Source: Kangiella geojedonensis (GTDB taxonomy: Bacteria; Pseudomonadota; Gammaproteobacteria; Enterobacterales; Kangiellaceae). From it: DNA of 64,000 bases. The notes under the pieces are model-generated. The model saw only the letters and a list, made by a program, of their open reading frames with translations. It did not search any database and was not told where the DNA came from. The translations under genes and the position numbers were made by a program. This document shows, piece by piece, positions 1 through 64,000 of this stretch (position 1 is the first letter of the stretch; each line of letters opens with the position of its first letter). The stretch covers positions 2,232,001-2,296,000 of the forward strand of contig NZ_CP010975.1 in assembly GCF_000981765.1 (NCBI RefSeq). Direction: 5' to 3'.

Positions 1-664
1 TGAAGTAATTGGCCACACTGCCTATAGCATCAGCCTTACTATCGAATAAGTTAATTTTGCCATCACCATCGAAGTCTACTGTGTAATGACGGTACGAGGT
101 TGGAATAAATTGCCCCATGCCCATGGCGCCAGCATAGGATCCTTTAGGCTCATCTAACTTCCAACCTTGCTCACGAGCTAACACGAAATACTCCGCTAAC
201 TCACCAGCAAAAAACTTGCCGCGTTTCGGGTAGTGGAACGCTAGGGTGCTGATAGCATCGATTACTGGATAGCTTCCCTGAATCCGACCGTAATAAGTTT
301 CAACGCCAATAATCGCAGTGATGATTTCTGCCGGAACCTGAAATTCTTGCTCAGCTTTTTCAAGCAACTCTCGGTTCGCTTCTAAAAATTCAACCCCTTG
401 CTTAATGCGTTTTTGTTGCACAAAAATAGGACGATACTGATACCAGTCTTTACCTTCTGCGGGGCGACTGATGGCATCCAAAATACTTTGACGCTTTTCA
501 GCTTTGCCCAATACGGTGGAAATATAACTCTCTGTAAATCCATGCTCTTTTGCCATGTATTTAGCAAACGCGTCTTTATCAGTGGGTGCCTCACCCGCAT
601 TTGCGGCTAAACCAAACAAGCCAAGCCCTGAACTCAATAACATTGTCGCTAGCATTTTTTTCAT
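1..664 (-). CDS. mltB: Lytic murein transglycosylase B, 3' end cut by window
   Basis: Periplasmic enzyme that cleaves the MurNAc-GlcNAc bond of peptidoglycan and leaves a 1,6-anhydro end. About 221 codons are present; the C-terminus lies beyond base 1. The ATG at 664 follows a clear AGGAGAG ribosome site. Residues 1 to about 23 are a signal peptide with no cysteine, so unlike E. coli MltB it is probably not a lipoprotein. The catalytic glutamate is E122 in IIGVETYYGR, and the family motif MGMGQFIPTSY follows. It lies 51 bases after rodA on the same strand, next to the elongation-specific wall synthesis genes, which suits a role in wall turnover. Confidence 0.93.
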   Translation of the reverse strand, partial: MKKMLATMLLSSGLGLFGLAANAGEAPTDKDAFAKYMAKEHGFTESYISTVLGKAEKRQSILDAISRPAEGKDWYQYRPIFVQQKRIKQGVEFLEANRELLEKAEQEFQVPAEIITAIIGVETYYGRIQGSYPVIDAISTLAFHYPKRGKFFAGELAEYFVLAREQGWKLDEPKGSYAGAMGMGQFIPTSYRHYTVDFDGDGKINLFDSKADAIGSVANYF

Positions 665-715
665 TGAACTCTCCTGGAGCCAGTTATTTTTGTATTAATA
701 ACGATAACTAATCTT

Positions 716-1840
716 TTAAGCCGAATGTAGACGTCGATGGGTTTGTATCGACATTAATATGCCAAAACTCGCCATCAAGGTCACGATCGAGGTACCGCCA
801 TAACTGATCAATGGCAATGGTAACCCGACCACCGGTAACAAACCACTGACCATGCCTATATTTACGAACAAATAAACAAAAAACGTTAAGGTTAACGCTG
901 CGCCCAGTAGGCGACTAAAACTATCTTGACCCTGCAAACTGATGTAAAGACCACGCCAAATCACAAACAGGTAAAGTGCAAGCAAAATGATAATGCCAAT
1001 TAATCCAAACTCTTCGCCTAAGACCGCAAAAATAAAATCGGTATGGCGCTCGGGCAAAAACTCTAACTGAGACTGAGTACCATTGAGCCAACCTTTGCCA
1101 TAAATCCCCCCCGAACCAATCGCAATTTGTGACTGGATAATGTGATAGCCCGAACCTAAGGGATCACTTTCAGGGTTCAAAAAAGTCAGTACACGCCCTT
1201 TCTGGTACTCCTCCATCGTGAAGTACCACATGATGGGCGCTAAAATCATACCGATGCCAAGCGCGCCGACAATATAACGCCACTTCAAACCGGCGAAGAA
1301 AATCACGAAAAACCCAGAAGCCGCAATTAATAATGAGGTTCCTAAATCTGGCTGAATCATAATTAACACGGTAGGCGTTAACACTAAAATCAAACTCACC
1401 AACAAGTGTTTTAACGTCGGTGGTAGCGCTTTATCCGCCAAGTAAGCTGCCACCATAATAGGCACCGCCAACTTCATGATTTCCGATGGCTGAAAGCGCA
1501 CCCCTAAATCAATCCAACGCTGAGCGCCTTTGCTCGACTCGCCGAAGAATATGACCGCCAGCAAAAACACGATGCCGACTAAAAAGAATAAGGGGGCCCA
1601 CTCTTTTAACGTCCTCGGAGCCACTTGAGCTAGCAAAAACATCACGGTTAAGCCAGCGCCGAAACGGATCACTTGTCGCTCGACTAACGCCAAGCTTTCA
1701 CCACCCGCGCTGTAGACCACTAACAAACTGAACGCCATAAGCGCTAGCAAGCCTAATAAAAGAGGCACATCAATGTGTAAACGCCAAAGCAAACTTCTGC
1801 GTGCTTTATGAGTATTAGCCGCACTAGTTCGCAGCGCCAT
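716..1840 (-). CDS. rodA: Rod-shape SEDS peptidoglycan glycosyltransferase RodA
   Basis: Polytopic SEDS-family protein (374 aa, about 10 membrane helices) that polymerises lipid II into glycan strands in the elongasome together with PBP2. Typical SEDS features are visible: the long periplasmic loop with [10 protein letters not shown] and [12 protein letters not shown], and the C-terminal [13 protein letters not shown]. The ATG at 1840 lies inside the 3' end of mrdA (17-base overlap), which indicates translational coupling of the two partner proteins. Length is normal for RodA (370 in E. coli). Confidence 0.96.
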
Positions 1841-3776
1841 TGTTGCTCTCCTCGTCAGTGCTTGCTGTCTCAGCCTGGTTAACCTTTAAAACCTCTAACA
1901 AATAATAATCCATAATTTCGCGAGCTAAAGGCGCAGCGTTAGAACCACCGCCACCAGCGTTTTCCATCATTACTGCCAACGCAATCTTCGGCTGTTCAAA
2001 AGGAGCGTAACCGATAAATAGGGCATTATCATGGAATTTTTCTGCTATTTTTGTGGCATCGTACTCTTCGTCTTGAGCAATACTCTTAACCTGAGCCGTG
2101 CCCGTTTTACCCGCAGCAACATATTCAGCGTCAGTAAAAGCACTGCGAGCCGTGCCTCGTGGGGGCTCTGTCACTTTTTTCATGCTGTCTTTAACTAGGT
2201 CGAGCCAACTACCATCGCTGGTGTCGATTTGATGATATGCCATCACTGGGGTATTGGCCTCGAAGCGATTATCCTGAGCAAACTCTTTAACCAATTGTAA
2301 GTTATAACGAATGCCATCGTTAGCTAATACAGCGGTGGCATTGGCTAACTGCAGCGGCGTCACCGTCCAGAAGCCCTGACCAATACCAATATTCACCGTA
2401 TCTCCATTATACCAAGGCTCTCCGCGAGCGGACTTTTTCCAATCTCGCGACGGCATGATGCCCACTTTTTCCTCAACAATATCGATACCAGTTTTTTGGC
2501 CAAAGCCAAACTGCTTCATGCCATCATAAATGTTGTTAATTCCTAAACGAACAGAGAGGTCATAGAAAAACGTATCACACGACTCAACAATCGCCTGCAT
2601 CACACCAACCGTGGCACCATGCCCCCATGCTTTCCAGTCCCGATAACGGTGATCATTATTCGGGAGCGAGAACCAACCTGGATCAGCAATTCGTGTACTT
2701 GGCGTAATAACCCCTTCTTTTAATCCTAAAAATGCTAAATGAGGTTTAATGGTAGACGCTGGCGGATAGGTCCCTTGAACCGCACGGTTATACAAAGGAC
2801 GTTCAGGAGTTAGTAGCTTTTGATAATCTTCGCTAGAAATGCCACCCGTGAACATATTAGGGTCGTAAGACGGCTCACTGACCATGGCTAATACACCGCC
2901 TGTGGATGGCTCAACCGCAACCACCGCGCCACGTGCGCCGTTTTCTTTCATCAACTGAGTAATTTTCTGCTGCAAGCCTAGATGCAAATATAGATGTAGG
3001 TCTTCCCCGGCTTGTGGCTCTTCTCGCTCCAGAACCCTGACGATCCTGCCACGCACGTCAGTTTCTACCTTCTCACTGCCAACCTCACCATGAAGCCGAT
3101 TTTCATAGAAGCGCTCTAAACCCAGCTTACCCATTTTGCCCGTGGCAGCGTAACGTTGACGGGTAGTACCCACTTCCTTCTTTTCCCTGACATCTTTTTC
3201 GTCCATCCGAACCAGATCATCTTGGGTAATCGCACCCATGCGGCCCAAAACATGAACTAAGCTCGCAGCATAGGGGTAATACCGCTCTAATCGAGCTTCG
3301 ACACTAACACCCGCGAAGAAATGTTGGTTAGCGGAAAAGATGGCGACTTCTTGTTCATTCAGATTGGTTTTGATGGCGTAAGAATTAAACTTCGGGCGAA
3401 ACTTCACTTGCTCCAAAAATTTGTCCACTTGCTCATCAGTGATATCAAACATCTGGCGCAAGCGCTCTACGGTGTCATCCATATCATCGACTTGCTCAGG
3501 AACAATTTCTAAAGCAAAGATTGAGCGGTTTTGCGCGAGTAACTTCCCCGTTTGGTCATAAATAAGCCCACGGACCGGTGCGATAGGCTGGACTCGGATA
3601 CGATTATTTTCCGATTGGGTTTGGTATTTGTTGTGGTCAATGACTTGTAACTTAAACTCACGAGCAATGAGAAAAATCATTAAGCCAATAACAATAGCTA
3701 GCGCGATCACGCAACGGACGAAAAACAAAGAGGTTTCTCGGCCAACGTCTTTTATGGCTTCGCGTCGTTTTAGCAT
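1824..3776 (-). CDS. mrdA: Penicillin-binding protein 2, elongasome transpeptidase
   Basis: Monofunctional class B PBP that cross-links peptidoglycan during rod elongation. A single N-terminal membrane helix (about residues 18-38) is followed by the PBP dimerisation domain and the transpeptidase domain. The active-site motifs are S341-T-I-K (nucleophile Ser341), S399-C-D and K557-T-G-T. At 650 aa it is slightly longer than E. coli PBP2 (633). The tail is rich in Glu, Asn and Ala. The gene overlaps rodA and sits 66 bases after rlmH, as in the conserved rlmH-mrdA-rodA order. Confidence 0.97.
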
Positions 3777-3842
3777 AACAAATGATTAAACCATTGCTTA
3801 GGTTTTTGTTTCACATCAACTACTTATCATTATTCACGGAGA

Positions 3843-4313
3843 TTATTCTCGATGATACGGATGGTTCACCGTCACTGACCAGGCTCGATACAAAGATTCC
3901 GCAATAATCACTCGAACCATAGGATGCGGAAAGGTAAGGTTCGATAAAGACACTTTCTGGTTCGCTCGTTCAATACAAGCTGGCGCTAAGCCCTCAGGAC
4001 CGCCCACAAAAAACACCACACTCGGGTGATGCTGTTGCCAATGTTCGATTTGCTGCGCAAGCTGAGGCGTTGATAGCTGCTTACCCTTCACATCTAAAGC
4101 AATGACCCAGTCAGCACTCGAAACGTGGGACAGCATGGCTTCGCCTTCTTTATCCGTTAACCGTGTAATATCAGCATTCTTTCCGCGTTTGACCGCTGGA
4201 ACCTCGATCAGTTCCAGTTGAAAATCTCTGGGAAAACGACGGGCATACTCATTATACCCCTGCTCAACCCAGCTAGGCATTTTTTGACCGACCGTGATTA
4301 AGCGCAGCTGCAT
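3843..4313 (-). CDS. rlmH: 23S rRNA pseudouridine-1915 N3-methyltransferase RlmH
   Basis: SPOUT-class methyltransferase that uses S-adenosylmethionine to methylate pseudouridine 1915 in helix 69 of 23S rRNA on 70S ribosomes. It is 156 aa, the usual length. The knotted SAM-binding region is visible as [13 protein letters not shown] and [22 protein letters not shown], and the protein ends NHPYHRE, typical of the family. ATG at 4313; 18 bases after rsfS. Confidence 0.97.
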
Positions 4314-4331
4314 GGAGTTACGTCAGAATAG

Positions 4332-4676
4332 TTATTGAGAGCGTGCGTCTTTCCAATTAGGATCCCACAACTTTTCAAGCTGATAAAAGTCGCGAGTTTG
4401 CGCCAGCATGATATGCACCACGACATCGCCTAAATCGACCAAAACCCACTCAGAAACATCATCACCTTCAACACCGAGCGGTTGAATGCCTTGATCCTTC
4501 ATTTCACTAACTAAGTTATGCGCCACAGACTTCACATGACGATTAGAAGTACCGCTAGCAACCACCATATAATCGGTGACTGTACTCAATTCTTTAACAT
4601 CTAACACGCTGATTTCTTTAGCTTTTAGGTCTTCCAGTTGCTCAACAACAACATTCTTTAATTGCTCGACTTGCAT
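4332..4676 (-). CDS. rsfS: Ribosome silencing factor RsfS
   Basis: Binds ribosomal protein uL14 on the 50S subunit and blocks subunit joining when nutrients fall. It is 114 aa with the Iojap/RsfS signature: TVTDYMVVASGTSNRHVKS near residues 32-50 and DVVVHIMLAQTRDFYQLEKLW near the end. It lies 8 bases after nadD and 18 bases before rlmH, inside the conserved nadD-rsfS-rlmH block. Confidence 0.96.
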   Translation of the reverse strand: MQVEQLKNVVVEQLEDLKAKEISVLDVKELSTVTDYMVVASGTSNRHVKSVAHNLVSEMKDQGIQPLGVEGDDVSEWVLVDLGDVVVHIMLAQTRDFYQLEKLWDPNWKDARSQ

Positions 4677-4684
4677 TAATTACC

Positions 4685-5371
4685 TTAACTCTTAGGGTTT
4701 AAGCCATATAGGCCATGCTGATTTATGTACTCTAGTATACCATCTGGCAATAAAAATCGGGGTGAAAACCCTTGATTTATTTGCTCTCGGATATAGGTCG
4801 ATGAAATATCCAATTGCGGCATCTGGCAAAAGCCGACTTTACCAAAGCTATGTTGCGGCAAAGACTCAAGATCTTCTATAGCAAAGTTCTGGTAAAACTC
4901 CGCCACTTCACCCTCAGTCGGCAACTGACTGCTAGGACGTCCGACAACCAGAATGTTAGTCAGCTTTATCAACTCCTGCCATTGATACCATTCATTGAGC
5001 TTTGCGAACGCATCCGTACCCATTAGAAAGACTAGGCAAGCATCACCAACACCTTTTTGCTCAAGTTCGTGGCGAATTTCACGCAAGGTTACGACGCTAT
5101 AGCTTGGCTCTTTGCGCTGCAACTCGCGGTTATCGACGGTTAACTGAGGATATTTACCCGCCACCAACTGCAACATTTCAATTCGTTGTTGTGGCGAAGC
5201 GCCCGGTTGTGGTCGGTGGGGTGGATAGGCTGCTGGCATCAAAGAAATCTTTGCTGTTGGAAAGCGGTTCAACATTTCCTGGGTCATGCGAAGGTGCCCA
5301 AAGTGAACCGGGTCGAAAGTTCCGCCTAACACTATATGCATCGCTTTTTTGCCGTTAGTGCTCACTGACAT
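4685..5371 (-). CDS. nadD: Nicotinate-nucleotide adenylyltransferase NadD
   Basis: Transfers AMP from ATP to nicotinate mononucleotide in NAD synthesis. The nucleotidyltransferase motif GGTFDPVHFGH is at residues 16-26 (HxGH at 23-26), GTDAF at about 118, and the C-terminal ISSTYIR at about 189-195. I start at the ATG at 5371, which overlaps the holA stop as TGATG. A TTG one codon upstream and a second ATG ten codons downstream (MHIVLGG) are alternatives; the downstream one gives the family's usual N-terminus but has no visible ribosome site. Coupled to holA. Confidence 0.94.
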   Translation of the reverse strand: MSVSTNGKKAMHIVLGGTFDPVHFGHLRMTQEMLNRFPTAKISLMPAAYPPHRPQPGASPQQRIEMLQLVAGKYPQLTVDNRELQRKEPSYSVVTLREIRHELEQKGVGDACLVFLMGTDAFAKLNEWYQWQELIKLTNILVVGRPSSQLPTEGEVAEFYQNFAIEDLESLPQHSFGKVGFCQMPQLDISSTYIREQINQGFSPRFLLPDGILEYINQHGLYGLNPKS

Positions 5372-6471
5372 CAAGACATCCCAAAAGCTTTCTTAATATC
5401 ATTCAAACCATCCGTTGCGGCTTGCGATGGCTTTTGACTGCCACCCTTTTGCCCCCCAGCTTGAGTTTTTTTGGCTCTGAAAGGATTAACACCAGCGATT
5501 AAGCACACCACGTAAGACAACTCTTGCCACGCATCGACGTCGGCTTGCCCTTTAACCCCTTTATCAATCATGGTTAAGCGCTGGATCATGGCATACCATT
5601 TTTTGACGCTTCCTTTACTTAAAGCTACCTGTAGCACTTTTTGCTTCTTGGGCCACACACGGTTGGCTTTGAAGATCTCAGGTATTGGTGTTCCAGCAGC
5701 AATGTCTTCAGACCATTTGGCTAAGTTTTGGCACTCACGAAGTAACTGATTAACCACAGGCAAAGGATAAGTTCCTTCAGCCTCAATGCTGGCTAACATG
5801 CGCAAAGCACGGTCCGCTTGTCCTGCCAAACAAGCATCACCCAACTCAAAGGTCGAGTAACGAGCATTTTCGCCAACATACTCACGCATACTATCGCCGC
5901 TAATCACGTTACCTTCGGCGAGTAGCGATAACATTTGTAAATCTTGGTGCGCCGCCAGCAAGTTACCTTCACAACGCTCAATCAGAACTTGTACCGCATC
6001 ATTGTCGAGTTGCACGTTAAGCTGAGTCGCGCGTTGACGTAGCCAGCCGCCAAGCCTTTCCGCTGGAATAGGCCAAACTTCAACCACGATGCCAGCTTGC
6101 TCTAAAGTTTTAAACCATGAGGTACGTTTTTCGTTAGATAGCTTGGGGGCAATGATAAGCAGCACATCTGTCGGTTGACTATTGATAAAGCTTTGTATGG
6201 CTTCGCCTTGAGCTTTTTTAATGGATTTATCAAAGCGCCACTCCAGCAATCGAGTTTCAGCGAACAGAGACATGGTACCAGCTTGATCGGTCAGCGGATT
6301 CGCAGCACTTGAATCTTCAATAATTTGGCGCTCTAAAATGCCCTGCTTTTTGCAATGGGCGCGGATCTGGTCGGCGGCTTCCATTTTTTGCCAAGGCTCA
6401 TCGCCAGCAACGAGATAGACTGGAAAACTTTGAGTAAGTGCTTGCTGTAATTTTTCTGGATAAACTTTCAC
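5371..6471 (-). CDS. holA: DNA polymerase III subunit delta
   Basis: Delta subunit of the clamp loader; it opens the beta sliding clamp. 366 aa. It starts with GTG (6471), giving MKVYPEKLQQAL, which aligns with E. coli HolA MIRLYPEQL, so GTG is preferred over later codons. The N-terminal AAA+-like fold lacks a working Walker A, as expected for delta, and the C-terminal helical collar domain is normal. The extreme C-terminus has a Gln/Gly/Lys-rich segment not needed for the fold. Gene order lptE-holA-nadD is conserved. Confidence 0.94.
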   Translation of the reverse strand: MKVYPEKLQQALTQSFPVYLVAGDEPWQKMEAADQIRAHCKKQGILERQIIEDSSAANPLTDQAGTMSLFAETRLLEWRFDKSIKKAQGEAIQSFINSQPTDVLLIIAPKLSNEKRTSWFKTLEQAGIVVEVWPIPAERLGGWLRQRATQLNVQLDNDAVQVLIERCEGNLLAAHQDLQMLSLLAEGNVISGDSMREYVGENARYSTFELGDACLAGQADRALRMLASIEAEGTYPLPVVNQLLRECQNLAKWSEDIAAGTPIPEIFKANRVWPKKQKVLQVALSKGSVKKWYAMIQRLTMIDKGVKGQADVDAWQELSYVVCLIAGVNPFRAKKTQAGGQKGGSQKPSQAATDGLNDIKKAFGMS

Positions 6472-6500
6472 GTTTGCCTTGGCGGTTAATGTTCAGAAGG

Positions 6501-7013
6501 TTACGAGTTAGGCTTAAGATGCAAAGTCGTGGCCATTTGTAACAACAAACGATTAATCACATCCTGATGCATATCGTCGACCAATCGTTTCTGCTCGTTG
6601 ACTTGTCCTGACTCTAAGGTTCGCTGATAAGCAAATTCACGACGACTGGTTAAGGTTTGTGTTTCAGGCTCGCCTTCAGTCACCATATTAGGTGTCAGCA
6701 ATTGATATTTTAGCGTAAAAATCAATTCGAGTTCACTGGCTCGCCCAAAGCTATCGCGTGCTACTGTGCGCTTCTCCGTATGATAGCCAACCACCGCTAA
6801 CTGTATTTTCGAATCTTCAGCTGCCGTGACCACATCAGCGCCCTGATAAGCCAGTCGTTGTTTCAGCGTGCGCTCAAACTCAGCGTTTGGAGTCTTGCTT
6901 AACAGCCAGACCTTAGCGCCATCCAAATCGGTTCCAGCGCCACGCAGGTGAAAGCCGCAAGCCGTTAATAAACCACTCAAAACAATCACCGTCAGTAATA
7001 AACGAATTTTCAT
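6501..7013 (-). CDS. lptE: LPS-assembly lipoprotein LptE
   Basis: Outer-membrane lipoprotein that plugs and supports the LptD barrel, which inserts lipopolysaccharide in the outer leaflet. 170 aa. The lipobox LLTAC is at residues 15-19 (Cys19 lipidated), followed by the family signature GFHLRG. It lies between leuS and holA, its standard place. Sequence beyond the N-terminus is poorly conserved in the family, so context and the CGFHLRG start carry the call. Confidence 0.94.
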   Translation of the reverse strand: MKIRLLLTVIVLSGLLTACGFHLRGAGTDLDGAKVWLLSKTPNAEFERTLKQRLAYQGADVVTAAEDSKIQLAVVGYHTEKRTVARDSFGRASELELIFTLKYQLLTPNMVTEGEPETQTLTSRREFAYQRTLESGQVNEQKRLVDDMHQDVINRLLLQMATTLHLKPNS

Positions 7014-7045
7014 TCTAATCCTATCACTCAGCCTTAATCAGTTAA

Positions 7046-9652
7046 TCAATTAGCAACAATATTCACCAGTTTACCCGGAACCACGATCACTTTACGAACC
7101 GTATTACCGTCAGTAAACTTCTTAACGTGCTCGTCTTCAAGCGCTAGCGCCTCGACCTCTTCTTTTGAGGCACTGGCAGAAACCGTGATTTTGGCTCGAA
7201 CCTTGCCATTAACTTGAACCACGATCAGCTTTTCATCTTGAACCATCGCAGATTTATCGGCTACAGGCCACTTGGCGTCAACAACATCCGAGCGCTCAGC
7301 ATCATCAACCAGCTCGCCTAGGGCTGTCCACAATTCAGAACATACGTGTGGCACGATAGGTGCCAATAACAGAACCGCGGTCTCTAACGCTTCATGCAAA
7401 ACGGCGCGATCTTGCTCAGACATTTCTTCCGCTTTTGCCGCGTGATTCAATAGCTCCATCACTGCCGCAATCGCTGTATTAAAGGTAAAACGACGATCAT
7501 AATCATCAGTCACCTTAGCGATGGTTTCATGGGTTTTGCGACGCAGTGCTTTTTGATCACCATTCAGGGTCGAAACGTCTAACTGACTCACCGCGCCTTT
7601 TTGCTGATGCGACTGCACCATTTTCCATAAACGACGCAAGAAACGTAGCGAACCTTCTACTGCTGAATCTTGCCATTCCAAGGATTGATCAGGTGGCGAT
7701 GCAAACATGGTGTATAAACGCATGGTATCCGCACCATACTGCTCCACCATTGACTGCGGATCGATACCGTTGTTCTTCGATTTCGACATTTTCGTCATGC
7801 CGGCGTGCGTGACTTCATTGCCATCTTGATCGACCGCCTTGACGATATTGCCTTTGTCGTCACGCTCAAGCACTTCAACGTCTAGCGGCGACACCCAGTG
7901 ACGCGCACCTTTGTCATCCACATAGTAATAAGCGTCAGCCAGCACCATGCCCTGACACAATAATTTTTTCGCAGGCTCATCAGAATTAACCAAGCCCATG
8001 TCACGCAATAACTTGTGGAAGAAACGGAAATACAATAAGTGCATGGTCGCGTGTTCAATACCACCAATATACTGATCCACAGGTAACCAATGGTTCGCCT
8101 TCTCAGGATCAAGCATACCGTCTTCGTAATTTGGACAAGTAAAGCGTGCGTAGTACCAGCTCGACTCCATAAAGGTATCAAAAGTATCCGTTTCACGAAC
8201 ACCTTCAACGCCATCAACCACCGCTTTTTTCCACTCTTCATCAGTGTTGAGCGGGCTGGTCACGCCATCCATCGAAACATCTTCTGGTAAACGAACAGGA
8301 AGCTGGTCCTCTGGCGCAGGAACGACCGAACCGTCTGGCATGTTAATCATAGGAATCGGTGCGCCCCAATAACGTTGACGCGATACGCCCCAATCGCGCA
8401 GACGATAGTTAACGGTTTTGTTACCCTTACCCATCGATTCTAACTTTGCCGCAATCGCATCAAACGCTTTCTCGAAAGGCATCTCCGAAAATTCGCCTGA
8501 ATTAATCACGATACCTTTTTCGGTATAAGCTGCTTCGCTAATGTCTAGCTCAGAACCGTCAGCAGGCTTTACCACTTCTGCTTTATCAATGCTGTATTTG
8601 GTGGCGAATTCATAATCACGCTGATCGTGTGCAGGAACCGCCATTACAGCGCCGGTGCCGTAATCCATTAATACAAAGTTCGCGACCCAAATTGGTACCT
8701 CTTTGCCGGTAAGCGGATGCTTGGCGTACAAGCCAGTTGCCATACCTTTCTTTTCCATGGTCGCCATTTCGGCTTCCGATACCTTGCTGTTTTTGCACTC
8801 GTGCACAAAATCAGCAAGCTCAGCATTCTTTTCAGCTGCCATTGCCGCAATCGGGTGTCCTGCTGCAACCGCAAGGTAAGTGACACCATATAGCGTGTCT
8901 GGGCGCGTGGTATAAACACGTAGGTTGTCACCTTGATCAAAATCAAACTCAACCTCGACGCCTTCCGAGCGGCCAATCCAGTTCTTCTGCATGGTTTTCA
9001 CCATGTCGGGCCAGCCTTTAAGCTTCTCAATGTCTTCTAACAGCTCTTCCGCGTAGTCTGTGATTTTAACAAACCACTGTGGAATCTCTTTCTGCTCCAC
9101 CGGCGTATCACAGCGCCAGCAAGTGCCGTCTACTACCTGCTCATTCGCCAAAACCGTCTGATCATTTGGGCACCAGTTAACCGAGGAAGTCTTTTTATAG
9201 ACTAGGCCTTTTTCGTAGAGCTTTGTGAAAAACCACTGCTCCCAGCGGTAATATTCAGGCTGACACGTGGCAAACTCGCGATCCCAATCAAAGGCAAAGC
9301 CCAACGTCTGCAACTGACCTTTCATGTACTCGATATTTTCGTAAGTCCAAGGCGCAGGCGACGCATTATTCTTCACCGCCGCATTTTCCGCAGGCAAACC
9401 AAAAGCATCCCAACCAAACGGCTGCATCACATTTTTGCCCTGCATACGCTGGAAACGCGACACCACATCACCGATCGTATAGTTACGAACGTGGCCCATG
9501 TGTAATCGACCACTCGGGTACGGGAACATGCTCAAGCAGTAAAACTTCTCTTTCGAAGCATCTTCGACCGCCTTAAAGGTTTGATTTTTTTGCCACTTTT
9601 CTTGAATTTTCCCTTCAATTTCAGAAGGTTGGTAGTGCTCAGTTAGTTGCAT
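7046..9652 (-). CDS. leuS: Leucyl-tRNA synthetase
   Basis: Class Ia synthetase that charges tRNA-Leu. 868 aa, full length. HIGH-type motif H51-M-G-H in [15 protein letters not shown], and KMSKS at about residue 622. The CP1 editing domain lies between, with the conserved [12 protein letters not shown]. The zinc-type cysteine pair CPNDQ/CWRCD is also present. ATG at 9652. It heads the leuS-lptE-holA-nadD-rsfS-rlmH-mrdA-rodA-mltB run, all on the minus strand with short gaps, so probably one long operon. Confidence 0.98.
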
Positions 9653-9875
9653 TGTCTGAAAATCTTTAGTTATTAAATGTGATTAAGAGGAAACAGGCCA
9701 AAAGCCCCGCACAGCCTCAAACGACAAGCTGTTAATGTTACCTGACAGGGGGGAGAGCAACAAGGTTAATTGTTAGGGTTTATGGAGTGTTGCAGTAGGC
9801 TGTATAGATTCAGCCATCTTTTAATTTAATACCATACCAATTAGACTCCAACAAACTAGAGTATATCGGTAAGAA

Positions 9876-11075
9876 CTACTGATAATCCTGAGGGGTGAGC
9901 GAGAATTCAACTTCGATAGAAACGGTCACACTACTATTTTTAGGAATATCTAATAGGCCACTTACCGTATTCCCGCTTTGCGATAAGTTACACGTCACCC
10001 CAGCACTACATGAAACATTCGTTATTGTAAGGCCGTTAGGAACAGTATCTTCAAAACTGACCCCTGAAAGATTAGAGTTCCCGTCATTTGACACAGTAAC
10101 CGCATAAACACTGGTTCCTTTCGGGGAATACCCTGTATTAGCATCGGTCTTAGTTACTGAGATATCAGCTTCCTGACGGTTAACAAAGTCACATATTAAT
10201 CGCTCTGTTTTAGTGATGTTCAATGATGAAACAGAACCATCAGCTAAGTTAACCGTTCCAACTGAAACGTTATTACGATCAACACATTGAATATCCGTCA
10301 CAGCCCAGTTGTCCGGGGTGAGCTCGTCAATAGTATAAGAGCCTGGGTCGAGCTGTAGGTACAGTTGACCGCTACCTGTAATAATATCATTGCGCGACGT
10401 TCCGGGGCTGTTGCTATTAAAAGTAAAAGTCGTGGCTGTATCCGTTCCAGCATCTTTTCTTAATATGAGCTGCCCTTTATCAGAGTCACGCAGACAATCT
10501 TTAGGATCTGAAGTCGGGGATGCGGACGGATAAGAACAAGCATTTACCTGCACTCCACCTGCAGGCACGTCTAACGTAGACACATCACATGTAACCTTAG
10601 TATCTTGAGGGTGAGCTTCTCCGCCCGGGAAAGGATCGTCATCGGAAATCTCTGAACTACAAGTTGTACCCGTTAGCGCAAATAACGTTGCACCACCACA
10701 ACGCTCCTCCGAGTCGGGACTGGTACACATATAAGCGAACGGCGTTGTAGGCAATATAGTTGCAGGCTGTCCCCCAACCTGAAAACAAATGGCGTAATCA
10801 ATGAAACCGGAAGGATCATCATCTGTATCAAAAAGCATACAGCCATCGCCAGTATTGTTACCTGAGAAATTGACTTTATCAAAGCTCACCGACACCAAAT
10901 AAGAGCTGGGTAAAGGATCAAAGTCATAACACATCTGCGTCAGGTCAGCCTGCGCACTACCGCTTAAATCATTCACACCACCACTATCAGCGTGACAAGC
11001 AAAGTCAGCGCTCGCAGTAGGCACAATAGTAAATAACGTTAGTCCCAATAGATAAACAAATACTAAATATCGCAT
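9876..11075 (-). CDS. Secreted protein with prealbumin-like and DUF11 domains
   Basis: Function unknown. The ATG at 11075 is preferred because it directly begins a signal peptide (residues 1-23, ending PTASA) and follows AAGGGA; an upstream in-frame start would add 22 unlikely residues. About residues 24-200 are a Cys-rich, Asp/Gly-rich domain I do not recognise. About 205-300 resemble prealbumin-like folds of surface proteins (GQLILRKDAGTDTATTFTF, GSYTIDELTPDNW). About 305-399 are a DUF11/conserved-repeat domain (ADISVTKTDANTGYSPKG). It ends right after this domain with no sorting signal. Probably exported or surface-exposed. It sits alone between leuS and lnt. Confidence 0.72.
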   Translation of the reverse strand: MRYLVFVYLLGLTLFTIVPTASADFACHADSGGVNDLSGSAQADLTQMCYDFDPLPSSYLVSVSFDKVNFSGNNTGDGCMLFDTDDDPSGFIDYAICFQVGGQPATILPTTPFAYMCTSPDSEERCGGATLFALTGTTCSSEISDDDPFPGGEAHPQDTKVTCDVSTLDVPAGGVQVNACSYPSASPTSDPKDCLRDSDKGQLILRKDAGTDTATTFTFNSNSPGTSRNDIITGSGQLYLQLDPGSYTIDELTPDNWAVTDIQCVDRNNVSVGTVNLADGSVSSLNITKTERLICDFVNRQEADISVTKTDANTGYSPKGTSVYAVTVSNDGNSNLSGVSFEDTVPNGLTITNVSCSAGVTCNLSQSGNTVSGLLDIPKNSSVTVSIEVEFSLTPQDYQ

Positions 11076-11418
11076 ATCAAATCCCTTACTCGAAGCGTGA
11101 CAGAGTTCACACTTTGTTTTTCTGGTGCGATTATTGATCAACTTTTAGGCTAACGGAATAGGGGAATCCCCTATTGACACAAGGAATCAATGCATCCTCG
11201 CATTAAGCACGCATCGTAACTCTTTGTTTTATAACCACATTATTTTATTCTAATATAAATGTAAAATATTGTATGCGTATACGCATTGTTTGCTATATGA
11301 AGAGAGATCCTGAACTTTGCATTGATTGTTTAGTTTTTAATCCTTTGTTCAAACTTAAACACTGGGATAGAAAAGCTTGTGTCGAGCCACGCTTGATGAC
11401 TAATCCAGCCTACGATAA
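11076..11418. other. 343-base gap between the DUF11 gene and lnt
   Basis: No convincing gene. An AT-rich stretch (about 11220-11275) lies upstream of the DUF11 gene on the minus strand and could hold its promoter. It contains a perfect 14-base palindrome at 11273-11286 (ATGCGTATACGCAT). A plus-strand reading frame through here runs antisense into lnt and lacks codon character. Confidence 0.5.
11273..11286. promoter_or_regulatory. Perfect 14-bp palindrome, possible operator
   Basis: ATGCGTATACGCAT reads the same on both strands. It lies about 200 bases upstream of the DUF11 gene start (11075, minus strand) and 130 bases downstream of the lnt stop. It may be a dimeric regulator site; no regulator gene is adjacent, so the role is a guess. 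Confidence 0.3.
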
Positions 11419-12942
11419 CTACTTTTTCCTCAAGCCAAACGCCACTCCCAGTAAAACAACCACCAAAACTAAAAAAGTCCAATACCCATACTGTAAGAAC
11501 CAAGTGGGTTTATTGTCGAGAACAAAAGCGCCGGCGAGAACTTCACGCTCGAAGCGTGGGATTTGTTCCATCACACGGCCGTTTGAGGCGATGACTGCAG
11601 TTAAGCCGTTATTAGTACCGCGAATCACAGGTAAACCGGTTTCGATGGCGCGCATTTGAGCGATCTGGAAGTGTTGTAGCGGGCCCCAGCTGTCGCCGAA
11701 CCAAGTGTCGTTGCTGATGGTTAGAATCGCGGTAAATTGATCTTGCGACTGCTTTCCGAGGCTTTGAATCAAACCTGAGAAGGCGATTTCGTAGCAAATT
11801 GCGGGGACTAACGCGGCCTTCTCGGTACGCAATGGTTCCTGATCTGAATCACCTGGCGTAAAGCTCGACATGGGTAAATCAAAAAAGTCGATAGCGCCTC
11901 TTAACAATTCTGTAAACGGTAGATATTCTCCGAAAGGCACTAGCTGCTGCTTATGATACGACTGGCTGTTTTCACCAAGCAATTTTACGCCTGAGTAATA
12001 GACTTCACGATTATCAGGCTCGCGCATTGGGATACCGGTAATGAAATCTGTACCACTCTCCTTCGCTTTTTCTTCTAGCTCGGACATGAGTCCTGGGACA
12101 TTGTTTTCAAAGGATGGAATCCCCCCTTCCGGCCATACCACCAGATCTGCGCCCCAGTAGGGCTCGGTCTGCTCGAATAAACCATACATAATGTCGTTAA
12201 AGTAGCGACGATCCCACTTGATATGCTGGTCAACGTTCGGCTGCACTAAAGCCAAAATCAGGGTTTGCTCTTTGCTCGCCTCTTTGGAGAACATGTGTAA
12301 AGTCGCCATGAAAGGAATCACCAGCACCACTAAGATAGGCAATAGAAAACGGCGTTGTTGCCCGTAGCCTTTGGTAGTCACGACTTCTGCCAGCAGGCAA
12401 GCCAAGACCACCACAAACAGCGTAACGCCATGCACGCCTAAGAAACCTGCCAGCCCCTGCATCAGTGCTTCGGTTTGACTGTAACCTGCGTATAGCCATG
12501 GGAAACTAACAAATCCTGAGCCACGTGCTATATCCAGCCCAACCCAGATAACACTGAACAATATAACTCTTGAGATAAGCGAGTACTTACTAAAGTAACG
12601 CTGCATGATCCAGCCAAGTACACTGTAAAACAGGGCTAAAATCATGGCAAAAACAATGGTAAGGGTAACGGCAAGCGGTGGCGAGGCATTTCCGAAGGTG
12701 TTAATCGAAACATAAACCCATGACACACCGGCAATAAAAACACCGAAACCATAGCCCCAACCCAGCCGGAAAGCTTTCTTCGGCGTTTTATCGGTAATCA
12801 ACCACCAGAATATGGCGATAGAAGCTAACGCTAATGGCCACCAATTTAATGGCGCAAAAGCTAAGGGATAAACGGCTCCAGCAATTAGGGCAATAAAAAA
12901 TGCCAGCCAGCCGTTAGGGCTGGCAAATTTTTCTGTCATCAT
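11419..12942 (-). CDS. lnt: Apolipoprotein N-acyltransferase
   Basis: Inner-membrane enzyme that adds the third acyl chain to the N-terminal cysteine of lipoproteins, using phospholipid as donor. 507 aa: about six N-terminal membrane helices (residues 12-215), then the nitrilase-like periplasmic domain, then one C-terminal helix. The catalytic triad is visible: E272 (VVWPEGG), K331 (YHKQQLVPFGEYLP) and C383 (PAICYEIAF). Two adjacent ATGs (12942, 12939) are both possible starts. It follows corC by 35 bases, the conserved ybeY-corC-lnt order. Confidence 0.97.
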   Translation of the reverse strand: MMTEKFASPNGWLAFFIALIAGAVYPLAFAPLNWWPLALASIAIFWWLITDKTPKKAFRLGWGYGFGVFIAGVSWVYVSINTFGNASPPLAVTLTIVFAMILALFYSVLGWIMQRYFSKYSLISRVILFSVIWVGLDIARGSGFVSFPWLYAGYSQTEALMQGLAGFLGVHGVTLFVVVLACLLAEVVTTKGYGQQRRFLLPILVVLVIPFMATLHMFSKEASKEQTLILALVQPNVDQHIKWDRRYFNDIMYGLFEQTEPYWGADLVVWPEGGIPSFENNVPGLMSELEEKAKESGTDFITGIPMREPDNREVYYSGVKLLGENSQSYHKQQLVPFGEYLPFTELLRGAIDFFDLPMSSFTPGDSDQEPLRTEKAALVPAICYEIAFSGLIQSLGKQSQDQFTAILTISNDTWFGDSWGPLQHFQIAQMRAIETGLPVIRGTNNGLTAVIASNGRVMEQIPRFEREVLAGAFVLDNKPTWFLQYGYWTFLVLVVVLLGVAFGLRKK

Positions 12943-12977
12943 TGACTCTCTATGATTCTATTATTGTTTATAACGAG

Positions 12978-13829
12978 CTAGTTGGTTTGTTCCTGCACTA
13001 ATGGCTTCACTCTTAATAAGTGAACTCGACGTTGATCGGCGTTCAACACGGTGAACTTAAAGTCCCCCATCTTAATCGTTTCTTCTCGCTCAGGCATGTG
13101 GCCGAACTTATTGACCAACAAACCACCAATGGTATCAAATTCCTGATCCGGGAAATCTGACCCTAGGCGCTCATTGAAGTCTTCAATATCGGTTTGCGCT
13201 TTAATAATGTACTCGCCATTCGAGTGCAGCTTGATGTTGCTTTCTTCTTCATCAATATCAAACTCGTCTTCAATATCGCCGACGATTTGTTCAAGCACGT
13301 CTTCGATCGTCACTAAACCAGATACACAACCATACTCGTCAACCACAATCGCCATATGGTTACGTTTAGAACGAAACTCAGTCAATAAAATATCCAGTCG
13401 TTTGCTTTCAGGGATAATATAAGCAGGGCGCAAAACATCTTTAATATCAAATTTTTGCGGGCCATTCTCATCGAAAGAGTAGCTCAACAATTCCTTCGCC
13501 AACATGATACCTTCGATATCGTCTCGGTTTTCACCCACCACAGGGTAGCGTGAGTGACGCGTTTCGCTAACAATCGGCAGAATTTCCTGCAAGGTGGCGT
13601 TTTCATGAATCACGTTCATTTGTGAGCGTGGGATCATAATGTCGCGCACCTGCATTTCGGCGACCTGCAAAACCCCTTCCATCATCGCCAAGGAGTCGGT
13701 TTTAATTAATTTATCGTCTTTTGCGACTCGCAGCACTTCTACCAACTGCTGGCGATCTTGGGGTTCAGAATGGAAAATATCGAAAATTCGTTGAAGAAAG
13801 CTCCTCGACGGAGGTTTGTCATCGCTCAT
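12978..13829 (-). CDS. corC: CorC/YbeX transporter-associated CBS-domain protein
   Basis: Cytosolic protein of the HlyC/CorC group, linked to magnesium and cobalt efflux and, in E. coli YbeX, to ribosome metabolism. 283 aa without membrane helices. It starts with a short basic segment, then two CBS domains (about 65-190, with MIPRSQMNVIH and VVDEYGCVSGLVTIEDVLEQIVGDI), then the CorC_HlyC domain. ATG at 13829, 47 bases after ybeY on the same strand. Confidence 0.93.
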   Translation of the reverse strand: MSDDKPPSRSFLQRIFDIFHSEPQDRQQLVEVLRVAKDDKLIKTDSLAMMEGVLQVAEMQVRDIMIPRSQMNVIHENATLQEILPIVSETRHSRYPVVGENRDDIEGIMLAKELLSYSFDENGPQKFDIKDVLRPAYIIPESKRLDILLTEFRSKRNHMAIVVDEYGCVSGLVTIEDVLEQIVGDIEDEFDIDEEESNIKLHSNGEYIIKAQTDIEDFNERLGSDFPDQEFDTIGGLLVNKFGHMPEREETIKMGDFKFTVLNADQRRVHLLRVKPLVQEQTN

Positions 13830-13876
13830 GGCGCTTTATCTTGTCCTCTAGTTACCAAATACACAATTAAAAATCG

Positions 13877-14368
13877 TTAATCTTCAATGACATAGGGGTT
13901 GCCTATACCAAGTTCTGCTAAAATTTCAGCTTCCAGTGATTCCATCACTTCAGCCTCTTCATCTTTTATATGATCGTAGCCTAACAAATGCAAGCATCCA
14001 TGTACCACCATGTGCGCCCAGTGATCATGCAAATCTTTTTGCTGCTCCCTCGCTTCATTCGCCACCACATCCGCGCACACCGCTAAATCGCCAAGGATAT
14101 GCTCCTCGGGCAACAAGTCTTGTGGTAAACCTTGAGGGATTTCAAAAGGGAATGACAATACATTGGTCGGGCGGGCTTTGCCGCGATATTGGTGGTTTAA
14201 TTCCTGGCTTTCTTCGCTGGAAACAATGCGAATGGTCAGCGACGCGGGCTGGGCACCACTGGCCATCACTTTGCTCACGGCAAGCTGCGCCCACGCTAAG
14301 AATTGTTTTTCTTGTGGTAAGTTTTCAGCGTTATCGGCAACTTGTAGCTCTAGGTCAATGATACTCAT
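13877..14368 (-). CDS. ybeY: Endoribonuclease YbeY
   Basis: Single-strand endoribonuclease for 16S rRNA 3'-end maturation and ribosome quality control. 163 aa. The zinc motif [11 protein letters not shown] supplies H123, H127 and H133, and the conserved arginine region [14 protein letters not shown] lies at about 62-75. It follows the phoH-like gene by 24 bases; the pair is almost always together, and the phoH product is thought to work in the same RNA pathway. Confidence 0.97.
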
Positions 14369-14392
14369 TAATCGAAATTATCAGGCCAGGGC

Positions 14393-15412
14393 TTACAGCT
14401 TTTTCGCTGCATCGCTGGCCGTATCCGCAGAGCGTTTTGCTTCGGCCACATCAGCATCTTCATACGCTTGTACAATACGTTGCACCACTGGATGGCGCAC
14501 CACATCTTTTGATTGGAAGAAGGTAAAGCTAATACCGTCCACATCTTTTAAAACATCAATCACATGACGTAGTCCGGACTTTTGCCCACGCGGTAAATCG
14601 ACCTGCGTAATATCACCCGTCACCACCGCTTTCGAACTAAAGCCGATACGGGTTAGGAACATTTTCATTTGCTCCACGGTAGTATTCTGACTTTCATCCA
14701 GAATAATAAAGGCATCATTCAAGGTTCGACCACGCATGTACGCTAACGGTGCAACTTCAATCACGTTGCGTTCCATCAGCTTCGCCACTTTCTCAAAACC
14801 GAACATCTCATACAGAGCGTCGTACAAAGGACGTAAATAAGGATCAACTTTCTGCGCCAGATCACCGGGTAAAAATCCTAAACGCTCACCCGCTTCAACT
14901 GCCGGACGAGTTAACAAAATACGGCGAACCTGCTGTTTTTCCCACGCATCCACCGCATTCGCTACCGCCAGATAGGTTTTACCGGTTCCGGCTGGGCCGA
15001 CACCAAAACTGATGTCGTGGTGAATAATATTCTGAAGATATTGCTTCTGATTAGGGCTTCTTGGCTTAATTAATCCGCGCTTCGTCACTAGGGTCACGTT
15101 GTCATCAACATGTCCTTTCGGTTTAGCCGCTTCTAGCTCAGTCGAAATTTCCTGAATAGCTAAGTGAATGTCAGCGCTGTCCAGCATCTTCTTTTTGGCG
15201 GTATCGGCGTATAAGCCTTCGACGACTTGGCGCGCCGCTGCAATATTAACGCCTTCACCGATCAGGCTTACCGAATTGCCGCGAACATTAACCTCGATGC
15301 CCAAGCGACGTTCAATATGCTTTAAATGTTCATCTAAATAGCCACATAAAGCCGATAATCGATTGTTATCGGCGGGCAATAATTCAAAAGTTTCGTTTGA
15401 TATTTGAGACAA
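14393..15412 (-). CDS. ybeZ: PhoH-like ATPase (YbeZ)
   Basis: ATPase of the PhoH family, partner of YbeY. 339 aa. Walker A GPAGTGKT at residues 139-146 and Walker B FIILDESQ with D239-E240. An N-terminal KH-like region precedes the ATPase core. It starts with TTG at 15412: an in-frame stop lies two codons upstream, AGGA is 9 bases upstream, and no ATG occurs nearby. The C-terminal tail is Ala/Asp/Lys-rich. It lies 25 bases after miaB. Confidence 0.93.
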   Translation of the reverse strand: MSQISNETFELLPADNNRLSALCGYLDEHLKHIERRLGIEVNVRGNSVSLIGEGVNIAAARQVVEGLYADTAKKKMLDSADIHLAIQEISTELEAAKPKGHVDDNVTLVTKRGLIKPRSPNQKQYLQNIIHHDISFGVGPAGTGKTYLAVANAVDAWEKQQVRRILLTRPAVEAGERLGFLPGDLAQKVDPYLRPLYDALYEMFGFEKVAKLMERNVIEVAPLAYMRGRTLNDAFIILDESQNTTVEQMKMFLTRIGFSSKAVVTGDITQVDLPRGQKSGLRHVIDVLKDVDGISFTFFQSKDVVRHPVVQRIVQAYEDADVAEAKRSADTASDAAKKL

Positions 15413-15437
15413 GAATTATCCTATGATAATGAATAAC

Positions 15438-16787
15438 TTAGTGAACCAAGCCGTCCGGCTCGAACTCACCGCGTAATGAATTTGGGAATGCGTCGGTAAT
15501 CGTCACTTCAGCGAACTTACCGATTAAACTGTGTGGACCCATAAAGTTAACAATGCGATTGTTTTCCGTACGGCCACGGAGTTCCATCGGGTCTTTCTTT
15601 GATGGGCCTTCGACTAAAACTTTCTCTTTACCACCGACCATATTACGGCTAATCGAGAAAGCTTGCTGATTAATACGTTGTTGCAAAATTGATAAACGTT
15701 GCTTCTTCACTTCCATCGGCGTGTCATCAACAATATCCGACGCAGGCGTACCTGGGCGCGCGCTGTAAATAAAGCTGAAGGAATGGTCATAACCAATTTC
15801 GCCAATCAACTTCATCGTATCTTCAAAATCAGCTTCACTTTCGCCAGGGAAGCCAATAATAAAGTCAGAAGACATCGACATGTTTGGACGAATCTTGCGT
15901 AAACGTCGAATTTTTGATTTGTACTCTAATGCTGTGTGGCCACGCTTCATAAGCGCTAAAACACGATCAGAACCACTTTGTACTGGTAAATGCAAATGGC
16001 TCACCAGCTCAGGTACATGCTCATACACCTCAATCAAACGGTCAGAGAACTCAACAGGATGCGACGTGGTAAAACGAATTCGGTCAATACCATCAATCGC
16101 CGCCACATAAGTAATCAGCTCAGCTAAATCTGCAATATCACCTTCGTGAGTGGGTCCGCGGTACGCATTCACGTTCTGACCCAGCAAATTAATCTCACGA
16201 ACGCCCTGTTCAGCCAATTGTGCACACTCGGCTAAAACATCGTCAAACGGGCGACTCACTTCCTCACCACGGGTATAGGGCACCACGCAGAAAGAACAAT
16301 ACTTTGAACAGCCTTCCATAATGGATACAAACGCCGTCGGGCCTTCGGCACGCGGCTCAGGCAAGCGATCGAATTTCTCGATTTCAGGGAAGGTGACATC
16401 CACGACCGCTTTTTTAGTGGTGCCATCGCCACTCGCCTCTTTAATCATTTCAGGCAAACGGTGTAAGGTTTGCGGGCCAAAAATCACATCTACATAAGGC
16501 GCTCGCTGACGAATCGCCTCACCTTCTTGCGAAGCCACACAGCCGCCCACACCAATGATTAAGCCAGGATTATCCTTTTTCAGGTTTTTCCATTGGCCCA
16601 GCTGAGAAAACACTTTCTCCTGAGCTTTTTCACGGATCGAGCAAGTGTTCAGCAACACCACATCAGCCTCTTCCGCCGACGCCGCCGCTTCTAAACCATG
16701 GGTCTTATTTAAGAGATCCGACATACGCGACGAATCATACTCATTCATCTGACAACCCCAGGTTTTGATAAATAGTTTCTTGCTCAT
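15438..16787 (-). CDS. miaB: tRNA-2-methylthio-N6-dimethylallyladenosine synthase
   Basis: Radical-SAM methylthiotransferase that adds the 2-methylthio group to i6A37 of tRNAs reading UNN codons. 449 aa. The N-terminal UPF0004 domain carries cluster cysteines C12, C49 and C83; the radical SAM cysteines are C160, C164 and C167 (CSKYCSFC). A TRAM domain closes the protein. First gene of the miaB-ybeZ-ybeY-corC-lnt run on the minus strand, so its promoter is likely in 16788-17065. Confidence 0.98.
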
Positions 16788-17065
16788 GTGACCTTACTTG
16801 CTCCTGACGCTTCGCAATTTAGCTAAAATTAGCTGATTTGTTCAAAAAAGGGCGCGAATTATACCATCAGCGCCCCACTCTAAGCCAGCATTGATTGGCT
16901 ATTTTTTAAGCAGAAAAGGTTTGTTTTTACTCTCTTTAAAAGCCTAACGTGAACTCGTCTTACTACGATAGATTTCACATTAGTTTTCATTCTCTCCAAA
17001 ACACTGGATTTTTTTTGAGCTAAGATTTGATACACTCGGAGCCATTGAAATCAAAGGAGCAAAAG

Positions 17066-17680
17066 ATGTCCCAAGGTATTCTTTTCAACAACACTTTAAT
17101 TAAAGTCTTATCCCTAAGTGCGCTATTAGCACTTTCAGCCTGTAATAGCGAAAAAGGCAAAGAGCATGTTGGTCAATGGAGTCTCGACGCGAAACAATCT
17201 GAACTTCACTTTAGCAGCACCAAAAACGGTGATATTACTGAAAAGCATCAGTTCAGAAACTTTGATGCAGCAGTGGGCGCGGAAGGCAATTTTAGTTTAA
17301 GCATCGATCTGACTAGCGTTGATACTGGGATCGAGATTCGTGACGAACGTATGCAAAAGCATTTGTTCATGACCGACAAAACACCAAAAGCCACTATCAC
17401 TGGGAAAATCACCTCAAAAGATCTTCCAGCTAAAAGCAAAACGAAAACCATGAATGCTGAGCTCGATTTGGCTGGAAATACAACGGCTATCGAAGCTGAA
17501 GTCACTCTCACGCGAATTAACGCAGAAACCATCAAAGTAGAAACAGCTAAACCTATCGTTCTTTCAGCAGAAAATCTTGGTCTCAAGGCAGGTGTTGATA
17601 AACTACAAGACATTGCTGGCCTTAACAGCATCAGCGACGAAGTCCCTGTCACCTTCTCCTTTACTATGAAGAAGCAATAA
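17066..17680 (+). CDS. YceI-family lipoprotein
   Basis: YceI-like lipocalin-fold protein; family members bind isoprenoid-type lipids, but the role here is unknown. I start at the ATG at 17066, which follows AAAGGAG; an upstream TTG would add 13 residues before the signal peptide. The lipobox is LSAC with Cys26, so the mature protein is probably a lipoprotein. The YceI domain covers about residues 35-200: GQWSLDAKQSELHFSSTKNG, FSLSIDLTSVDTGIEIRDERM. It is followed by a strong terminator at 17726, so it is probably transcribed alone. Confidence 0.85.
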   Translation: MSQGILFNNTLIKVLSLSALLALSACNSEKGKEHVGQWSLDAKQSELHFSSTKNGDITEKHQFRNFDAAVGAEGNFSLSIDLTSVDTGIEIRDERMQKHLFMTDKTPKATITGKITSKDLPAKSKTKTMNAELDLAGNTTAIEAEVTLTRINAETIKVETAKPIVLSAENLGLKAGVDKLQDIAGLNSISDEVPVTFSFTMKKQ

Positions 17681-17725
17681 GGTTATCGCCACTTATTTTT
17701 CCGTAACTTAAGGTTCAAACACACC

Positions 17726-17753
17726 ATGGCGACTTTCTGGGTCGCCATTTTTC
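17726..17753 (+). terminator. Intrinsic terminator after the YceI gene
   Basis: Perfect 8-bp stem ATGGCGAC / GTCGCCAT with a 7-base loop, followed by a short T run. It sits 46 bases after the YceI stop. Confidence 0.8.
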
Positions 17754-17877
17754 TGCCCGATTCGGTTAATTTTCCATCATTTTATTCACAGATTAACTCC
17801 ACAAAGGTTCGGTTAAATAACACCATCTAACAACGAGATGGCTTCACACTAAAACGAAGCCTCTATAGGAGTAAAAA

Positions 17878-18378
17878 ATGAATACAACCAATAAGTTCAA
17901 GCAAGCAACGGTAGCAGTACTATCAATCATGGCTCTAGGGTTGAGCGTCAACCTAAAAGCTGATCAACCTACTGAGCCACTGGAGAACATAAAGCTCTTT
18001 GGAGTGGTTAATACTATCGACAGTGAGCGCAATGTTCAGCCGATCCAACCTAGCGCCAGCAGCATTAAAGAAGAGCGATACGACGGTTTAACCGTGTTAA
18101 CCCTATCCCAAACCTTCACCAATACTAGCGATACGGCAGTGAATGGCTACTACCACATACCATTACCAAACCCTGGCGCTTTGATTAACTATCAGGTTAG
18201 TACCGACACAAACGCTGACCAGCTATCGGATCCGCAACAACTAGCGTTAGATAGTGGAGAAAGCGTGACTTATAAAGTGCGCTATGAACTTAACTCAAAC
18301 CTCCTCGTAGGCTTTCACCAGACTAGCGACATGGGGTTCAGCGAACAACTCAACCACAGCGCTATCGCTCAAAAGTAG
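17878..18378 (+). CDS. Small secreted protein, possibly VIT-like domain
   Basis: I do not recognise a named family with certainty. 166 aa; the ATG at 17878 follows AGGAG. Residues 1-28 are a signal peptide ending LKA. The body contains GLTVLTLSQTFTNTSDTAV followed by NGYYHIPLPNPGALINYQVS, which resembles the start of a vault/inter-alpha-trypsin (VIT) domain (a TQTF-N-S-D beta segment, then Y-x-x-P-L-P). A later SGESVTYKVRYELNSNLLVG fits the VIT end. No vWA domain follows, as VIT domains normally have. Flanked by terminators on both sides, so monocistronic. Confidence 0.6.
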   Translation: MNTTNKFKQATVAVLSIMALGLSVNLKADQPTEPLENIKLFGVVNTIDSERNVQPIQPSASSIKEERYDGLTVLTLSQTFTNTSDTAVNGYYHIPLPNPGALINYQVSTDTNADQLSDPQQLALDSGESVTYKVRYELNSNLLVGFHQTSDMGFSEQLNHSAIAQK

Positions 18379-18465
18379 CAACGGAGCTTACAAAGTATCC
18401 CCCAGAGCATAGGACGACTCCAAGACAAGGATGTCACACTTTACTGCAAACTCTCCTCTAAATTG

Positions 18466-18487
18466 GGCACTTCGGTGCCTCTTTTTA
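18466..18487 (+). terminator. Intrinsic terminator after the VIT-like gene
   Basis: GGCAC / GTGCC stem closed by a UUCG tetraloop, then TCTTTTT. About 90 bases after the stop codon at 18378. Confidence 0.8.
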
Positions 18488-18713
18488 TTGCGTCGTTTTT
18501 AAGTCATTTCTGAGATAAATGATGCGTTAATGCTTTACCACTGCGTCACTTCACACCCAATCAGGCATTGACTCACAATCCCCTACTCGTCTCTGTCACA
18601 AAGCTACATAACAATACAATTCGATACAGTTTAATAATTGAACAGTCAGAATTTCGCTGATAGGTTACTTGACGTGTTGAGGAAATATTTAGATTAAATC
18701 TAAAACACAACAA

Positions 18714-21053
<2,340 letters not shown>

Positions 21054-21064
21054 TCTTGCCAACC

Positions 21065-21090
21065 AAAGGAGGGGCCATCGTCCCTCCTTT
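21065..21090 (+). terminator. Hairpin between the two protease genes
   Basis: Perfect 9-bp stem AAAGGAGGG / CCCTCCTTT with an 8-base loop, 12 bases after the M4 stop. It has no T run beyond the stem's TTT, so it may be a weak terminator or an mRNA-stabilising stem; partial read-through into the aminopeptidase gene is plausible. Confidence 0.55.
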
Positions 21091-21119
21091 CCTAAATTCC
21101 TAATTTGTAGGTACGCATT

Positions 21120-23042
21120 ATGAAATATCTATCAACCGGTCTCCTGATCTCAGGAGTGGTTGCTGGATCACTTGTCTTCGCACAAAGTGCAACCGCTGAC
21201 AAACCATCAGCGCCAGTAACCGAACAATCAACCAGTGAACAAAACGTATGGATCACACTTGGCGGCGATGCCTTAGAAACGATCCAATCCAAATATCAGT
21301 CTACCATTCCAATCAAACTGTCAGGGATTATCGAGCAAAAGCAGAATAACCAGATAGCTATTGCGCAGATTCCTGAGTCAAAAATTATCGAACTCAGCAA
21401 AATGATGCACGATGAGCACAAACGTTGTGGTGGTTTTTTCTATCACAGTTCGCAACAGGAAGCTCAAGAGTATGCTCACAGCATAAATCAAACTCAAGCC
21501 TTTGCAGCAGTCAACTACACCATCGATAACCCTGATGCTGTTAATGCTTTGCTAGGACAAATTTCTAGCAGTAATTTGACCACAACGGTTAACACTTTAA
21601 GCAACTACAACAACCGCTATTACACCAGTAGCACTGGGGTTGATGCGGCCAATTGGATTAAAAATGAATGGCAATCAATAGCCAATGGACGAAGTGACAT
21701 TGACGTTCAGTTATACAATCACAGTAACTGGAATCAACCATCGGTTATCGCAACCATTACCGGCACAAGCGACCCAGATGATATTGTCATCGTTGGCGGT
21801 CATTTAGACTCCATCAACAGTTCTAATACCTCAGGACGCGCTCCCGGCGCAGATGACAATGCTTCCGGTATCGCTATCGCTACCGAGTCATTACGCGCCA
21901 TTGTAGAGACTGGTTTTAAACCCGAACGTACGATCAAACTGATGGGTTATGCTGCCGAAGAAGTTGGACTGCGCGGCTCAAACGAGATTGCTAACCAACA
22001 CAAAAGTAATAACGCTAACGTTATCGGTGTGGTGCAATTTGATATGTCTGGATACAAAGGAAGTAACAAAGATATTGTGTTCATGACTGACTACACCAAT
22101 TCAGATCAAAATCAGTTCCTGGCAGATCTCATTGATACTTACCTGCCAAGTATCGATTATGCTTACGACCAGTGTGGTTACGGCTGTTCTGATCATGCTT
22201 CATGGCACAATAAAGGCTACCCAGCCTCAATGCCATTCGAAGCCTACATGGGGCAACACAATGGCGATATCCACACCTCACGAGATGATCACTTTGATGC
22301 CAGTCACTCTGTCAACTTTGCCAAGTTATCAGTGACTTATCTGGCTGAATTAGCGAAAGGTGGTACTGGCTCAAACCCCGATCCAGATCCTCCAGGCGAC
22401 AACGTATTAGAGAACGGCGTTGCTGAAACAGGTCTATCCGCCTCTCAAGGCAACGACATTATGTACACCATGGAAGTTCCAGCTGGCGCCAGCAATATCA
22501 GCTTTGATATCAGCGGCGGTACTGGTGACGCGGACTTATACGTACGCAAAGGTGCGGCTCCTACCGATTCGACCTACGACTGCCGTCCGTACAAAAATGG
22601 TAACAACGAAAGCTGCTCAGGCAATGGTGAAGGTACTTACTACGTGCGCATAAAAGCTTACTCGAGCTTCTCAGGTTTAGCACTCGTCGGTAGTTACGAC
22701 GACGAGACTGCCCCTGAACCGGACCCAGGCACACCGCCTATCGATGAAACCTATAGCAATGTTTCAGTGGCTCAAGGTGCATGGGCTCGTTACAGCCAAG
22801 AATTGAATGGTGATTATAGCTCATTGACCGTGACTATCACCGGTGGCTCTGGCGATGCTGACTTGTATGTTCGTCACGGCTCTCAGCCGACAACATCCAG
22901 CTACGACTGTCGTCCATACAAATGGGGCAATGAAGAAACTTGTACCATCAATGCACCGCAGTCAGGCACATGGCACATCGGATTACGAGGCTATAACGCA
23001 GCTTCAGGTATAACGCTTAGCGTTCAAGCTACACCACAATAA
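21120..23042 (+). CDS. Secreted M28 leucyl aminopeptidase with two PPC domains
   Basis: Extracellular di-zinc aminopeptidase similar to the Vibrio proteolyticus enzyme. 640 aa. Signal peptide 1-26, propeptide to about 125, M28 domain about 130-412. Metal and catalytic residues: H228 (GGHLD), D245 (GADDNASG), E280-E281 (AAEEVG), D308 (QFDM) and H385. The CGYGCSDHASW segment (C352, C356) matches the disulfide loop of the Vibrio enzyme. Two PPC domains follow (about 430-525 and 540-637). It likely trims peptides made by the M4 protease upstream. The ribosome site is weak (GTAGG). Confidence 0.93.
   Translation: MKYLSTGLLISGVVAGSLVFAQSATADKPSAPVTEQSTSEQNVWITLGGDALETIQSKYQSTIPIKLSGIIEQKQNNQIAIAQIPESKIIELSKMMHDEHKRCGGFFYHSSQQEAQEYAHSINQTQAFAAVNYTIDNPDAVNALLGQISSSNLTTTVNTLSNYNNRYYTSSTGVDAANWIKNEWQSIANGRSDIDVQLYNHSNWNQPSVIATITGTSDPDDIVIVGGHLDSINSSNTSGRAPGADDNASGIAIATESLRAIVETGFKPERTIKLMGYAAEEVGLRGSNEIANQHKSNNANVIGVVQFDMSGYKGSNKDIVFMTDYTNSDQNQFLADLIDTYLPSIDYAYDQCGYGCSDHASWHNKGYPASMPFEAYMGQHNGDIHTSRDDHFDASHSVNFAKLSVTYLAELAKGGTGSNPDPDPPGDNVLENGVAETGLSASQGNDIMYTMEVPAGASNISFDISGGTGDADLYVRKGAAPTDSTYDCRPYKNGNNESCSGNGEGTYYVRIKAYSSFSGLALVGSYDDETAPEPDPGTPPIDETYSNVSVAQGAWARYSQELNGDYSSLTVTITGGSGDADLYVRHGSQPTTSSYDCRPYKWGNEETCTINAPQSGTWHIGLRGYNAASGITLSVQATPQ
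22386..23009 (+). repeat. PPC-tail direct repeat, copy 2 (in M28 gene)
   Basis: 624 bases homologous to copy 1 at 20409-21020, 12 bases longer because of four extra linker codons. The first 264 bases appear identical, including third-codon positions, which points to recent duplication or gene conversion. Confidence 0.92.
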
Positions 23043-23074
23043 TAGGGCAAGACTTTCGTTCTTCCACAGTAGTT

Positions 23075-23099
23075 GCGTACACGGATGTGCGCTTTTTTT
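23075..23099 (+). terminator. Intrinsic terminator after the M28 gene
   Basis: GCG-TA-CAC / GTG-CGC stem (6 bp with a 2-base bulge), GGAT loop, then seven T. 33 bases after the stop. Confidence 0.75.
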
Positions 23100-23198
23100 C
23101 TTTAATATGAAACTTTGATAACTTTTACAGAAATCTAACGCCAAATGTTTTAGCATACCCTATATAAGAATGTCTTAATAACAGGAACCGTCCACACT

Positions 23199-24284
23199 AT
23201 GGTCATAACATTCAGCATTTGCGTTGCCGTTATCGTGCTATGCACCCTAATACCGCTGTCTCGCAATGCTAAGTGGTGGGTTCGTGCTTTTGATTTTCCT
23301 CGACTGCAGCTGGCCATAGCCTGCATGATACTTTTACTCACCGAAATTCTATTACTCGATCTCTCTAATTTTTCCAGCTGGATATTATTGTTAACGACAG
23401 TTGCTTGCTTTACTTATCAAGCCTGGTGGATCTTTCCTTACACAAAACTCACTAAACCAGAAGTTAAATCATCAAGCTCACAGCAACGTTCCACGATAAG
23501 CATTGTGACTGCCAATGTCTTAATGACCAACCGCAATGCACGAAAGTTAATTGATATCATTAGACAGTATGACCCTGATATTATCGTTACTCTTGAAACG
23601 AATGACTGGTGGCAGTCTCACCTCGATAAATTGGAAGATATCTACCCCCATACGGTGAAATGCCCTCTGGAAAACCTTTACGGCATGCATGTCTACTCTA
23701 AGCTCACTCTTGAGAATGCTGAAGTACAGTATCTGGTGGAAGAGAATATTCCCTCGATTCACGCTCAAGCCGTCTTAGATAGCAGCGATAAAGTTCGTCT
23801 TCACTTTCTCCATCCAGCACCGCCTAGCCCTACAGAAAACGAAGAATCCGCTGAACGAGATGCGGAGCTGGTTATGGTGGCAAAAAATATCGAAGAAACG
23901 TGTGACAAAAGTCAGCCAATTATTGTTACTGGCGATATGAATGATGTCGCTTGGTCAAGAACCACTCGATTATTCCGAAAAATAAGCGGATTACTCGATC
24001 CTAGAATTGGCCGTGGCATGTTTAATACCTTTCATGCCAAGTACTGGCTCATGCGCTGGCCGCTTGACCACCTTTTCCACAGCGAACACTTTACGCTTGA
24101 TAAGATCACGCGGTTGCCATCTTATGGCTCAGACCATTTCGCACTCTATACACAGCTGAGTTTAGAGCCGAACAAAGCACCGGCTCAGTCTGGAGTTGAT
24201 AAAGAAGATGGCGATGACCAACTGGCTGAATCTATAATGGCTGAGCAAAATGCTTCCAGCCATAATGTTCACAACCCTACTTGA
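23199..24284 (+). CDS. Membrane-anchored endonuclease/exonuclease/phosphatase-family protein
   Basis: 361 aa. About three hydrophobic helices in residues 1-75, then an EEP-fold domain (about 95-325). Family motifs are visible: TANVLMTNRN, DPDIIVTLETNDWW (metal-binding Glu), VTGDMNDVAWS and the terminal YGSDHFAL (catalytic Asp-His). The layout resembles E. coli YafD and similar proteins whose substrate is unknown; nuclease or phosphodiesterase activity facing the periplasm is possible. The C-terminal 40 residues are charged and probably disordered. Start ATG at 23199 chosen because it begins the first helix. Confidence 0.8.
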   Translation: MVITFSICVAVIVLCTLIPLSRNAKWWVRAFDFPRLQLAIACMILLLTEILLLDLSNFSSWILLLTTVACFTYQAWWIFPYTKLTKPEVKSSSSQQRSTISIVTANVLMTNRNARKLIDIIRQYDPDIIVTLETNDWWQSHLDKLEDIYPHTVKCPLENLYGMHVYSKLTLENAEVQYLVEENIPSIHAQAVLDSSDKVRLHFLHPAPPSPTENEESAERDAELVMVAKNIEETCDKSQPIIVTGDMNDVAWSRTTRLFRKISGLLDPRIGRGMFNTFHAKYWLMRWPLDHLFHSEHFTLDKITRLPSYGSDHFALYTQLSLEPNKAPAQSGVDKEDGDDQLAESIMAEQNASSHNVHNPT

Positions 24285-24303
24285 GTCTGTAAAGCCCTAC
24301 AGC

Positions 24304-24696
24304 CTATTTTGCTAACTTAGCCCCCAGCCAAGCAAATGGCACAAAGACCAGAAGGTCGACAACCATAAACCATAGTGGATGTGGGATCATGACTAGGTTC
24401 ATGATGCCCCCAGCCAAAAAGAAGATCCCACAAACCGTTCCGAGCAGTAGCTTTCTAGAAGGCGTTATTTTGCTGCACACAAAGCCCGCAATAAAAGAAC
24501 CCACAAGATGCGCAATAATTACCGTAATAAACGCATCAACCGGCAACGACGAAACGTACTCTGCAAAAGCACTTTTATCTTCCATACTCAAATTTTCTGG
24601 CCACGGATAACGAACCATATTAATGGACTCGATACCGTAAATGATTAAGCCACCAACTAGCACCCCCACAATCACCGCTAATATTTGTTTACCCAT
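24304..24696 (-). CDS. Small four-helix membrane protein, unknown function
   Basis: 130 aa with about four hydrophobic helices (residues 3-22, 55-78, 83-104, 107-128). The first helix is Gly-rich (VIVGVLVGGLIIYGIE). No family recognised with certainty. Its ATG overlaps the stop of the upstream gene (TAATG), so it is translationally coupled to the secreted protein at 24696-25202. Confidence 0.7.
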   Translation of the reverse strand: MGKQILAVIVGVLVGGLIIYGIESINMVRYPWPENLSMEDKSAFAEYVSSLPVDAFITVIIAHLVGSFIAGFVCSKITPSRKLLLGTVCGIFFLAGGIMNLVMIPHPLWFMVVDLLVFVPFAWLGAKLAK

Positions 24697-25202
24697 TACG
24701 ACTCTCCCGCTTTCTTCTTATATAAACCGTCAAATATAACTTTCCAGCTTTCCCCATTATCCGTTGATACTGACCATACTTGCCTGACAGTATCACCATT
24801 AGGTGTCCAACTGATGGTATTCATGACGTCGCCACCTTTGCCTTTCGTCACTCCAGACATGACCATAGAATCACCTTCCTTACCGCCATTCAATTCCAGT
24901 AAAGTTCCAGTATTATCGACCCAGGTTTGGTGCCACTGCTTCTTAGTCCGATCATAAATATTATAGCTATGGCCTATATTGCCACTCGCCCCACGCCAGT
25001 TTTCTTGCAGACTACAACCGCCTAGAATTTTCTCAATTTTATTCTCACCGACCTTCTTCCCTTTTGGATTAAATACTTCCCATTCACCCATCCAAAAATC
25101 AAACTGACGATATTCCTCGCTGGAACAAGGTGGTTGTTTTTGTTCAGCAGAATTCGCTATAAAGCTGGTTAGCAGTAATACGGTTGTTATTAGGTATTTC
25201 AT
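24696..25202 (-). CDS. Secreted DUF1579-like protein
   Basis: 168 aa with a signal peptide (about 1-18, ending SFIANSA). The mature part begins with Cys- and Trp-rich sequence: QFDFWMGEWEVFNPKGK, then GGCSLQENWRG and KQWHQTWVDNTGTLLEL. This pattern resembles DUF1579 and related calycin-like beta-barrel proteins found as single periplasmic domains. Function unknown. The next gene overlaps its stop codon, so the pair forms a two-gene operon. Confidence 0.72.
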   Translation of the reverse strand: MKYLITTVLLLTSFIANSAEQKQPPCSSEEYRQFDFWMGEWEVFNPKGKKVGENKIEKILGGCSLQENWRGASGNIGHSYNIYDRTKKQWHQTWVDNTGTLLELNGGKEGDSMVMSGVTKGKGGDVMNTISWTPNGDTVRQVWSVSTDNGESWKVIFDGLYKKKAGES

Positions 25203-25241
25203 GTGCTCTCCTTTTTCTCATATTGTTATGTTATATGTTCA

Positions 25242-25654
25242 TTTTCTTTGCTTGTCCAAAGAAAACGAACCAAAAGAAACGACACCCCGGTCGCTTGGCC
25301 TTCGGCTTCCTTCCGTTTCTCGTAATAATTGGCGCATTTGACAACTCGCTACGCTCAAACATTCAAATGCTTTATTTCCAATTATTACTGCGATACTCAG
25401 CAAGCTCTAAGGGGTAACCGAGAGCACAAACTTATAGCGCCACTTTCCCTTTATATTTAGCTGAGTGAACTTAAAGTCATAGCAATTCAAATCATGGAGG
25501 ATTTGAATAGTTAAATTCAGCACATGGAAGTGCTGTATTTAACGGTGCGTATAGTGACTTGAAGTTCTTGAAGGTAGTCATTCATTTGAATGACCTAAAT
25601 ATAGGGGTGGACTTCTTTTGGTTACTTTTTCTTGTCCACGCAAGAAAAAGTAAC
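25242..25654. repeat. Multi-hairpin non-coding element
   Basis: At least six strong inverted repeats in tandem: TTTTCTTTG/CAAAGAAAA (25242-25265); an 11-bp stem GTAATAATTGG/CCAATTATTAC (25322-25388) enclosing GCATTTG/CAAATGC; ATTCAAATC/GATTTGAAT (25485-25508); a 12-bp stem with one T-T mismatch (25511-25542); GTCATTCA/TGAATGAC (25577-25594); and a perfect 14-bp stem GTTACTTTTTCTTG/CAAGAAAAAGTAAC (25621-25654). The first and last share the core TTCTTG-TCCA. This looks like a mosaic intergenic repeat of the REP/MITE kind or a structured RNA. Confidence 0.6.
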
Positions 25655-25728
25655 TCGCTGAGTAGCGACAACACTCTCTATCAAACTAAGCTTTTATCCA
25701 CAAACATAGTTCTAAACGAGGTGACAAC

Positions 25729-25756
25729 AAAAAAGGGAGCCTAAGCTCCCTTTTTT
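25729..25756 (-). terminator. Intrinsic terminator of pnp
   Basis: Stem AAAAAAGGGAGC / GCTCCCTTTTTT with loop CTAA; works on both strands. 18 bases after the pnp stop. Confidence 0.9.
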
Positions 25757-25773
25757 ATAGAACGAGTAAATGA

Positions 25774-27894
25774 TTACTCTTGACCAGCTGGCGCTTCTTC
25801 TTGCGCTGGTGGGTCAATCAAAGCTTTCATACTAAGACGGATACGACCTTGGCGATCGACCTCTAGTACTTTAACTTTAACAATATCACCTTCTTTCAAG
25901 TAGTCAGTTACTTTATTCACGCGCTCATGAGCGATTTGTGAAATATGTACTAGACCATCTTTTCCTGGAGTAATTTGAACGAATGCACCGAAGTCTGCTA
26001 AACGAACGACTTTGCCTTCAAATTCCATTCCAGCGGTGATTTCCATAGTAATCATTTCGATACGGCGAACTGCTTCTGCGGCACCTTCAGAGTCGCTTGA
26101 AGCGACTTTAACCGTACCGTCATCTTCGATTTCAATCGTAGCACCAGTTTCTTCAGTTAGGGCACGGATAGTTGAACCACCTTTACCAATAACTTCAGAG
26201 ATTTTGTCTACTGGGATCTTGATCGCAGTGATACGTGGAGCATGCTCAGAAATATCTTCACGAGGCTTATCAATCGCTTCGTTCATGACGTTCAAGATAT
26301 GTAAGCGGCCACCTTGTGCTTGGTGAAGTGCTTTTTCCATGATTTCTTGAGTAATACCGTCAATCTTGATGTCCATTTGAAGTGCTGTAATACCATTAGA
26401 GGTACCCGCAACTTTAAAGTCCATATCACCAAGGTGGTCTTCGTCACCTAAGATGTCAGAAAGAACAACAAAGTTGTCGCCTTCTTTGACCAAGCCCATC
26501 GCGATACCAGCAACAGGTGCTTTCATTGGTACACCAGCGTCCATTAACGCTAATGAAGTACCACAGACAGACGCCATTGAGCTAGAACCGTTTGATTCCG
26601 TGATTTCAGATACTACACGCAATGTGTATGGGAATTCAGCGATGGTTGGAACCATAGCAAGAACACCACGCTTCGCTAAACGGCCATGACCGATTTCGCG
26701 ACGTTTTGGAGAACCCATGAAACCAGTTTCGCCCACACAGTATGGAGGGAAGTTATAGTGCATCATGAAGTGATCTTTAGCGTCACCCATAATGCTGTCT
26801 TTAATCTGTGCATCACGCTCAGTACCTAAAGTTGCAACAACTAGGGCCTGAGTTTCACCACGAGTAAAAATCGCAGAACCGTGAGTACGTGGAAGAACAC
26901 CCGTGCGGATATCCAATGCGCGAACCATATCAGGTTCACGGCCATCAATACGTGGCTCACCAGAAACGATTCGAGTACGAACCACTTCTTTTTCGATATC
27001 GTGGAAAACTTCTTTAACTTCTTCAGCAGAAGGCTGGCCTTCTTCGTCGCCCGCTAATGCTTCTACAGCCTCAGCAGATAACTCGTTAATTTTGTCATAA
27101 CGCTCAGCTTTGTCCGCGATTTGATACGCCTCAACAATTGCGCCGTGCATTTTTTCTTTTACGGCGTCGTATAAAGCAGTATTTTTCTCTGGAGCAGTCC
27201 AATCCCAAGCAGGCTTACCCGCTTCGGCTTGTAATTCTTTAATTGCCTGAATCGCGACTTGTAACTCTTGGTGACCATACATAACAGCGCCAAGCATCAC
27301 GTTTTCAGGTAACTCGTCAGCTTCTGACTCAACCATCAGTACCGCTTTATCAGTACCAGCAACCATTAAATCTAACTTTGAGTTTTCCATGTCAGTTGTT
27401 GATGGGTTTAATGCATATTCACCATCAATATAACCAACGCGCGCCGCACCAATCGGGCCAGCGAATGGAATACCAGAAATTGCCAATGCCGCAGATGCAC
27501 CAATCATTGATGGTACTGCTGGATCAACTTCTGGGTTAATTGAAACGATAGTAATAACAACCTGAACTTCGTTCAAAAAGCCTTCTGGGAAAAGAGGACG
27601 TAACGGACGGTCAATTAAACGAGCCGTTAACGTTTCTTCGTCCGACGGACGACCTTCACGCTTCAAGAAGCCGCCTGGGATTTTACCCGCAGCGTATGTT
27701 TTCTCTTGGTAGTTTACTGTTAGCGGGAAGAAACCTTGTCCTTCTTTCGCTTCCTTCTTACCAACCACCGTTACAAATGCGGTAGTTCCTTCGACGTCGA
27801 CGATGACTGCACCAGATGCCTGACGAGCTACGCGACCAGTTTCGATAGTGACTTCGCGGCCACCGTATTGAAAAGATTTTTTTGTATAATCCAC
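25774..27894 (-). CDS. pnp: Polynucleotide phosphorylase
   Basis: 3'-5' phosphorolytic exoribonuclease and degradosome component. 706 aa: two RNase PH domains (about 10-150 and 310-540) flank an all-alpha segment, then a KH domain (about 555-612, with [10 protein letters not shown]) and an S1 domain (about 622-690). It starts with GTG at 27894 ([12 protein letters not shown]), AGGA upstream. It follows rpsO across a terminator, as in E. coli, where the rpsO-pnp leader is the target of RNase III and PNPase autoregulation. Confidence 0.98.
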
Positions 27895-27965
27895 AATATT
27901 TTCCTATTTTTAGTTACTTGGGCTTATTTACCCTCTTGCCCTCAGAACCCACATCGTCTGAAAGC

Positions 27966-27996
27966 AAACAAAAAAGGGGCCTTGAAAGGCCCCTTT
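27966..27996 (-). terminator. rpsO terminator (between rpsO and pnp)
   Basis: AAAGGGGCC / GGCCCCTTT stem, 6-base loop, then a T run in the minus direction. It lies directly after rpsO, so pnp needs read-through or its own promoter. Confidence 0.88.
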
Positions 27997-28003
27997 AATT
28001 TTT

Positions 28004-28273
28004 TTAGCGACGCAGACCCAGCTTTTTAATTAAGTCTGAGTAACGGCTATGATCTTTACGCTTCAAGTAGTCAAGCAGTTTACGACGCTGGCTTACCATG
28101 CGTAACAAACCGCGACGTGAGTGGTGGTCATGCTTGTGTGCCTTGAAGTGGTCTTGCAAGTGGTTGATTTGCGCTGATAGCAATGCAACCTGAACTTCTG
28201 GAGAACCTGTATCGCCTTCACCGCGACCATGTTCTTGTACGATTTCTGCTTTCTTTTCTGCACTTAGTGACAT
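28004..28273 (-). CDS. rpsO: 30S ribosomal protein S15
   Basis: Primary 16S rRNA-binding protein of the central domain. I start at the ATG at 28273 ([12 protein letters not shown]), which gives exactly 89 residues, the family length; a longer in-frame extension upstream has no support. Conserved [18 protein letters not shown] and [22 protein letters not shown] are present. Confidence 0.98.
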
Positions 28274-28461
28274 AGTTTGTATCTCCAATTTTGAGTGAGT
28301 CCACTCAGTGTTTACGTACGAACCAGCCAATCACTAATTCAGCCAGTTCAATGAATGCGCGATTGTACCCTAATTCAAACCCTTACAGCAAGTAAAATTC
28401 CATACTCGGGATTCTTGCTAGGCCTTTATTTACGAGGTTTTTTGCTAAAAACTGATATTGT

Positions 28462-29013
28462 CTATTGGTTCGCAACTGAACGTAGACGAAGTTGTGGGTT
28501 TTGCTCACGACAATTATGCAAAAATTGCTCAAAACAGGTCTCTGTTTCTGCCAGTTTTTCACGTAATCGGTGGCCACCATCAAAAATGTGCAAATCGGCT
28601 TTTGCCGCACTGGCAAAACGAATCACGTTTTCAACAGGAACGATGTCATCCTGCCAACCGTGAACAACGGTCACAGGGCAGTCTAATTTTTCCAGTTCGG
28701 CTTCGGCATAACCGTCCATATAGACTGCTGGAGAAATCAAGAAAAGTCCCATCGGCTCATTATTGAGCCCAGCAACAGCCGACACATAGCCGCCCATGCT
28801 GGTTCCTACCAAAATATAGGGACGTGACAAATTCAATAAGTAATTATTCAACTTCGTCACTCTCTCATTGGTAGGTAAGCGACGGTAATCTAAAGACTCA
28901 ACATCGAATCCATTGCTTTCGCATACTTTCGACAATGCTTGTATTCGGCTTCCCTTAGGACCCGACACTTTGCCGTGCGAGAAAATGACTAAAGGTTTCA
29001 CAACTGGGTTCAT
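28462..29013 (-). CDS. Small alpha/beta hydrolase
   Basis: 183 aa alpha/beta hydrolase of the dienelactone-hydrolase/KANL3-like kind, substrate unknown. Nucleophile elbow GTSMGGY with S72; acid D122 or D123 in VVHGWQDDIVP; H148 in DGGHRL; oxyanion region FSHGKVSGPKG near the start. ATG at 29013, only 7 bases after truB, so co-transcribed with it. It separates truB from rpsO, which are adjacent in most gammaproteobacteria. Confidence 0.8.
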   Translation of the reverse strand: MNPVVKPLVIFSHGKVSGPKGSRIQALSKVCESNGFDVESLDYRRLPTNERVTKLNNYLLNLSRPYILVGTSMGGYVSAVAGLNNEPMGLFLISPAVYMDGYAEAELEKLDCPVTVVHGWQDDIVPVENVIRFASAAKADLHIFDGGHRLREKLAETETCFEQFLHNCREQNPQLRLRSVANQ

Positions 29014-29020
29014 ACGATTT

Positions 29021-29938
29021 CTAGCTCGTTTGTTTTATCAATCGGCGAGGGGCTACTTTGCCATCATCGTCGATACAACCGATTCCTAAAAAACCCTCTG
29101 GGTCTTTTAGAATAAATTCTTCCTCTTGCGGCATACCGCTAAGCTGTACGGCTTGGCCCAAACGTATGTAATACGCCTGATCACTGTCTAACTCGACAAT
29201 GGGCAAATGATGCAACGCCTTCTCAAGAGGTAATAATAATTCGTCCATGGCAAGCTTTTCATCGGCTTGCTTCATCGTCTCTAACTGAGCCAAGCTGACA
29301 CAATCATCTAGTTGCAAGTGACTAACCGCGGTACGCCGTAGTTCCTGCACATGTGCGCCACAACCTAACTCATCCCCCATATCTTCGACCAAATTTCTGA
29401 TATAAGTTCCCTTGGAACAGTGAACATCAAGCTCAAACTCATCACTTTCAAAGCGCACTATATCAATGGAGTGAATAGTCACTTCGCGTGCTTCCCGCTC
29501 CACTTCTATACCTTGGCGTGCCAGCTTATAAAGAGGCACACCATCTTTTTTTAAGGCCGAATACATTGAAGGAACTTGGCTGATAGTACCTTTGAATTGT
29601 TGCACTACCTTTACAAGTTCTTCTTCGGTGACATTAACCGGCTTTTCTTCAACGACCTCACCTTCTCGATCAGCCGTTGTTGTTTTCTGCCCCATTTTTG
29701 CTATCACACGATATTTTTTATCGGCATTAAGCAAAAAGTGAGAAAATTTCGTTCCTTCGCCAAAACATATTGGTAAAACACCCGTAGCAATAGGATCCAA
29801 AGCCCCAGTATGGCCAGCTTTCTGGGCGAAATACAAAAACTTTGCCTGCTGCAAAGCCTTGTTTGACGTCATATCGGTGGGTTTATCTAACAATAAAATA
29901 CCCGTAATATCGCGACCGCGCTTACGTCGTCTTGCCAT
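29021..29938 (-). CDS. truB: tRNA pseudouridine-55 synthase
   Basis: Makes pseudouridine 55 in the T loop of tRNAs. 305 aa; catalytic D48 in GHTGALDPIATGVLP; conserved YSALKKDGVPLYKLAR and the C-terminal PUA-like region are present. 27 bases after rbfA. Confidence 0.97.
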   Translation of the reverse strand: MARRRKRGRDITGILLLDKPTDMTSNKALQQAKFLYFAQKAGHTGALDPIATGVLPICFGEGTKFSHFLLNADKKYRVIAKMGQKTTTADREGEVVEEKPVNVTEEELVKVVQQFKGTISQVPSMYSALKKDGVPLYKLARQGIEVEREAREVTIHSIDIVRFESDEFELDVHCSKGTYIRNLVEDMGDELGCGAHVQELRRTAVSHLQLDDCVSLAQLETMKQADEKLAMDELLLPLEKALHHLPIVELDSDQAYYIRLGQAVQLSGMPQEEEFILKDPEGFLGIGCIDDDGKVAPRRLIKQTS

Positions 29939-29965
29939 TGGTTACTCCGGAACTACAGGAAAAGC

Positions 29966-30367
29966 TTAGGAATGATCGTCTTTATCAGACGTGTCTTGCT
30001 TGCCAGCCGCTTTTTTATCTTCCGACCGGGCTTTCTCAATCAGGCTCGTCATCCGCTGGCCTTCTTGAATTGACTTGTCAAAGAAAAACCGTAAGGCAGG
30101 CACACTACGCATACGCATTTCTTTTGCTAGTTTTGAACGCAAAAAGCCTGCAGCTCCACGCACGACTTCTAAAGCTTCTTCGATCTCTTCCTTCTCATCT
30201 TTGCCCAAAAAGGTTACAAAGACTTTAGCATTCTGAAGATCGCTAGAAACTTCAACCGCCGAAACGGTCGCTAAACCCAAACGGGGATCTTTCATTTCGC
30301 GTTGAAAGACCAGAGCCAGCTCACGCTGGATCTGGTCGGCAACTCGATTAGCTCTTGCTTGCGACAT
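29966..30367 (-). CDS. rbfA: Ribosome-binding factor A
   Basis: KH-fold 30S maturation factor needed for 16S rRNA processing, especially in the cold. 133 aa. N-terminal RVADQIQRELALVFQREMKDPRLG and the KH core AKVFVTFLG are typical. The C-terminal tail is charged. Standard place between infB and truB. Confidence 0.96.
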   Translation of the reverse strand: MSQARANRVADQIQRELALVFQREMKDPRLGLATVSAVEVSSDLQNAKVFVTFLGKDEKEEIEEALEVVRGAAGFLRSKLAKEMRMRSVPALRFFFDKSIQEGQRMTSLIEKARSEDKKAAGKQDTSDKDDHS

Positions 30368-30401
30368 TTAATCTCTCGCCACTAATGGATACAGTTATGG
30401 T

Positions 30402-33047
30402 TTAAAGGCTACGTTTTACTTCAACGATTTGGAACACCTCGATCTGATCACCAGGCTTCACATCATTGTAGTTCTTAACGCCAATACCACACTCCATATC
30501 TTTACGAACTTCCTGCACATCATCCTTAAAACGACGAAGTGATTCTAGTTCACCTTCATAAATAACCACATTGTCACGCAGTACGCGGATAGGATTATTA
30601 CGCTTAACAACACCTTCTGTCACCATACAACCAGCGATAGCACCAAGTTTTGGTGACTTAAAGACGTCACGAACTTCTGCTAAGCCGATGATTTCTTGAC
30701 GCGACTCAGGTGATAACATACCACTTAAGGCTGCTTTCACTTCTTCAATCGCTTCATAAATCACGCTGTAATAGCGAATTTCAACCGCATCGCGTTCCGC
30801 GATTTTTCGAGCAGTAGCATCTGCACGAACGTTGAAACCAATAATGATGGCATTTGACGCAGCCGCTAGTGAAACGTCTGTTTCTTTGATACCACCCACG
30901 CCACTCGAAATCACTTTAACTTCAACTTCTTCAGTCGCGAAGTCAGTTAATGATTTGCTTAACGCTTCTACAGAGCCTTGTACGTCAGCTTTGATGATAA
31001 CGTTTAACTGTTGCAACTCATCGCTGCTACCCATGTTAGCAAACATGTTTTCAAGTTTCGCTTTTTGCTGGCGAGCTTGGAATTCTTCACGCTGCTTCAT
31101 TTCACGACGTTCAGCAATATCTCGTGCCGTACGTTCGTCAGCAACCACAGTCGCTTCATCACCTGCCACCGGTACGCCAGAAAGGCCTAACACCTCGACA
31201 GGAATCGATGGACCCGCAGTATCAATAGCCTGACCATTTTCATCCAATAAAGCACGAACACGACCATAGTGAGTACCCGCTAATAGGATATCACCTTGGT
31301 TAAGCTGACCTTTTTGAACCAATACAGAAGCAATCGCACCGCGACCTTTGTCCAAGCGGGCTTCAATGACGAAACCTTTCGCAGCACCTTCGTCAACGGC
31401 TGTTAACTCAAGAACTTCAGACTGAAGCAAGATTGACTCTAAGAGGTCATCAATACCTTCGCCTGACTTGGCAGATACATGTACAAACTGAACATCACCA
31501 CCCCAATCTTCTGGGATAACGTCATGTTGTGACAATTCGTTCTTAACACGATCTGGATCAGCTTCTGGCTTATCAATTTTGTTGACCGCTACGATCATTG
31601 GAACGCCTGCTGCTTTTGCGTGCTGTACCGCTTCAACGGTTTGTGGCATAACGCCATCATCAGCCGCAACAATCAAAATCACGATATCTGTTACTTCTGC
31701 ACCACGAGCACGCATTGACGTAAATGCCGCGTGACCCGGTGTATCGAGGAACGTTACCATACCACGATCAGTTTCAACGTGATAAGCACCAATATGCTGT
31801 GTAATACCACCGGCTTCGCCAGTCGCAACATGGCTTGCACGGATATAATCAAGTAATGATGTCTTACCATGATCAACGTGACCCATAATAGTCACTACTG
31901 GAGCGCGAGGTTTACCTTCGCCATCTTCAGTCATTGCTTCAGAAAGAGCTGCCTCTTCCATCGCGTTTTCATTAACTAGTACTGGCTTATGACCCATTTC
32001 TTCAACAATCAAACTAGCTGTTTCTTGATCGATTGATTGATTAACAGTCGCCATAACACCAACTTTCATCATCGCTTTCATCAGCTCAGGCGCTTTCACT
32101 GCCATTGCTTTAGCGAGATCACCCACGGTAATCGCTTCAGGAATTTCCACATCGTGAACGATAGTGTCCGTTGGCTTTTTGAAACCGTGTTTTTTCATAT
32201 TGTCAGGAGCCTGATAAACTTTTTTCTTATGAGTGACGCCGCGCTTATTTTTACCGTCATAAGCACCTGCTACGAGATCCACATCGGATGATTTTTTCTT
32301 GCCTTTCTTCTTCTTCTTTCTGCCACGATTTGATTTTTCTTCAAAATCACGTAGTGACATAGGCTTAGCAGGCTTGTCAGGATCAGCTTTAACCACTTTC
32401 TCTTCTGGCTCTTGCTTTTCTTCAAGCTGCTTTTCAATTTTCTTCTTAACTTTATCAGTCGCCTGCTCTTTCTTTGGAGCCTTAGCTTTAGACTCTTTTC
32501 CTTTAGATTGAGGCGCCTCCGATTTACTATCACTTTTCGCTTCCTCAGCTTTACGCTTAGCTTCTTCTTCAGCTTTACGTTTCGCTTCAGCAGCTTCTTT
32601 CTCTTTACGTTCGGCTTCTTCTTTCGCCTTTTTCTCAGCTTCTTCTTTCGCTTTACGCTCAGCTTCTTCAGCCTGACGCTTAGCTTCTTCTGCTTCTCTT
32701 GCCTTAGCTTCTTCTTCCTCAGCAAGCTGCTTAATTTCTTCGCTAGAACGTTTTACATAGGTGCGTTTTTTCTTCACCGCAACCTGAACAGATTTCTTTT
32801 TACCTTCTGAGCTTGTCACACTTAAGGTACTTTTTTTAGTACGGCTTAACGTGATTTTTCGTGGACCCGTTGATTCATCGCCACCATGCGACTTTTGCAA
32901 ATAGGCCAACAACGACTTCTTTTGCTCTTCTGTAATGGTTTCGTCTGCACTTTTTATTTTAGAACCAGCCGCACTCAACTGCTCCAGTAGTTTTTCCACT
33001 GGAGTGTTTAGAGTATCGGCAAATTGTTTTACTGTAGTATCTGACAT
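30402..33047 (-). CDS. infB: Translation initiation factor IF-2
   Basis: GTPase that brings fMet-tRNA to the 30S subunit. 881 aa. N-terminal IF2-N domain (about 1-52), then about 230 residues of highly charged Lys/Glu/Ala coiled-coil-like repeats, a second IF2-N domain (about 303-355), the G domain with G1 GHVDHGKT at 389-396, then domains II-IV. Conserved DTPGHAAF and NKIDKPEAD are present. The charged repeat is typical of IF-2 but creates long false reading frames on the other strand. Confidence 0.98.
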
Positions 33048-33084
33048 TTAGTCTCCCCGCTTAAAGTTATTCTTGCTCCCAGAT

Positions 33085-34578
33085 TTATTCCTGATCTTCA
33101 AACCAAGGGGCACGCGCGGTCATAATTAATTGAGCTGCACGCTCATCATCTAATTCTTCAATATCGGTTAAATCATCCACTGATTGCTCCGCCAAGTGTT
33201 CCATAGTGATAACACCACGGCTTGCTAATACATATGCTAAGTGGCGGTCCATACCGTCCATATTTAACAAGTCTTCTGCTGGCTCATTTTTCTCCAGCTG
33301 TTCCTCTGAAGCAATCGCTTTAGTTAACAGGATATCTTTTGCACGAGCTTTCAACGCATCGATTAAATCCTCGTCAAAGCCTTCAATTTCTAACATCTCA
33401 GACTGTGGAACGTAAGCCACTTCTTCAAGTGTGGTGAAACCTTCTTGCACTAAAATATCTGCTAAATCTTCATCAACGCCTAGCTCGTCAGTAAATAACT
33501 TAACGATGCTTTCAGTTTCTGATTGATTTTTAACCGCAAATTCTTCTTCAGTCATCACATTCAATTCCCAACCAGTAAGCTCACTAGCTAAACGAATGTT
33601 TTGACCATTTCGACCAATTGCTTGCGCTAACTGATCTTCATCGACAGCAATATCCATGCTGCGAGAATCTTCATCAACCACAATAGACGCTACTTCTGCA
33701 GGAGCCATTGCGTTGATGACAAATTGGGCTGGGTTATCATCGAATAGAACGATATCAATACGTTCACCATTGAGTTCACCAGTAACCGCTTGTACACGAG
33801 CACCGCGCATACCAACACACGCACCAACTGGGTCAATTCGCTTGTCGTTGGTTTTAACCGCGACTTTAGCGCGAGAACCTGGGTCACGTGCTGCACCTTT
33901 AATTTCGATAACTTGCTCACCAATCTCTGGCACTTCAATGCGGAATAATTCTTCCAACATTTCTGGACGTGTACGGCTCACAAACAACTGCGGGCCACGG
34001 TTTTCATCGTTGATGTTATACAACAAACCACGAACACGATCACCGGCACGAACCGTTTCACGAGGCATCATTTCATCACGCTGGATAACAGCTTCAGCGT
34101 TGCTGCCAAGATCTAAATAAATATAATCACGCGTAATTTTCTTAACCACACCAGTGATAAGTTCGCCAACACGATCGCGAAACGCTTCAACCGTTTTCGC
34201 TCGCTCAGCTTCACGTACTTTCTGTACAATTACTTGTTTCGCAGTTTGCGCAGCGATACGGCCAAACTCAATTGACTCAATCTGCTCTTCAACATAATCA
34301 CCTAACTCTGTCTCAGGCTCTTCATGTTGCGCCGCTGATAATGTCGTCTCCGTTAATGGATCTTCAACGGCATCATCTTCTACCACGGTCCAACGACGGA
34401 AAGTATCATACTCACCAGTTTCGCGGTCGATATCAACACGCACATCAATATCAACACCATGTTTTTTCTTTGTTGCCGTCGCTAATGCAGCTTCCAGCGC
34501 CCCAAAAATCACTTCAGGATTGACGTCCTTTTCATTGGAAACGGCTTCAACCACTAACAAAATTTCTTTACTGCTCAT
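33085..34578 (-). CDS. nusA: Transcription termination/antitermination factor NusA
   Basis: Binds RNA polymerase to modulate pausing, termination and antitermination. 497 aa: N-terminal polymerase-binding domain, S1 (about 135-200), two KH domains (about 230-345, with [12 protein letters not shown] and [12 protein letters not shown]) and two acidic C-terminal repeats (about 365-490), the arrangement seen in E. coli. The product may act on its own leader upstream of rimP, as known in E. coli. Confidence 0.98.
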
Positions 34579-34643
34579 ACGTGTTAACCTTCAATAAACT
34601 CGTGAATACTTCCACTAATCCGTTCGAGACTAATCTTTCTAGA

Positions 34644-35096
34644 CTAATACTTTGCGATCAACTGGGCTTTTTCAACCTGTGGCACATCGATTTCGTGAAC
34701 TTCACCATCGACTAACAAGCTGATTTTGCCATTGTTTACACTTTCAATTGTACCTTTAAATTTACGGCGTCCATTTATCGGGAATGATAAACGTAACTCA
34801 GCATCTTCTCCGACATACATCGCAAAATGCTGCTCGGTAAATAAAGGTCTATCCATACCTGGCGATGATATTTCTAAATTGTAGAAGCCGTTAATCGGAT
34901 CTTCGACATCCAGCACACCACTCACCTGATGACTCACTTCAGCGCAATCGTCCACATTAATACCATTTTCATGCTCAATAAACACTCGCAATATCGAATG
35001 TTTACCTTGCGACAAATATTCTAAGCCCCAAAACTCAAAGCCTGCGGCCTCTACGGCTGGACGAATTATTTGTTCTAGCTGTGACTGTTTACTCAT
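34644..35096 (-). CDS. rimP: Ribosome maturation factor RimP
   Basis: Needed for 30S subunit assembly. 150 aa, family length; conserved VEAAGFEFWGLEYLSQGKHSILRVFIE and LEISSPGMDRPLF are present. First protein gene of the tRNA-rimP-nusA-infB-rbfA-truB operon. Confidence 0.97.
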   Translation of the reverse strand: MSKQSQLEQIIRPAVEAAGFEFWGLEYLSQGKHSILRVFIEHENGINVDDCAEVSHQVSGVLDVEDPINGFYNLEISSPGMDRPLFTEQHFAMYVGEDAELRLSFPINGRRKFKGTIESVNNGKISLLVDGEVHEIDVPQVEKAQLIAKY

Positions 35097-35145
35097 TACG
35101 CTCTCTATTTACTCTATTGACTTTATTTTCAAAAAAGCCAAATAC

Positions 35146-35214
35146 AAAAAAAGGCCCATACGGCCCCATCATTAATCTATCTGACAAACCTTTTACCAAG
35201 GTTTTATGATGGGC
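35146..35214 (-). promoter_or_regulatory. Possible attenuator in front of rimP-nusA-infB
   Basis: Reading on the minus strand, the stem ATGATGGG/CCCATCAT (35206-35213 with 35165-35172) encloses a 7-bp hairpin AAACCTT/AAGGTTT (35086-type inner stem at 35186-35204). The 3' arm overlaps the first GGCC of a second stem, GGCC-CATAC-GGCC (35153-35165), which is followed by seven T. The two folds cannot both form, the layout of a terminator/antiterminator switch. In E. coli the same leader is controlled by NusA; here this is inferred from base pairing only. Confidence 0.4.
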
Positions 35215-35285
35215 TTGGAGTTACTAAACAGTATTTACCCCGTTTACCCACGCCGTTTGTAGCTCAATAACTTTTACTACAAACA

Positions 35286-35306
35286 ATAAAGCCCCTATAA
35301 AGGGGC
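35286..35306 (-). terminator. Terminator-like hairpin after tRNA-fMet
   Basis: GCCCCT / AGGGGC stem with loop ATAA (35291-35306), followed in the minus direction by TTTATTG. It may end the tRNA transcript or allow partial read-through into rimP. Confidence 0.55.
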
Positions 35307-35429
35307 CTTATTATTATATTCATAATATAAAATCAGTCAATTATTAGTCAATTCACTGACTTTCTCTTTTCAAGAGATGTTCTTTCCAAAGGACACTTTA
35401 TTCTCGTTAAAGCGTCTCTTAAAGAAAGT

Positions 35430-35506
<77 letters not shown>

Positions 35507-35699
35507 TCCATGTCTCTTTTCAAGAGTCTCTTTCTCAAGAGTACTTATTAGACTCTGGTACGACTAATAAGTTTGGCTATTTAGCCCTTGTTTTGGTAGA
35601 AGTCTTTAGAAGTCCCTACCTCAACGTGGAACGCATTATACTCACTTAAATTGCTTTGACAAGTGGTCTGACACAATAAATTCAATAAATATTCAAACG

Positions 35700-37130
35700 C
35701 TACAAATACTGGAACGCTTGCTCACAGAGCTCCATCAATTTACTCGGGAAAATACCGAGCCCAACAACGGTTAGACTAGTTAAACCCAAGCCCAGTCGCA
35801 AACCTCTGGTGGCAATTAATTTTTGCTCTGACTCTGGCTCATCAAAGAAAATGACCTTAACGACTTTGAGGTAATAAAACAGCCCCAGAATGGAAATTAC
35901 TGCAGCAAAGATAGCCAACCACACGAAACCTGAGTTTAACACCGCCAAAAAGACTTCTAACTTGGCCCAGAAGCCAACAAAGGGTGGCAAGCCCGCCATC
36001 GACAGGAATAACACGCTGATCAACAAGCCGCCCCAAGGGTTCTTCCGTCCTAAGCCTTTTAGTTCATCGATATTTTTAACATCGTCAATGCCTTTTCCTA
36101 AATAAATCAGACAGCCAAAACCACCCAAAGACATGATGGCGTAAGTGAGTATATAGAAGAAAGATGCTGAAAAACCCTCTGCCGTGCCAGTCAGTATGCC
36201 CAATAAGAAGTAACCAATATGCGCGATGGCTGAATAGGCCAATAAGCGCTTGATATTGGTTTGCGCCAGAGCAACAAGGTTACCCACCAGCATCGACAAG
36301 CAGGCGAGTATAATCAATAAACTCTGCCAGTCTACCACCACACCGACAAACCCATAGCCAAAGATACGAATGGCTAGACCAAAGGCTGCGACCTTAGGCG
36401 CTGAAGATATAAAGGCGGTCGCTGATGTTGGGGCACCATCGTATACATCCGGTACCCACATTTGAAAAGGGACCGCACCAAACTTAAAGGCTATCGCCAC
36501 CACCATAAAGACCAAACCAAAGCGTAACGTTAAGCTCGACTCGTTATTCGCAATATAAGCGGCAATATCGGTTAGGTGGACTTCCTGAGTCACGCCGTAA
36601 ACTAACGACATGCCGTACAGCAAGAAACCACTCGCTATAGCGCCCATAACAAAGTATTTAACCGCCGCTTCAGCAGATTGATATGAGTGACGCTGCATGG
36701 CTACTAAGGCGTACAGTGATAACGATAAGAGCTCCAAGCCCAGATAAAGCGTGAGTAAACTGCCACCACTAACCATCACCATCATGCCAAGCACGGCAAA
36801 AAGGTGTAATAAGTAATACTCGCCTCTCAAGATCCGCCTCGGCAATATGTATGGACGGGCAAACAATAGAGCCAGCATCGCCAATACGATGACACTGATT
36901 TTGATAATCCCAGCCATCGGGTCAAGAATAAAGTGCCTATCGTATAAATGGTATTGAACATCTGGAAACTGCACCATACAAATAATGGCCGTACCAACTA
37001 AAGCCAGCTGCGTTAACCGATAGGTCAAGTTGCGGTCTAAGTCTTTTGAAAACACATCGATCAACAATATGATGCAAGCTGCGGTCAGCAGGAACATTTC
37101 AGGAAGCAGATGAATTAAATTATGAGTCAC
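35700..37130 (-). CDS. nuoN: NADH-quinone oxidoreductase subunit N
   Basis: Antiporter-like proton-pumping membrane subunit of complex I. 476 aa, about 14 helices; Lys in transmembrane helices (for example AAVKYFVMGAIASGF and RLLAYSAIAHIGY) match the proton path. GTG start at 37130, one base after the nuoM stop. Last gene of the operon; no clear terminator follows before the tRNA. Confidence 0.97.
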   Translation of the reverse strand: MTHNLIHLLPEMFLLTAACIILLIDVFSKDLDRNLTYRLTQLALVGTAIICMVQFPDVQYHLYDRHFILDPMAGIIKISVIVLAMLALLFARPYILPRRILRGEYYLLHLFAVLGMMVMVSGGSLLTLYLGLELLSLSLYALVAMQRHSYQSAEAAVKYFVMGAIASGFLLYGMSLVYGVTQEVHLTDIAAYIANNESSLTLRFGLVFMVVAIAFKFGAVPFQMWVPDVYDGAPTSATAFISSAPKVAAFGLAIRIFGYGFVGVVVDWQSLLIILACLSMLVGNLVALAQTNIKRLLAYSAIAHIGYFLLGILTGTAEGFSASFFYILTYAIMSLGGFGCLIYLGKGIDDVKNIDELKGLGRKNPWGGLLISVLFLSMAGLPPFVGFWAKLEVFLAVLNSGFVWLAIFAAVISILGLFYYLKVVKVIFFDEPESEQKLIATRGLRLGLGLTSLTVVGLGIFPSKLMELCEQAFQYL

Positions 37131-37131
37131 C

Positions 37132-38643
37132 TTAACCTCCTAACTTACTGGTGCTAGTGAATTGCAGTAACTGCTCAATACTCGGCTGCATGATATTAAT
37201 CAGGAACTGTGGATACACGCCCAAAGCAATAACCAGTACGGCCAAAATGATTAAGACCGTCTTTTCTCTTAGATTAATATCATCCAAGCGCTCAACTTTG
37301 TCGTTGGCTGCTTTACCTAGAATCACTCGCTTGTAGAACCACAAGCTATAAGCAGCCCCCAGCACTAAGGTCAATCCTGCAAATAGAGCAATTCTCCAGT
37401 CAGCCTGGAACGATGAAATAATCACGAAGAACTCCCCCACAAAGCCTGACGTTCCTGGTAAACCCGCATTAGCAAATATAAACAACATGAGTAGGGTCGC
37501 AAAAACCGGCATGCTGTTGACCACCCCACCATACTCACTGATTTCACGGGTATGCAAACGGTCATAAAGAACGCCAATGGAGAAGAATAGCGCCCCTGAG
37601 ACAAGGCCATGCGAAATCATTTGCACCATCGCCCCTTGTAGCGCCATGGATTGCGTATCCACATTGGTTAACTGCAGAATGACGAAGGTACCCAAAGTGA
37701 CAAAACCCATGTGGGCAATCGACGAATAGGCAATCAGCTTTTTCATATCCTTTTGCGCTAAAGCCACAAAACCAATGTACACAATCGCCAATAGTGATAA
37801 GACAATCAGCAGATTAGCATAAGCAGCGGACGCATCCGGCGTAATCGGCAAACTAAAGCGTAAGAAACCATAGCCACCCATTTTCAACATGATGGCGGCT
37901 AAGATGACAGAGCCTCCCGTTGGCGCTTCAACGTGTGCGTCTGGAAGCCAAGTGTGAACCGGGACCATCGGAATTTTAACCGCAAAAGCGATCAGAAATG
38001 CCCAGAATATCCAGTTTTGTTCATTACTGCTTAACGGCATATCCTGCATCGCTCGTATAGAAAAGTCGCCAGCCTCTCGCCCCATATAAATAAGAGCGAC
38101 CAGCATGAATATTGAGCCGAAAAAGGTATACAGGAAAAACTTAATGGTGGCGTAGATACGATTCGGGCCACCCCAAATTCCAATCATTAAGAACATCGGT
38201 ATCAACATGGCTTCCCAGAACACATAAAAGAGAATGCTATCCTGGGCTAAAAAGACACCGTTCATTGCTCCGGTTAACAATAATACGGCTGCAACAAACT
38301 GGGGCTGACGAAACTTTATCGAGGCTGTTGAGCCAAATAACACCAATAAGTTTATCAAGCTTGTTAGCACTACCAGCGGTAAGGAAATACCATCCACACC
38401 TAGTTCATAACCGATATTCAGAGAAGGGATCCACTCCTCTTGTTCAGCAAACTGGAAGTTAGCGGTCGCGCTATCAAACGCAATCAAAAGCCAAAAGCTT
38501 AAGGCCAACACCAGTAGTGACACAGCCACACCGAAGCGCTGGCTCCAAACCAGCATCCTATCGCCAGGGCTTAATAACACCAGTATCCCGCTCAATAACG
38601 GAATCCAAATCATTAAACTTAAAACGGGCAACTGCTCTAACAT
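37132..38643 (-). CDS. nuoM: NADH-quinone oxidoreductase subunit M
   Basis: Antiporter-like proton-pumping subunit. 503 aa, about 14 helices. Conserved FYVFWEAMLIPMFL with the key glutamate, HTWLPDAHVEAPT and KKLIAYSSIAHMGF are present. ATG at 38643, 25 bases after nuoL. Confidence 0.97.
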   Translation of the reverse strand: MLEQLPVLSLMIWIPLLSGILVLLSPGDRMLVWSQRFGVAVSLLVLALSFWLLIAFDSATANFQFAEQEEWIPSLNIGYELGVDGISLPLVVLTSLINLLVLFGSTASIKFRQPQFVAAVLLLTGAMNGVFLAQDSILFYVFWEAMLIPMFLMIGIWGGPNRIYATIKFFLYTFFGSIFMLVALIYMGREAGDFSIRAMQDMPLSSNEQNWIFWAFLIAFAVKIPMVPVHTWLPDAHVEAPTGGSVILAAIMLKMGGYGFLRFSLPITPDASAAYANLLIVLSLLAIVYIGFVALAQKDMKKLIAYSSIAHMGFVTLGTFVILQLTNVDTQSMALQGAMVQMISHGLVSGALFFSIGVLYDRLHTREISEYGGVVNSMPVFATLLMLFIFANAGLPGTSGFVGEFFVIISSFQADWRIALFAGLTLVLGAAYSLWFYKRVILGKAANDKVERLDDINLREKTVLIILAVLVIALGVYPQFLINIMQPSIEQLLQFTSTSKLGG

Positions 38644-38668
38644 AATCTTTTATTATCCATCCCGCGCT

Positions 38669-40687
38669 TTACCCTCTAAACAGTAGCCATGCTAAAAAAG
38701 CAACCAAGCCTATTAGCATGAATAACGCATAATGATACAAATAACCGGTTTGTAACTTACGCACTTTCAAGGCGATAGTTTTAAGTGCATTGGAACCGCC
38801 ATCAATAATACCTTCGTCGATAATCGCTTTATCGCCATAGCGCCAAAAGACTTGTCCTAACCAATGACTGCCTTGGGCAAAAACTTTTTGATTAACCTCG
38901 TCAAAGAAATACTTTTTCTCTAACAATTTTTTAAGAGGCTTCAGGAACAGAGCCCACATGGTAATAAAGCGTGGCGCCCAACCGTAAACCACAATAGCGA
39001 TAACGACTCCCGCAACTAACATCAGGAATACTGGGCTCATCAAGCCATGTATGGCAAAACTAATTGCGTCGCTAAAATGCTCTTCAACTGATGCCAGTAC
39101 ATCATGTTGATCTAGCACAGTGATCGAATCATTGAAGAATGAACGGAAAACGACATCTTTGGCGAACACAAATCCAGCTAGAACTGACGGTATAGCCAAA
39201 GCAATTAGCGGCCAAGTAATCACGCGTGGCGATTCAGTTAAACTATGGAACTGCTCTGGCTGCATGCGTGTTTTGCCATGAAATACCATTAACAACAGGC
39301 GGATACTGTATATCGCGGTCACTAACACGCCTGCCAACACCGCGAAGTAGGCAAAGCCACTAAAGCCACCTTCGGCGGCACTTACTGCTGAAATAATGGT
39401 GTCTTTTGAATAAAAGCCCGAAAATAGCGGCGTGCCAATTAATGCTAAGGTTCCGATCAAAGTACACCAATAGGTAATGGGTAATTTTTTATACAGGCCG
39501 CCCATTTTGCGGATATCTTGCTCATGATGCAGCGCCACAATAACCGAGCCAGCGCCAAGAAACAGTAAAGCTTTAAAAAAGGCGTGTGTGAATAAATGGA
39601 AAACGGCAGCCGAGTAAGCTGACACACCTAGCGCCACCACCATATAGCCGAGCTGCGACAGAGTCGAATAGGCAATAATCCGCTTTATATCGTTCTGCAC
39701 AATCGCAACCAGCCCCATAAACAATGCAGTAATAGCGCCAATTAAAGTCACCATCGCCAACGCTGTTTCTGAGAACTCAAACAAAGGCGACATCCGAGCG
39801 ACCATAAAGACACCCGCCGTGACCATTGTTGCCGCGTGAATCAGTGCAGAGATCGGCGTCGGGCCTTCCATAGAATCAGGTAACCAAACATGCAACGGAA
39901 CTTGCGCAGATTTGCCCATAGCACCGATAAACAAACAAATACAGATAAAGCTTATGGCTGACCACTGCAACCCTCCCCAAACGGCAAAGTTGTGATCAAG
40001 TCCGACTAAAGCCAGCGCGTTAACTTGTTGCTGACTTTCTAATGAGACTAACTCTTCAGCCTGCTCCATTGTGTTAAAAATTGGCGCATAATCAAAAGTA
40101 CCAAATAGTAGGAAAATAGCGCCGATACCTAATAAGAATCCGAAGTCACCAACACGATTAACCAAAAAAGCTTTCATGTTGGCAAAAATTGCGGTGTCTT
40201 TTTGGTACCAGAAACCAATCAATAAATAAGAGACGACACCTACCGCTTCCCAGCCAAAGAATAACTGTAAAAAGTTATTCGACATCACCAACATCAGCAT
40301 TGAGAATGTAAATAACGAAATGTAGCTGAAGAAGCGTTGATAGCCTTTGTCGTCGTGCATATATCCGATGGAGTATATATGCACCATTAAACTAACAAAG
40401 GTGACCACCAGCATCATGATAGAGGTTAAGCTATCGAGTAGGAATCCTATTTGGATAGTGACGTCACCAAAACTCGCCCACTCATAAACCGTGACATCAA
40501 CGGCTGTCGCATTCCCCCATAAAAAGCTAAAGAACCACTTTGCTGAAAACAGAAATGACACTAAGACACCGATGATGGTTAAGCGATGTGTCGTCACCTT
40601 GCCCAGCTTCTGGCCCAATAAGCCTGCCAAAATAGCGCCGACTAAAGGCGCTAACACAGCGATTAATAATTGGGCTTGGATGGTCAT
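38669..40687 (-). CDS. nuoL: NADH-quinone oxidoreductase subunit L
   Basis: Distal antiporter-like proton-pumping subunit with the long lateral helix. 672 aa. Conserved FFGWEAVGVVSYLLIGFW, VWLPDSMEGPTPISALIHAATMV and KRIIAYSTLSQLGYM are present. The C-terminal 150 residues form the lateral helix and last membrane segment. Its ATG overlaps the nuoK stop by one base. Confidence 0.97.
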   Translation of the reverse strand: MTIQAQLLIAVLAPLVGAILAGLLGQKLGKVTTHRLTIIGVLVSFLFSAKWFFSFLWGNATAVDVTVYEWASFGDVTIQIGFLLDSLTSIMMLVVTFVSLMVHIYSIGYMHDDKGYQRFFSYISLFTFSMLMLVMSNNFLQLFFGWEAVGVVSYLLIGFWYQKDTAIFANMKAFLVNRVGDFGFLLGIGAIFLLFGTFDYAPIFNTMEQAEELVSLESQQQVNALALVGLDHNFAVWGGLQWSAISFICICLFIGAMGKSAQVPLHVWLPDSMEGPTPISALIHAATMVTAGVFMVARMSPLFEFSETALAMVTLIGAITALFMGLVAIVQNDIKRIIAYSTLSQLGYMVVALGVSAYSAAVFHLFTHAFFKALLFLGAGSVIVALHHEQDIRKMGGLYKKLPITYWCTLIGTLALIGTPLFSGFYSKDTIISAVSAAEGGFSGFAYFAVLAGVLVTAIYSIRLLLMVFHGKTRMQPEQFHSLTESPRVITWPLIALAIPSVLAGFVFAKDVVFRSFFNDSITVLDQHDVLASVEEHFSDAISFAIHGLMSPVFLMLVAGVVIAIVVYGWAPRFITMWALFLKPLKKLLEKKYFFDEVNQKVFAQGSHWLGQVFWRYGDKAIIDEGIIDGGSNALKTIALKVRKLQTGYLYHYALFMLIGLVAFLAWLLFRG

Positions 40688-40989
40688 TAGCCTTTTAACT
40701 CCTTCAGCTCGGCAACATCAATTTTTTTGTTGGTTCTAAAGAGCACGACTAAAATCGCTAAACCAATTGCAGCTTCAGCAGCAGCCACTGTCAATATAAA
40801 GAAGACGAAAACTTGCCCTACGTCATCATTCAGGTAACGCGAGAAAGCAATAAAGTTGGTATTTACCGCTAATAACATCAACTCAATACACATCAGTAGC
40901 GTAATAACATTTTTGCGATTAATGATGATGCCAACCACACTGATGGAGAACAGCAAAGCACTAACGACTAAATAGTGGGTCAAGCTCAT
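40687..40989 (-). CDS. nuoK: NADH-quinone oxidoreductase subunit K
   Basis: Three-helix membrane subunit, 100 aa, family length. The two membrane glutamates of the proton path are visible in [10 protein letters not shown] and [13 protein letters not shown]. Overlaps nuoJ by 4 bases (ATGA). Confidence 0.97.
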
Positions 40990-41666
40990 GCCTCATCTCC
41001 TTTTTTCTTGGTTTTGGTTTTGCGTTTACGTTTGGACTTAACGTCAGTTTCTTTGCGTAAATGCGCGTCTTGTCTTGGCCCAGACTCCATACTCACCACA
41101 CGTAAACGCTCTTCTCTACTGGCCTGATGTTGCACAGGAACGCTTTGTCCTCGACGATCGCGGCGCCCACGGAAGGTCAAGCTAATGGCAGCCACAATGG
41201 CCACAAGTAAAATCACACCAGCCACTTCAAAGGCATAGAAGTACTCGGTATAAAGTAACTTGCCAAGCACCGACACATTGCTGTATTCCGCACTGTGTTT
41301 AGCCGGTTCTGGCATGTCACCTAAAACTTCGCTGCGTATTACCCAATAAATAGCACCGAATAACGCCAGAGCCACGAGTATTCCTAATGGTAAGTATCGA
41401 GTGAAGCCTGATTTCAAACTGGCGTAGTCGACGTCCAGCATCATGACGACGAATAAAAACAGCACCATCACAGCCCCAACGTAAACCAAGACCAGGGTAA
41501 CCGCTAGAAACTCCGCCTCTAACAGCATCCATAATACGGCTGCCGAAAAAAAAGTTAGCACTAAACAAAGAACAGCTTGCACCGCATTGCGCACCGTAAT
41601 AACGCCTACCGCGCCCAGTACAGTCAGGCTCGCAAATAAGTAAAAGACAAGAGACTCAACGGTCAT
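40986..41666 (-). CDS. nuoJ: NADH-quinone oxidoreductase subunit J with charged tail
   Basis: Five-helix membrane subunit near the quinone channel. 226 aa, about 40 longer than E. coli NuoJ (184). The conserved [16 protein letters not shown] pi-bulge helix is present. The extra length is a hydrophilic C-terminal tail (from about residue 167) with many Arg and Lys, ending in a run of RK/TK pairs. The tail should face the cytoplasm or periplasmic side of the membrane arm; its role is unknown. Confidence 0.94.
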
Positions 41667-41696
41667 CGGTTCCCCTTACTTGCATCAATGCTGTGA

Positions 41697-42188
41697 TTAT
41701 CGATATTTCGCATCTTGCTCTCTATCCTCAGCAATTTGATCTTCGTATTTATCACCAATCGCCAATAACTGCGCTTTGGTTAAAATATTATCGCCACGTT
41801 GTTCGAAGTGATAGTCCATCACCCGAGTCTCTACAATCGAGTCTACTGGGCATGACTCTTCACAAAAGCCACAGTAGATGCACTTAAACATATCAATTTC
41901 ATAACGGGTTGTGCGACGAGTGCCATCACTTTGTCTTGGGCCTGCATCAATTGTAATTGCTGCAGCTGGACAAACCGCTTCACACAGCTTACAGCCGATA
42001 CATCGTTCCTCGCCATTCGGGTAGCGGCGCAACGCATGCAAACCACGGAAGCGCGGAGACTGTGGCGTTTGCTCTTCTGGAAACTGCACTGTTACTTTAC
42101 GACGCCACAGGTGTTTTCCTGTAATCCGCAGGCCCGTCAGTAAGTCTTTAAGAGTGTAACTTCTGAAAAAGTGTTTTAATTTCGACAT
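41697..42188 (-). CDS. nuoI: NADH-quinone oxidoreductase subunit I
   Basis: Peripheral-arm subunit with two [4Fe-4S] clusters (N6a, N6b). 163 aa. Ligands C63, C66, C69, C73 ([12 protein letters not shown]) and C103, C106, C109, C113 ([12 protein letters not shown]). Overlaps nuoH by one base. Confidence 0.98.
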
Positions 42189-43228
42189 CAGAAAACACCT
42201 CTTCCACTAAACCACGGACCGACGCCAGCTTTGATCATAAAGGTTAAGATCATCAGCCAAACCACCGTCACTGGTATAAAGACTTTCCAGCCGAGGCGCA
42301 TGATTTGATCATATCGGTAACGCGGAAATGTCGCTCTCAACCAGATCATTAAGAATAAAAAGAACCCTGCTTTAAGTAATAACCAGGCCATACCAGGCAC
42401 CCAGTCTGTAATACCTTCAACAAAAGGAATTCCTTGGAAAGGATTGAGCCAACCGCCAAAGAAAAACAGCGCGGTTAATACCGAAATTAAAATCATGTTG
42501 GCGTATTCAGCTAAAAAGAATAGCGCGAACGAAATGCCCGCATATTCGACATGAAAGCCTGCCACAATTTCAGACTCACCTTCAGGTAAGTCAAAAGGTG
42601 CGCGGTTGGTTTCCGCCACACCGGAGATCCAATAAATCACTAATAGCGGTAATAATGGGATCCAATACCAGTGCCAAAAACCGCCTTCTTGCCCCTGGAC
42701 AATCTGACCAAGGTTCATGCTACCGGAAGCCATCAAGACACCGACCAACGCAAAACCCATGGCAATTTCATAAGAAATAATTTGCGATGCAGAACGCAGT
42801 GAACCTATCAAGGCATATTTAGAATTTGAGGCCCAGCCCGCGATAATCACGCCATACACCGCAATCGACGTCATCGCCAAAATATACAGCAAACCGACAT
42901 CACTATTGGCTAAGACCAACTCCGCATCAAACGGAATCACCGCCCATGCTGCAAATGATGGCGCAATAAATAAAATGGGGGCTAATAAAAATAATCCTTT
43001 ATTCGCGCCCGACGGCACCACCACTTCTTTCATTAATAATTTGATGACATCCGCGATAGGCTGCAACCAACCTTTTGGCCCTACTCGGTTTGGCCCCACT
43101 CGCATCTGCATGTAACCAATAATTTTACGCTCGGCATACGTGGTGTAGGCTACGGCTAGAATTAGTGGTAGCAAGATCAGGCCGATCTTAGTTCCAATAA
43201 TGAAGAAGTCGATGATGATATCTAGCAT
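42188..43228 (-). CDS. nuoH: NADH-quinone oxidoreductase subunit H
   Basis: Membrane subunit forming the quinone chamber, about 8 helices, 346 aa. Start is the ATG at 43228, which overlaps the nuoG stop; a TTG one codon upstream is less likely. Conserved [36 protein letters not shown] and [21 protein letters not shown] are present. Confidence 0.97.
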
Positions 43229-45462
43229 CAAACGCCTCCCACAATATTATGGAAAGGGCTCAAGCGAGGTCGCTTCAATATTTCTTGACCTTTAGCCAGA
43301 GCAGTATCCTGCAATGAGGGCGAACGGCGTAACCAGCCATCGATCTGGTACATATTAACTGGGCGCGGTGCGAATCCATCGCGGGGCAAAGTTTCAGGAC
43401 ATTGCCACTTGGGTTTAATTCGATCACCGACGGCACTCAAACGGCCTTTCACTTCTTTGCGCACATCTTCAGCCGAAACATAGTCAAAATTCTTTAGATT
43501 CAATAGGTTACCAAGGACTCGAAGCACTTTCCACGCAGGTTTCGCTTCGCCTGGCGCACTAACCGCCGCGGCGAAATCTTGCCATAAACCATTCACGTTA
43601 ACGTATGAGCCTGATGTTTCTAAAAAGCTTGCGACTGGTAATATAACGTCAGCATACTCAAACGCCTCATCATCAGCATGACAAGTCATTGAAACTACAA
43701 AGTCAGCCTGTTCCAAGCTCTCTCTTGCTTTGTCCGCAATCACTGACTCTTTTCCTGGCTCTGTTTTTAATAAAACGTAGCCTTTTTTGCCCTGCTCGAA
43801 TAAATCTTTTATGTGCTGACCATCTTGTTCCACATCAGCCCCAGCCGGCCCTCGATGTGGAATCGAGCCTGCAAGGTATGCGCCAACGCTATTGCCACCA
43901 TGTGGGAAGAAGCCATATGACGAGCCGGACAAGTTGGCGATCGCCTTGGCTAATAAACGAATATGGCCAGCGTAACTAAATTCTAAAGCGCTCGCGCCTA
44001 GGATGATGCTGGATTTCTCACCCTTTAAAAGCATTTCAGCGATGTTACGGTGTTCATCACGAATGGTGATGGGTTCCAGTAACGTCTCAAGCCCTTCAAG
44101 ATCCATCGCATCAGCCCACTGCTCTTTATCGCTGTCGCCTTGGTTTTGATACAAGTACTTGGTTATTCCCGCCAGTTGACCAAGCCACGTCTCAGCGTCG
44201 GTTATGATCTCATGATCAATATCAAAATTGTGATACAGCGGATATAAGCCGATGGAAGCGATATTGCCGTAACGAGTTGCTTTCCTTGCTCGTAACGAGG
44301 CCAGTGGCTGCTCTTTACGTAAGTTGGCGCCAATGAGCAAACAGGCATCTAAATTTTCCAAGTCCGACAAATCGACGCCTAACTCAGGGTGCAACGGCTC
44401 AAATTTCTGCCACGCAAAATCACTGACTCTTAAACGATGATCAATATTGTTCGAGCCCAATCCTCGCATAACTTTTTGCAATAAATACATTTCTTCCGTA
44501 GTCGAACTGGGGTGGGCGATAGCGGCAATCTGTTCAGAACCATCGGTTTGCACCATCATATTAAGCTTGCTTGCTGTTCGTTCTAGCGCCGTTTCCCAAT
44601 CAACTTCTTTCCATTCGCCATTATGCTTCAGCATTGGCTTTAGTAAGCGCTCGCTTTCTTCAAGCGCTTCATAGGAATAACGATCCCGATCAGCCAACCA
44701 CACCTCATTGACGGCCTCATTTTCTTTGGGAACGACGCGAATAACCCGATTGCGTAACGTGTGTACGTGCAAATTCGCGCCAATACAATCGTGGGGCGAT
44801 ACCGAGTCACGCTGCGCCATTTCCCATGCGCGGGCCTGGTAGCGCGACGGCTTCGCAGTTAAAGCGCCCACAGGACACAAATCAATAATATTACCGGAGA
44901 CTTCAGAATCCACTGACTGTTCGATAAAGGTACTGATTTCCATATGTTCGCCACGACCCACAGCACCAAGCTCTCGAATACCTGCAACTTCACGACCGAA
45001 ACGCACACACCGTGTGCAATGAATACAGCGGGTCATTTCGGTTTCGATCAATGGCCCTAAGTCTTCATCCAGCACCGCGCGTTTCTTTTCAGTAAACCTC
45101 GAAACATCATTACCATACTCAAGCGCCACATCTTGTAATTCGCACTCGCCTCCCTGATCGCAGATAGGGCAATCGAGAGGGTGGTTGATTAATAAAAACT
45201 CCATGACCGATTTTTGCGACTGCTGCGCAAAATCCGACTGAGTTTTCACCACCATACCGTCAGAAATCGGTGTTGCGCAGGCCGGTAACGGTTTTTTAAC
45301 GCCATCAACTTCAACCAAACACATCCGGCAATTGGCAGCGATGGATAATTTTTTGTGATAACAAAAACGAGGAATGGTGATGCCGTGCGCATCCGCCACT
45401 TCAATAATCATAGACCCTTGTTCGGCTTCTATTTTTTTACCATCAATTTCGATTGAAACCAT
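43228..45462 (-). CDS. nuoG: NADH-quinone oxidoreductase subunit G
   Basis: Large peripheral-arm subunit carrying several iron-sulfur clusters. 744 aa. N-terminal [2Fe-2S] ligands C34, C45, C48, C62; the HxxxCxxC motif ([14 protein letters not shown]) and a [10 protein letters not shown] cluster follow; a molybdopterin-oxidoreductase-like domain without cofactor makes up the rest. It is shorter than the E. coli protein (908). Confidence 0.96.
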
Positions 45463-45497
45463 TGGCTGTTTACGTCCTCGTTATCGTTGTAGGCTAT

Positions 45498-46781
45498 TTA
45501 ACTCGCTTTTCGAGCTTTTTTGCCTGCTTGAGCTTGTTCAATCTTCGCCACAAACTCGTCTTTAAAATACTTTATAAAACTTTGTACTGGCATCGCAGCC
45601 GCATCGCCTAGCGCACAAATAGTACGCCCCATAATGTTGCCTGCGATTTCATCCAGCTTATCTAAATCAGTAATCTGACCTTCACCACGCGCTATACGAG
45701 CAATCATGCGCGACATCCAACCAGTGCCTTCACGGCACGGCGTACACTGACCACAAGATTCTTCATAATAAAAATGTGCAATACGTCCTAACACTTCAAC
45801 CATGTCAGTATCTTCATCCATGATGATGACAGCACCCGAGCCAAGCATGGAACCCGCCTTACCCAGCGCATCGTAATCCATGGTAATATCCATCATCACA
45901 TCAGCCGGCAACACTGGCGCGCTTGAGCCTCCAGGAATAACTGCTTTCAATTTTTTACCGTCCTTCATACCGCCCGCCATTTCGAGCAAATCTTTGAACG
46001 GCGTTCCCAGTCCTATTTCATAATTACCCGGTTTATTAACGTGACCGGAAACAGAGAAAATTTTAGTGCCTCCATTGTTTTCCTTACCCAAATCTAAGAA
46101 CCACTGGCCGCCTTTTTCTAAAATAATAGGAACGGATGCGTAGCTCTCGGTGTTGTTCACGTTGGTTGGTCGGCCGAATAAACCGTAATTTGCAGGGAAT
46201 GGCGGCTTGAAACGGGGCTGCCCTTTTTTACCTTCTAACGATTCCAAAAGGGCTGTTTCCTCGCCACAAATGTAAGCACCGGCCCCAATATGGCTATGCA
46301 AATCAAAGTCCACCCCTGACTGCAAAATATTTTTCCCTAATAAGCCTGCGTCATAAGCCTCTTGCAGCGCTTCTTCAAAGCGCTCAATCGGTTCGTAAAA
46401 CTCACCACGCATGTAGTTATAACCGACCGTAGCACCCGTAACATAACCAGCAATAGCCATGCCTTCAATGAGTTGATGTGGGTTATAACGCAGGATGTCG
46501 CGATCTTTAAAAGTCCCTGGCTCGCCTTCATCAGAGTTACAAACAACGTACTTTTGACCGGGCGCATGCTTAGGCATAAAGCTCCACTTTAGCCCCGTAG
46601 GGAATCCCGCACCACCACGGCCGCGAAGCGCGGAAAGTTTGAGTTCTTCAATAATCTCTTCTGGCGGCGTTTGCTCAGCTAAAATTTTACGCCACATAGC
46701 ATAGCCACCTGCCGACTTATAAGTCGCCAGTGTCCAAGGTTTGTCTAGCTCTAATGTTCTAAAGCAAACTTCATTTGCCAT
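45498..46781 (-). CDS. nuoF: NADH-quinone oxidoreductase subunit F
   Basis: Holds the NADH site, FMN and cluster N3. 427 aa. FMN/NADH motif [10 protein letters not shown] at residues 54-63; [16 protein letters not shown] near residue 350 binds N3. The C-terminal tail is rich in Ala and Lys. Confidence 0.98.
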
Positions 46782-46814
46782 GCTTACTTCAGCTCCGCAC
46801 TCTTAATCATGAAC

Positions 46815-47318
46815 TCACTTTAACTCACGAATAAGGTTTGCCACCTTATCGATATCCAAATTTTCATGGTACTGTTTGTCCACCTCTAACATCGGCGCGC
46901 CACCACAAGCTGCCATACACTCTACTTCTTTCAAGGTGAAGGTGCCATCTTCCGTGGTTTCTCCCGGGCTGATACCGAGCTCATCTTTAAACCATTTTTT
47001 TATGTCGCCACTGCCAGCCAACATGCATGACACATTGGTGCATAAAGAAATAACATACTTACCCGCCTTTTTTAAACGGAACATCGAATAAAAACTGGCA
47101 ACTTCGTACGCTGCAATTTTAGGGCAACTCAAATAATCAGCGACGGCATCCATTAATTCTTGTGTAAGGTAACCATGTTCTTCTTGCACGATACTCATAA
47201 TCGGAATAATAGCCGCACGCTTTCTCTCTACTGGATACTTGCTGACCCATTTTTCCACTTTCTCTAGGCCATCAGCACTGAGTATGCCTTCTAATGTTGT
47301 TGTGTTTGCATCAGTCAT
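46815..47318 (-). CDS. nuoE: NADH-quinone oxidoreductase subunit E
   Basis: Thioredoxin-fold subunit with the [2Fe-2S] cluster N1a. 167 aa. Ligands C93, C98, C134 and C138 (CTNVSC and CMAAC). 33 bases before nuoF. Confidence 0.98.
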   Translation of the reverse strand: MTDANTTTLEGILSADGLEKVEKWVSKYPVERKRAAIIPIMSIVQEEHGYLTQELMDAVADYLSCPKIAAYEVASFYSMFRLKKAGKYVISLCTNVSCMLAGSGDIKKWFKDELGISPGETTEDGTFTLKEVECMAACGGAPMLEVDKQYHENLDIDKVANLIRELK

Positions 47319-47328
47319 GAGTCATAGC

Positions 47329-48582
47329 CTAACGATCAATTTCGCCAAACACGATATCTTGTGTACCAATGATGGCAACCACATCGGCCAACATGTGGCC
47401 TTTCACCATTTCGTTCATCGCCGATAAATGTGCAAAACCTGCTGCCCGAATTTTGACGCGGTAGGGCTTATTCGCGCCATCCGATACCATGTAAACGCCG
47501 AACTCCCCTTTAGGGTGCTCTACCGCAGCATAAGCTTGCCCTTCAGGAACACAGTAGCCCTCTGTGAAAAGTTTAAAATGATGGATCAGCGCCTCCATAT
47601 CTTCTTTCATGGCTTCACGATTGGGTGGCGTCACTTTATGGTTGTCCAGCATTACCGGGCCTGGGTTATCTTGTAACCATTGAATACACTGACGAATGAT
47701 GTTGTTCGACTGACGCATTTCTTCCATACGCACTAAATAGCGGTCGTAACAGTCACCCGTTTTACCCACAGGAATGTCAAACTCCAACTCGTCATAAACT
47801 TCGTAAGGCTGTTTTTTTCGTAGGTCCCACTCGACACCAGACCCTCGTAGCATTGGGCCAGAAAAGCCAAGCTGTAATGCCCGCTCTGACTGCACAATAC
47901 CAACGCCAACGGTACGCTGTTTCCAGATGCGGTTTTCAGTGAGCAAGCTTTCGTAATCATCAATGCAACTGGGGAATTTTTCAGTGAAGTCTTGTAGATA
48001 ATCAAGCAATGAACCTTGGCGATTAGCGTTCAGCTCCTCTGCTTTCCTCTTATCGGTAAACGGCGACTCTTTATACTGTGGCATACTCTCTGGGAGGTCA
48101 CGGTAAACGCCGCCAGGGCGAAAATAAGTCGCATGCATTCGTGCGCCACTGACCGCTTCATACGCATCCATTAAGGTTTCACGCTCACGAAACGTGTATA
48201 AAAAAACGGTCATGGCACCAATGTCTAAGCCATGTGCCCCGAGCCACATTAAGTGATTTAAAATTCGTGTGATTTCTGCGAACATCACGCGGATATACTG
48301 TGCTCGTTTAGGCGGCGTAATACCCATCAACTTTTCTATTGCCATGACATAAGCATGTTCATTGGACATCATTGACACATAATCAAGACGATCCATGTAG
48401 CCGATACTTTGGTTGTAAGGTTTACTCTCCGCTAACTTTTCAGTCGCCCGATGCAATAAACCAACATGCGGATCAGCTCGCACAACAGTCTCACCATCCA
48501 TCTCAAGGATAAGGCGTAATACACCATGTGCAGCTGGATGTTGTGGGCCAAAGTTTACCGTATAGTTACGAATCTCAGCCAT
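47329..48582 (-). CDS. nuoD: NADH-quinone oxidoreductase subunit D
   Basis: Quinone-site subunit of the peripheral arm, related to NiFe hydrogenase large subunits. 417 aa from the ATG at 48582 ([20 protein letters not shown]), the normal N-terminus; an earlier in-frame start adds ten residues inside nuoC and is rejected. Overlaps nuoC by 8 bases. nuoC and nuoD are separate here, not fused as in E. coli. Confidence 0.97.
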
Positions 48583-49267
48583 CACGACCTCCCTGCTCAG
48601 GAGCAGCCACATAAACCGTGTCGTCTTTTTTCTTGCGAATCACCCTGGGTACCAAAACTCTTGGTTCAATGGAGACAGGCTCATAAACACAACGGTTTTG
48701 TTTCGCATCAAAACGTAACTCAACATTTCCAATCAGAGGGAAGTCTTTACGAAAAGGATGTCCCACAAAACCATAGTCCGTTAAAATTCTGCGCAAATCT
48801 GGATGACCAGAAAACAATACACCAAACAAGTCAAACGCTTCGCGTTCATACCAATTAGCGCTAGCCCATACATCAATTACCGAAGGGATTGTCGGACGAT
48901 TATCTTTAATAAAGCATGTCACTCGCAGGCGACGGTTATGGGCAATGGAAAGCAAATGATAAACCACGGCAAAGCGCTCCCTCTGCCAAGTTTTCTTAAC
49001 CGGCTGATGCTCCTCTCGACCGCGGCTGAATCCAGCCCCTGTTGCTTCAGTAGTCGCCCACTCGTCTTGACCGTAGGTCAAGTAATCAACAACGGTTAAG
49101 TCCATCAGTTGTTCGAATGCGAGATCATCGTGCTCACGTAAAGTGGCGCACACTTCCAGTAAATCGCCCTTACCAACTTCAATAGTGACTTCACCCAGCG
49201 CTTCTTCGCAAGCAACTAGCGAATCTCCAAATACCTCACCCAGTTGCTTCACTAAAGCTTCAGGCAC
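48575..49267 (-). CDS. nuoC: NADH-quinone oxidoreductase subunit C
   Basis: 30-kDa peripheral-arm subunit. 230 aa, GTG start at 49267. The family signature [30 protein letters not shown] is present. Overlaps nuoB and nuoD by 8 bases each, so tightly coupled. Confidence 0.97.
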
Positions 49268-49820
49268 TCGTCACCTCGCTTGCGTTTGATGATTTATCAG
49301 CGGTGTCTTTAATGTGTTGCTCATTCTTATTTCGGCGAGAGTTACGCGCTATAACCGTCTGCCGCTTAATTTTATTCTGCAGCTGGATAATTCCATAGAG
49401 CAAAGCTTCTGCTGTCGGAGGGCAACCAGGCACATAAATATCGACGGGGATTATTCGGTCGCAACCACGAACCACTGAGTAGGAATAATGGTAATATCCT
49501 CCACCATTAGCGCAAGAGCCCATTGAAATGACCCATTTAGGTTCTGGCATTTGGTCGTAAACACGACGTAACGCCGGTGCCATTTTGTTGGTTAAGGTTC
49601 CAGCAACGATCATAACATCGGATTGTCGAGGGCTTGGCCTAAAAATGACACCAAAGCGATCCATGTCATAGCGAGCCGCGCCAGCATGCATCATTTCGAT
49701 AGCACAACAGGCAAGCCCAAAAGTGACCGGCCACATTGAGCCCGTTCGCGCCCAGTCCAACAAATCTTGGATGCTGGTAGTTACAAATCCGTCGCTATTT
49801 AATTGTTCCTCTAAACCCAC
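49260..49820 (-). CDS. nuoB: NADH-quinone oxidoreductase subunit B
   Basis: Carries cluster N2, the electron donor to quinone. 186 aa, GTG start at 49820 after GGAG. N2 ligands by spacing are C38, C39, C103 and C133. The C-terminal 25 residues are a Ser/Lys-rich extension not needed for the fold. Confidence 0.97.
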
Positions 49821-49823
49821 ACG

Positions 49824-50180
49824 TTACTCCCACTCTAAAGCGCCTTTTTTCCACTCGTAGGCAAAACCGATGAGTAATAACAGTAAGAACACGCCCATTG
49901 AAATTAAGCCGAACCAACCGATGTCATCAAGCACTACTGCCCATGGAAATAAAAAAGCGATTTCGAGATCAAATATGATGAAGAGAATAGCAACCAGATA
50001 GAACCTTACATCAAACTTCATTCGAGAGTCTTCAAAGGCATCAAAACCGCACTCAAAAGGCTTGCCCTTAGCTTCGCTGGGCTTAGTCGGGCTTGCAAAG
50101 TAGCCAACCAACAGTAAGCCTCCTCCAAATAGTAACCCTATTAGGATGAAAACTAGAATGGGTGCGTATTGTTCTATCAT
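49824..50180 (-). CDS. nuoA: NADH-quinone oxidoreductase subunit A
   Basis: Three-helix membrane subunit at the junction with the peripheral arm. 118 aa. Conserved [39 protein letters not shown] is present (Cys in the quinone-channel loop). First gene of nuoA-N; promoter expected in 50181-50490. Confidence 0.98.
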
Positions 50181-50490
50181 AGGTCTAAGTTGTTTGCCTC
50201 AAGGTTATTTATCGTCAGTGCAAAAATGCGGCCAACAAGATAAATAGCCCTAACTTGTTATTTATCAATAAGATTTAGGCATTTACATCGAATACCTTAC
50301 CAGTAGATTTTTAGTTTGGCTAGTGGTGTTTAACATCCACCAAGAGCACCTTGGAAAGTTTCCATATCTTCATGAGCTTTGAACCTCTTTCAAACCCAAT
50401 AAATGTTTATTTTTGTGATCCACCTCACTTTTTATTGCAAATTTAGATAGATTCATTAATATGGTCAATGGAGGCAGTGAGACATAATCT
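50181..50490. promoter_or_regulatory. Divergent promoter region of nuoA and the HD-GYP gene
   Basis: 310 bases with no gene. AT-rich. Contains TTATTTATC at 50205-50213, its inverse GATAAATA at 50239-50246, and TTATTTATC again at 50258-50266, so three copies of one 8-mer in alternating orientation between the two start codons. The HD-GYP gene start has a GGAGG 16 bases upstream, farther than usual. No -10/-35 pair is assigned with confidence. Confidence 0.5.
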
Positions 50491-51804
50491 ATGTTCAGCT
50501 CTTTATTAAAGTTTTTAGGATTTCAACCCAAACCAGAAGCAAGGAAAACAGCTTCTCGACCTTCTGTTACCTCACATAAACTTGAAAAGAAAAAAATACC
50601 TGCTAGCAAGCTTACCAAAGGCATGACGGTCATTGAACTTGATCGACCTTGGACCGACGTTCCAGTTATGTTTCAAGAAGTCACCATTGAATCCGAAGAA
50701 GAAATTAAACTACTGCAAAAATATTGTCAGCACGTTTTTATCGACCATCACTCTTATAAAACCATCTACGCGCAACAATTACTCGATAAGAAACGGCGCC
50801 CAATTTATCAAAAGCCAAACTTAACACCACGCCAGGCCAGCGTCAGACTTCGTGAGGAAATGCCTCGAGCACAAAAAGCTTACGATAAGTCCCATCGTCA
50901 TATTAATACCTTGATGCGTGATGTTCAGCGTGATAGTAAAGTTGATATTGAAGGCTCGAAAGAACTCGTGTCCAGCTGTGTAGACAGCATTCTCAGTGAC
51001 GAGACCGCAATGTTTTGGCTGTCAAAGATTAAAAATAAAGATGAATACACTGCTGAGCATTGCGTACGAGTTGGCATTTTATCCATTGCTTTTGGTAAAT
51101 ATCTTCAGCTGCCTAGAGAAGAGCTTGAGCTCTTAGGATTATGCGGCATGCTACATGATGTTGGCAAAATGAAAGTGCCACAACATATCCTTAATAAAGA
51201 AGGCCCACTGACTGAGGATGAATACAAAATTGTTAAAGAACACACCGTTTTGGGCTATGTTTTCTTGCGCAATCATGGCGGTATTGATGAACAGGTTTGT
51301 ACCGCCGCTTACAATCATCATGAACGCATGAATGGGCGTGGCTACCCTCGAAAAGTTTCGGCTGAACTGCTATCCACTTACGATCGTATCATCGCCATTG
51401 TTGACAGTTATGATGCCATGATTAGCGACCGTTGCTACCGCAAAGGGATGTCACCCTCTAGAGCCTTGTCTCAACTGTATAAAGGCCAAGGGGAGCTTTA
51501 TGACGAGCAACTGGTTAAGCAGTTTATTCAAATGGTTGGCATATACCCCGTTGGTAGCTTAGTTGAGCTTAGCAGCGGTCAAGTAGCGTTAGTGCTCTCC
51601 GTCAATGAAAATAGCAAGCTAGAGCCTGTTGTTGAAATCGTCACGGATAGCAATAAAAAACGTATAAAACCCCAAGCTATCGATCTGACCAAGAAGCCTA
51701 AAGACCAAAATGGCCAGCCTCTGCGTATTAGCAATACCTTAGCGGACAATGAGGTTGAGTTTGACCTTGAGTCCTTTATTCAAGCCATTAAAGGTGCTGC
51801 TTAG
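50491..51804 (+). CDS. HD-GYP domain cyclic-di-GMP phosphodiesterase
   Basis: Predicted enzyme that hydrolyses cyclic di-GMP. 437 aa: DUF3391 N-terminal domain (about 33-150) and HD-GYP domain (about 175-350). Metal and catalytic residues are intact: H190, H222-D223, H251, H276-H277, with HHERMNGRGYP at 276-286. No membrane segment or receiver domain, so the input signal is unknown. ATG 50491: an in-frame stop lies two codons upstream, so it cannot start earlier. Confidence 0.92.
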   Translation: MFSSLLKFLGFQPKPEARKTASRPSVTSHKLEKKKIPASKLTKGMTVIELDRPWTDVPVMFQEVTIESEEEIKLLQKYCQHVFIDHHSYKTIYAQQLLDKKRRPIYQKPNLTPRQASVRLREEMPRAQKAYDKSHRHINTLMRDVQRDSKVDIEGSKELVSSCVDSILSDETAMFWLSKIKNKDEYTAEHCVRVGILSIAFGKYLQLPREELELLGLCGMLHDVGKMKVPQHILNKEGPLTEDEYKIVKEHTVLGYVFLRNHGGIDEQVCTAAYNHHERMNGRGYPRKVSAELLSTYDRIIAIVDSYDAMISDRCYRKGMSPSRALSQLYKGQGELYDEQLVKQFIQMVGIYPVGSLVELSSGQVALVLSVNENSKLEPVVEIVTDSNKKRIKPQAIDLTKKPKDQNGQPLRISNTLADNEVEFDLESFIQAIKGAA

Positions 51805-51883
51805 GGCTTAAGTTTGAGTTCTATTTGTAATCATCAGTTGATTCACCTACAGTAAGCACAATTCCAACTGTTCTTGTTATTTC

Positions 51884-52879
51884 ATGTCAGAGCACTCCGT
51901 TCAACAGATCTCCTTCCCGGTTCCCGCATGGGCGAAAAACACCCATGTGCAATCTTTATTAGCCACAGTCAAGTTTCGACGCAAGAGCCTCAAAAAACGC
52001 GCTAAAATCCTCATTGAGCAGAGTCATGAAAACATTATTGTGTGCGACGATGGCGTTAGGCTACAGAGCTTCGTTGCGCTTAATACAAATTCTGACAATG
52101 CGCCGCTGGCAATTCTTATCCATGGTTGGGAAGGAAGTCATGAATCGCTTTACCAACTTTCAACCGCGCAAACCTTATACCAGTTAGGCTTCAATGTTGT
52201 GCGGCTGAACCTGCGTGACCATGGCACCAGTCATCATCTCAATCCCGATTTATTTCATTCCAATCGAATCGATGAAGTGGTTCAAGCGGTTTTCAAGCTG
52301 CAACAGCAATTGTCACCGAGCAAGACGTTACTCTGTGGCTTCTCACTTGGGGGGAATTTTGCACTAAGAGTTGCTAACAGAGCTACAGCCGCCAATATCC
52401 GCCTTAACAAAACTATCGCTATTTGCCCTGCACTCGACCCAGCCGATATATTGATTAAGCTAGAAACCAGTCTATCGCTTTACATCAAATACTTTATGCT
52501 TAAGTGGAAGCGCTCAATCCGCAAAAAACAAGAGCTCTTTCCTGACCTGTATAACTTGGATGAAGACCTGAAAACAGATTCAATGCGAGAACTCACTGAA
52601 ACACTAGTGAAGTACTATGGTGATTATGAAACCATTAATGATTATTTTGACGGCTACAATATTTGTGGTGATCGTTTAAGCGATATTGAGACTCCAACTA
52701 CGATTTTAATGAGTAAAGATGATCCGATAATTGAGTATAAAGACATTTACTCACTACCCGATACCAAGTATTTCACCAAATATCTAACACAATATGGCGG
52801 TCATTGCGGTTATATTAAAGATCGGAAGCTCAGAAGTTGGCTGGATGACTTCATCAGCGATGAAGCCAACAACTTATAA
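51884..52879 (+). CDS. YheT-family alpha/beta hydrolase
   Basis: 331 aa, related to E. coli YheT and the ABHD1/3-type lipases; substrate unknown. LIHGWEGSHES oxyanion region at about 78-88, nucleophile S154 in CGFSLGGNF, acid in MSKDDPII, and His in YGGHCGYI near residue 305. ATG 51884 has a weak ribosome site. It ends before a hairpin at 52894. Confidence 0.85.
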   Translation: MSEHSVQQISFPVPAWAKNTHVQSLLATVKFRRKSLKKRAKILIEQSHENIIVCDDGVRLQSFVALNTNSDNAPLAILIHGWEGSHESLYQLSTAQTLYQLGFNVVRLNLRDHGTSHHLNPDLFHSNRIDEVVQAVFKLQQQLSPSKTLLCGFSLGGNFALRVANRATAANIRLNKTIAICPALDPADILIKLETSLSLYIKYFMLKWKRSIRKKQELFPDLYNLDEDLKTDSMRELTETLVKYYGDYETINDYFDGYNICGDRLSDIETPTTILMSKDDPIIEYKDIYSLPDTKYFTKYLTQYGGHCGYIKDRKLRSWLDDFISDEANNL

Positions 52880-52890
52880 ACACACCACAC

Positions 52891-52913
52891 AAAAAACCGC
52901 CCGCAGGCGGTTT
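52891..52913 (-). terminator. Terminator of the Gly/Glu-linker gene
   Basis: AAACCGCC / GGCGGTTT stem with CGCA loop (52894-52913), then six T in the minus direction. It may also slow plus-strand transcription after the YheT gene. Confidence 0.85.
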
Positions 52914-52947
52914 CAACCACAATGTTTGACTTCGTTCTTGCTTGCGC

Positions 52948-53799
52948 TTAATTTAAAGCACTCAACTCAATTCGAGCCGCAGCGCCATATAAATGTGAAG
53001 CATCTCCCTCAACATTACCTTGAGGATTGACGGTAGGCCATAACGTTCTCAGCTCTAACAATAACGCTTTGGTGGTCGCGATATCAGAAGCAGCCTGCTT
53101 CTTTTGCTCATCGCTTAGACGCTCCAATCGTTCAATCGCAATTTCAGTAAAACCGTAGGCATCTTGGTATTCATGAACATTCACAATTTCGCCTTTTTTA
53201 ACACCAATTGCATATTCATCAGCAGCTGTGCGAATCATTTGGCTAATACTCAACAAGGTTTCTTTAGCAGTCATCGCTGACATGCCTTCGCTGTTGGTTA
53301 TGGCTTTGAGTAATTCTTCGTAAGCACCTTCAACCGCTTCATCGCCCTGCTCTTTATTAACGGCATTGGCTAAAGCTGACAATTCATCTGCAAACCCGTC
53401 AACTCCACGCGCTTTAAAGACGGATGGCAACCCTGTATAAAGCTCATCTTCAGGGTGCTTCATGTGGGTCTTAGCCATCGCAAGATGACCTTCACGGTAT
53501 AACTTCACCCCGACCCACAAATGCCCACGGATTAAGCCTAGATGCGCCAAATATGCCGCGTTATCGGTACTTAAGTCAGCTGAGGCACTACCCTCACCCT
53601 CGCCTTCTCCACCTTCGCCCTCGCCTTCACCAACAGCAGCAAAACTCACTGCTACCGTTGAGGCAGGCGCAACAAAAGCATTGTCGTCAGCTTGTACTGC
53701 AGTACCAGTTGTCGCCGTAGTGACTAATAGCGCAGAGCCAACGCTGGTCCAAACTTTACGTTTTTCAAAACGTTTTTTAGACATACTCTTTTTATGCAT
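52948..53799 (-). CDS. Exported protein with Gly/Glu repeat linker, Fur-controlled, unknown function
   Basis: Not a family I can name. 283 aa. Residues 1-36 look like a long signal peptide (basic start, hydrophobic core, cleavage near VQA). Residues 57-70 are a Gly/Glu repeat. The following helix-rich domain begins AAYLAHLGLIRGHLW with H86, H93, H105, H112 and H115 spaced within 30 residues, and TGLPSVFKARGVDG. The clustered His plus acidic residues could bind metal. It is divergent from a PiuC-type iron dioxygenase across a strong Fur box, so it is probably made under iron limitation. ATG 53799 follows AAAGG. Confidence 0.75.
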   Translation of the reverse strand: MHKKSMSKKRFEKRKVWTSVGSALLVTTATTGTAVQADDNAFVAPASTVAVSFAAVGEGEGEGGEGEGEGSASADLSTDNAAYLAHLGLIRGHLWVGVKLYREGHLAMAKTHMKHPEDELYTGLPSVFKARGVDGFADELSALANAVNKEQGDEAVEGAYEELLKAITNSEGMSAMTAKETLLSISQMIRTAADEYAIGVKKGEIVNVHEYQDAYGFTEIAIERLERLSDEQKKQAASDIATTKALLLELRTLWPTVNPQGNVEGDASHLYGAAARIELSALN

Positions 53800-53848
53800 A
53801 GTATTACCTTTCTTACAACGAAATTGATATACTGGCTATGATTTCACA

Positions 53849-53867
53849 AATGCGAATAATTCTCAAT
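53849..53867. promoter_or_regulatory. Fur box between the Gly/Glu-linker gene and the dioxygenase gene
   Basis: TGCGAAT-A-ATTCTCA (53851-53865) is a 7-1-7 inverted repeat with one mismatch to TGAGAATnATTCTCA, an accepted Fur site form. It lies 28 bases upstream of the plus-strand start (53895) and about 50 upstream of the minus-strand start (53799), where it could block both promoters. Confidence 0.8.
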
Positions 53868-53894
53868 ATTAAACTCAGCAAAAGTTAAACACGC

Positions 53895-54551
53895 ATGATC
53901 CTACATATTCAAAATGCCATTGAGCCGGCCACTCTAGACGCTATCACCGAGTCTCTAAGCCAAGAACTGTTCACTGACGGTAGTCAAACGGCTGGGCGAG
54001 CGGCTAAACAAGTTAAGAATAACCGTCAATTACGGCTACAAGATGATAAACCAGCTGCATTGTCAATGCTTCTCAAGCACCTCCAACGGAACGTAATTTT
54101 TAAAAGTAGCACTTTTACCAAGCAATTTGTGAATGTCATGGTTAATCAATATCACACTAACCAAGAGTACGGGCTGCATATTGATGATGCCTTAATGGGG
54201 CACGTCAGAACCGACATATCCTTTACCCTCGGCCTTAGTCATATTGACCGTTACCAAGGTGGGGAACTGGTGATAGAGGACACTACTGGGGAGCGTAGCT
54301 GGAAGTTAGGCCTGGGAGATTTATTGTTATATCCGAGTCATTATCTTCATCGGGTGAATGCTGTACGAGACGGAGAACGTTTGGCCATGGTCGGCTGGAT
54401 ACAAAGTCATGTCAGAAGCACAGAGCAACGAGAACTGTTGTTTGATTTAAAGTGCTCCATGTCTGAAGAGTTTGAACAGCGTGGCAAAACTCAACAGTAC
54501 GATAGACTCAGCAAGAGCTACAATAATCTTTTACGCCACTGGGCAGACTAA
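53895..54551 (+). CDS. piuC: PiuC/YbiX-type Fe(II)/2-oxoglutarate dioxygenase
   Basis: PKHD-type hydroxylase; relatives (P. aeruginosa PiuC, E. coli YbiX) are encoded with TonB-dependent iron-uptake receptors. 218 aa. Iron ligands H95 and D97 (GLHIDDALMG) and H152 (HYLHRVNAV); R162 likely binds 2-oxoglutarate. The dioxygenase is usually about 226 aa, so this is complete. No TonB receptor is next to it here; the divergent partner is the Gly/Glu-linker protein. Confidence 0.92.
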   Translation: MILHIQNAIEPATLDAITESLSQELFTDGSQTAGRAAKQVKNNRQLRLQDDKPAALSMLLKHLQRNVIFKSSTFTKQFVNVMVNQYHTNQEYGLHIDDALMGHVRTDISFTLGLSHIDRYQGGELVIEDTTGERSWKLGLGDLLLYPSHYLHRVNAVRDGERLAMVGWIQSHVRSTEQRELLFDLKCSMSEEFEQRGKTQQYDRLSKSYNNLLRHWAD

Positions 54552-54571
54552 TATTCCTGACATTCTAATAA

Positions 54572-54595
54572 AAAAACCGCCCGAAGGCGGTTTTT
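54572..54595. terminator. Bidirectional terminator between piuC and coxC
   Basis: Perfect 10-bp stem AAAAACCGCC / GGCGGTTTTT with CGAA loop; A and T runs on both sides let it stop both the plus-strand piuC and the minus-strand cox operon. Confidence 0.92.
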
Positions 54596-54617
54596 AAGTA
54601 TCACATCAATCTTTTGT

Positions 54618-55511
54618 TTAAAGGATATAAACAAAGATAAATAGGAATACCCATACCACGTCAACAAAGTGCCAGTACCAAGCACCTGCTTCATACGCGA
54701 AGTGATCTTTTGGCGTGAAGTGGCCTTTTGCACAACGTAGTGCCATTACGATAAGGAAAATCGTACCGACCGTTACGTGCAAGCCGTGGAAACCGGTCAG
54801 CAGGAAGAACGTCGAACCGTAGAAACCACTACCTAAAGTCAGGCCCATTTCTGTATAAGCGTGGATGTACTCTTCAACCTGCAGCATCATGAAGATCACA
54901 CCTAACAACGCTGTAATTGACGTGAAAAGAATCAACGTTTGGCGATTCTTTTCGATCAACGCGTGGTGAGCAATGGTCAAAGTGAATGACGAGAACAATA
55001 GGATTGCCGTGTTAATTGCTGGTAAGCCCCATGCGCCCATTGCTTCCCATGTAGTAGGAGCACCATTGTTTAATTCACCTGGCGTAGAAGTCATTGGCCA
55101 AGTCGGCACGAAGTCTGGGTATAGGAAGTCGTGAGTTGCAGCATTGTTACTGCTACCACCTAACCATTCCATAACCAATACACGGCCGTAGAATAACGCA
55201 CCGAAGAATGCTGCGAAGAACATTACTTCCGATGTAATGAACCAAATCATACCTTGACGGAATGAACGGCTCATCTGGGCACTGTACAAACCATCGTGAG
55301 ATTCACGAATCGTGCTCGACCACCAAGTCGACAGCATGTAAATCATGACTGCTAAACCTAAATACAAGATCCAAGACAAGCTTGAGTTGCCCTGTACCAT
55401 ATGGCCAGCACCGAATGCTATTAATAACAGACCAATCGAGCCGATAACCGGCAGCTTGCTCTGCTCAGGTACATAATACTTTTCGTATTCTGTATTTTCT
55501 TGTTCACTCAT
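54618..55511 (-). CDS. coxC: Cytochrome c oxidase subunit III
   Basis: Seven-helix subunit of the aa3-type oxidase. 297 aa from the ATG at 55511 (MSEQENTEYEKYYVPEQ), which follows GGAG; an earlier in-frame start would overlap ctaG with no support. FFAAFFGALFYGR and the C-terminal GFHGLHVTVGTIFL and YWHFVDVVWVFLFIFVYI are typical. Last gene of coxB-coxA-ctaG-coxC. Confidence 0.96.
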   Translation of the reverse strand: MSEQENTEYEKYYVPEQSKLPVIGSIGLLLIAFGAGHMVQGNSSLSWILYLGLAVMIYMLSTWWSSTIRESHDGLYSAQMSRSFRQGMIWFITSEVMFFAAFFGALFYGRVLVMEWLGGSSNNAATHDFLYPDFVPTWPMTSTPGELNNGAPTTWEAMGAWGLPAINTAILLFSSFTLTIAHHALIEKNRQTLILFTSITALLGVIFMMLQVEEYIHAYTEMGLTLGSGFYGSTFFLLTGFHGLHVTVGTIFLIVMALRCAKGHFTPKDHFAYEAGAWYWHFVDVVWVFLFIFVYIL

Positions 55512-55551
55512 GTTTATGTCTCCGTTAAAGACGTCGCCACTTGCGGTTAAG

Positions 55552-56109
55552 CTATTTCGCGGCTTGTAGTTGTTCGTCGTCTGGCGTGACGTTATGTAAT
55601 GTATACGCCAACGTAATCGTATCGTAGCGCTCTGGAATGTCCTTATCGACAAAGAAGCGCATCGGCATTTCCTCACTCTCGCCAGCGGCTAACGTCTGCT
55701 GATTAAAGCAGAAGCATTCCGTTTTATTGAAATACTGCGCCGTTAAGTTGGGCGAAAAGCTTGGAATCGCCTGACCAATCATTTTCTTACCAGTACGATT
55801 TTTGACTGCAAAAAGAACCTCGTATTCTTTACCAGGATGAACCACGATTTCAGTTTTCACAGGGCGGAAATCCCAAGGCATATTAGCCTTATTAATGGTC
55901 ATGAATTGAATCTTAATTTCACGACTGGTATCCGGTTCCTGCTCTTCGTAAACCGCGAGGCCGTTTACTTTACCGTTAAGGCCCGTAATCTGGCAAAAAA
56001 CATCATACAAAGGCACCATCGCAAAGCCAAAAGCAACCATAATGATCACAACGACGAATAACTTCTTGGTCATCACCTTGTTTTCAGTTTGTGTTTGCTC
56101 TTGGCTCAT
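55552..56109 (-). CDS. ctaG: Cytochrome c oxidase assembly protein CtaG/Cox11
   Basis: Membrane-anchored copper chaperone that delivers copper to the CuB site of subunit I. 185 aa: one helix (about 16-34) with PLYDVFCQITG after it, then an immunoglobulin-like periplasmic domain with copper ligands C132 and C134 (ECFCFNQQ). 40 bases before coxC. Confidence 0.95.
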   Translation of the reverse strand: MSQEQTQTENKVMTKKLFVVVIIMVAFGFAMVPLYDVFCQITGLNGKVNGLAVYEEQEPDTSREIKIQFMTINKANMPWDFRPVKTEIVVHPGKEYEVLFAVKNRTGKKMIGQAIPSFSPNLTAQYFNKTECFCFNQQTLAAGESEEMPMRFFVDKDIPERYDTITLAYTLHNVTPDDEQLQAAK

Positions 56110-56159
56110 TGCTTTAAACCTCGGTTACGTCTTTGCAACTTTTATCTTAAAAAAGTCTA

Positions 56160-57719
56160 TTAATCGATCTTAGGTGGCGTATCAAACGTGTGATACGGCG
56201 CTGGTGAAGGCATGTGAGTAAACTCAAGACCTTCTGCACCTTCCCAAACTTGGTCAGTTGCTTTTTCACCTTTCTCAAGGATACAAACTTTAATCAGAAT
56301 CCAAGCGAAAAGTAATTGCATTAAACCAAGACCGAAAGCACCAATACTCGACATCATGTTGAAGTCTGAGAACATGATCGCGTAGTCAGGAACACGACGT
56401 TGCATACCCGCAAGACCTGAGAAGTGCATTGGGAAGAACGTCAAGTTAACGAATACGATCGATAACCAGAAGTGCCATTTCGCCAACTTCTCGTCATACA
56501 TACGACCAGTCCACTTTGGCAACCAGTAGTAAACCGCTGCCATAGTACCGAAGATCGCACCAGGGAATAGAACGTAGTGGAAGTGTGCTACTACGAAGTA
56601 CGTATCATGATACTGCCAATCAACTGGAGTCATCGCTAGCATCACGCCAGAGAAGCCGCCGATCGTAAATAGAATCACGAATGCCAGAGCATAAAGCATT
56701 GGTGTTTCATACGTAATCGAACCCTGCCACATAGTCGCGATCCAGTTAAATACTTTCACACCTGTTGGTACCGCAATCAACATGGTCGCAATCATGAAGA
56801 ATAGCTCACCTTTAACTGGCATACCCACGGTAAACATGTGGTGTGCCCATACGATGAACGATAAGAATGCGATTGACGCAGTTGCGTAAACCATTGAAGA
56901 ATAACCAAACAATTTCTTACGGGCGAACGTTGGGATAATCGCAGAAGCAATACCAAACGCTGGTAAGATCATGATGTAAACTTCTGGATGACCGAAGAAC
57001 CAGAATACGTGCTGGAACAATACTGGGTCACCACCACCCGCGGCATCGAAGAACGATGTACCGAAGTGACGGTCAGTCAACATCATAGTTACCGCACCTG
57101 CTAGTACTGGCATAACCATGACTAGTAAGAATGCTGTAATCAACCAAGTCCATACGAACAATGGCATCTTCATTAACGTCATACCTGGTGCGCGCATGTT
57201 AAACACAGTCACGATAACGTTAATAGCACCCATGATGGATGAGATACCCATCAAGTGAACACCAAAGATGAAGAAGTCAGTCGATGGAGGACCATAGGTT
57301 GTCGAAAGTGGCGCATAGAATGTCCAACCGAAGTTAGGCGCACCGCCTTCCATGAATAATGATGATAACAACAGACCGAACGCTGCTGGAAGAATCCAGA
57401 AGCTCCAGTTGTTCATACGTGGTAGAGCCATATCTGGCGCACCAATCATCATTGGAATCAACCAGTTAGCCAAGCCCACAGTCGCTGGCATCACGGCACC
57501 AAATACCATGATAAGACCGTGTAACGTTGTCATCTGGTTGAAGAAGTTCGGGTCAACGAACTGCAAACCTGGTTGGAAAAGCTCGGCACGGATAACCATT
57601 GCCATAGCGCCACCAATCAAGAACATGATGAACGAGAACACCAAGTACATAGTACCGATGTCCTTGTGGTTGGTCGTAAACAACCAACGCGAAATACCTT
57701 TTGGTTTATGGTCAGCCAT
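56160..57719 (-). CDS. coxA: Cytochrome c oxidase subunit I (aa3 type)
   Basis: Catalytic subunit with haem a and the haem a3-CuB centre. 519 aa, 12 helices. [18 protein letters not shown] supplies a CuB histidine and the cross-linked Tyr; WAHHMFTVG the His pair; [14 protein letters not shown] the haem histidines. ATG 57719, two bases after the coxB stop. Confidence 0.98.
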
Positions 57720-57721
57720 GA

Positions 57722-58891
57722 TTACTCCCCTCCACCATTTTTAATATCGTGAATTTCTTGAGGCTGAACTTTATCACCGGTGTCGTTACCCCAAGCATTA
57801 CGCTCGTAAGTGATAATTGCAGCAATCTCGGCTTCAGTTAACTGGTTGCCGAACGCCTGCATCGCAGTACCAGAAACACCATTTAGAACAACATCAATGT
57901 GCTGCTCAACAGTACCTTCACCAGTCACCATTTCAGTACCAACTAGTGATGGGAATGGACCATTACCTTCACCGTTAGGCATGTGACAAGAAGAACAGTA
58001 CTTGTTATAAGCCGTTTCACCTTCAGCCATTAACTGACTCATAGTGCGCTCATTCAAGTCTGGGCCAGCTTCTGCTTCCGCTACTTTCTCAGCATACCAA
58101 GCTTCGTATTCTTCTTTAGGAAGTACTTTTACTACGATTGGCATAAAGCCGTGGTCTTTACCACAAAGCTCTGCACACACACCGCGGTAGGTGCCTGGCT
58201 CGTCAACTTTTGTCCATACTTCATTGATGAAGCCTGGAATCGCATCTTTCTTCACAGAGAAGTCCGGTACCCAGAAAGAGTGGATAACGTCATCAGCTGT
58301 TACTAGGAAGCGTACTTTAGTATCCACAGGAATAACCAATGGATTGTCGACTTCTAATAGATAATTTTCATCAGTAATCTCTGTACCAGAGAAACCTGAA
58401 CCTGCGTTCACAGACTGATCACGTGACGCTTGGTCTAGGTTTGAGAAGAAACTTACGTCATTGCCTAAGTTGTCATCGCCATCAATGTATTTGTATTCCC
58501 ACTTCCATTGATAACCTTTAACCATTACCGACAGCTCAGAGTTACTAGCGTCTTCCATTTTGATCAACAGGCTTACCGCTGGAATTGACAGCGCAATCAA
58601 GATGATGAAAGGAATAACAGTCCAGATAATCTCAACAACAGTGCTGTGAGAAAACTTAGCTGGGTTAGGGTTTTTGCTTTTGCGATGCGCGAACATCGAA
58701 TAGAACATAGCGCCGAACGTGATAACACCGATCACTACACAGACCCAAATAACGATCATGTGTAGATCGTAGACTTCTCTACTGATCTCAGTCACACCTT
58801 CACGCATGTTGTACTCTTGACCACTACAACCACTCAGAATAACAACTGAGATAGCGGCAATAGCTAGAGCCATTTTGCGGAACAATGACAT
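57722..58891 (-). CDS. coxB: Cytochrome c oxidase subunit II with C-terminal cytochrome c
   Basis: Receives electrons from cytochrome c at the CuA site. 389 aa. Lipoprotein-type signal with LSGC (Cys22), two membrane helices (about 42-65 and 88-110), a cupredoxin domain with [12 protein letters not shown] (CuA), then a fused cytochrome c with CSSCH. The fusion is the caa3-like form seen in many gammaproteobacteria. First gene of the cox operon; no ctaB or haem A synthase gene is in the window. Confidence 0.96.
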
Positions 58892-59099
58892 GCTCTTCTC
58901 TCCACTACAGTTTACCCGCGAATGCGGAACTTATTATCAAACAAAACGTCCCAAACACTGAAAAGCCCCGTTCCCCTAAAGCGAAACAGCTCAGCAATGA
59001 CTTGGGTCAAAATTTAGGGTCGCCATTTTACTTGAGTAAACTCAGAAAAACTAGGTGATCTGTAATAATTCCTAACACTTAAATGACGAAAAGTGCTGT

Positions 59100-60047
59100 T
59101 TAGAGGCTCTCTAGGCGTTGATACAAGGGCTTATCAACGGAATAATCTGGATAAACTTGTTTGAATTTTAACCACTGCTCCTTGGTTTCTGCTTTTTTAT
59201 CCGCGTCTAACAATGAATTTATCTGTTTTAACCATTCTTCAGCCGGTAAATAGGGGGGGGCTGCGACTTCTCGTTCTCCTTGATAGGATTCAGCGTCATT
59301 GTCTGAATAATTGAGATCATCTGTTGTCTCAGTCGCTTTGACACGAGAGCCCGTCACTACGATTCGCTCCACATCGCTCGTCGCATTGTCCATGTCAGCG
59401 TCGTTACTCGCAAATGACTGCTGCTCCTCCGCTCGCTCAGCTAGCTCGGAGAACGGGGCTTCAACAATCGCCTGTTGCTCTTCAAGCACCAATGGCTCAG
59501 CTGACGACGCACTCATAATTTGTAGCTGGCTTATTTGCTCGGCTTCCTCTCTTTTCACACGCGCTCCAGTTACCGCCACTTTTTTCATGGCGTTAGCTTG
59601 CGCTTCTGCTTTTTGTCGTGCGGCCAAACGCTCCTCGGCCATCACCTCTGGTGACGCTTTAGCTGGAGCTGAAACCACTGGCTTTTGGTCAGAAGTGTCA
59701 TCACTAAAAACGACAATACTCTCTTTAGATTCAATGGCTTGCGTCATATTCTCAGAATCAGCAATAGAATTAGGATGATAATAACCTAGCTCAACCATAA
59801 AGCGTGCGATACCAACGGTCACCACAAAGGCCGCAGTTACCGATACCGGTAACTTCAGTCGATCCCACCAGCTGCGCTTGCTTGACACTTTTTCACGAGT
59901 ACCTACTTCTTGCTGAGCCATAGCCATAATAGAAGCATCCAGCGCCGACGACGTGGTCTCATCGCTGGCCTCTTTATAGGCCTTGCTCAACTTTTCAGCG
60001 TCTTGCTCGACTATTTTGTCATGCTCATTATTCATATCGTTACTCAT
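59100..60047 (-). CDS. Putative anti-sigma factor with two TonB-box-like motifs
   Basis: 315 aa. Overlaps the upstream ECF sigma gene by 4 bases (ATGA), the classic sigma/anti-sigma arrangement. Residues 1-64 cytosolic, one membrane helix about 66-84, the rest periplasmic. It contains KKVAVTGARV (155-164) and ERIVVTGSRV (227-236), which look like TonB-box or plug-leader sequences of outer-membrane receptors. The C-terminal AEEWLKQINSLLDADKK and YPDYSV match a tail common in proteins encoded after ECF sigma genes. No classical zinc anti-sigma motif, so sigma binding is inferred. Confidence 0.7.
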   Translation of the reverse strand: MSNDMNNEHDKIVEQDAEKLSKAYKEASDETTSSALDASIMAMAQQEVGTREKVSSKRSWWDRLKLPVSVTAAFVVTVGIARFMVELGYYHPNSIADSENMTQAIESKESIVVFSDDTSDQKPVVSAPAKASPEVMAEERLAARQKAEAQANAMKKVAVTGARVKREEAEQISQLQIMSASSAEPLVLEEQQAIVEAPFSELAERAEEQQSFASNDADMDNATSDVERIVVTGSRVKATETTDDLNYSDNDAESYQGEREVAAPPYLPAEEWLKQINSLLDADKKAETKEQWLKFKQVYPDYSVDKPLYQRLESL

Positions 60048-60760
60048 GATGTGACCTCAGGATTCTTATCCAGATCACGTAAACAGTGCTTCAGCTTATC
60101 CATGCCATACCGTAATCGGCTTTTTACTGCCTCTGGGTTTTCCTGCACAATTTCAGCAATATCATTAATCGTCATACCGGTTTCAAGCTTCATTACCACC
60201 ACCTCTCGCTGTAACGCTGGCAGTTTTTCGATAGCACTCCGAAATAATTGTTTCGAGCGCTCCAGCTCAAGCTTCTGATCGGGTGTAGCGTCACTTCCAC
60301 TGCTCGTACTCTCTTCCCAGCCCTCACAGTCCTGTGTAAATTCCTGCTGGCGGCCTTGGCTACGATAGTGGTCAATCAGTCGAGTACGACCAATATGATA
60401 TAAGTATGTGGTGAATTTAGCAGAACTTTTATAAGTCTTACTATGCTTGATAAGACGTTGCCAAGTCTCTTGAAACAGCTCTTCGGCTTCACTCTTATCG
60501 CTTACTTGTCGCAAAAAAAAGCGTAGTAGCGGGTCTTTGTGGCGACGATACAAAGTCTCAAAAGCCTGCATATTGCCCGAAGCAAAGCCAGCCATTAAAG
60601 CTTCATCGCTAATGACTGGCTCTTGGTCCCGACTATTTGAGTTGCTGTAATTTGCGCTTTCTTTCAACACCGCAGCCTTTGCATCATCGTAATAGGTTAA
60701 TTTAACCTCTTTATAGTGACCGCTGGCTTGGTTTTGTGCAAGCGCCTTTGTTAACGCCAT
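60044..60760 (-). CDS. ECF-family RNA polymerase sigma factor
   Basis: 238 aa. Region 2 at about 66-133 (FETLYRRHKDPLLRFFLR, EELFQETWQRLI) and region 4 at about 165-230 (LPALQREVVVMKLETGMTINDIAEI). It has an N-terminal extension of about 50 residues without a known domain; a later start would shorten it, but no better ribosome site was seen. It sits between a vWA lipoprotein and the putative anti-sigma gene. Confidence 0.9.
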   Translation of the reverse strand: MALTKALAQNQASGHYKEVKLTYYDDAKAAVLKESANYSNSNSRDQEPVISDEALMAGFASGNMQAFETLYRRHKDPLLRFFLRQVSDKSEAEELFQETWQRLIKHSKTYKSSAKFTTYLYHIGRTRLIDHYRSQGRQQEFTQDCEGWEESTSSGSDATPDQKLELERSKQLFRSAIEKLPALQREVVVMKLETGMTINDIAEIVQENPEAVKSRLRYGMDKLKHCLRDLDKNPEVTS

Positions 60761-60791
60761 TCAGTAAGCCTCTAAGCTACTGGACTCTAAG

Positions 60792-62567
60792 CTACTGACT
60801 CGCAACAGCCGTTTTTTCATCCAACAACTGGGCCATGCCAACTAGCTGAATCAACTCACCGCGATAGCCATCAAGATCATCACCTTTCGAGGCTTGAGCC
60901 AGTGACCTAGCATCGTCCCAGCCCCAATCGCCTAAGAATTGCCCACCACGTAACAATTGTGCAAATCCTGCCACACTCGCTGCAAAGCGAATGTTATCAC
61001 CACCTTTTGCTGCCTCAACATCACTTAACTGTAGATAATCACGGTACAAAGTGCTTTTGTCTTCATCGGGCAACTTATAGCGCAGGCTTATCATCGCAGC
61101 CTCACTCAACTTGGCGTTTTTTTCATGCATGGCCTCTTCGCGCTTACCGCCACCATAACGCAAAGGCTCCATCCGTTTGCCATCAGAGTCTTGCAACACA
61201 ATTTCATACAAGGCGGTAACCGTATGTCCGGCTCCAATTTCACCCGCATCAACCTTGTCGTTGTTAAAGTCTTCGCGTTCTAGCATTCGGTTTTGATATC
61301 CCAGCAAGCGATACTCAGCAACAACCGCAGGATTAAACTCGACTTGAATTTTGACGTCTTTAGCAATCGTCATTAAAGTTCCAGCTCTTTGATCCACCAG
61401 TAACCTTTTTGCTTCTAATAAGCTATCAATATAACCGTAATTACCATTTCCTTTGTTCGCCAACTGCTCCATCAAATGCTCATTATAGTTTCCTGAGCCA
61501 AAGCCTAAGGCACTGAAACTAATACCGGTTTTACGTTTACGTTCAATCATGTCAATCAGTTGTTCGCGATTTACCGTACCAACGTTAAAGTCACCGTCAG
61601 TCGCCAGAATAACTCGGTTAATACCATCCTTGATAAAACCTTTCTGCGCCATTTTGTAAGCCAACTCTATTCCAGCACCACCATTCGTCGAACCACCAGC
61701 GGTTAGACTATCCAGCGCTTGCTCAATCTTAAGCCGATCATTCGCTGCCGTGGGTTCAAGCACCACACCAGAAGCTCCCGCGTAAACCACCAAAGAAATC
61801 TTATCTTCTTTGCGACTGCCTTTAGCTAACATTTTTAAGGCTTTCTTGACCAAACCAAGCTTGTCCGCACTCTGCATTGAACCCGACACATCAACTAAAA
61901 ACACGAGATTTGAAGGAGGCAGTTCTTCGGACTGTTCTTCGTAGCCTTTAATACCGATTTGTACCAAGTGGGCATTATCGTTCCATGGCGCCTTCATCGC
62001 TTCTGTAGATACCGAGAATGGCATCTCTTGGCTATCTGGAGTTGGGTAGTCATAATTGAAGTAATTAACAAATTCTTCTAAGCGAACCGCATCATTCGGT
62101 GGAAAATACCCATCGTTTAACATTCGGCGTACATTGGAGTAAGCTCCTGTGTCGACATCAATACTGAAAGTCGATACAGGCTGTTCCAGCGTTAAAAACA
62201 CGTCCGAAGGCTCTATTTTTTGGTACTGCTCACGATTGACCACATTCAATTGTCGAGGTGCAGGCATCATGACCTTTTCAGGTTGTGCGAAAGCCATATC
62301 CGACATAGTTACTCGAGAGCCCGTCACCATAATGCGCTCCGCTTCTTCCGCCACACGCTTCTCTTTACGCAGGACATGGCTCGCCTCAAGCTGTTTTGCC
62401 TCACGTTTCTTTTGTTCAGCAGATTCTAACGGTTCATTGGCGACCACTGAGGATGTGCTTCGGTCACTTTCTTGATCATGTGAACTTTGGCAGGCTCCTA
62501 AGCCGACGATAACCATACTCGCGATAAGACCATACTTGAACGTTTGACCCTTTCTAGTGATATTCAT
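60792..62567 (-). CDS. von Willebrand factor A lipoprotein (YfbK-like)
   Basis: 591 aa from the ATG at 62567, preferred because AAAGGAG precedes it and the signal peptide follows at once; an upstream in-frame start adds 12 residues. Lipobox LGAC with Cys26. A Lys/Glu-rich linker leads to ERIMVTGSRV (77-86), then a vWF-N-terminal domain (about 115-215), a vWA domain with an intact MIDAS (D226-V-S-G-S, plus later Thr and Asp in ATDGDF), and a C-terminal DUF3520-like region. E. coli YfbK is similar. Co-directional with the ECF sigma gene 31 bases downstream. Confidence 0.87.
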   Translation of the reverse strand: MNITRKGQTFKYGLIASMVIVGLGACQSSHDQESDRSTSSVVANEPLESAEQKKREAKQLEASHVLRKEKRVAEEAERIMVTGSRVTMSDMAFAQPEKVMMPAPRQLNVVNREQYQKIEPSDVFLTLEQPVSTFSIDVDTGAYSNVRRMLNDGYFPPNDAVRLEEFVNYFNYDYPTPDSQEMPFSVSTEAMKAPWNDNAHLVQIGIKGYEEQSEELPPSNLVFLVDVSGSMQSADKLGLVKKALKMLAKGSRKEDKISLVVYAGASGVVLEPTAANDRLKIEQALDSLTAGGSTNGGAGIELAYKMAQKGFIKDGINRVILATDGDFNVGTVNREQLIDMIERKRKTGISFSALGFGSGNYNEHLMEQLANKGNGNYGYIDSLLEAKRLLVDQRAGTLMTIAKDVKIQVEFNPAVVAEYRLLGYQNRMLEREDFNNDKVDAGEIGAGHTVTALYEIVLQDSDGKRMEPLRYGGGKREEAMHEKNAKLSEAAMISLRYKLPDEDKSTLYRDYLQLSDVEAAKGGDNIRFAASVAGFAQLLRGGQFLGDWGWDDARSLAQASKGDDLDGYRGELIQLVGMAQLLDEKTAVASQ

Positions 62568-62692
62568 TTCTAACTCCTTTATTGGTAATTCATCGTTATT
62601 CAATAGCTATTAACGTGGTCGTACCTAAAAAGGGTTAACTTTTTTCAGAAAGTTGCTACAGTGACACCAATTGATCATATTCTTTGCTAATC

Positions 62693-63136
62693 ATGAACAG
62701 CCAGCAACTCGAAAACCTCGTGCATAAAGAAATTCCTATCACTAAAGCTTTGGATATTCACATTGACGAACTTACCGAGCACAGTATTCGTGTAATTGCG
62801 CCTTTTGAGGCCAATAAAAATATCCACAATACCGCATTTGCTGGCAGTATTTATACGGTTGCGACGATTGCCGGCTGGTCGCTAGTCAGTCACATCGCGT
62901 CTCATCTAGCCATAGAAGGTTCAGTGGTGTTAGCTAAGGCCGAAATTCAATATAAGAAACCGATTAATGGCGACATTGTTGCTCAGTGCGAGATTAAAGA
63001 TCTGAGCAGCCTAGAAACCTTTGCATCATCATTTAAGCGCAAGAACCGCGCACGCATAAACTTCATCATTGATGTGGTAGAAGACGGTGTCATAAAGGCA
63101 CAGCTTAATGCGAATTTTGCTTTAGTCGGACAGTAA
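62693..63136 (+). CDS. YiiD-type hotdog thioesterase
   Basis: 147 aa. Hotdog-fold thioesterase-like domain (as at the C-terminus of E. coli YiiD), with IHNTAFAGSIYTVATIAGWSLV and VVLAKAEIQYKKPINGDIVA. The substrate is unknown. I start at the ATG at 62693; a TTG three codons upstream is possible. The ribosome site is weak. Divergent from the vWA operon. Confidence 0.82.
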   Translation: MNSQQLENLVHKEIPITKALDIHIDELTEHSIRVIAPFEANKNIHNTAFAGSIYTVATIAGWSLVSHIASHLAIEGSVVLAKAEIQYKKPINGDIVAQCEIKDLSSLETFASSFKRKNRARINFIIDVVEDGVIKAQLNANFALVGQ

Positions 63137-63193
63137 GACTTTTGCAAGAGACTGTTTAACAAGCCTAAGATTCATCATCATAAGTTCAGTCAG

Positions 63194-63238
63194 CTGTCAC
63201 AAAATTGTAACACCCGCCCTAACAACACTCTTTATAAT
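63194..63238 (+). promoter_or_regulatory. Pho-box-like sequence and -10 of the PstS-like gene
   Basis: CTGTCACAAAATTGTAAC (63194-63211) fits 16 of 18 positions of the E. coli Pho box consensus. A perfect TATAAT lies at 63233-63238, 21 bases later, where E. coli Pho boxes stop about 10 bases before the -10; this is one helical turn too far, so the exact arrangement is uncertain. Confidence 0.55.
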
Positions 63239-63288
63239 TGCTTTCAATGTCTGTTAAAGATTCTTAATACCTTATCGGGGTTACTGTA

Positions 63289-64000
63289 ATGATTCACCAA
63301 TGTTTCCGTCGCATCATAACGACACTTCTATTATTGACCGCTTTTCCATCGATAGCCACAAACCTGGATATCAGCCAACAACAAGCTCAAAAACTCCATC
63401 AGGCTGAGATCCTCTTCACCATGAAAGGCTCAAACACCATTGGTGAAAAACTTGCACCAGCGTTAGCGGCAAAATACCTGATTGAGAGGGGCGCTACTGA
63501 AACTGAAATCATACAAACTCATACGGTAGAGAAAACCGTTATTGGCACCATGCAAAACGGTGACATTCAGGCCATCGATATTAAAGCGCATGGTTCTTCA
63601 ACCGGGTTCAAAGCACTCGCCGATAGCAATACAGATATCGCCATGTCTTCACGTCGCGTGAAAGATAAGGAGCGCCAGAGTTTAATGGGGCAGTATGGTG
63701 ATTTAAAAGCGATGGCCAATGAGTACACTATCGCCGTTGATGGTTTGGCGGTTATTGTCCATCCCGACTTAAACATCAAACAGCTCAATACAAAGCAGTT
63801 ATCCATGATCTTTTCCGGCGAACTGACTAACTGGCGAGAACTTGGGGGAATAAATCAACCAATCAGCGTTTTCGCTCGAGACGACAACTCGGGAACTTAT
63901 GACACTTTCAAATCCCTTGTGCTAAAACGTCACAAAGTCACGCTTTCAGATAATGCCAAACGGTATGAGTCATCTGGGGAATTATCCGAACAAGTTAGCT
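63289..64000 (+). CDS. PstS-like phosphate substrate-binding protein, 3' end cut by window
   Basis: At least 237 codons; continues past the window. Signal peptide about 1-23 (MIHQCFRRIITTLLLLTAF). Phosphate-binding core: TMKGSNTIGEKLAPAL, KAHGSSTGFKAL (Ser-rich phosphate loop), DIAMSSRRVKDKE, GLAVIVHPD and VFARDDNSGTYDTFKSLVL. This sequence style is seen in PstS-like proteins that also carry a C-terminal OmpA domain; that part is outside the window. The Pho-box-like site upstream supports induction by phosphate limitation. Confidence 0.85.
   Translation, partial: MIHQCFRRIITTLLLLTAFPSIATNLDISQQQAQKLHQAEILFTMKGSNTIGEKLAPALAAKYLIERGATETEIIQTHTVEKTVIGTMQNGDIQAIDIKAHGSSTGFKALADSNTDIAMSSRRVKDKERQSLMGQYGDLKAMANEYTIAVDGLAVIVHPDLNIKQLNTKQLSMIFSGELTNWRELGGINQPISVFARDDNSGTYDTFKSLVLKRHKVTLSDNAKRYESSGELSEQVS

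Follow-up and report, generated by a model that had tools for sequence, protein, structure and literature searches.

What would two proteins that are not nutrient receptors do with the peptide by which receptors are opened? TonB is known to pull receptors and imported toxins, and the TonB box is the short docking peptide by which it pulls outer-membrane nutrient receptors open. In a stretch of 64,000 nucleotides from Kangiella geojedonensis (NZ_CP010975.1; "the window"), box-like motifs lie in a vWA lipoprotein and in a putative anti-sigma protein, with the gene for an ECF sigma factor between them. We asked whether these motifs are likely to be TonB boxes and, if so, what the operon might use them for.

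A vWA lipoprotein, an ECF sigma factor, and a putative anti-sigma protein

The features of the locus are collected in Table 1. By its domain order (vWF_A, VWA, YfbK_C, all three above the curated Pfam cut-off), the vWA protein is of the YfbK type. Its gene most likely starts with the ATG at 62567 behind AGGAG, which gives 591 aa, rather than in the listed TTG frame, and the lipoprotein is probably located in the outer membrane. The sigma factor has regions 2 and 4 only, as in ECF sigma factors (Pfam, NCBIfam). The 315-aa protein matched no family and no known anti-sigma domain at the curated cut-off of Pfam or NCBIfam; we infer its anti-sigma role from the gene overlap, its topology, and its neighbors. 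At loci of the genus, the three proteins occur together. Among the three window proteins, Pfam recognized no Plug or barrel family, no STN domain, and no TonB-like C-terminal domain, the anti-sigma protein included, nor is a receptor with STN among them.

TABLE 1 Features of the locus, in positions of the window
Feature	Position	Strand	Basis or remark
vWA (YfbK-type) lipoprotein gene, 591 aa	60792..62567	-	Pfam vWF_A, VWA, YfbK_C; ATG behind AGGAG
Lipobox LGAC, residues 23-26 of vWA protein	62490..62501	-	By reading of the sequence alone
Predicted TonB box of vWA protein, ERIMVTGSRV	62310..62339	-	In long open frame
vWF_A domain (PF12450), residues 110-203 of vWA protein	61959..62240	-	Pfam
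VWA domain (PF00092), residues 220-377 of vWA protein	61437..61910	-	Pfam
YfbK_C domain (PF12034), residues 396-580 of vWA protein	60828..61382	-	Pfam
ECF sigma factor, 238 aa	60044..60760	-	Pfam Sigma70_r2 and r4; NCBIfam sigma70-ECF
Putative anti-sigma protein, 315 aa	59100..60047	-	4-base overlap of its start with the sigma stop
Single membrane span, about residues 66-88 of anti-sigma protein	59784..59852	-	Read from sequence; basic residues precede
Predicted TonB box 1 of anti-sigma protein, KKVAVTGARV	59556..59585	-	In long open frame
Predicted TonB box 2 of anti-sigma protein, ERIVVTGSRV	59340..59369	-	In long open frame

Frequency of the motif in the window and the genome

The first-pass annotation had listed three copies of (E/K)(R/K)(I/V)xVTG(S/A)RV in these two non-receptor proteins. 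Their coordinates were confirmed, all on the minus strand and in long frames. The pattern [IVLMA][VI]TG[SA]R[VIL] has 3 matches in the 93 window frames of at least 100 aa, against 0.008 expected by residue shuffling; the same expectation in the two proteins is 0.00015. At the DNA level, the VTG-x-R pattern shows no excess over the whole genome (44 matches versus 51 for the reversed pattern), and what speaks for the motif is therefore its reading frame, its context, and its conservation. A longer DNA-level pattern gave 141 matches versus 95 for the control, summed over 20 genomes of the genus.

In the loci fetched after a scan of the species' own genome, an expression that demands V, I, L, M, A, T, or K ahead of in-frame VTG[SAT]R caught three receptor TonB boxes, the three window copies, one site in a DUF4139 protein, and one in an 87-aa frame that we judge to be spurious. 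VITASR was also matched within a receptor and within an unrelated frame of 309 aa. The loop of the DUF4139 protein carries the box in only 4/19 cases.

Conservation in the genus and likeness to its own receptors

In the genus (20 genomes), the anti-sigma protein retains the motif in 20/20 and the vWA protein, judged by eye, in 19/20. The vWA protein of locus L242 is without a box, and some copies are altered, to VVGSR, VAGSR, TSGSR, or TTGSR. Comparison with the disordered flanks, as the first-pass annotation had suggested, spoke for the motif: the box is kept while the flanks, which are not equally conserved, diverge fast (3.77 bits per column versus 1.44 in the flanks for the anti-sigma protein; 3.42 versus 1.68 and 1.59 for the vWA protein). 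Synonymous codons within the boxes are scrambled, being alike in 23/98 cases within genomes versus 459/1752 between genomes. The vWA box and the second anti-sigma box of the window have the DNA GTGACGGGCTCTCG in common; gene conversion between boxes was dropped as an explanation, since across the genus codon likeness is not higher within a genome than between genomes.

The likeness to a TonB box, at first a visual one, was borne out by a profile built from 12 box and plug-start windows of the genus's own receptors, with 4000 shuffles as the control. Above the best shuffle (8.3 bits) scored 34/40 vWA and anti-sigma sequences of the genus, among them the window anti-sigma protein (16.2 bits) and vWA protein (15.8 bits); as the 12 windows come from loci found by VTG-type patterns or the Plug family, this match is partly circular in the core but not where it continues into the plug start. 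The matches are long in places: the L231 anti-sigma protein matches the profile along 31 residues (41.7 bits) and L236 along 34 residues (37.1 bits).

Orthologues outside the genus

Three sets of regions (20, 20, and 9) were hand-picked rather than drawn at random. A narrower, uniform motif overlooked MVTGSR- and EVTGSR-type boxes (11/20 in the genus vWA set, 6/49 in the phylum set), so the widened form was counted and the shuffles were redone.

According to the first-pass annotation, orthologous operons lacking the motif would speak against it, and here the outcome was divided. Most sampled proteobacterial loci are without it: the box is present in 0/29 non-self vWA loci of the class sample (one of which, L097, has no N-terminus) and absent from 20/23 vWA loci of the order sample and from 11/12 anti-sigma ORFs read outside the genus. 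It does recur at one locus outside the genus (L243), in other families, and in Bacteroidota. Where both proteins could be read at gamma loci outside the genus, the box was in both (L243) or in neither (11 other loci). Two loci, L066 and L071, have the vWA box with no sigma or anti-sigma gene found alongside. In the phylum sample, vWA boxes occur in three further families, and plug-start remnants are seen in L292 and L303; in families f208, f209, and f236, vWA boxes are present in 9/14, with no sigma gene in the fetched stretch. On a tree of 107 proteobacterial rows, which keeps 6/20 genus members, the box is patchy, with 7 changes.

Conservation of the box throughout all orthologues is thus rejected. 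Judged from these sequences, the box does not belong to the operon core: it is an optional element that an older operon has gained repeatedly, in particular lineages. Receptor number does not explain where it occurs: among 50 genomes tested, none with the box (uniform motif) had fewer than 11 Plug matches, yet those without it had anywhere from 0 to 71, and a large number of receptors is therefore not sufficient for a box.

Bacteroidota vWA and anti-sigma proteins

A mostly Bacteroidota set was made of the best 80 of at least 593 matches to an alignment headed by an extension-bearing Bacteroides protein, and counts from it therefore describe a biased sample of Bacteroidota. Among these 80 vWA proteins, CarboxypepD_reg_2, the SusC-type extension, was found in 70 and Plug in 9; the box (uniform motif) was found in 39, against 3.13 expected, a count that takes in all 80, including 9 without an anchor. 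A sigma gene was found in 42 loci and is divergent from the vWA gene in 38 of them.

Of 31 neighboring anti-sigma ORFs, 27 were kept (set A4); L150, L183, L207, and L211 were left out because little length remained once they had been trimmed to the first Met. CarboxypepD_reg_2 occurs in 21/27 and TonB_C, which stands next to the box in the alignment, in 20/27; the box is found in 16/27 by the strict form (0.35 expected) and 23/27 by the loose form (3.9 expected). Profile matches of the anti-sigma proteins reach SusC homologues (2.8e-26) and TonB (3.9e-7). For 8/9 long vWA proteins, the gene immediately before is that of an ECF sigma factor. Homology between the N-terminus of the split anti-sigma proteins and that of the long vWA proteins nevertheless found no support: scores of the nine fusions lay between -1.2 and 5.4 bits, whereas the best shuffle reached 12.9, and hhalign gave a probability of 12.6.

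Discussion

The motifs of both proteins match receptor boxes, are conserved at the protein level, and recur in other lineages. Our favored reading, which we hold to be about evenly poised between right and wrong, is that they are TonB boxes set in the low-complexity periplasmic linkers of a vWA lipoprotein and a putative inner-membrane anti-sigma protein, neither of them a receptor, and that they connect ECF signaling to partners of the TonB type. We infer that such partners bind these boxes and exert a pulling force on them.

Could the box be a passive remnant, functionless now, either a linker captured from receptor genes by recombination or a worn-down receptor N-terminus? The plug pieces of differing length held by vWA proteins, the patchiness on the tree, and the few DUF4139 loops with a box would all fit, but retention across the genus despite diverged flanks and scrambled synonymous codons does not, nor does the both-or-neither pattern at the 12 gamma loci, and we consider a remnant unlikely. 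We are similarly doubtful that in Bacteroidota the vWA box docks in trans onto the anti-sigma protein's own TonB-type domain, competing with that protein's own box and making TonB unneeded. The frequent TonB_C domain adjoining the box, together with the adjoining, mostly divergent vWA and sigma/anti-sigma genes, makes this attractive; however, the window anti-sigma protein is without TonB_C, and the vWA boxes of f208, f209, and f236, with no sigma gene in the fetched stretch, point to a general partner such as TonB. Less probable still is that the motif only looks like a TonB box and is recognized by some other component of the envelope, for example a protease or assembly factor: VTGSR does sit in linkers of low complexity, a setting in which many short motifs work, but the likeness to receptors extends into the plug start in the genus, and the SusC N-terminal extension accompanies the box in Bacteroidota. 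Chance resemblance, with which the genome-wide DNA-level count would agree, is refuted by the conservation of the motif and, given the excess in the window and recurrence elsewhere, can be set aside with near certainty.

If the motifs are TonB boxes, one can envision that, as happens in receptors, a TonB-type C-terminal domain binds them by strand addition. This domain would most likely be that of the cell's own TonB, the TonB-type domain of the Bacteroidota anti-sigma proteins being a further candidate there; the genome of the window encodes two ordinary TonB-like proteins, L340 and L341. Binding or pulling might change the vWA protein or expose the anti-sigma protein to proteolysis, which would free the sigma factor, and the operon could in this way report on the state of the envelope or of TonB with no beta-barrel receptor involved. 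More speculatively, and with rather little confidence, we imagine a receptor-free, TonB-powered sigma switch, in which the motor pulls the vWA lipoprotein and the anti-sigma protein directly through genuine boxes and transcription reads envelope mechanics or TonB load. Such wiring may have arisen on several occasions, when the N-termini of local receptors were grafted onto a preexisting vWA-sigma-anti-sigma operon, the Bacteroidota anti-sigma protein becoming a TonB-like transducer. Pointing against our favored reading are the box-less proteobacterial orthologues, L242, the altered copies, L066 and L071 with no sigma or anti-sigma gene found alongside, the DUF4139 count, and the window anti-sigma protein without TonB_C.

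Known systems share parts of this arrangement. FecA/FecR/FecI and FoxA/FoxR/FoxI combine, as predicted for the window operon, an ECF sigma factor, a single-pass anti-sigma protein, and a TonB box in the signaling chain (PMC11637429); theirs, however, is in a 22-strand receptor whose STN signaling domain contacts the anti-sigma protein, whereas the window operon is without a barrel and the anti-sigma protein itself bears a predicted box. VreA/VreR/VreI (PUMA3) of Pseudomonas aeruginosa likewise joins sigma signaling to a barrel-less partner with a TolA/TonB-like C-terminal domain, but VreA is a small STN and TonB-like protein with its predicted box within a helix (PMC2729926); in the window operon its place is taken by a vWA protein whose predicted box is of standard form, and the TonB-like domain is found instead in the Bacteroidota anti-sigma protein. 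The inner-membrane-tethered vWA force transducers beside TolQ/TolR-like motors have a vWA fold likened to YfbK and belong to envelope force systems, on the motor side, whereas the window vWA protein would be on the box-bearing client side; the main text of that paper uses neither "TonB box" nor "sigma factor" (PMC12204202). In SusC-type receptors such as Bt1763, too, the box (DEVVVTG) comes after a CarboxypepD_reg extension (PMC7782687), but the Bacteroidota proteins, with Plug in so few of the best 80 matches, are barrel-less and fused to vWA or to anti-sigma/TonB_C. That such a box matters in Bacteroides thetaiotaomicron is indicated for Bt1763, in which normal growth on levan is lost when the box residues VDEVVV are deleted or replaced (PMC7782687). 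Colicins have a functional TonB box outside receptors (PMC11658791), so a non-receptor box can work; they are imported toxins, whereas the window proteins would be resident signaling proteins.

A search of the published literature found no description of barrel-less TonB-box vWA or anti-sigma proteins. The recurrence in distant bacteria of boxes in a vWA lipoprotein and an anti-sigma protein points to a candidate form of receptor-less signaling tied to the TonB motor. The function of related inner-membrane vWA proteins was stated to remain unknown in a 2025 study (PMC12204202), and our reading, if true, suggests a role for this widespread family. The annotation of TonB-box proteins would change as well, and, if the boxes work, signaling that imports nothing would be driven by the TonB motor too, or would read it.

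Operon and its TonB boxes

Three co-directional genes on the minus strand of the window encode a vWA protein, a putative ECF sigma factor and a 315-aa putative anti-sigma protein, with the ECF and anti-sigma roles and the predicted membrane locations assigned from sequence and gene order. The first-pass annotation placed three VTGSR/VTGAR motifs here, at positions borne out by the window sequence. The vWA copy (ERIMVTGSRV) lies in a low-complexity linker that joins the lipobox to the vWF_A domain, and the two anti-sigma copies (KKVAVTGARV and ERIVVTGSRV) lie in low-complexity sequence beyond the hydrophobic span; 0.008 copies are expected in the window from shuffling.

Judged by sequence, the motif is a TonB box. 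The genome has 11 matches to the receptor plug domain (Plug), and three of its receptors read AERIVVTGSRL, AESIVVTGSRI and AETMIVTGTRV at the plug start. A receptor profile was built from 12 box/plug-start windows of the genus and run on 40 of its proteins (vWA and anti-sigma), with the best of 4,000 shuffles as threshold; it recovered 34 and missed six (anti-sigma of loci L228, L229 and L242; vWA of L237, L240 and L242). The match spanned 31 residues of box and plug start in L231 (41.7 bits) and 34 residues in L236 (37.1 bits).

With one fixed pattern for all protein sets (the uniform motif), boxes were found in 20/20 anti-sigma (0.33 expected) and 17/20 vWA proteins (0.25 expected) of the genus; by eye, two more vWA proteins have an altered box (L238, L240) and that of L242 has none. 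The motif is more conserved than its flanks, at 3.77 and 3.42 bits per column vs 1.44 to 1.68. Synonymous codons in the box differ as much within a genome as between genomes of the genus.

Features of the operon and of related proteins elsewhere
Feature	Position	Strand	Remark
YfbK-type vWA protein with lipobox	62567-60792	minus	
ECF sigma factor (putative)	60760-60044	minus	
Putative anti-sigma protein, 315 aa	60047-59100	minus	four-base overlap with sigma stop; one hydrophobic span
DUF4139-like protein, TonB box in hypervariable loop	L021:810-2375, near G000:C1:1033101	minus	
DUF2135/TPR protein, GERIVVTGSRIS in linker	L140:543-3020	minus	another genus member; another non-receptor carrier
Membrane sensor-like protein with TonB C-terminal domain	L342:103-1728, G000:C1:683766	plus	own genome
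Long protein after sigma: hydrophobic span, box-like LEEVIATGRI, vWA domains	L256:3559-5853	minus	

Other carriers and candidate partners

The DUF4139-like protein of the same genome (30.6 bits, slightly under the 31.8 cut-off) has ERIVVTGSRV in a variable loop. Such a box is present in 4 of the 19 genus members having the protein, own genome included (L312, L319, L328, L330); other loops show partial look-alikes, such as PRVMASRV. The TonB C-terminal domain (TonB_C) has seven matches in this genome, two of them in proteins that read as ordinary TonB-like proteins (L340, L341), and therefore candidate partners exist. The L342 protein resembles a BlaR1/M56-type membrane sensor.

Distribution in Proteobacteria

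At order level, 3 of 23 vWA loci outside the genus have the box (L058, L066, L071; 0.14 expected). The uniform motif was found in 0/29 loci of the class sample, which includes L097, whose N-terminus is missing; the thirtieth locus is the own genome (L103). A box-like EEVIATGRI in L088 lies outside the uniform-motif count. The phylum set gave 9/49 (0.41 expected), all within families f208, f209 and f236, where the box is in 9 of 14 hand-picked loci. A plug-start-like stretch is kept in L292 (EIVVNGSRIRRDPANAPTPLVQVEREALLASGQ) and L303. Mapped onto a tree built from 107 proteobacterial cores, the box label requires 7 changes (shuffled mean, 17), at least 6 of them forced by starred branches.

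Twenty further non-genus loci were fetched, and the ORF directly after sigma was obtained from 12; both proteins have the box in L243 and neither in 11. In the genomes of L066 and L071 (L249, L252), the vWA box is present and no adjacent sigma gene was found. The vWA proteins of f208, f209 and f236 have boxes, yet the fetched stretch holds no sigma gene, which favors a general partner.

Among further long vWA proteins, 8/9 are encoded immediately behind an ECF sigma gene, which argues that vWA and sigma control belong together. Those of L256, L331 to L336, L338 and L339, with a short N-terminus, a hydrophobic span and vWA domains, have the look of anti-sigma/vWA fusions. Comparison of long vWA with split anti-sigma proteins detected no N-terminal homology.

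Bacteroidota

The first examples were two plasmid matches, from Bacteroides finegoldii and Bernardetia, with vWA proteins whose CarboxypepD_reg domain is followed by ALEECVVVGYG and GLEEVVVTGY, respectively. Bacteroidota predominate, with few other phyla, in the best 80 of at least 593 loci from a genome scan. Within these best 80, the vWA protein has CarboxypepD_reg_2 in 70, a Plug domain in 9 and the box in 39 (uniform motif; 3.13 expected); another motif found it in 38 of their 71 anchored vWA proteins (0.54 expected). The search for a sigma gene succeeded at 42 of the 80 loci, and at 38 it is divergent to the vWA gene.

The 27 anti-sigma ORFs after sigma include 21 with CarboxypepD_reg_2 and 20 with TonB_C; a box is present in 16 by the strict pattern (0.35 expected) and in 23 by the loose pattern (3.9 expected). 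Their profile matches SusC homologues across the extension (the CarboxypepD_reg domain before the box) and box (2.8e-26), and TonB across the C-terminus (3.9e-7), so that one anti-sigma protein combines elements from both sides of TonB coupling, receptor and motor. All 17 of its PDB matches are SusC-type receptors or TonB.

By eye, the terminal stretch of the ORF after sigma at L193:3922-4887 (+) resembles a SusC plug end (EKYGEKGKKGVVIITTKTG). Also by eye, the vWA N-termini of L195, L197, L206, L208, L210, L221 and L223 have a receptor-plug-end-like segment shortly before vWF_A (SALYGSQGSNGVIIVTTKG in L208).

Possible mechanism

A literature search, mainly at title and abstract level, found no vWA or anti-sigma protein described as having a TonB box; the nearest known systems are TonB-dependent transducers and VreA. 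Published work reports that growth on levan depends on the box residues VDEVVV in a SusC protein (PMC7782687), that TonB binds the FoxA box through strand addition (PMC11637429) and that TonB boxes are functional in colicins (PMC11658791). The sequence, conservation and recurrence of the boxes are observed, as is the gene order. We propose that the vWA and anti-sigma boxes are bound by TonB or by the anti-sigma protein's own TonB-like domain, and that this binding would control sigma release, perhaps via FoxR-like proteolysis.
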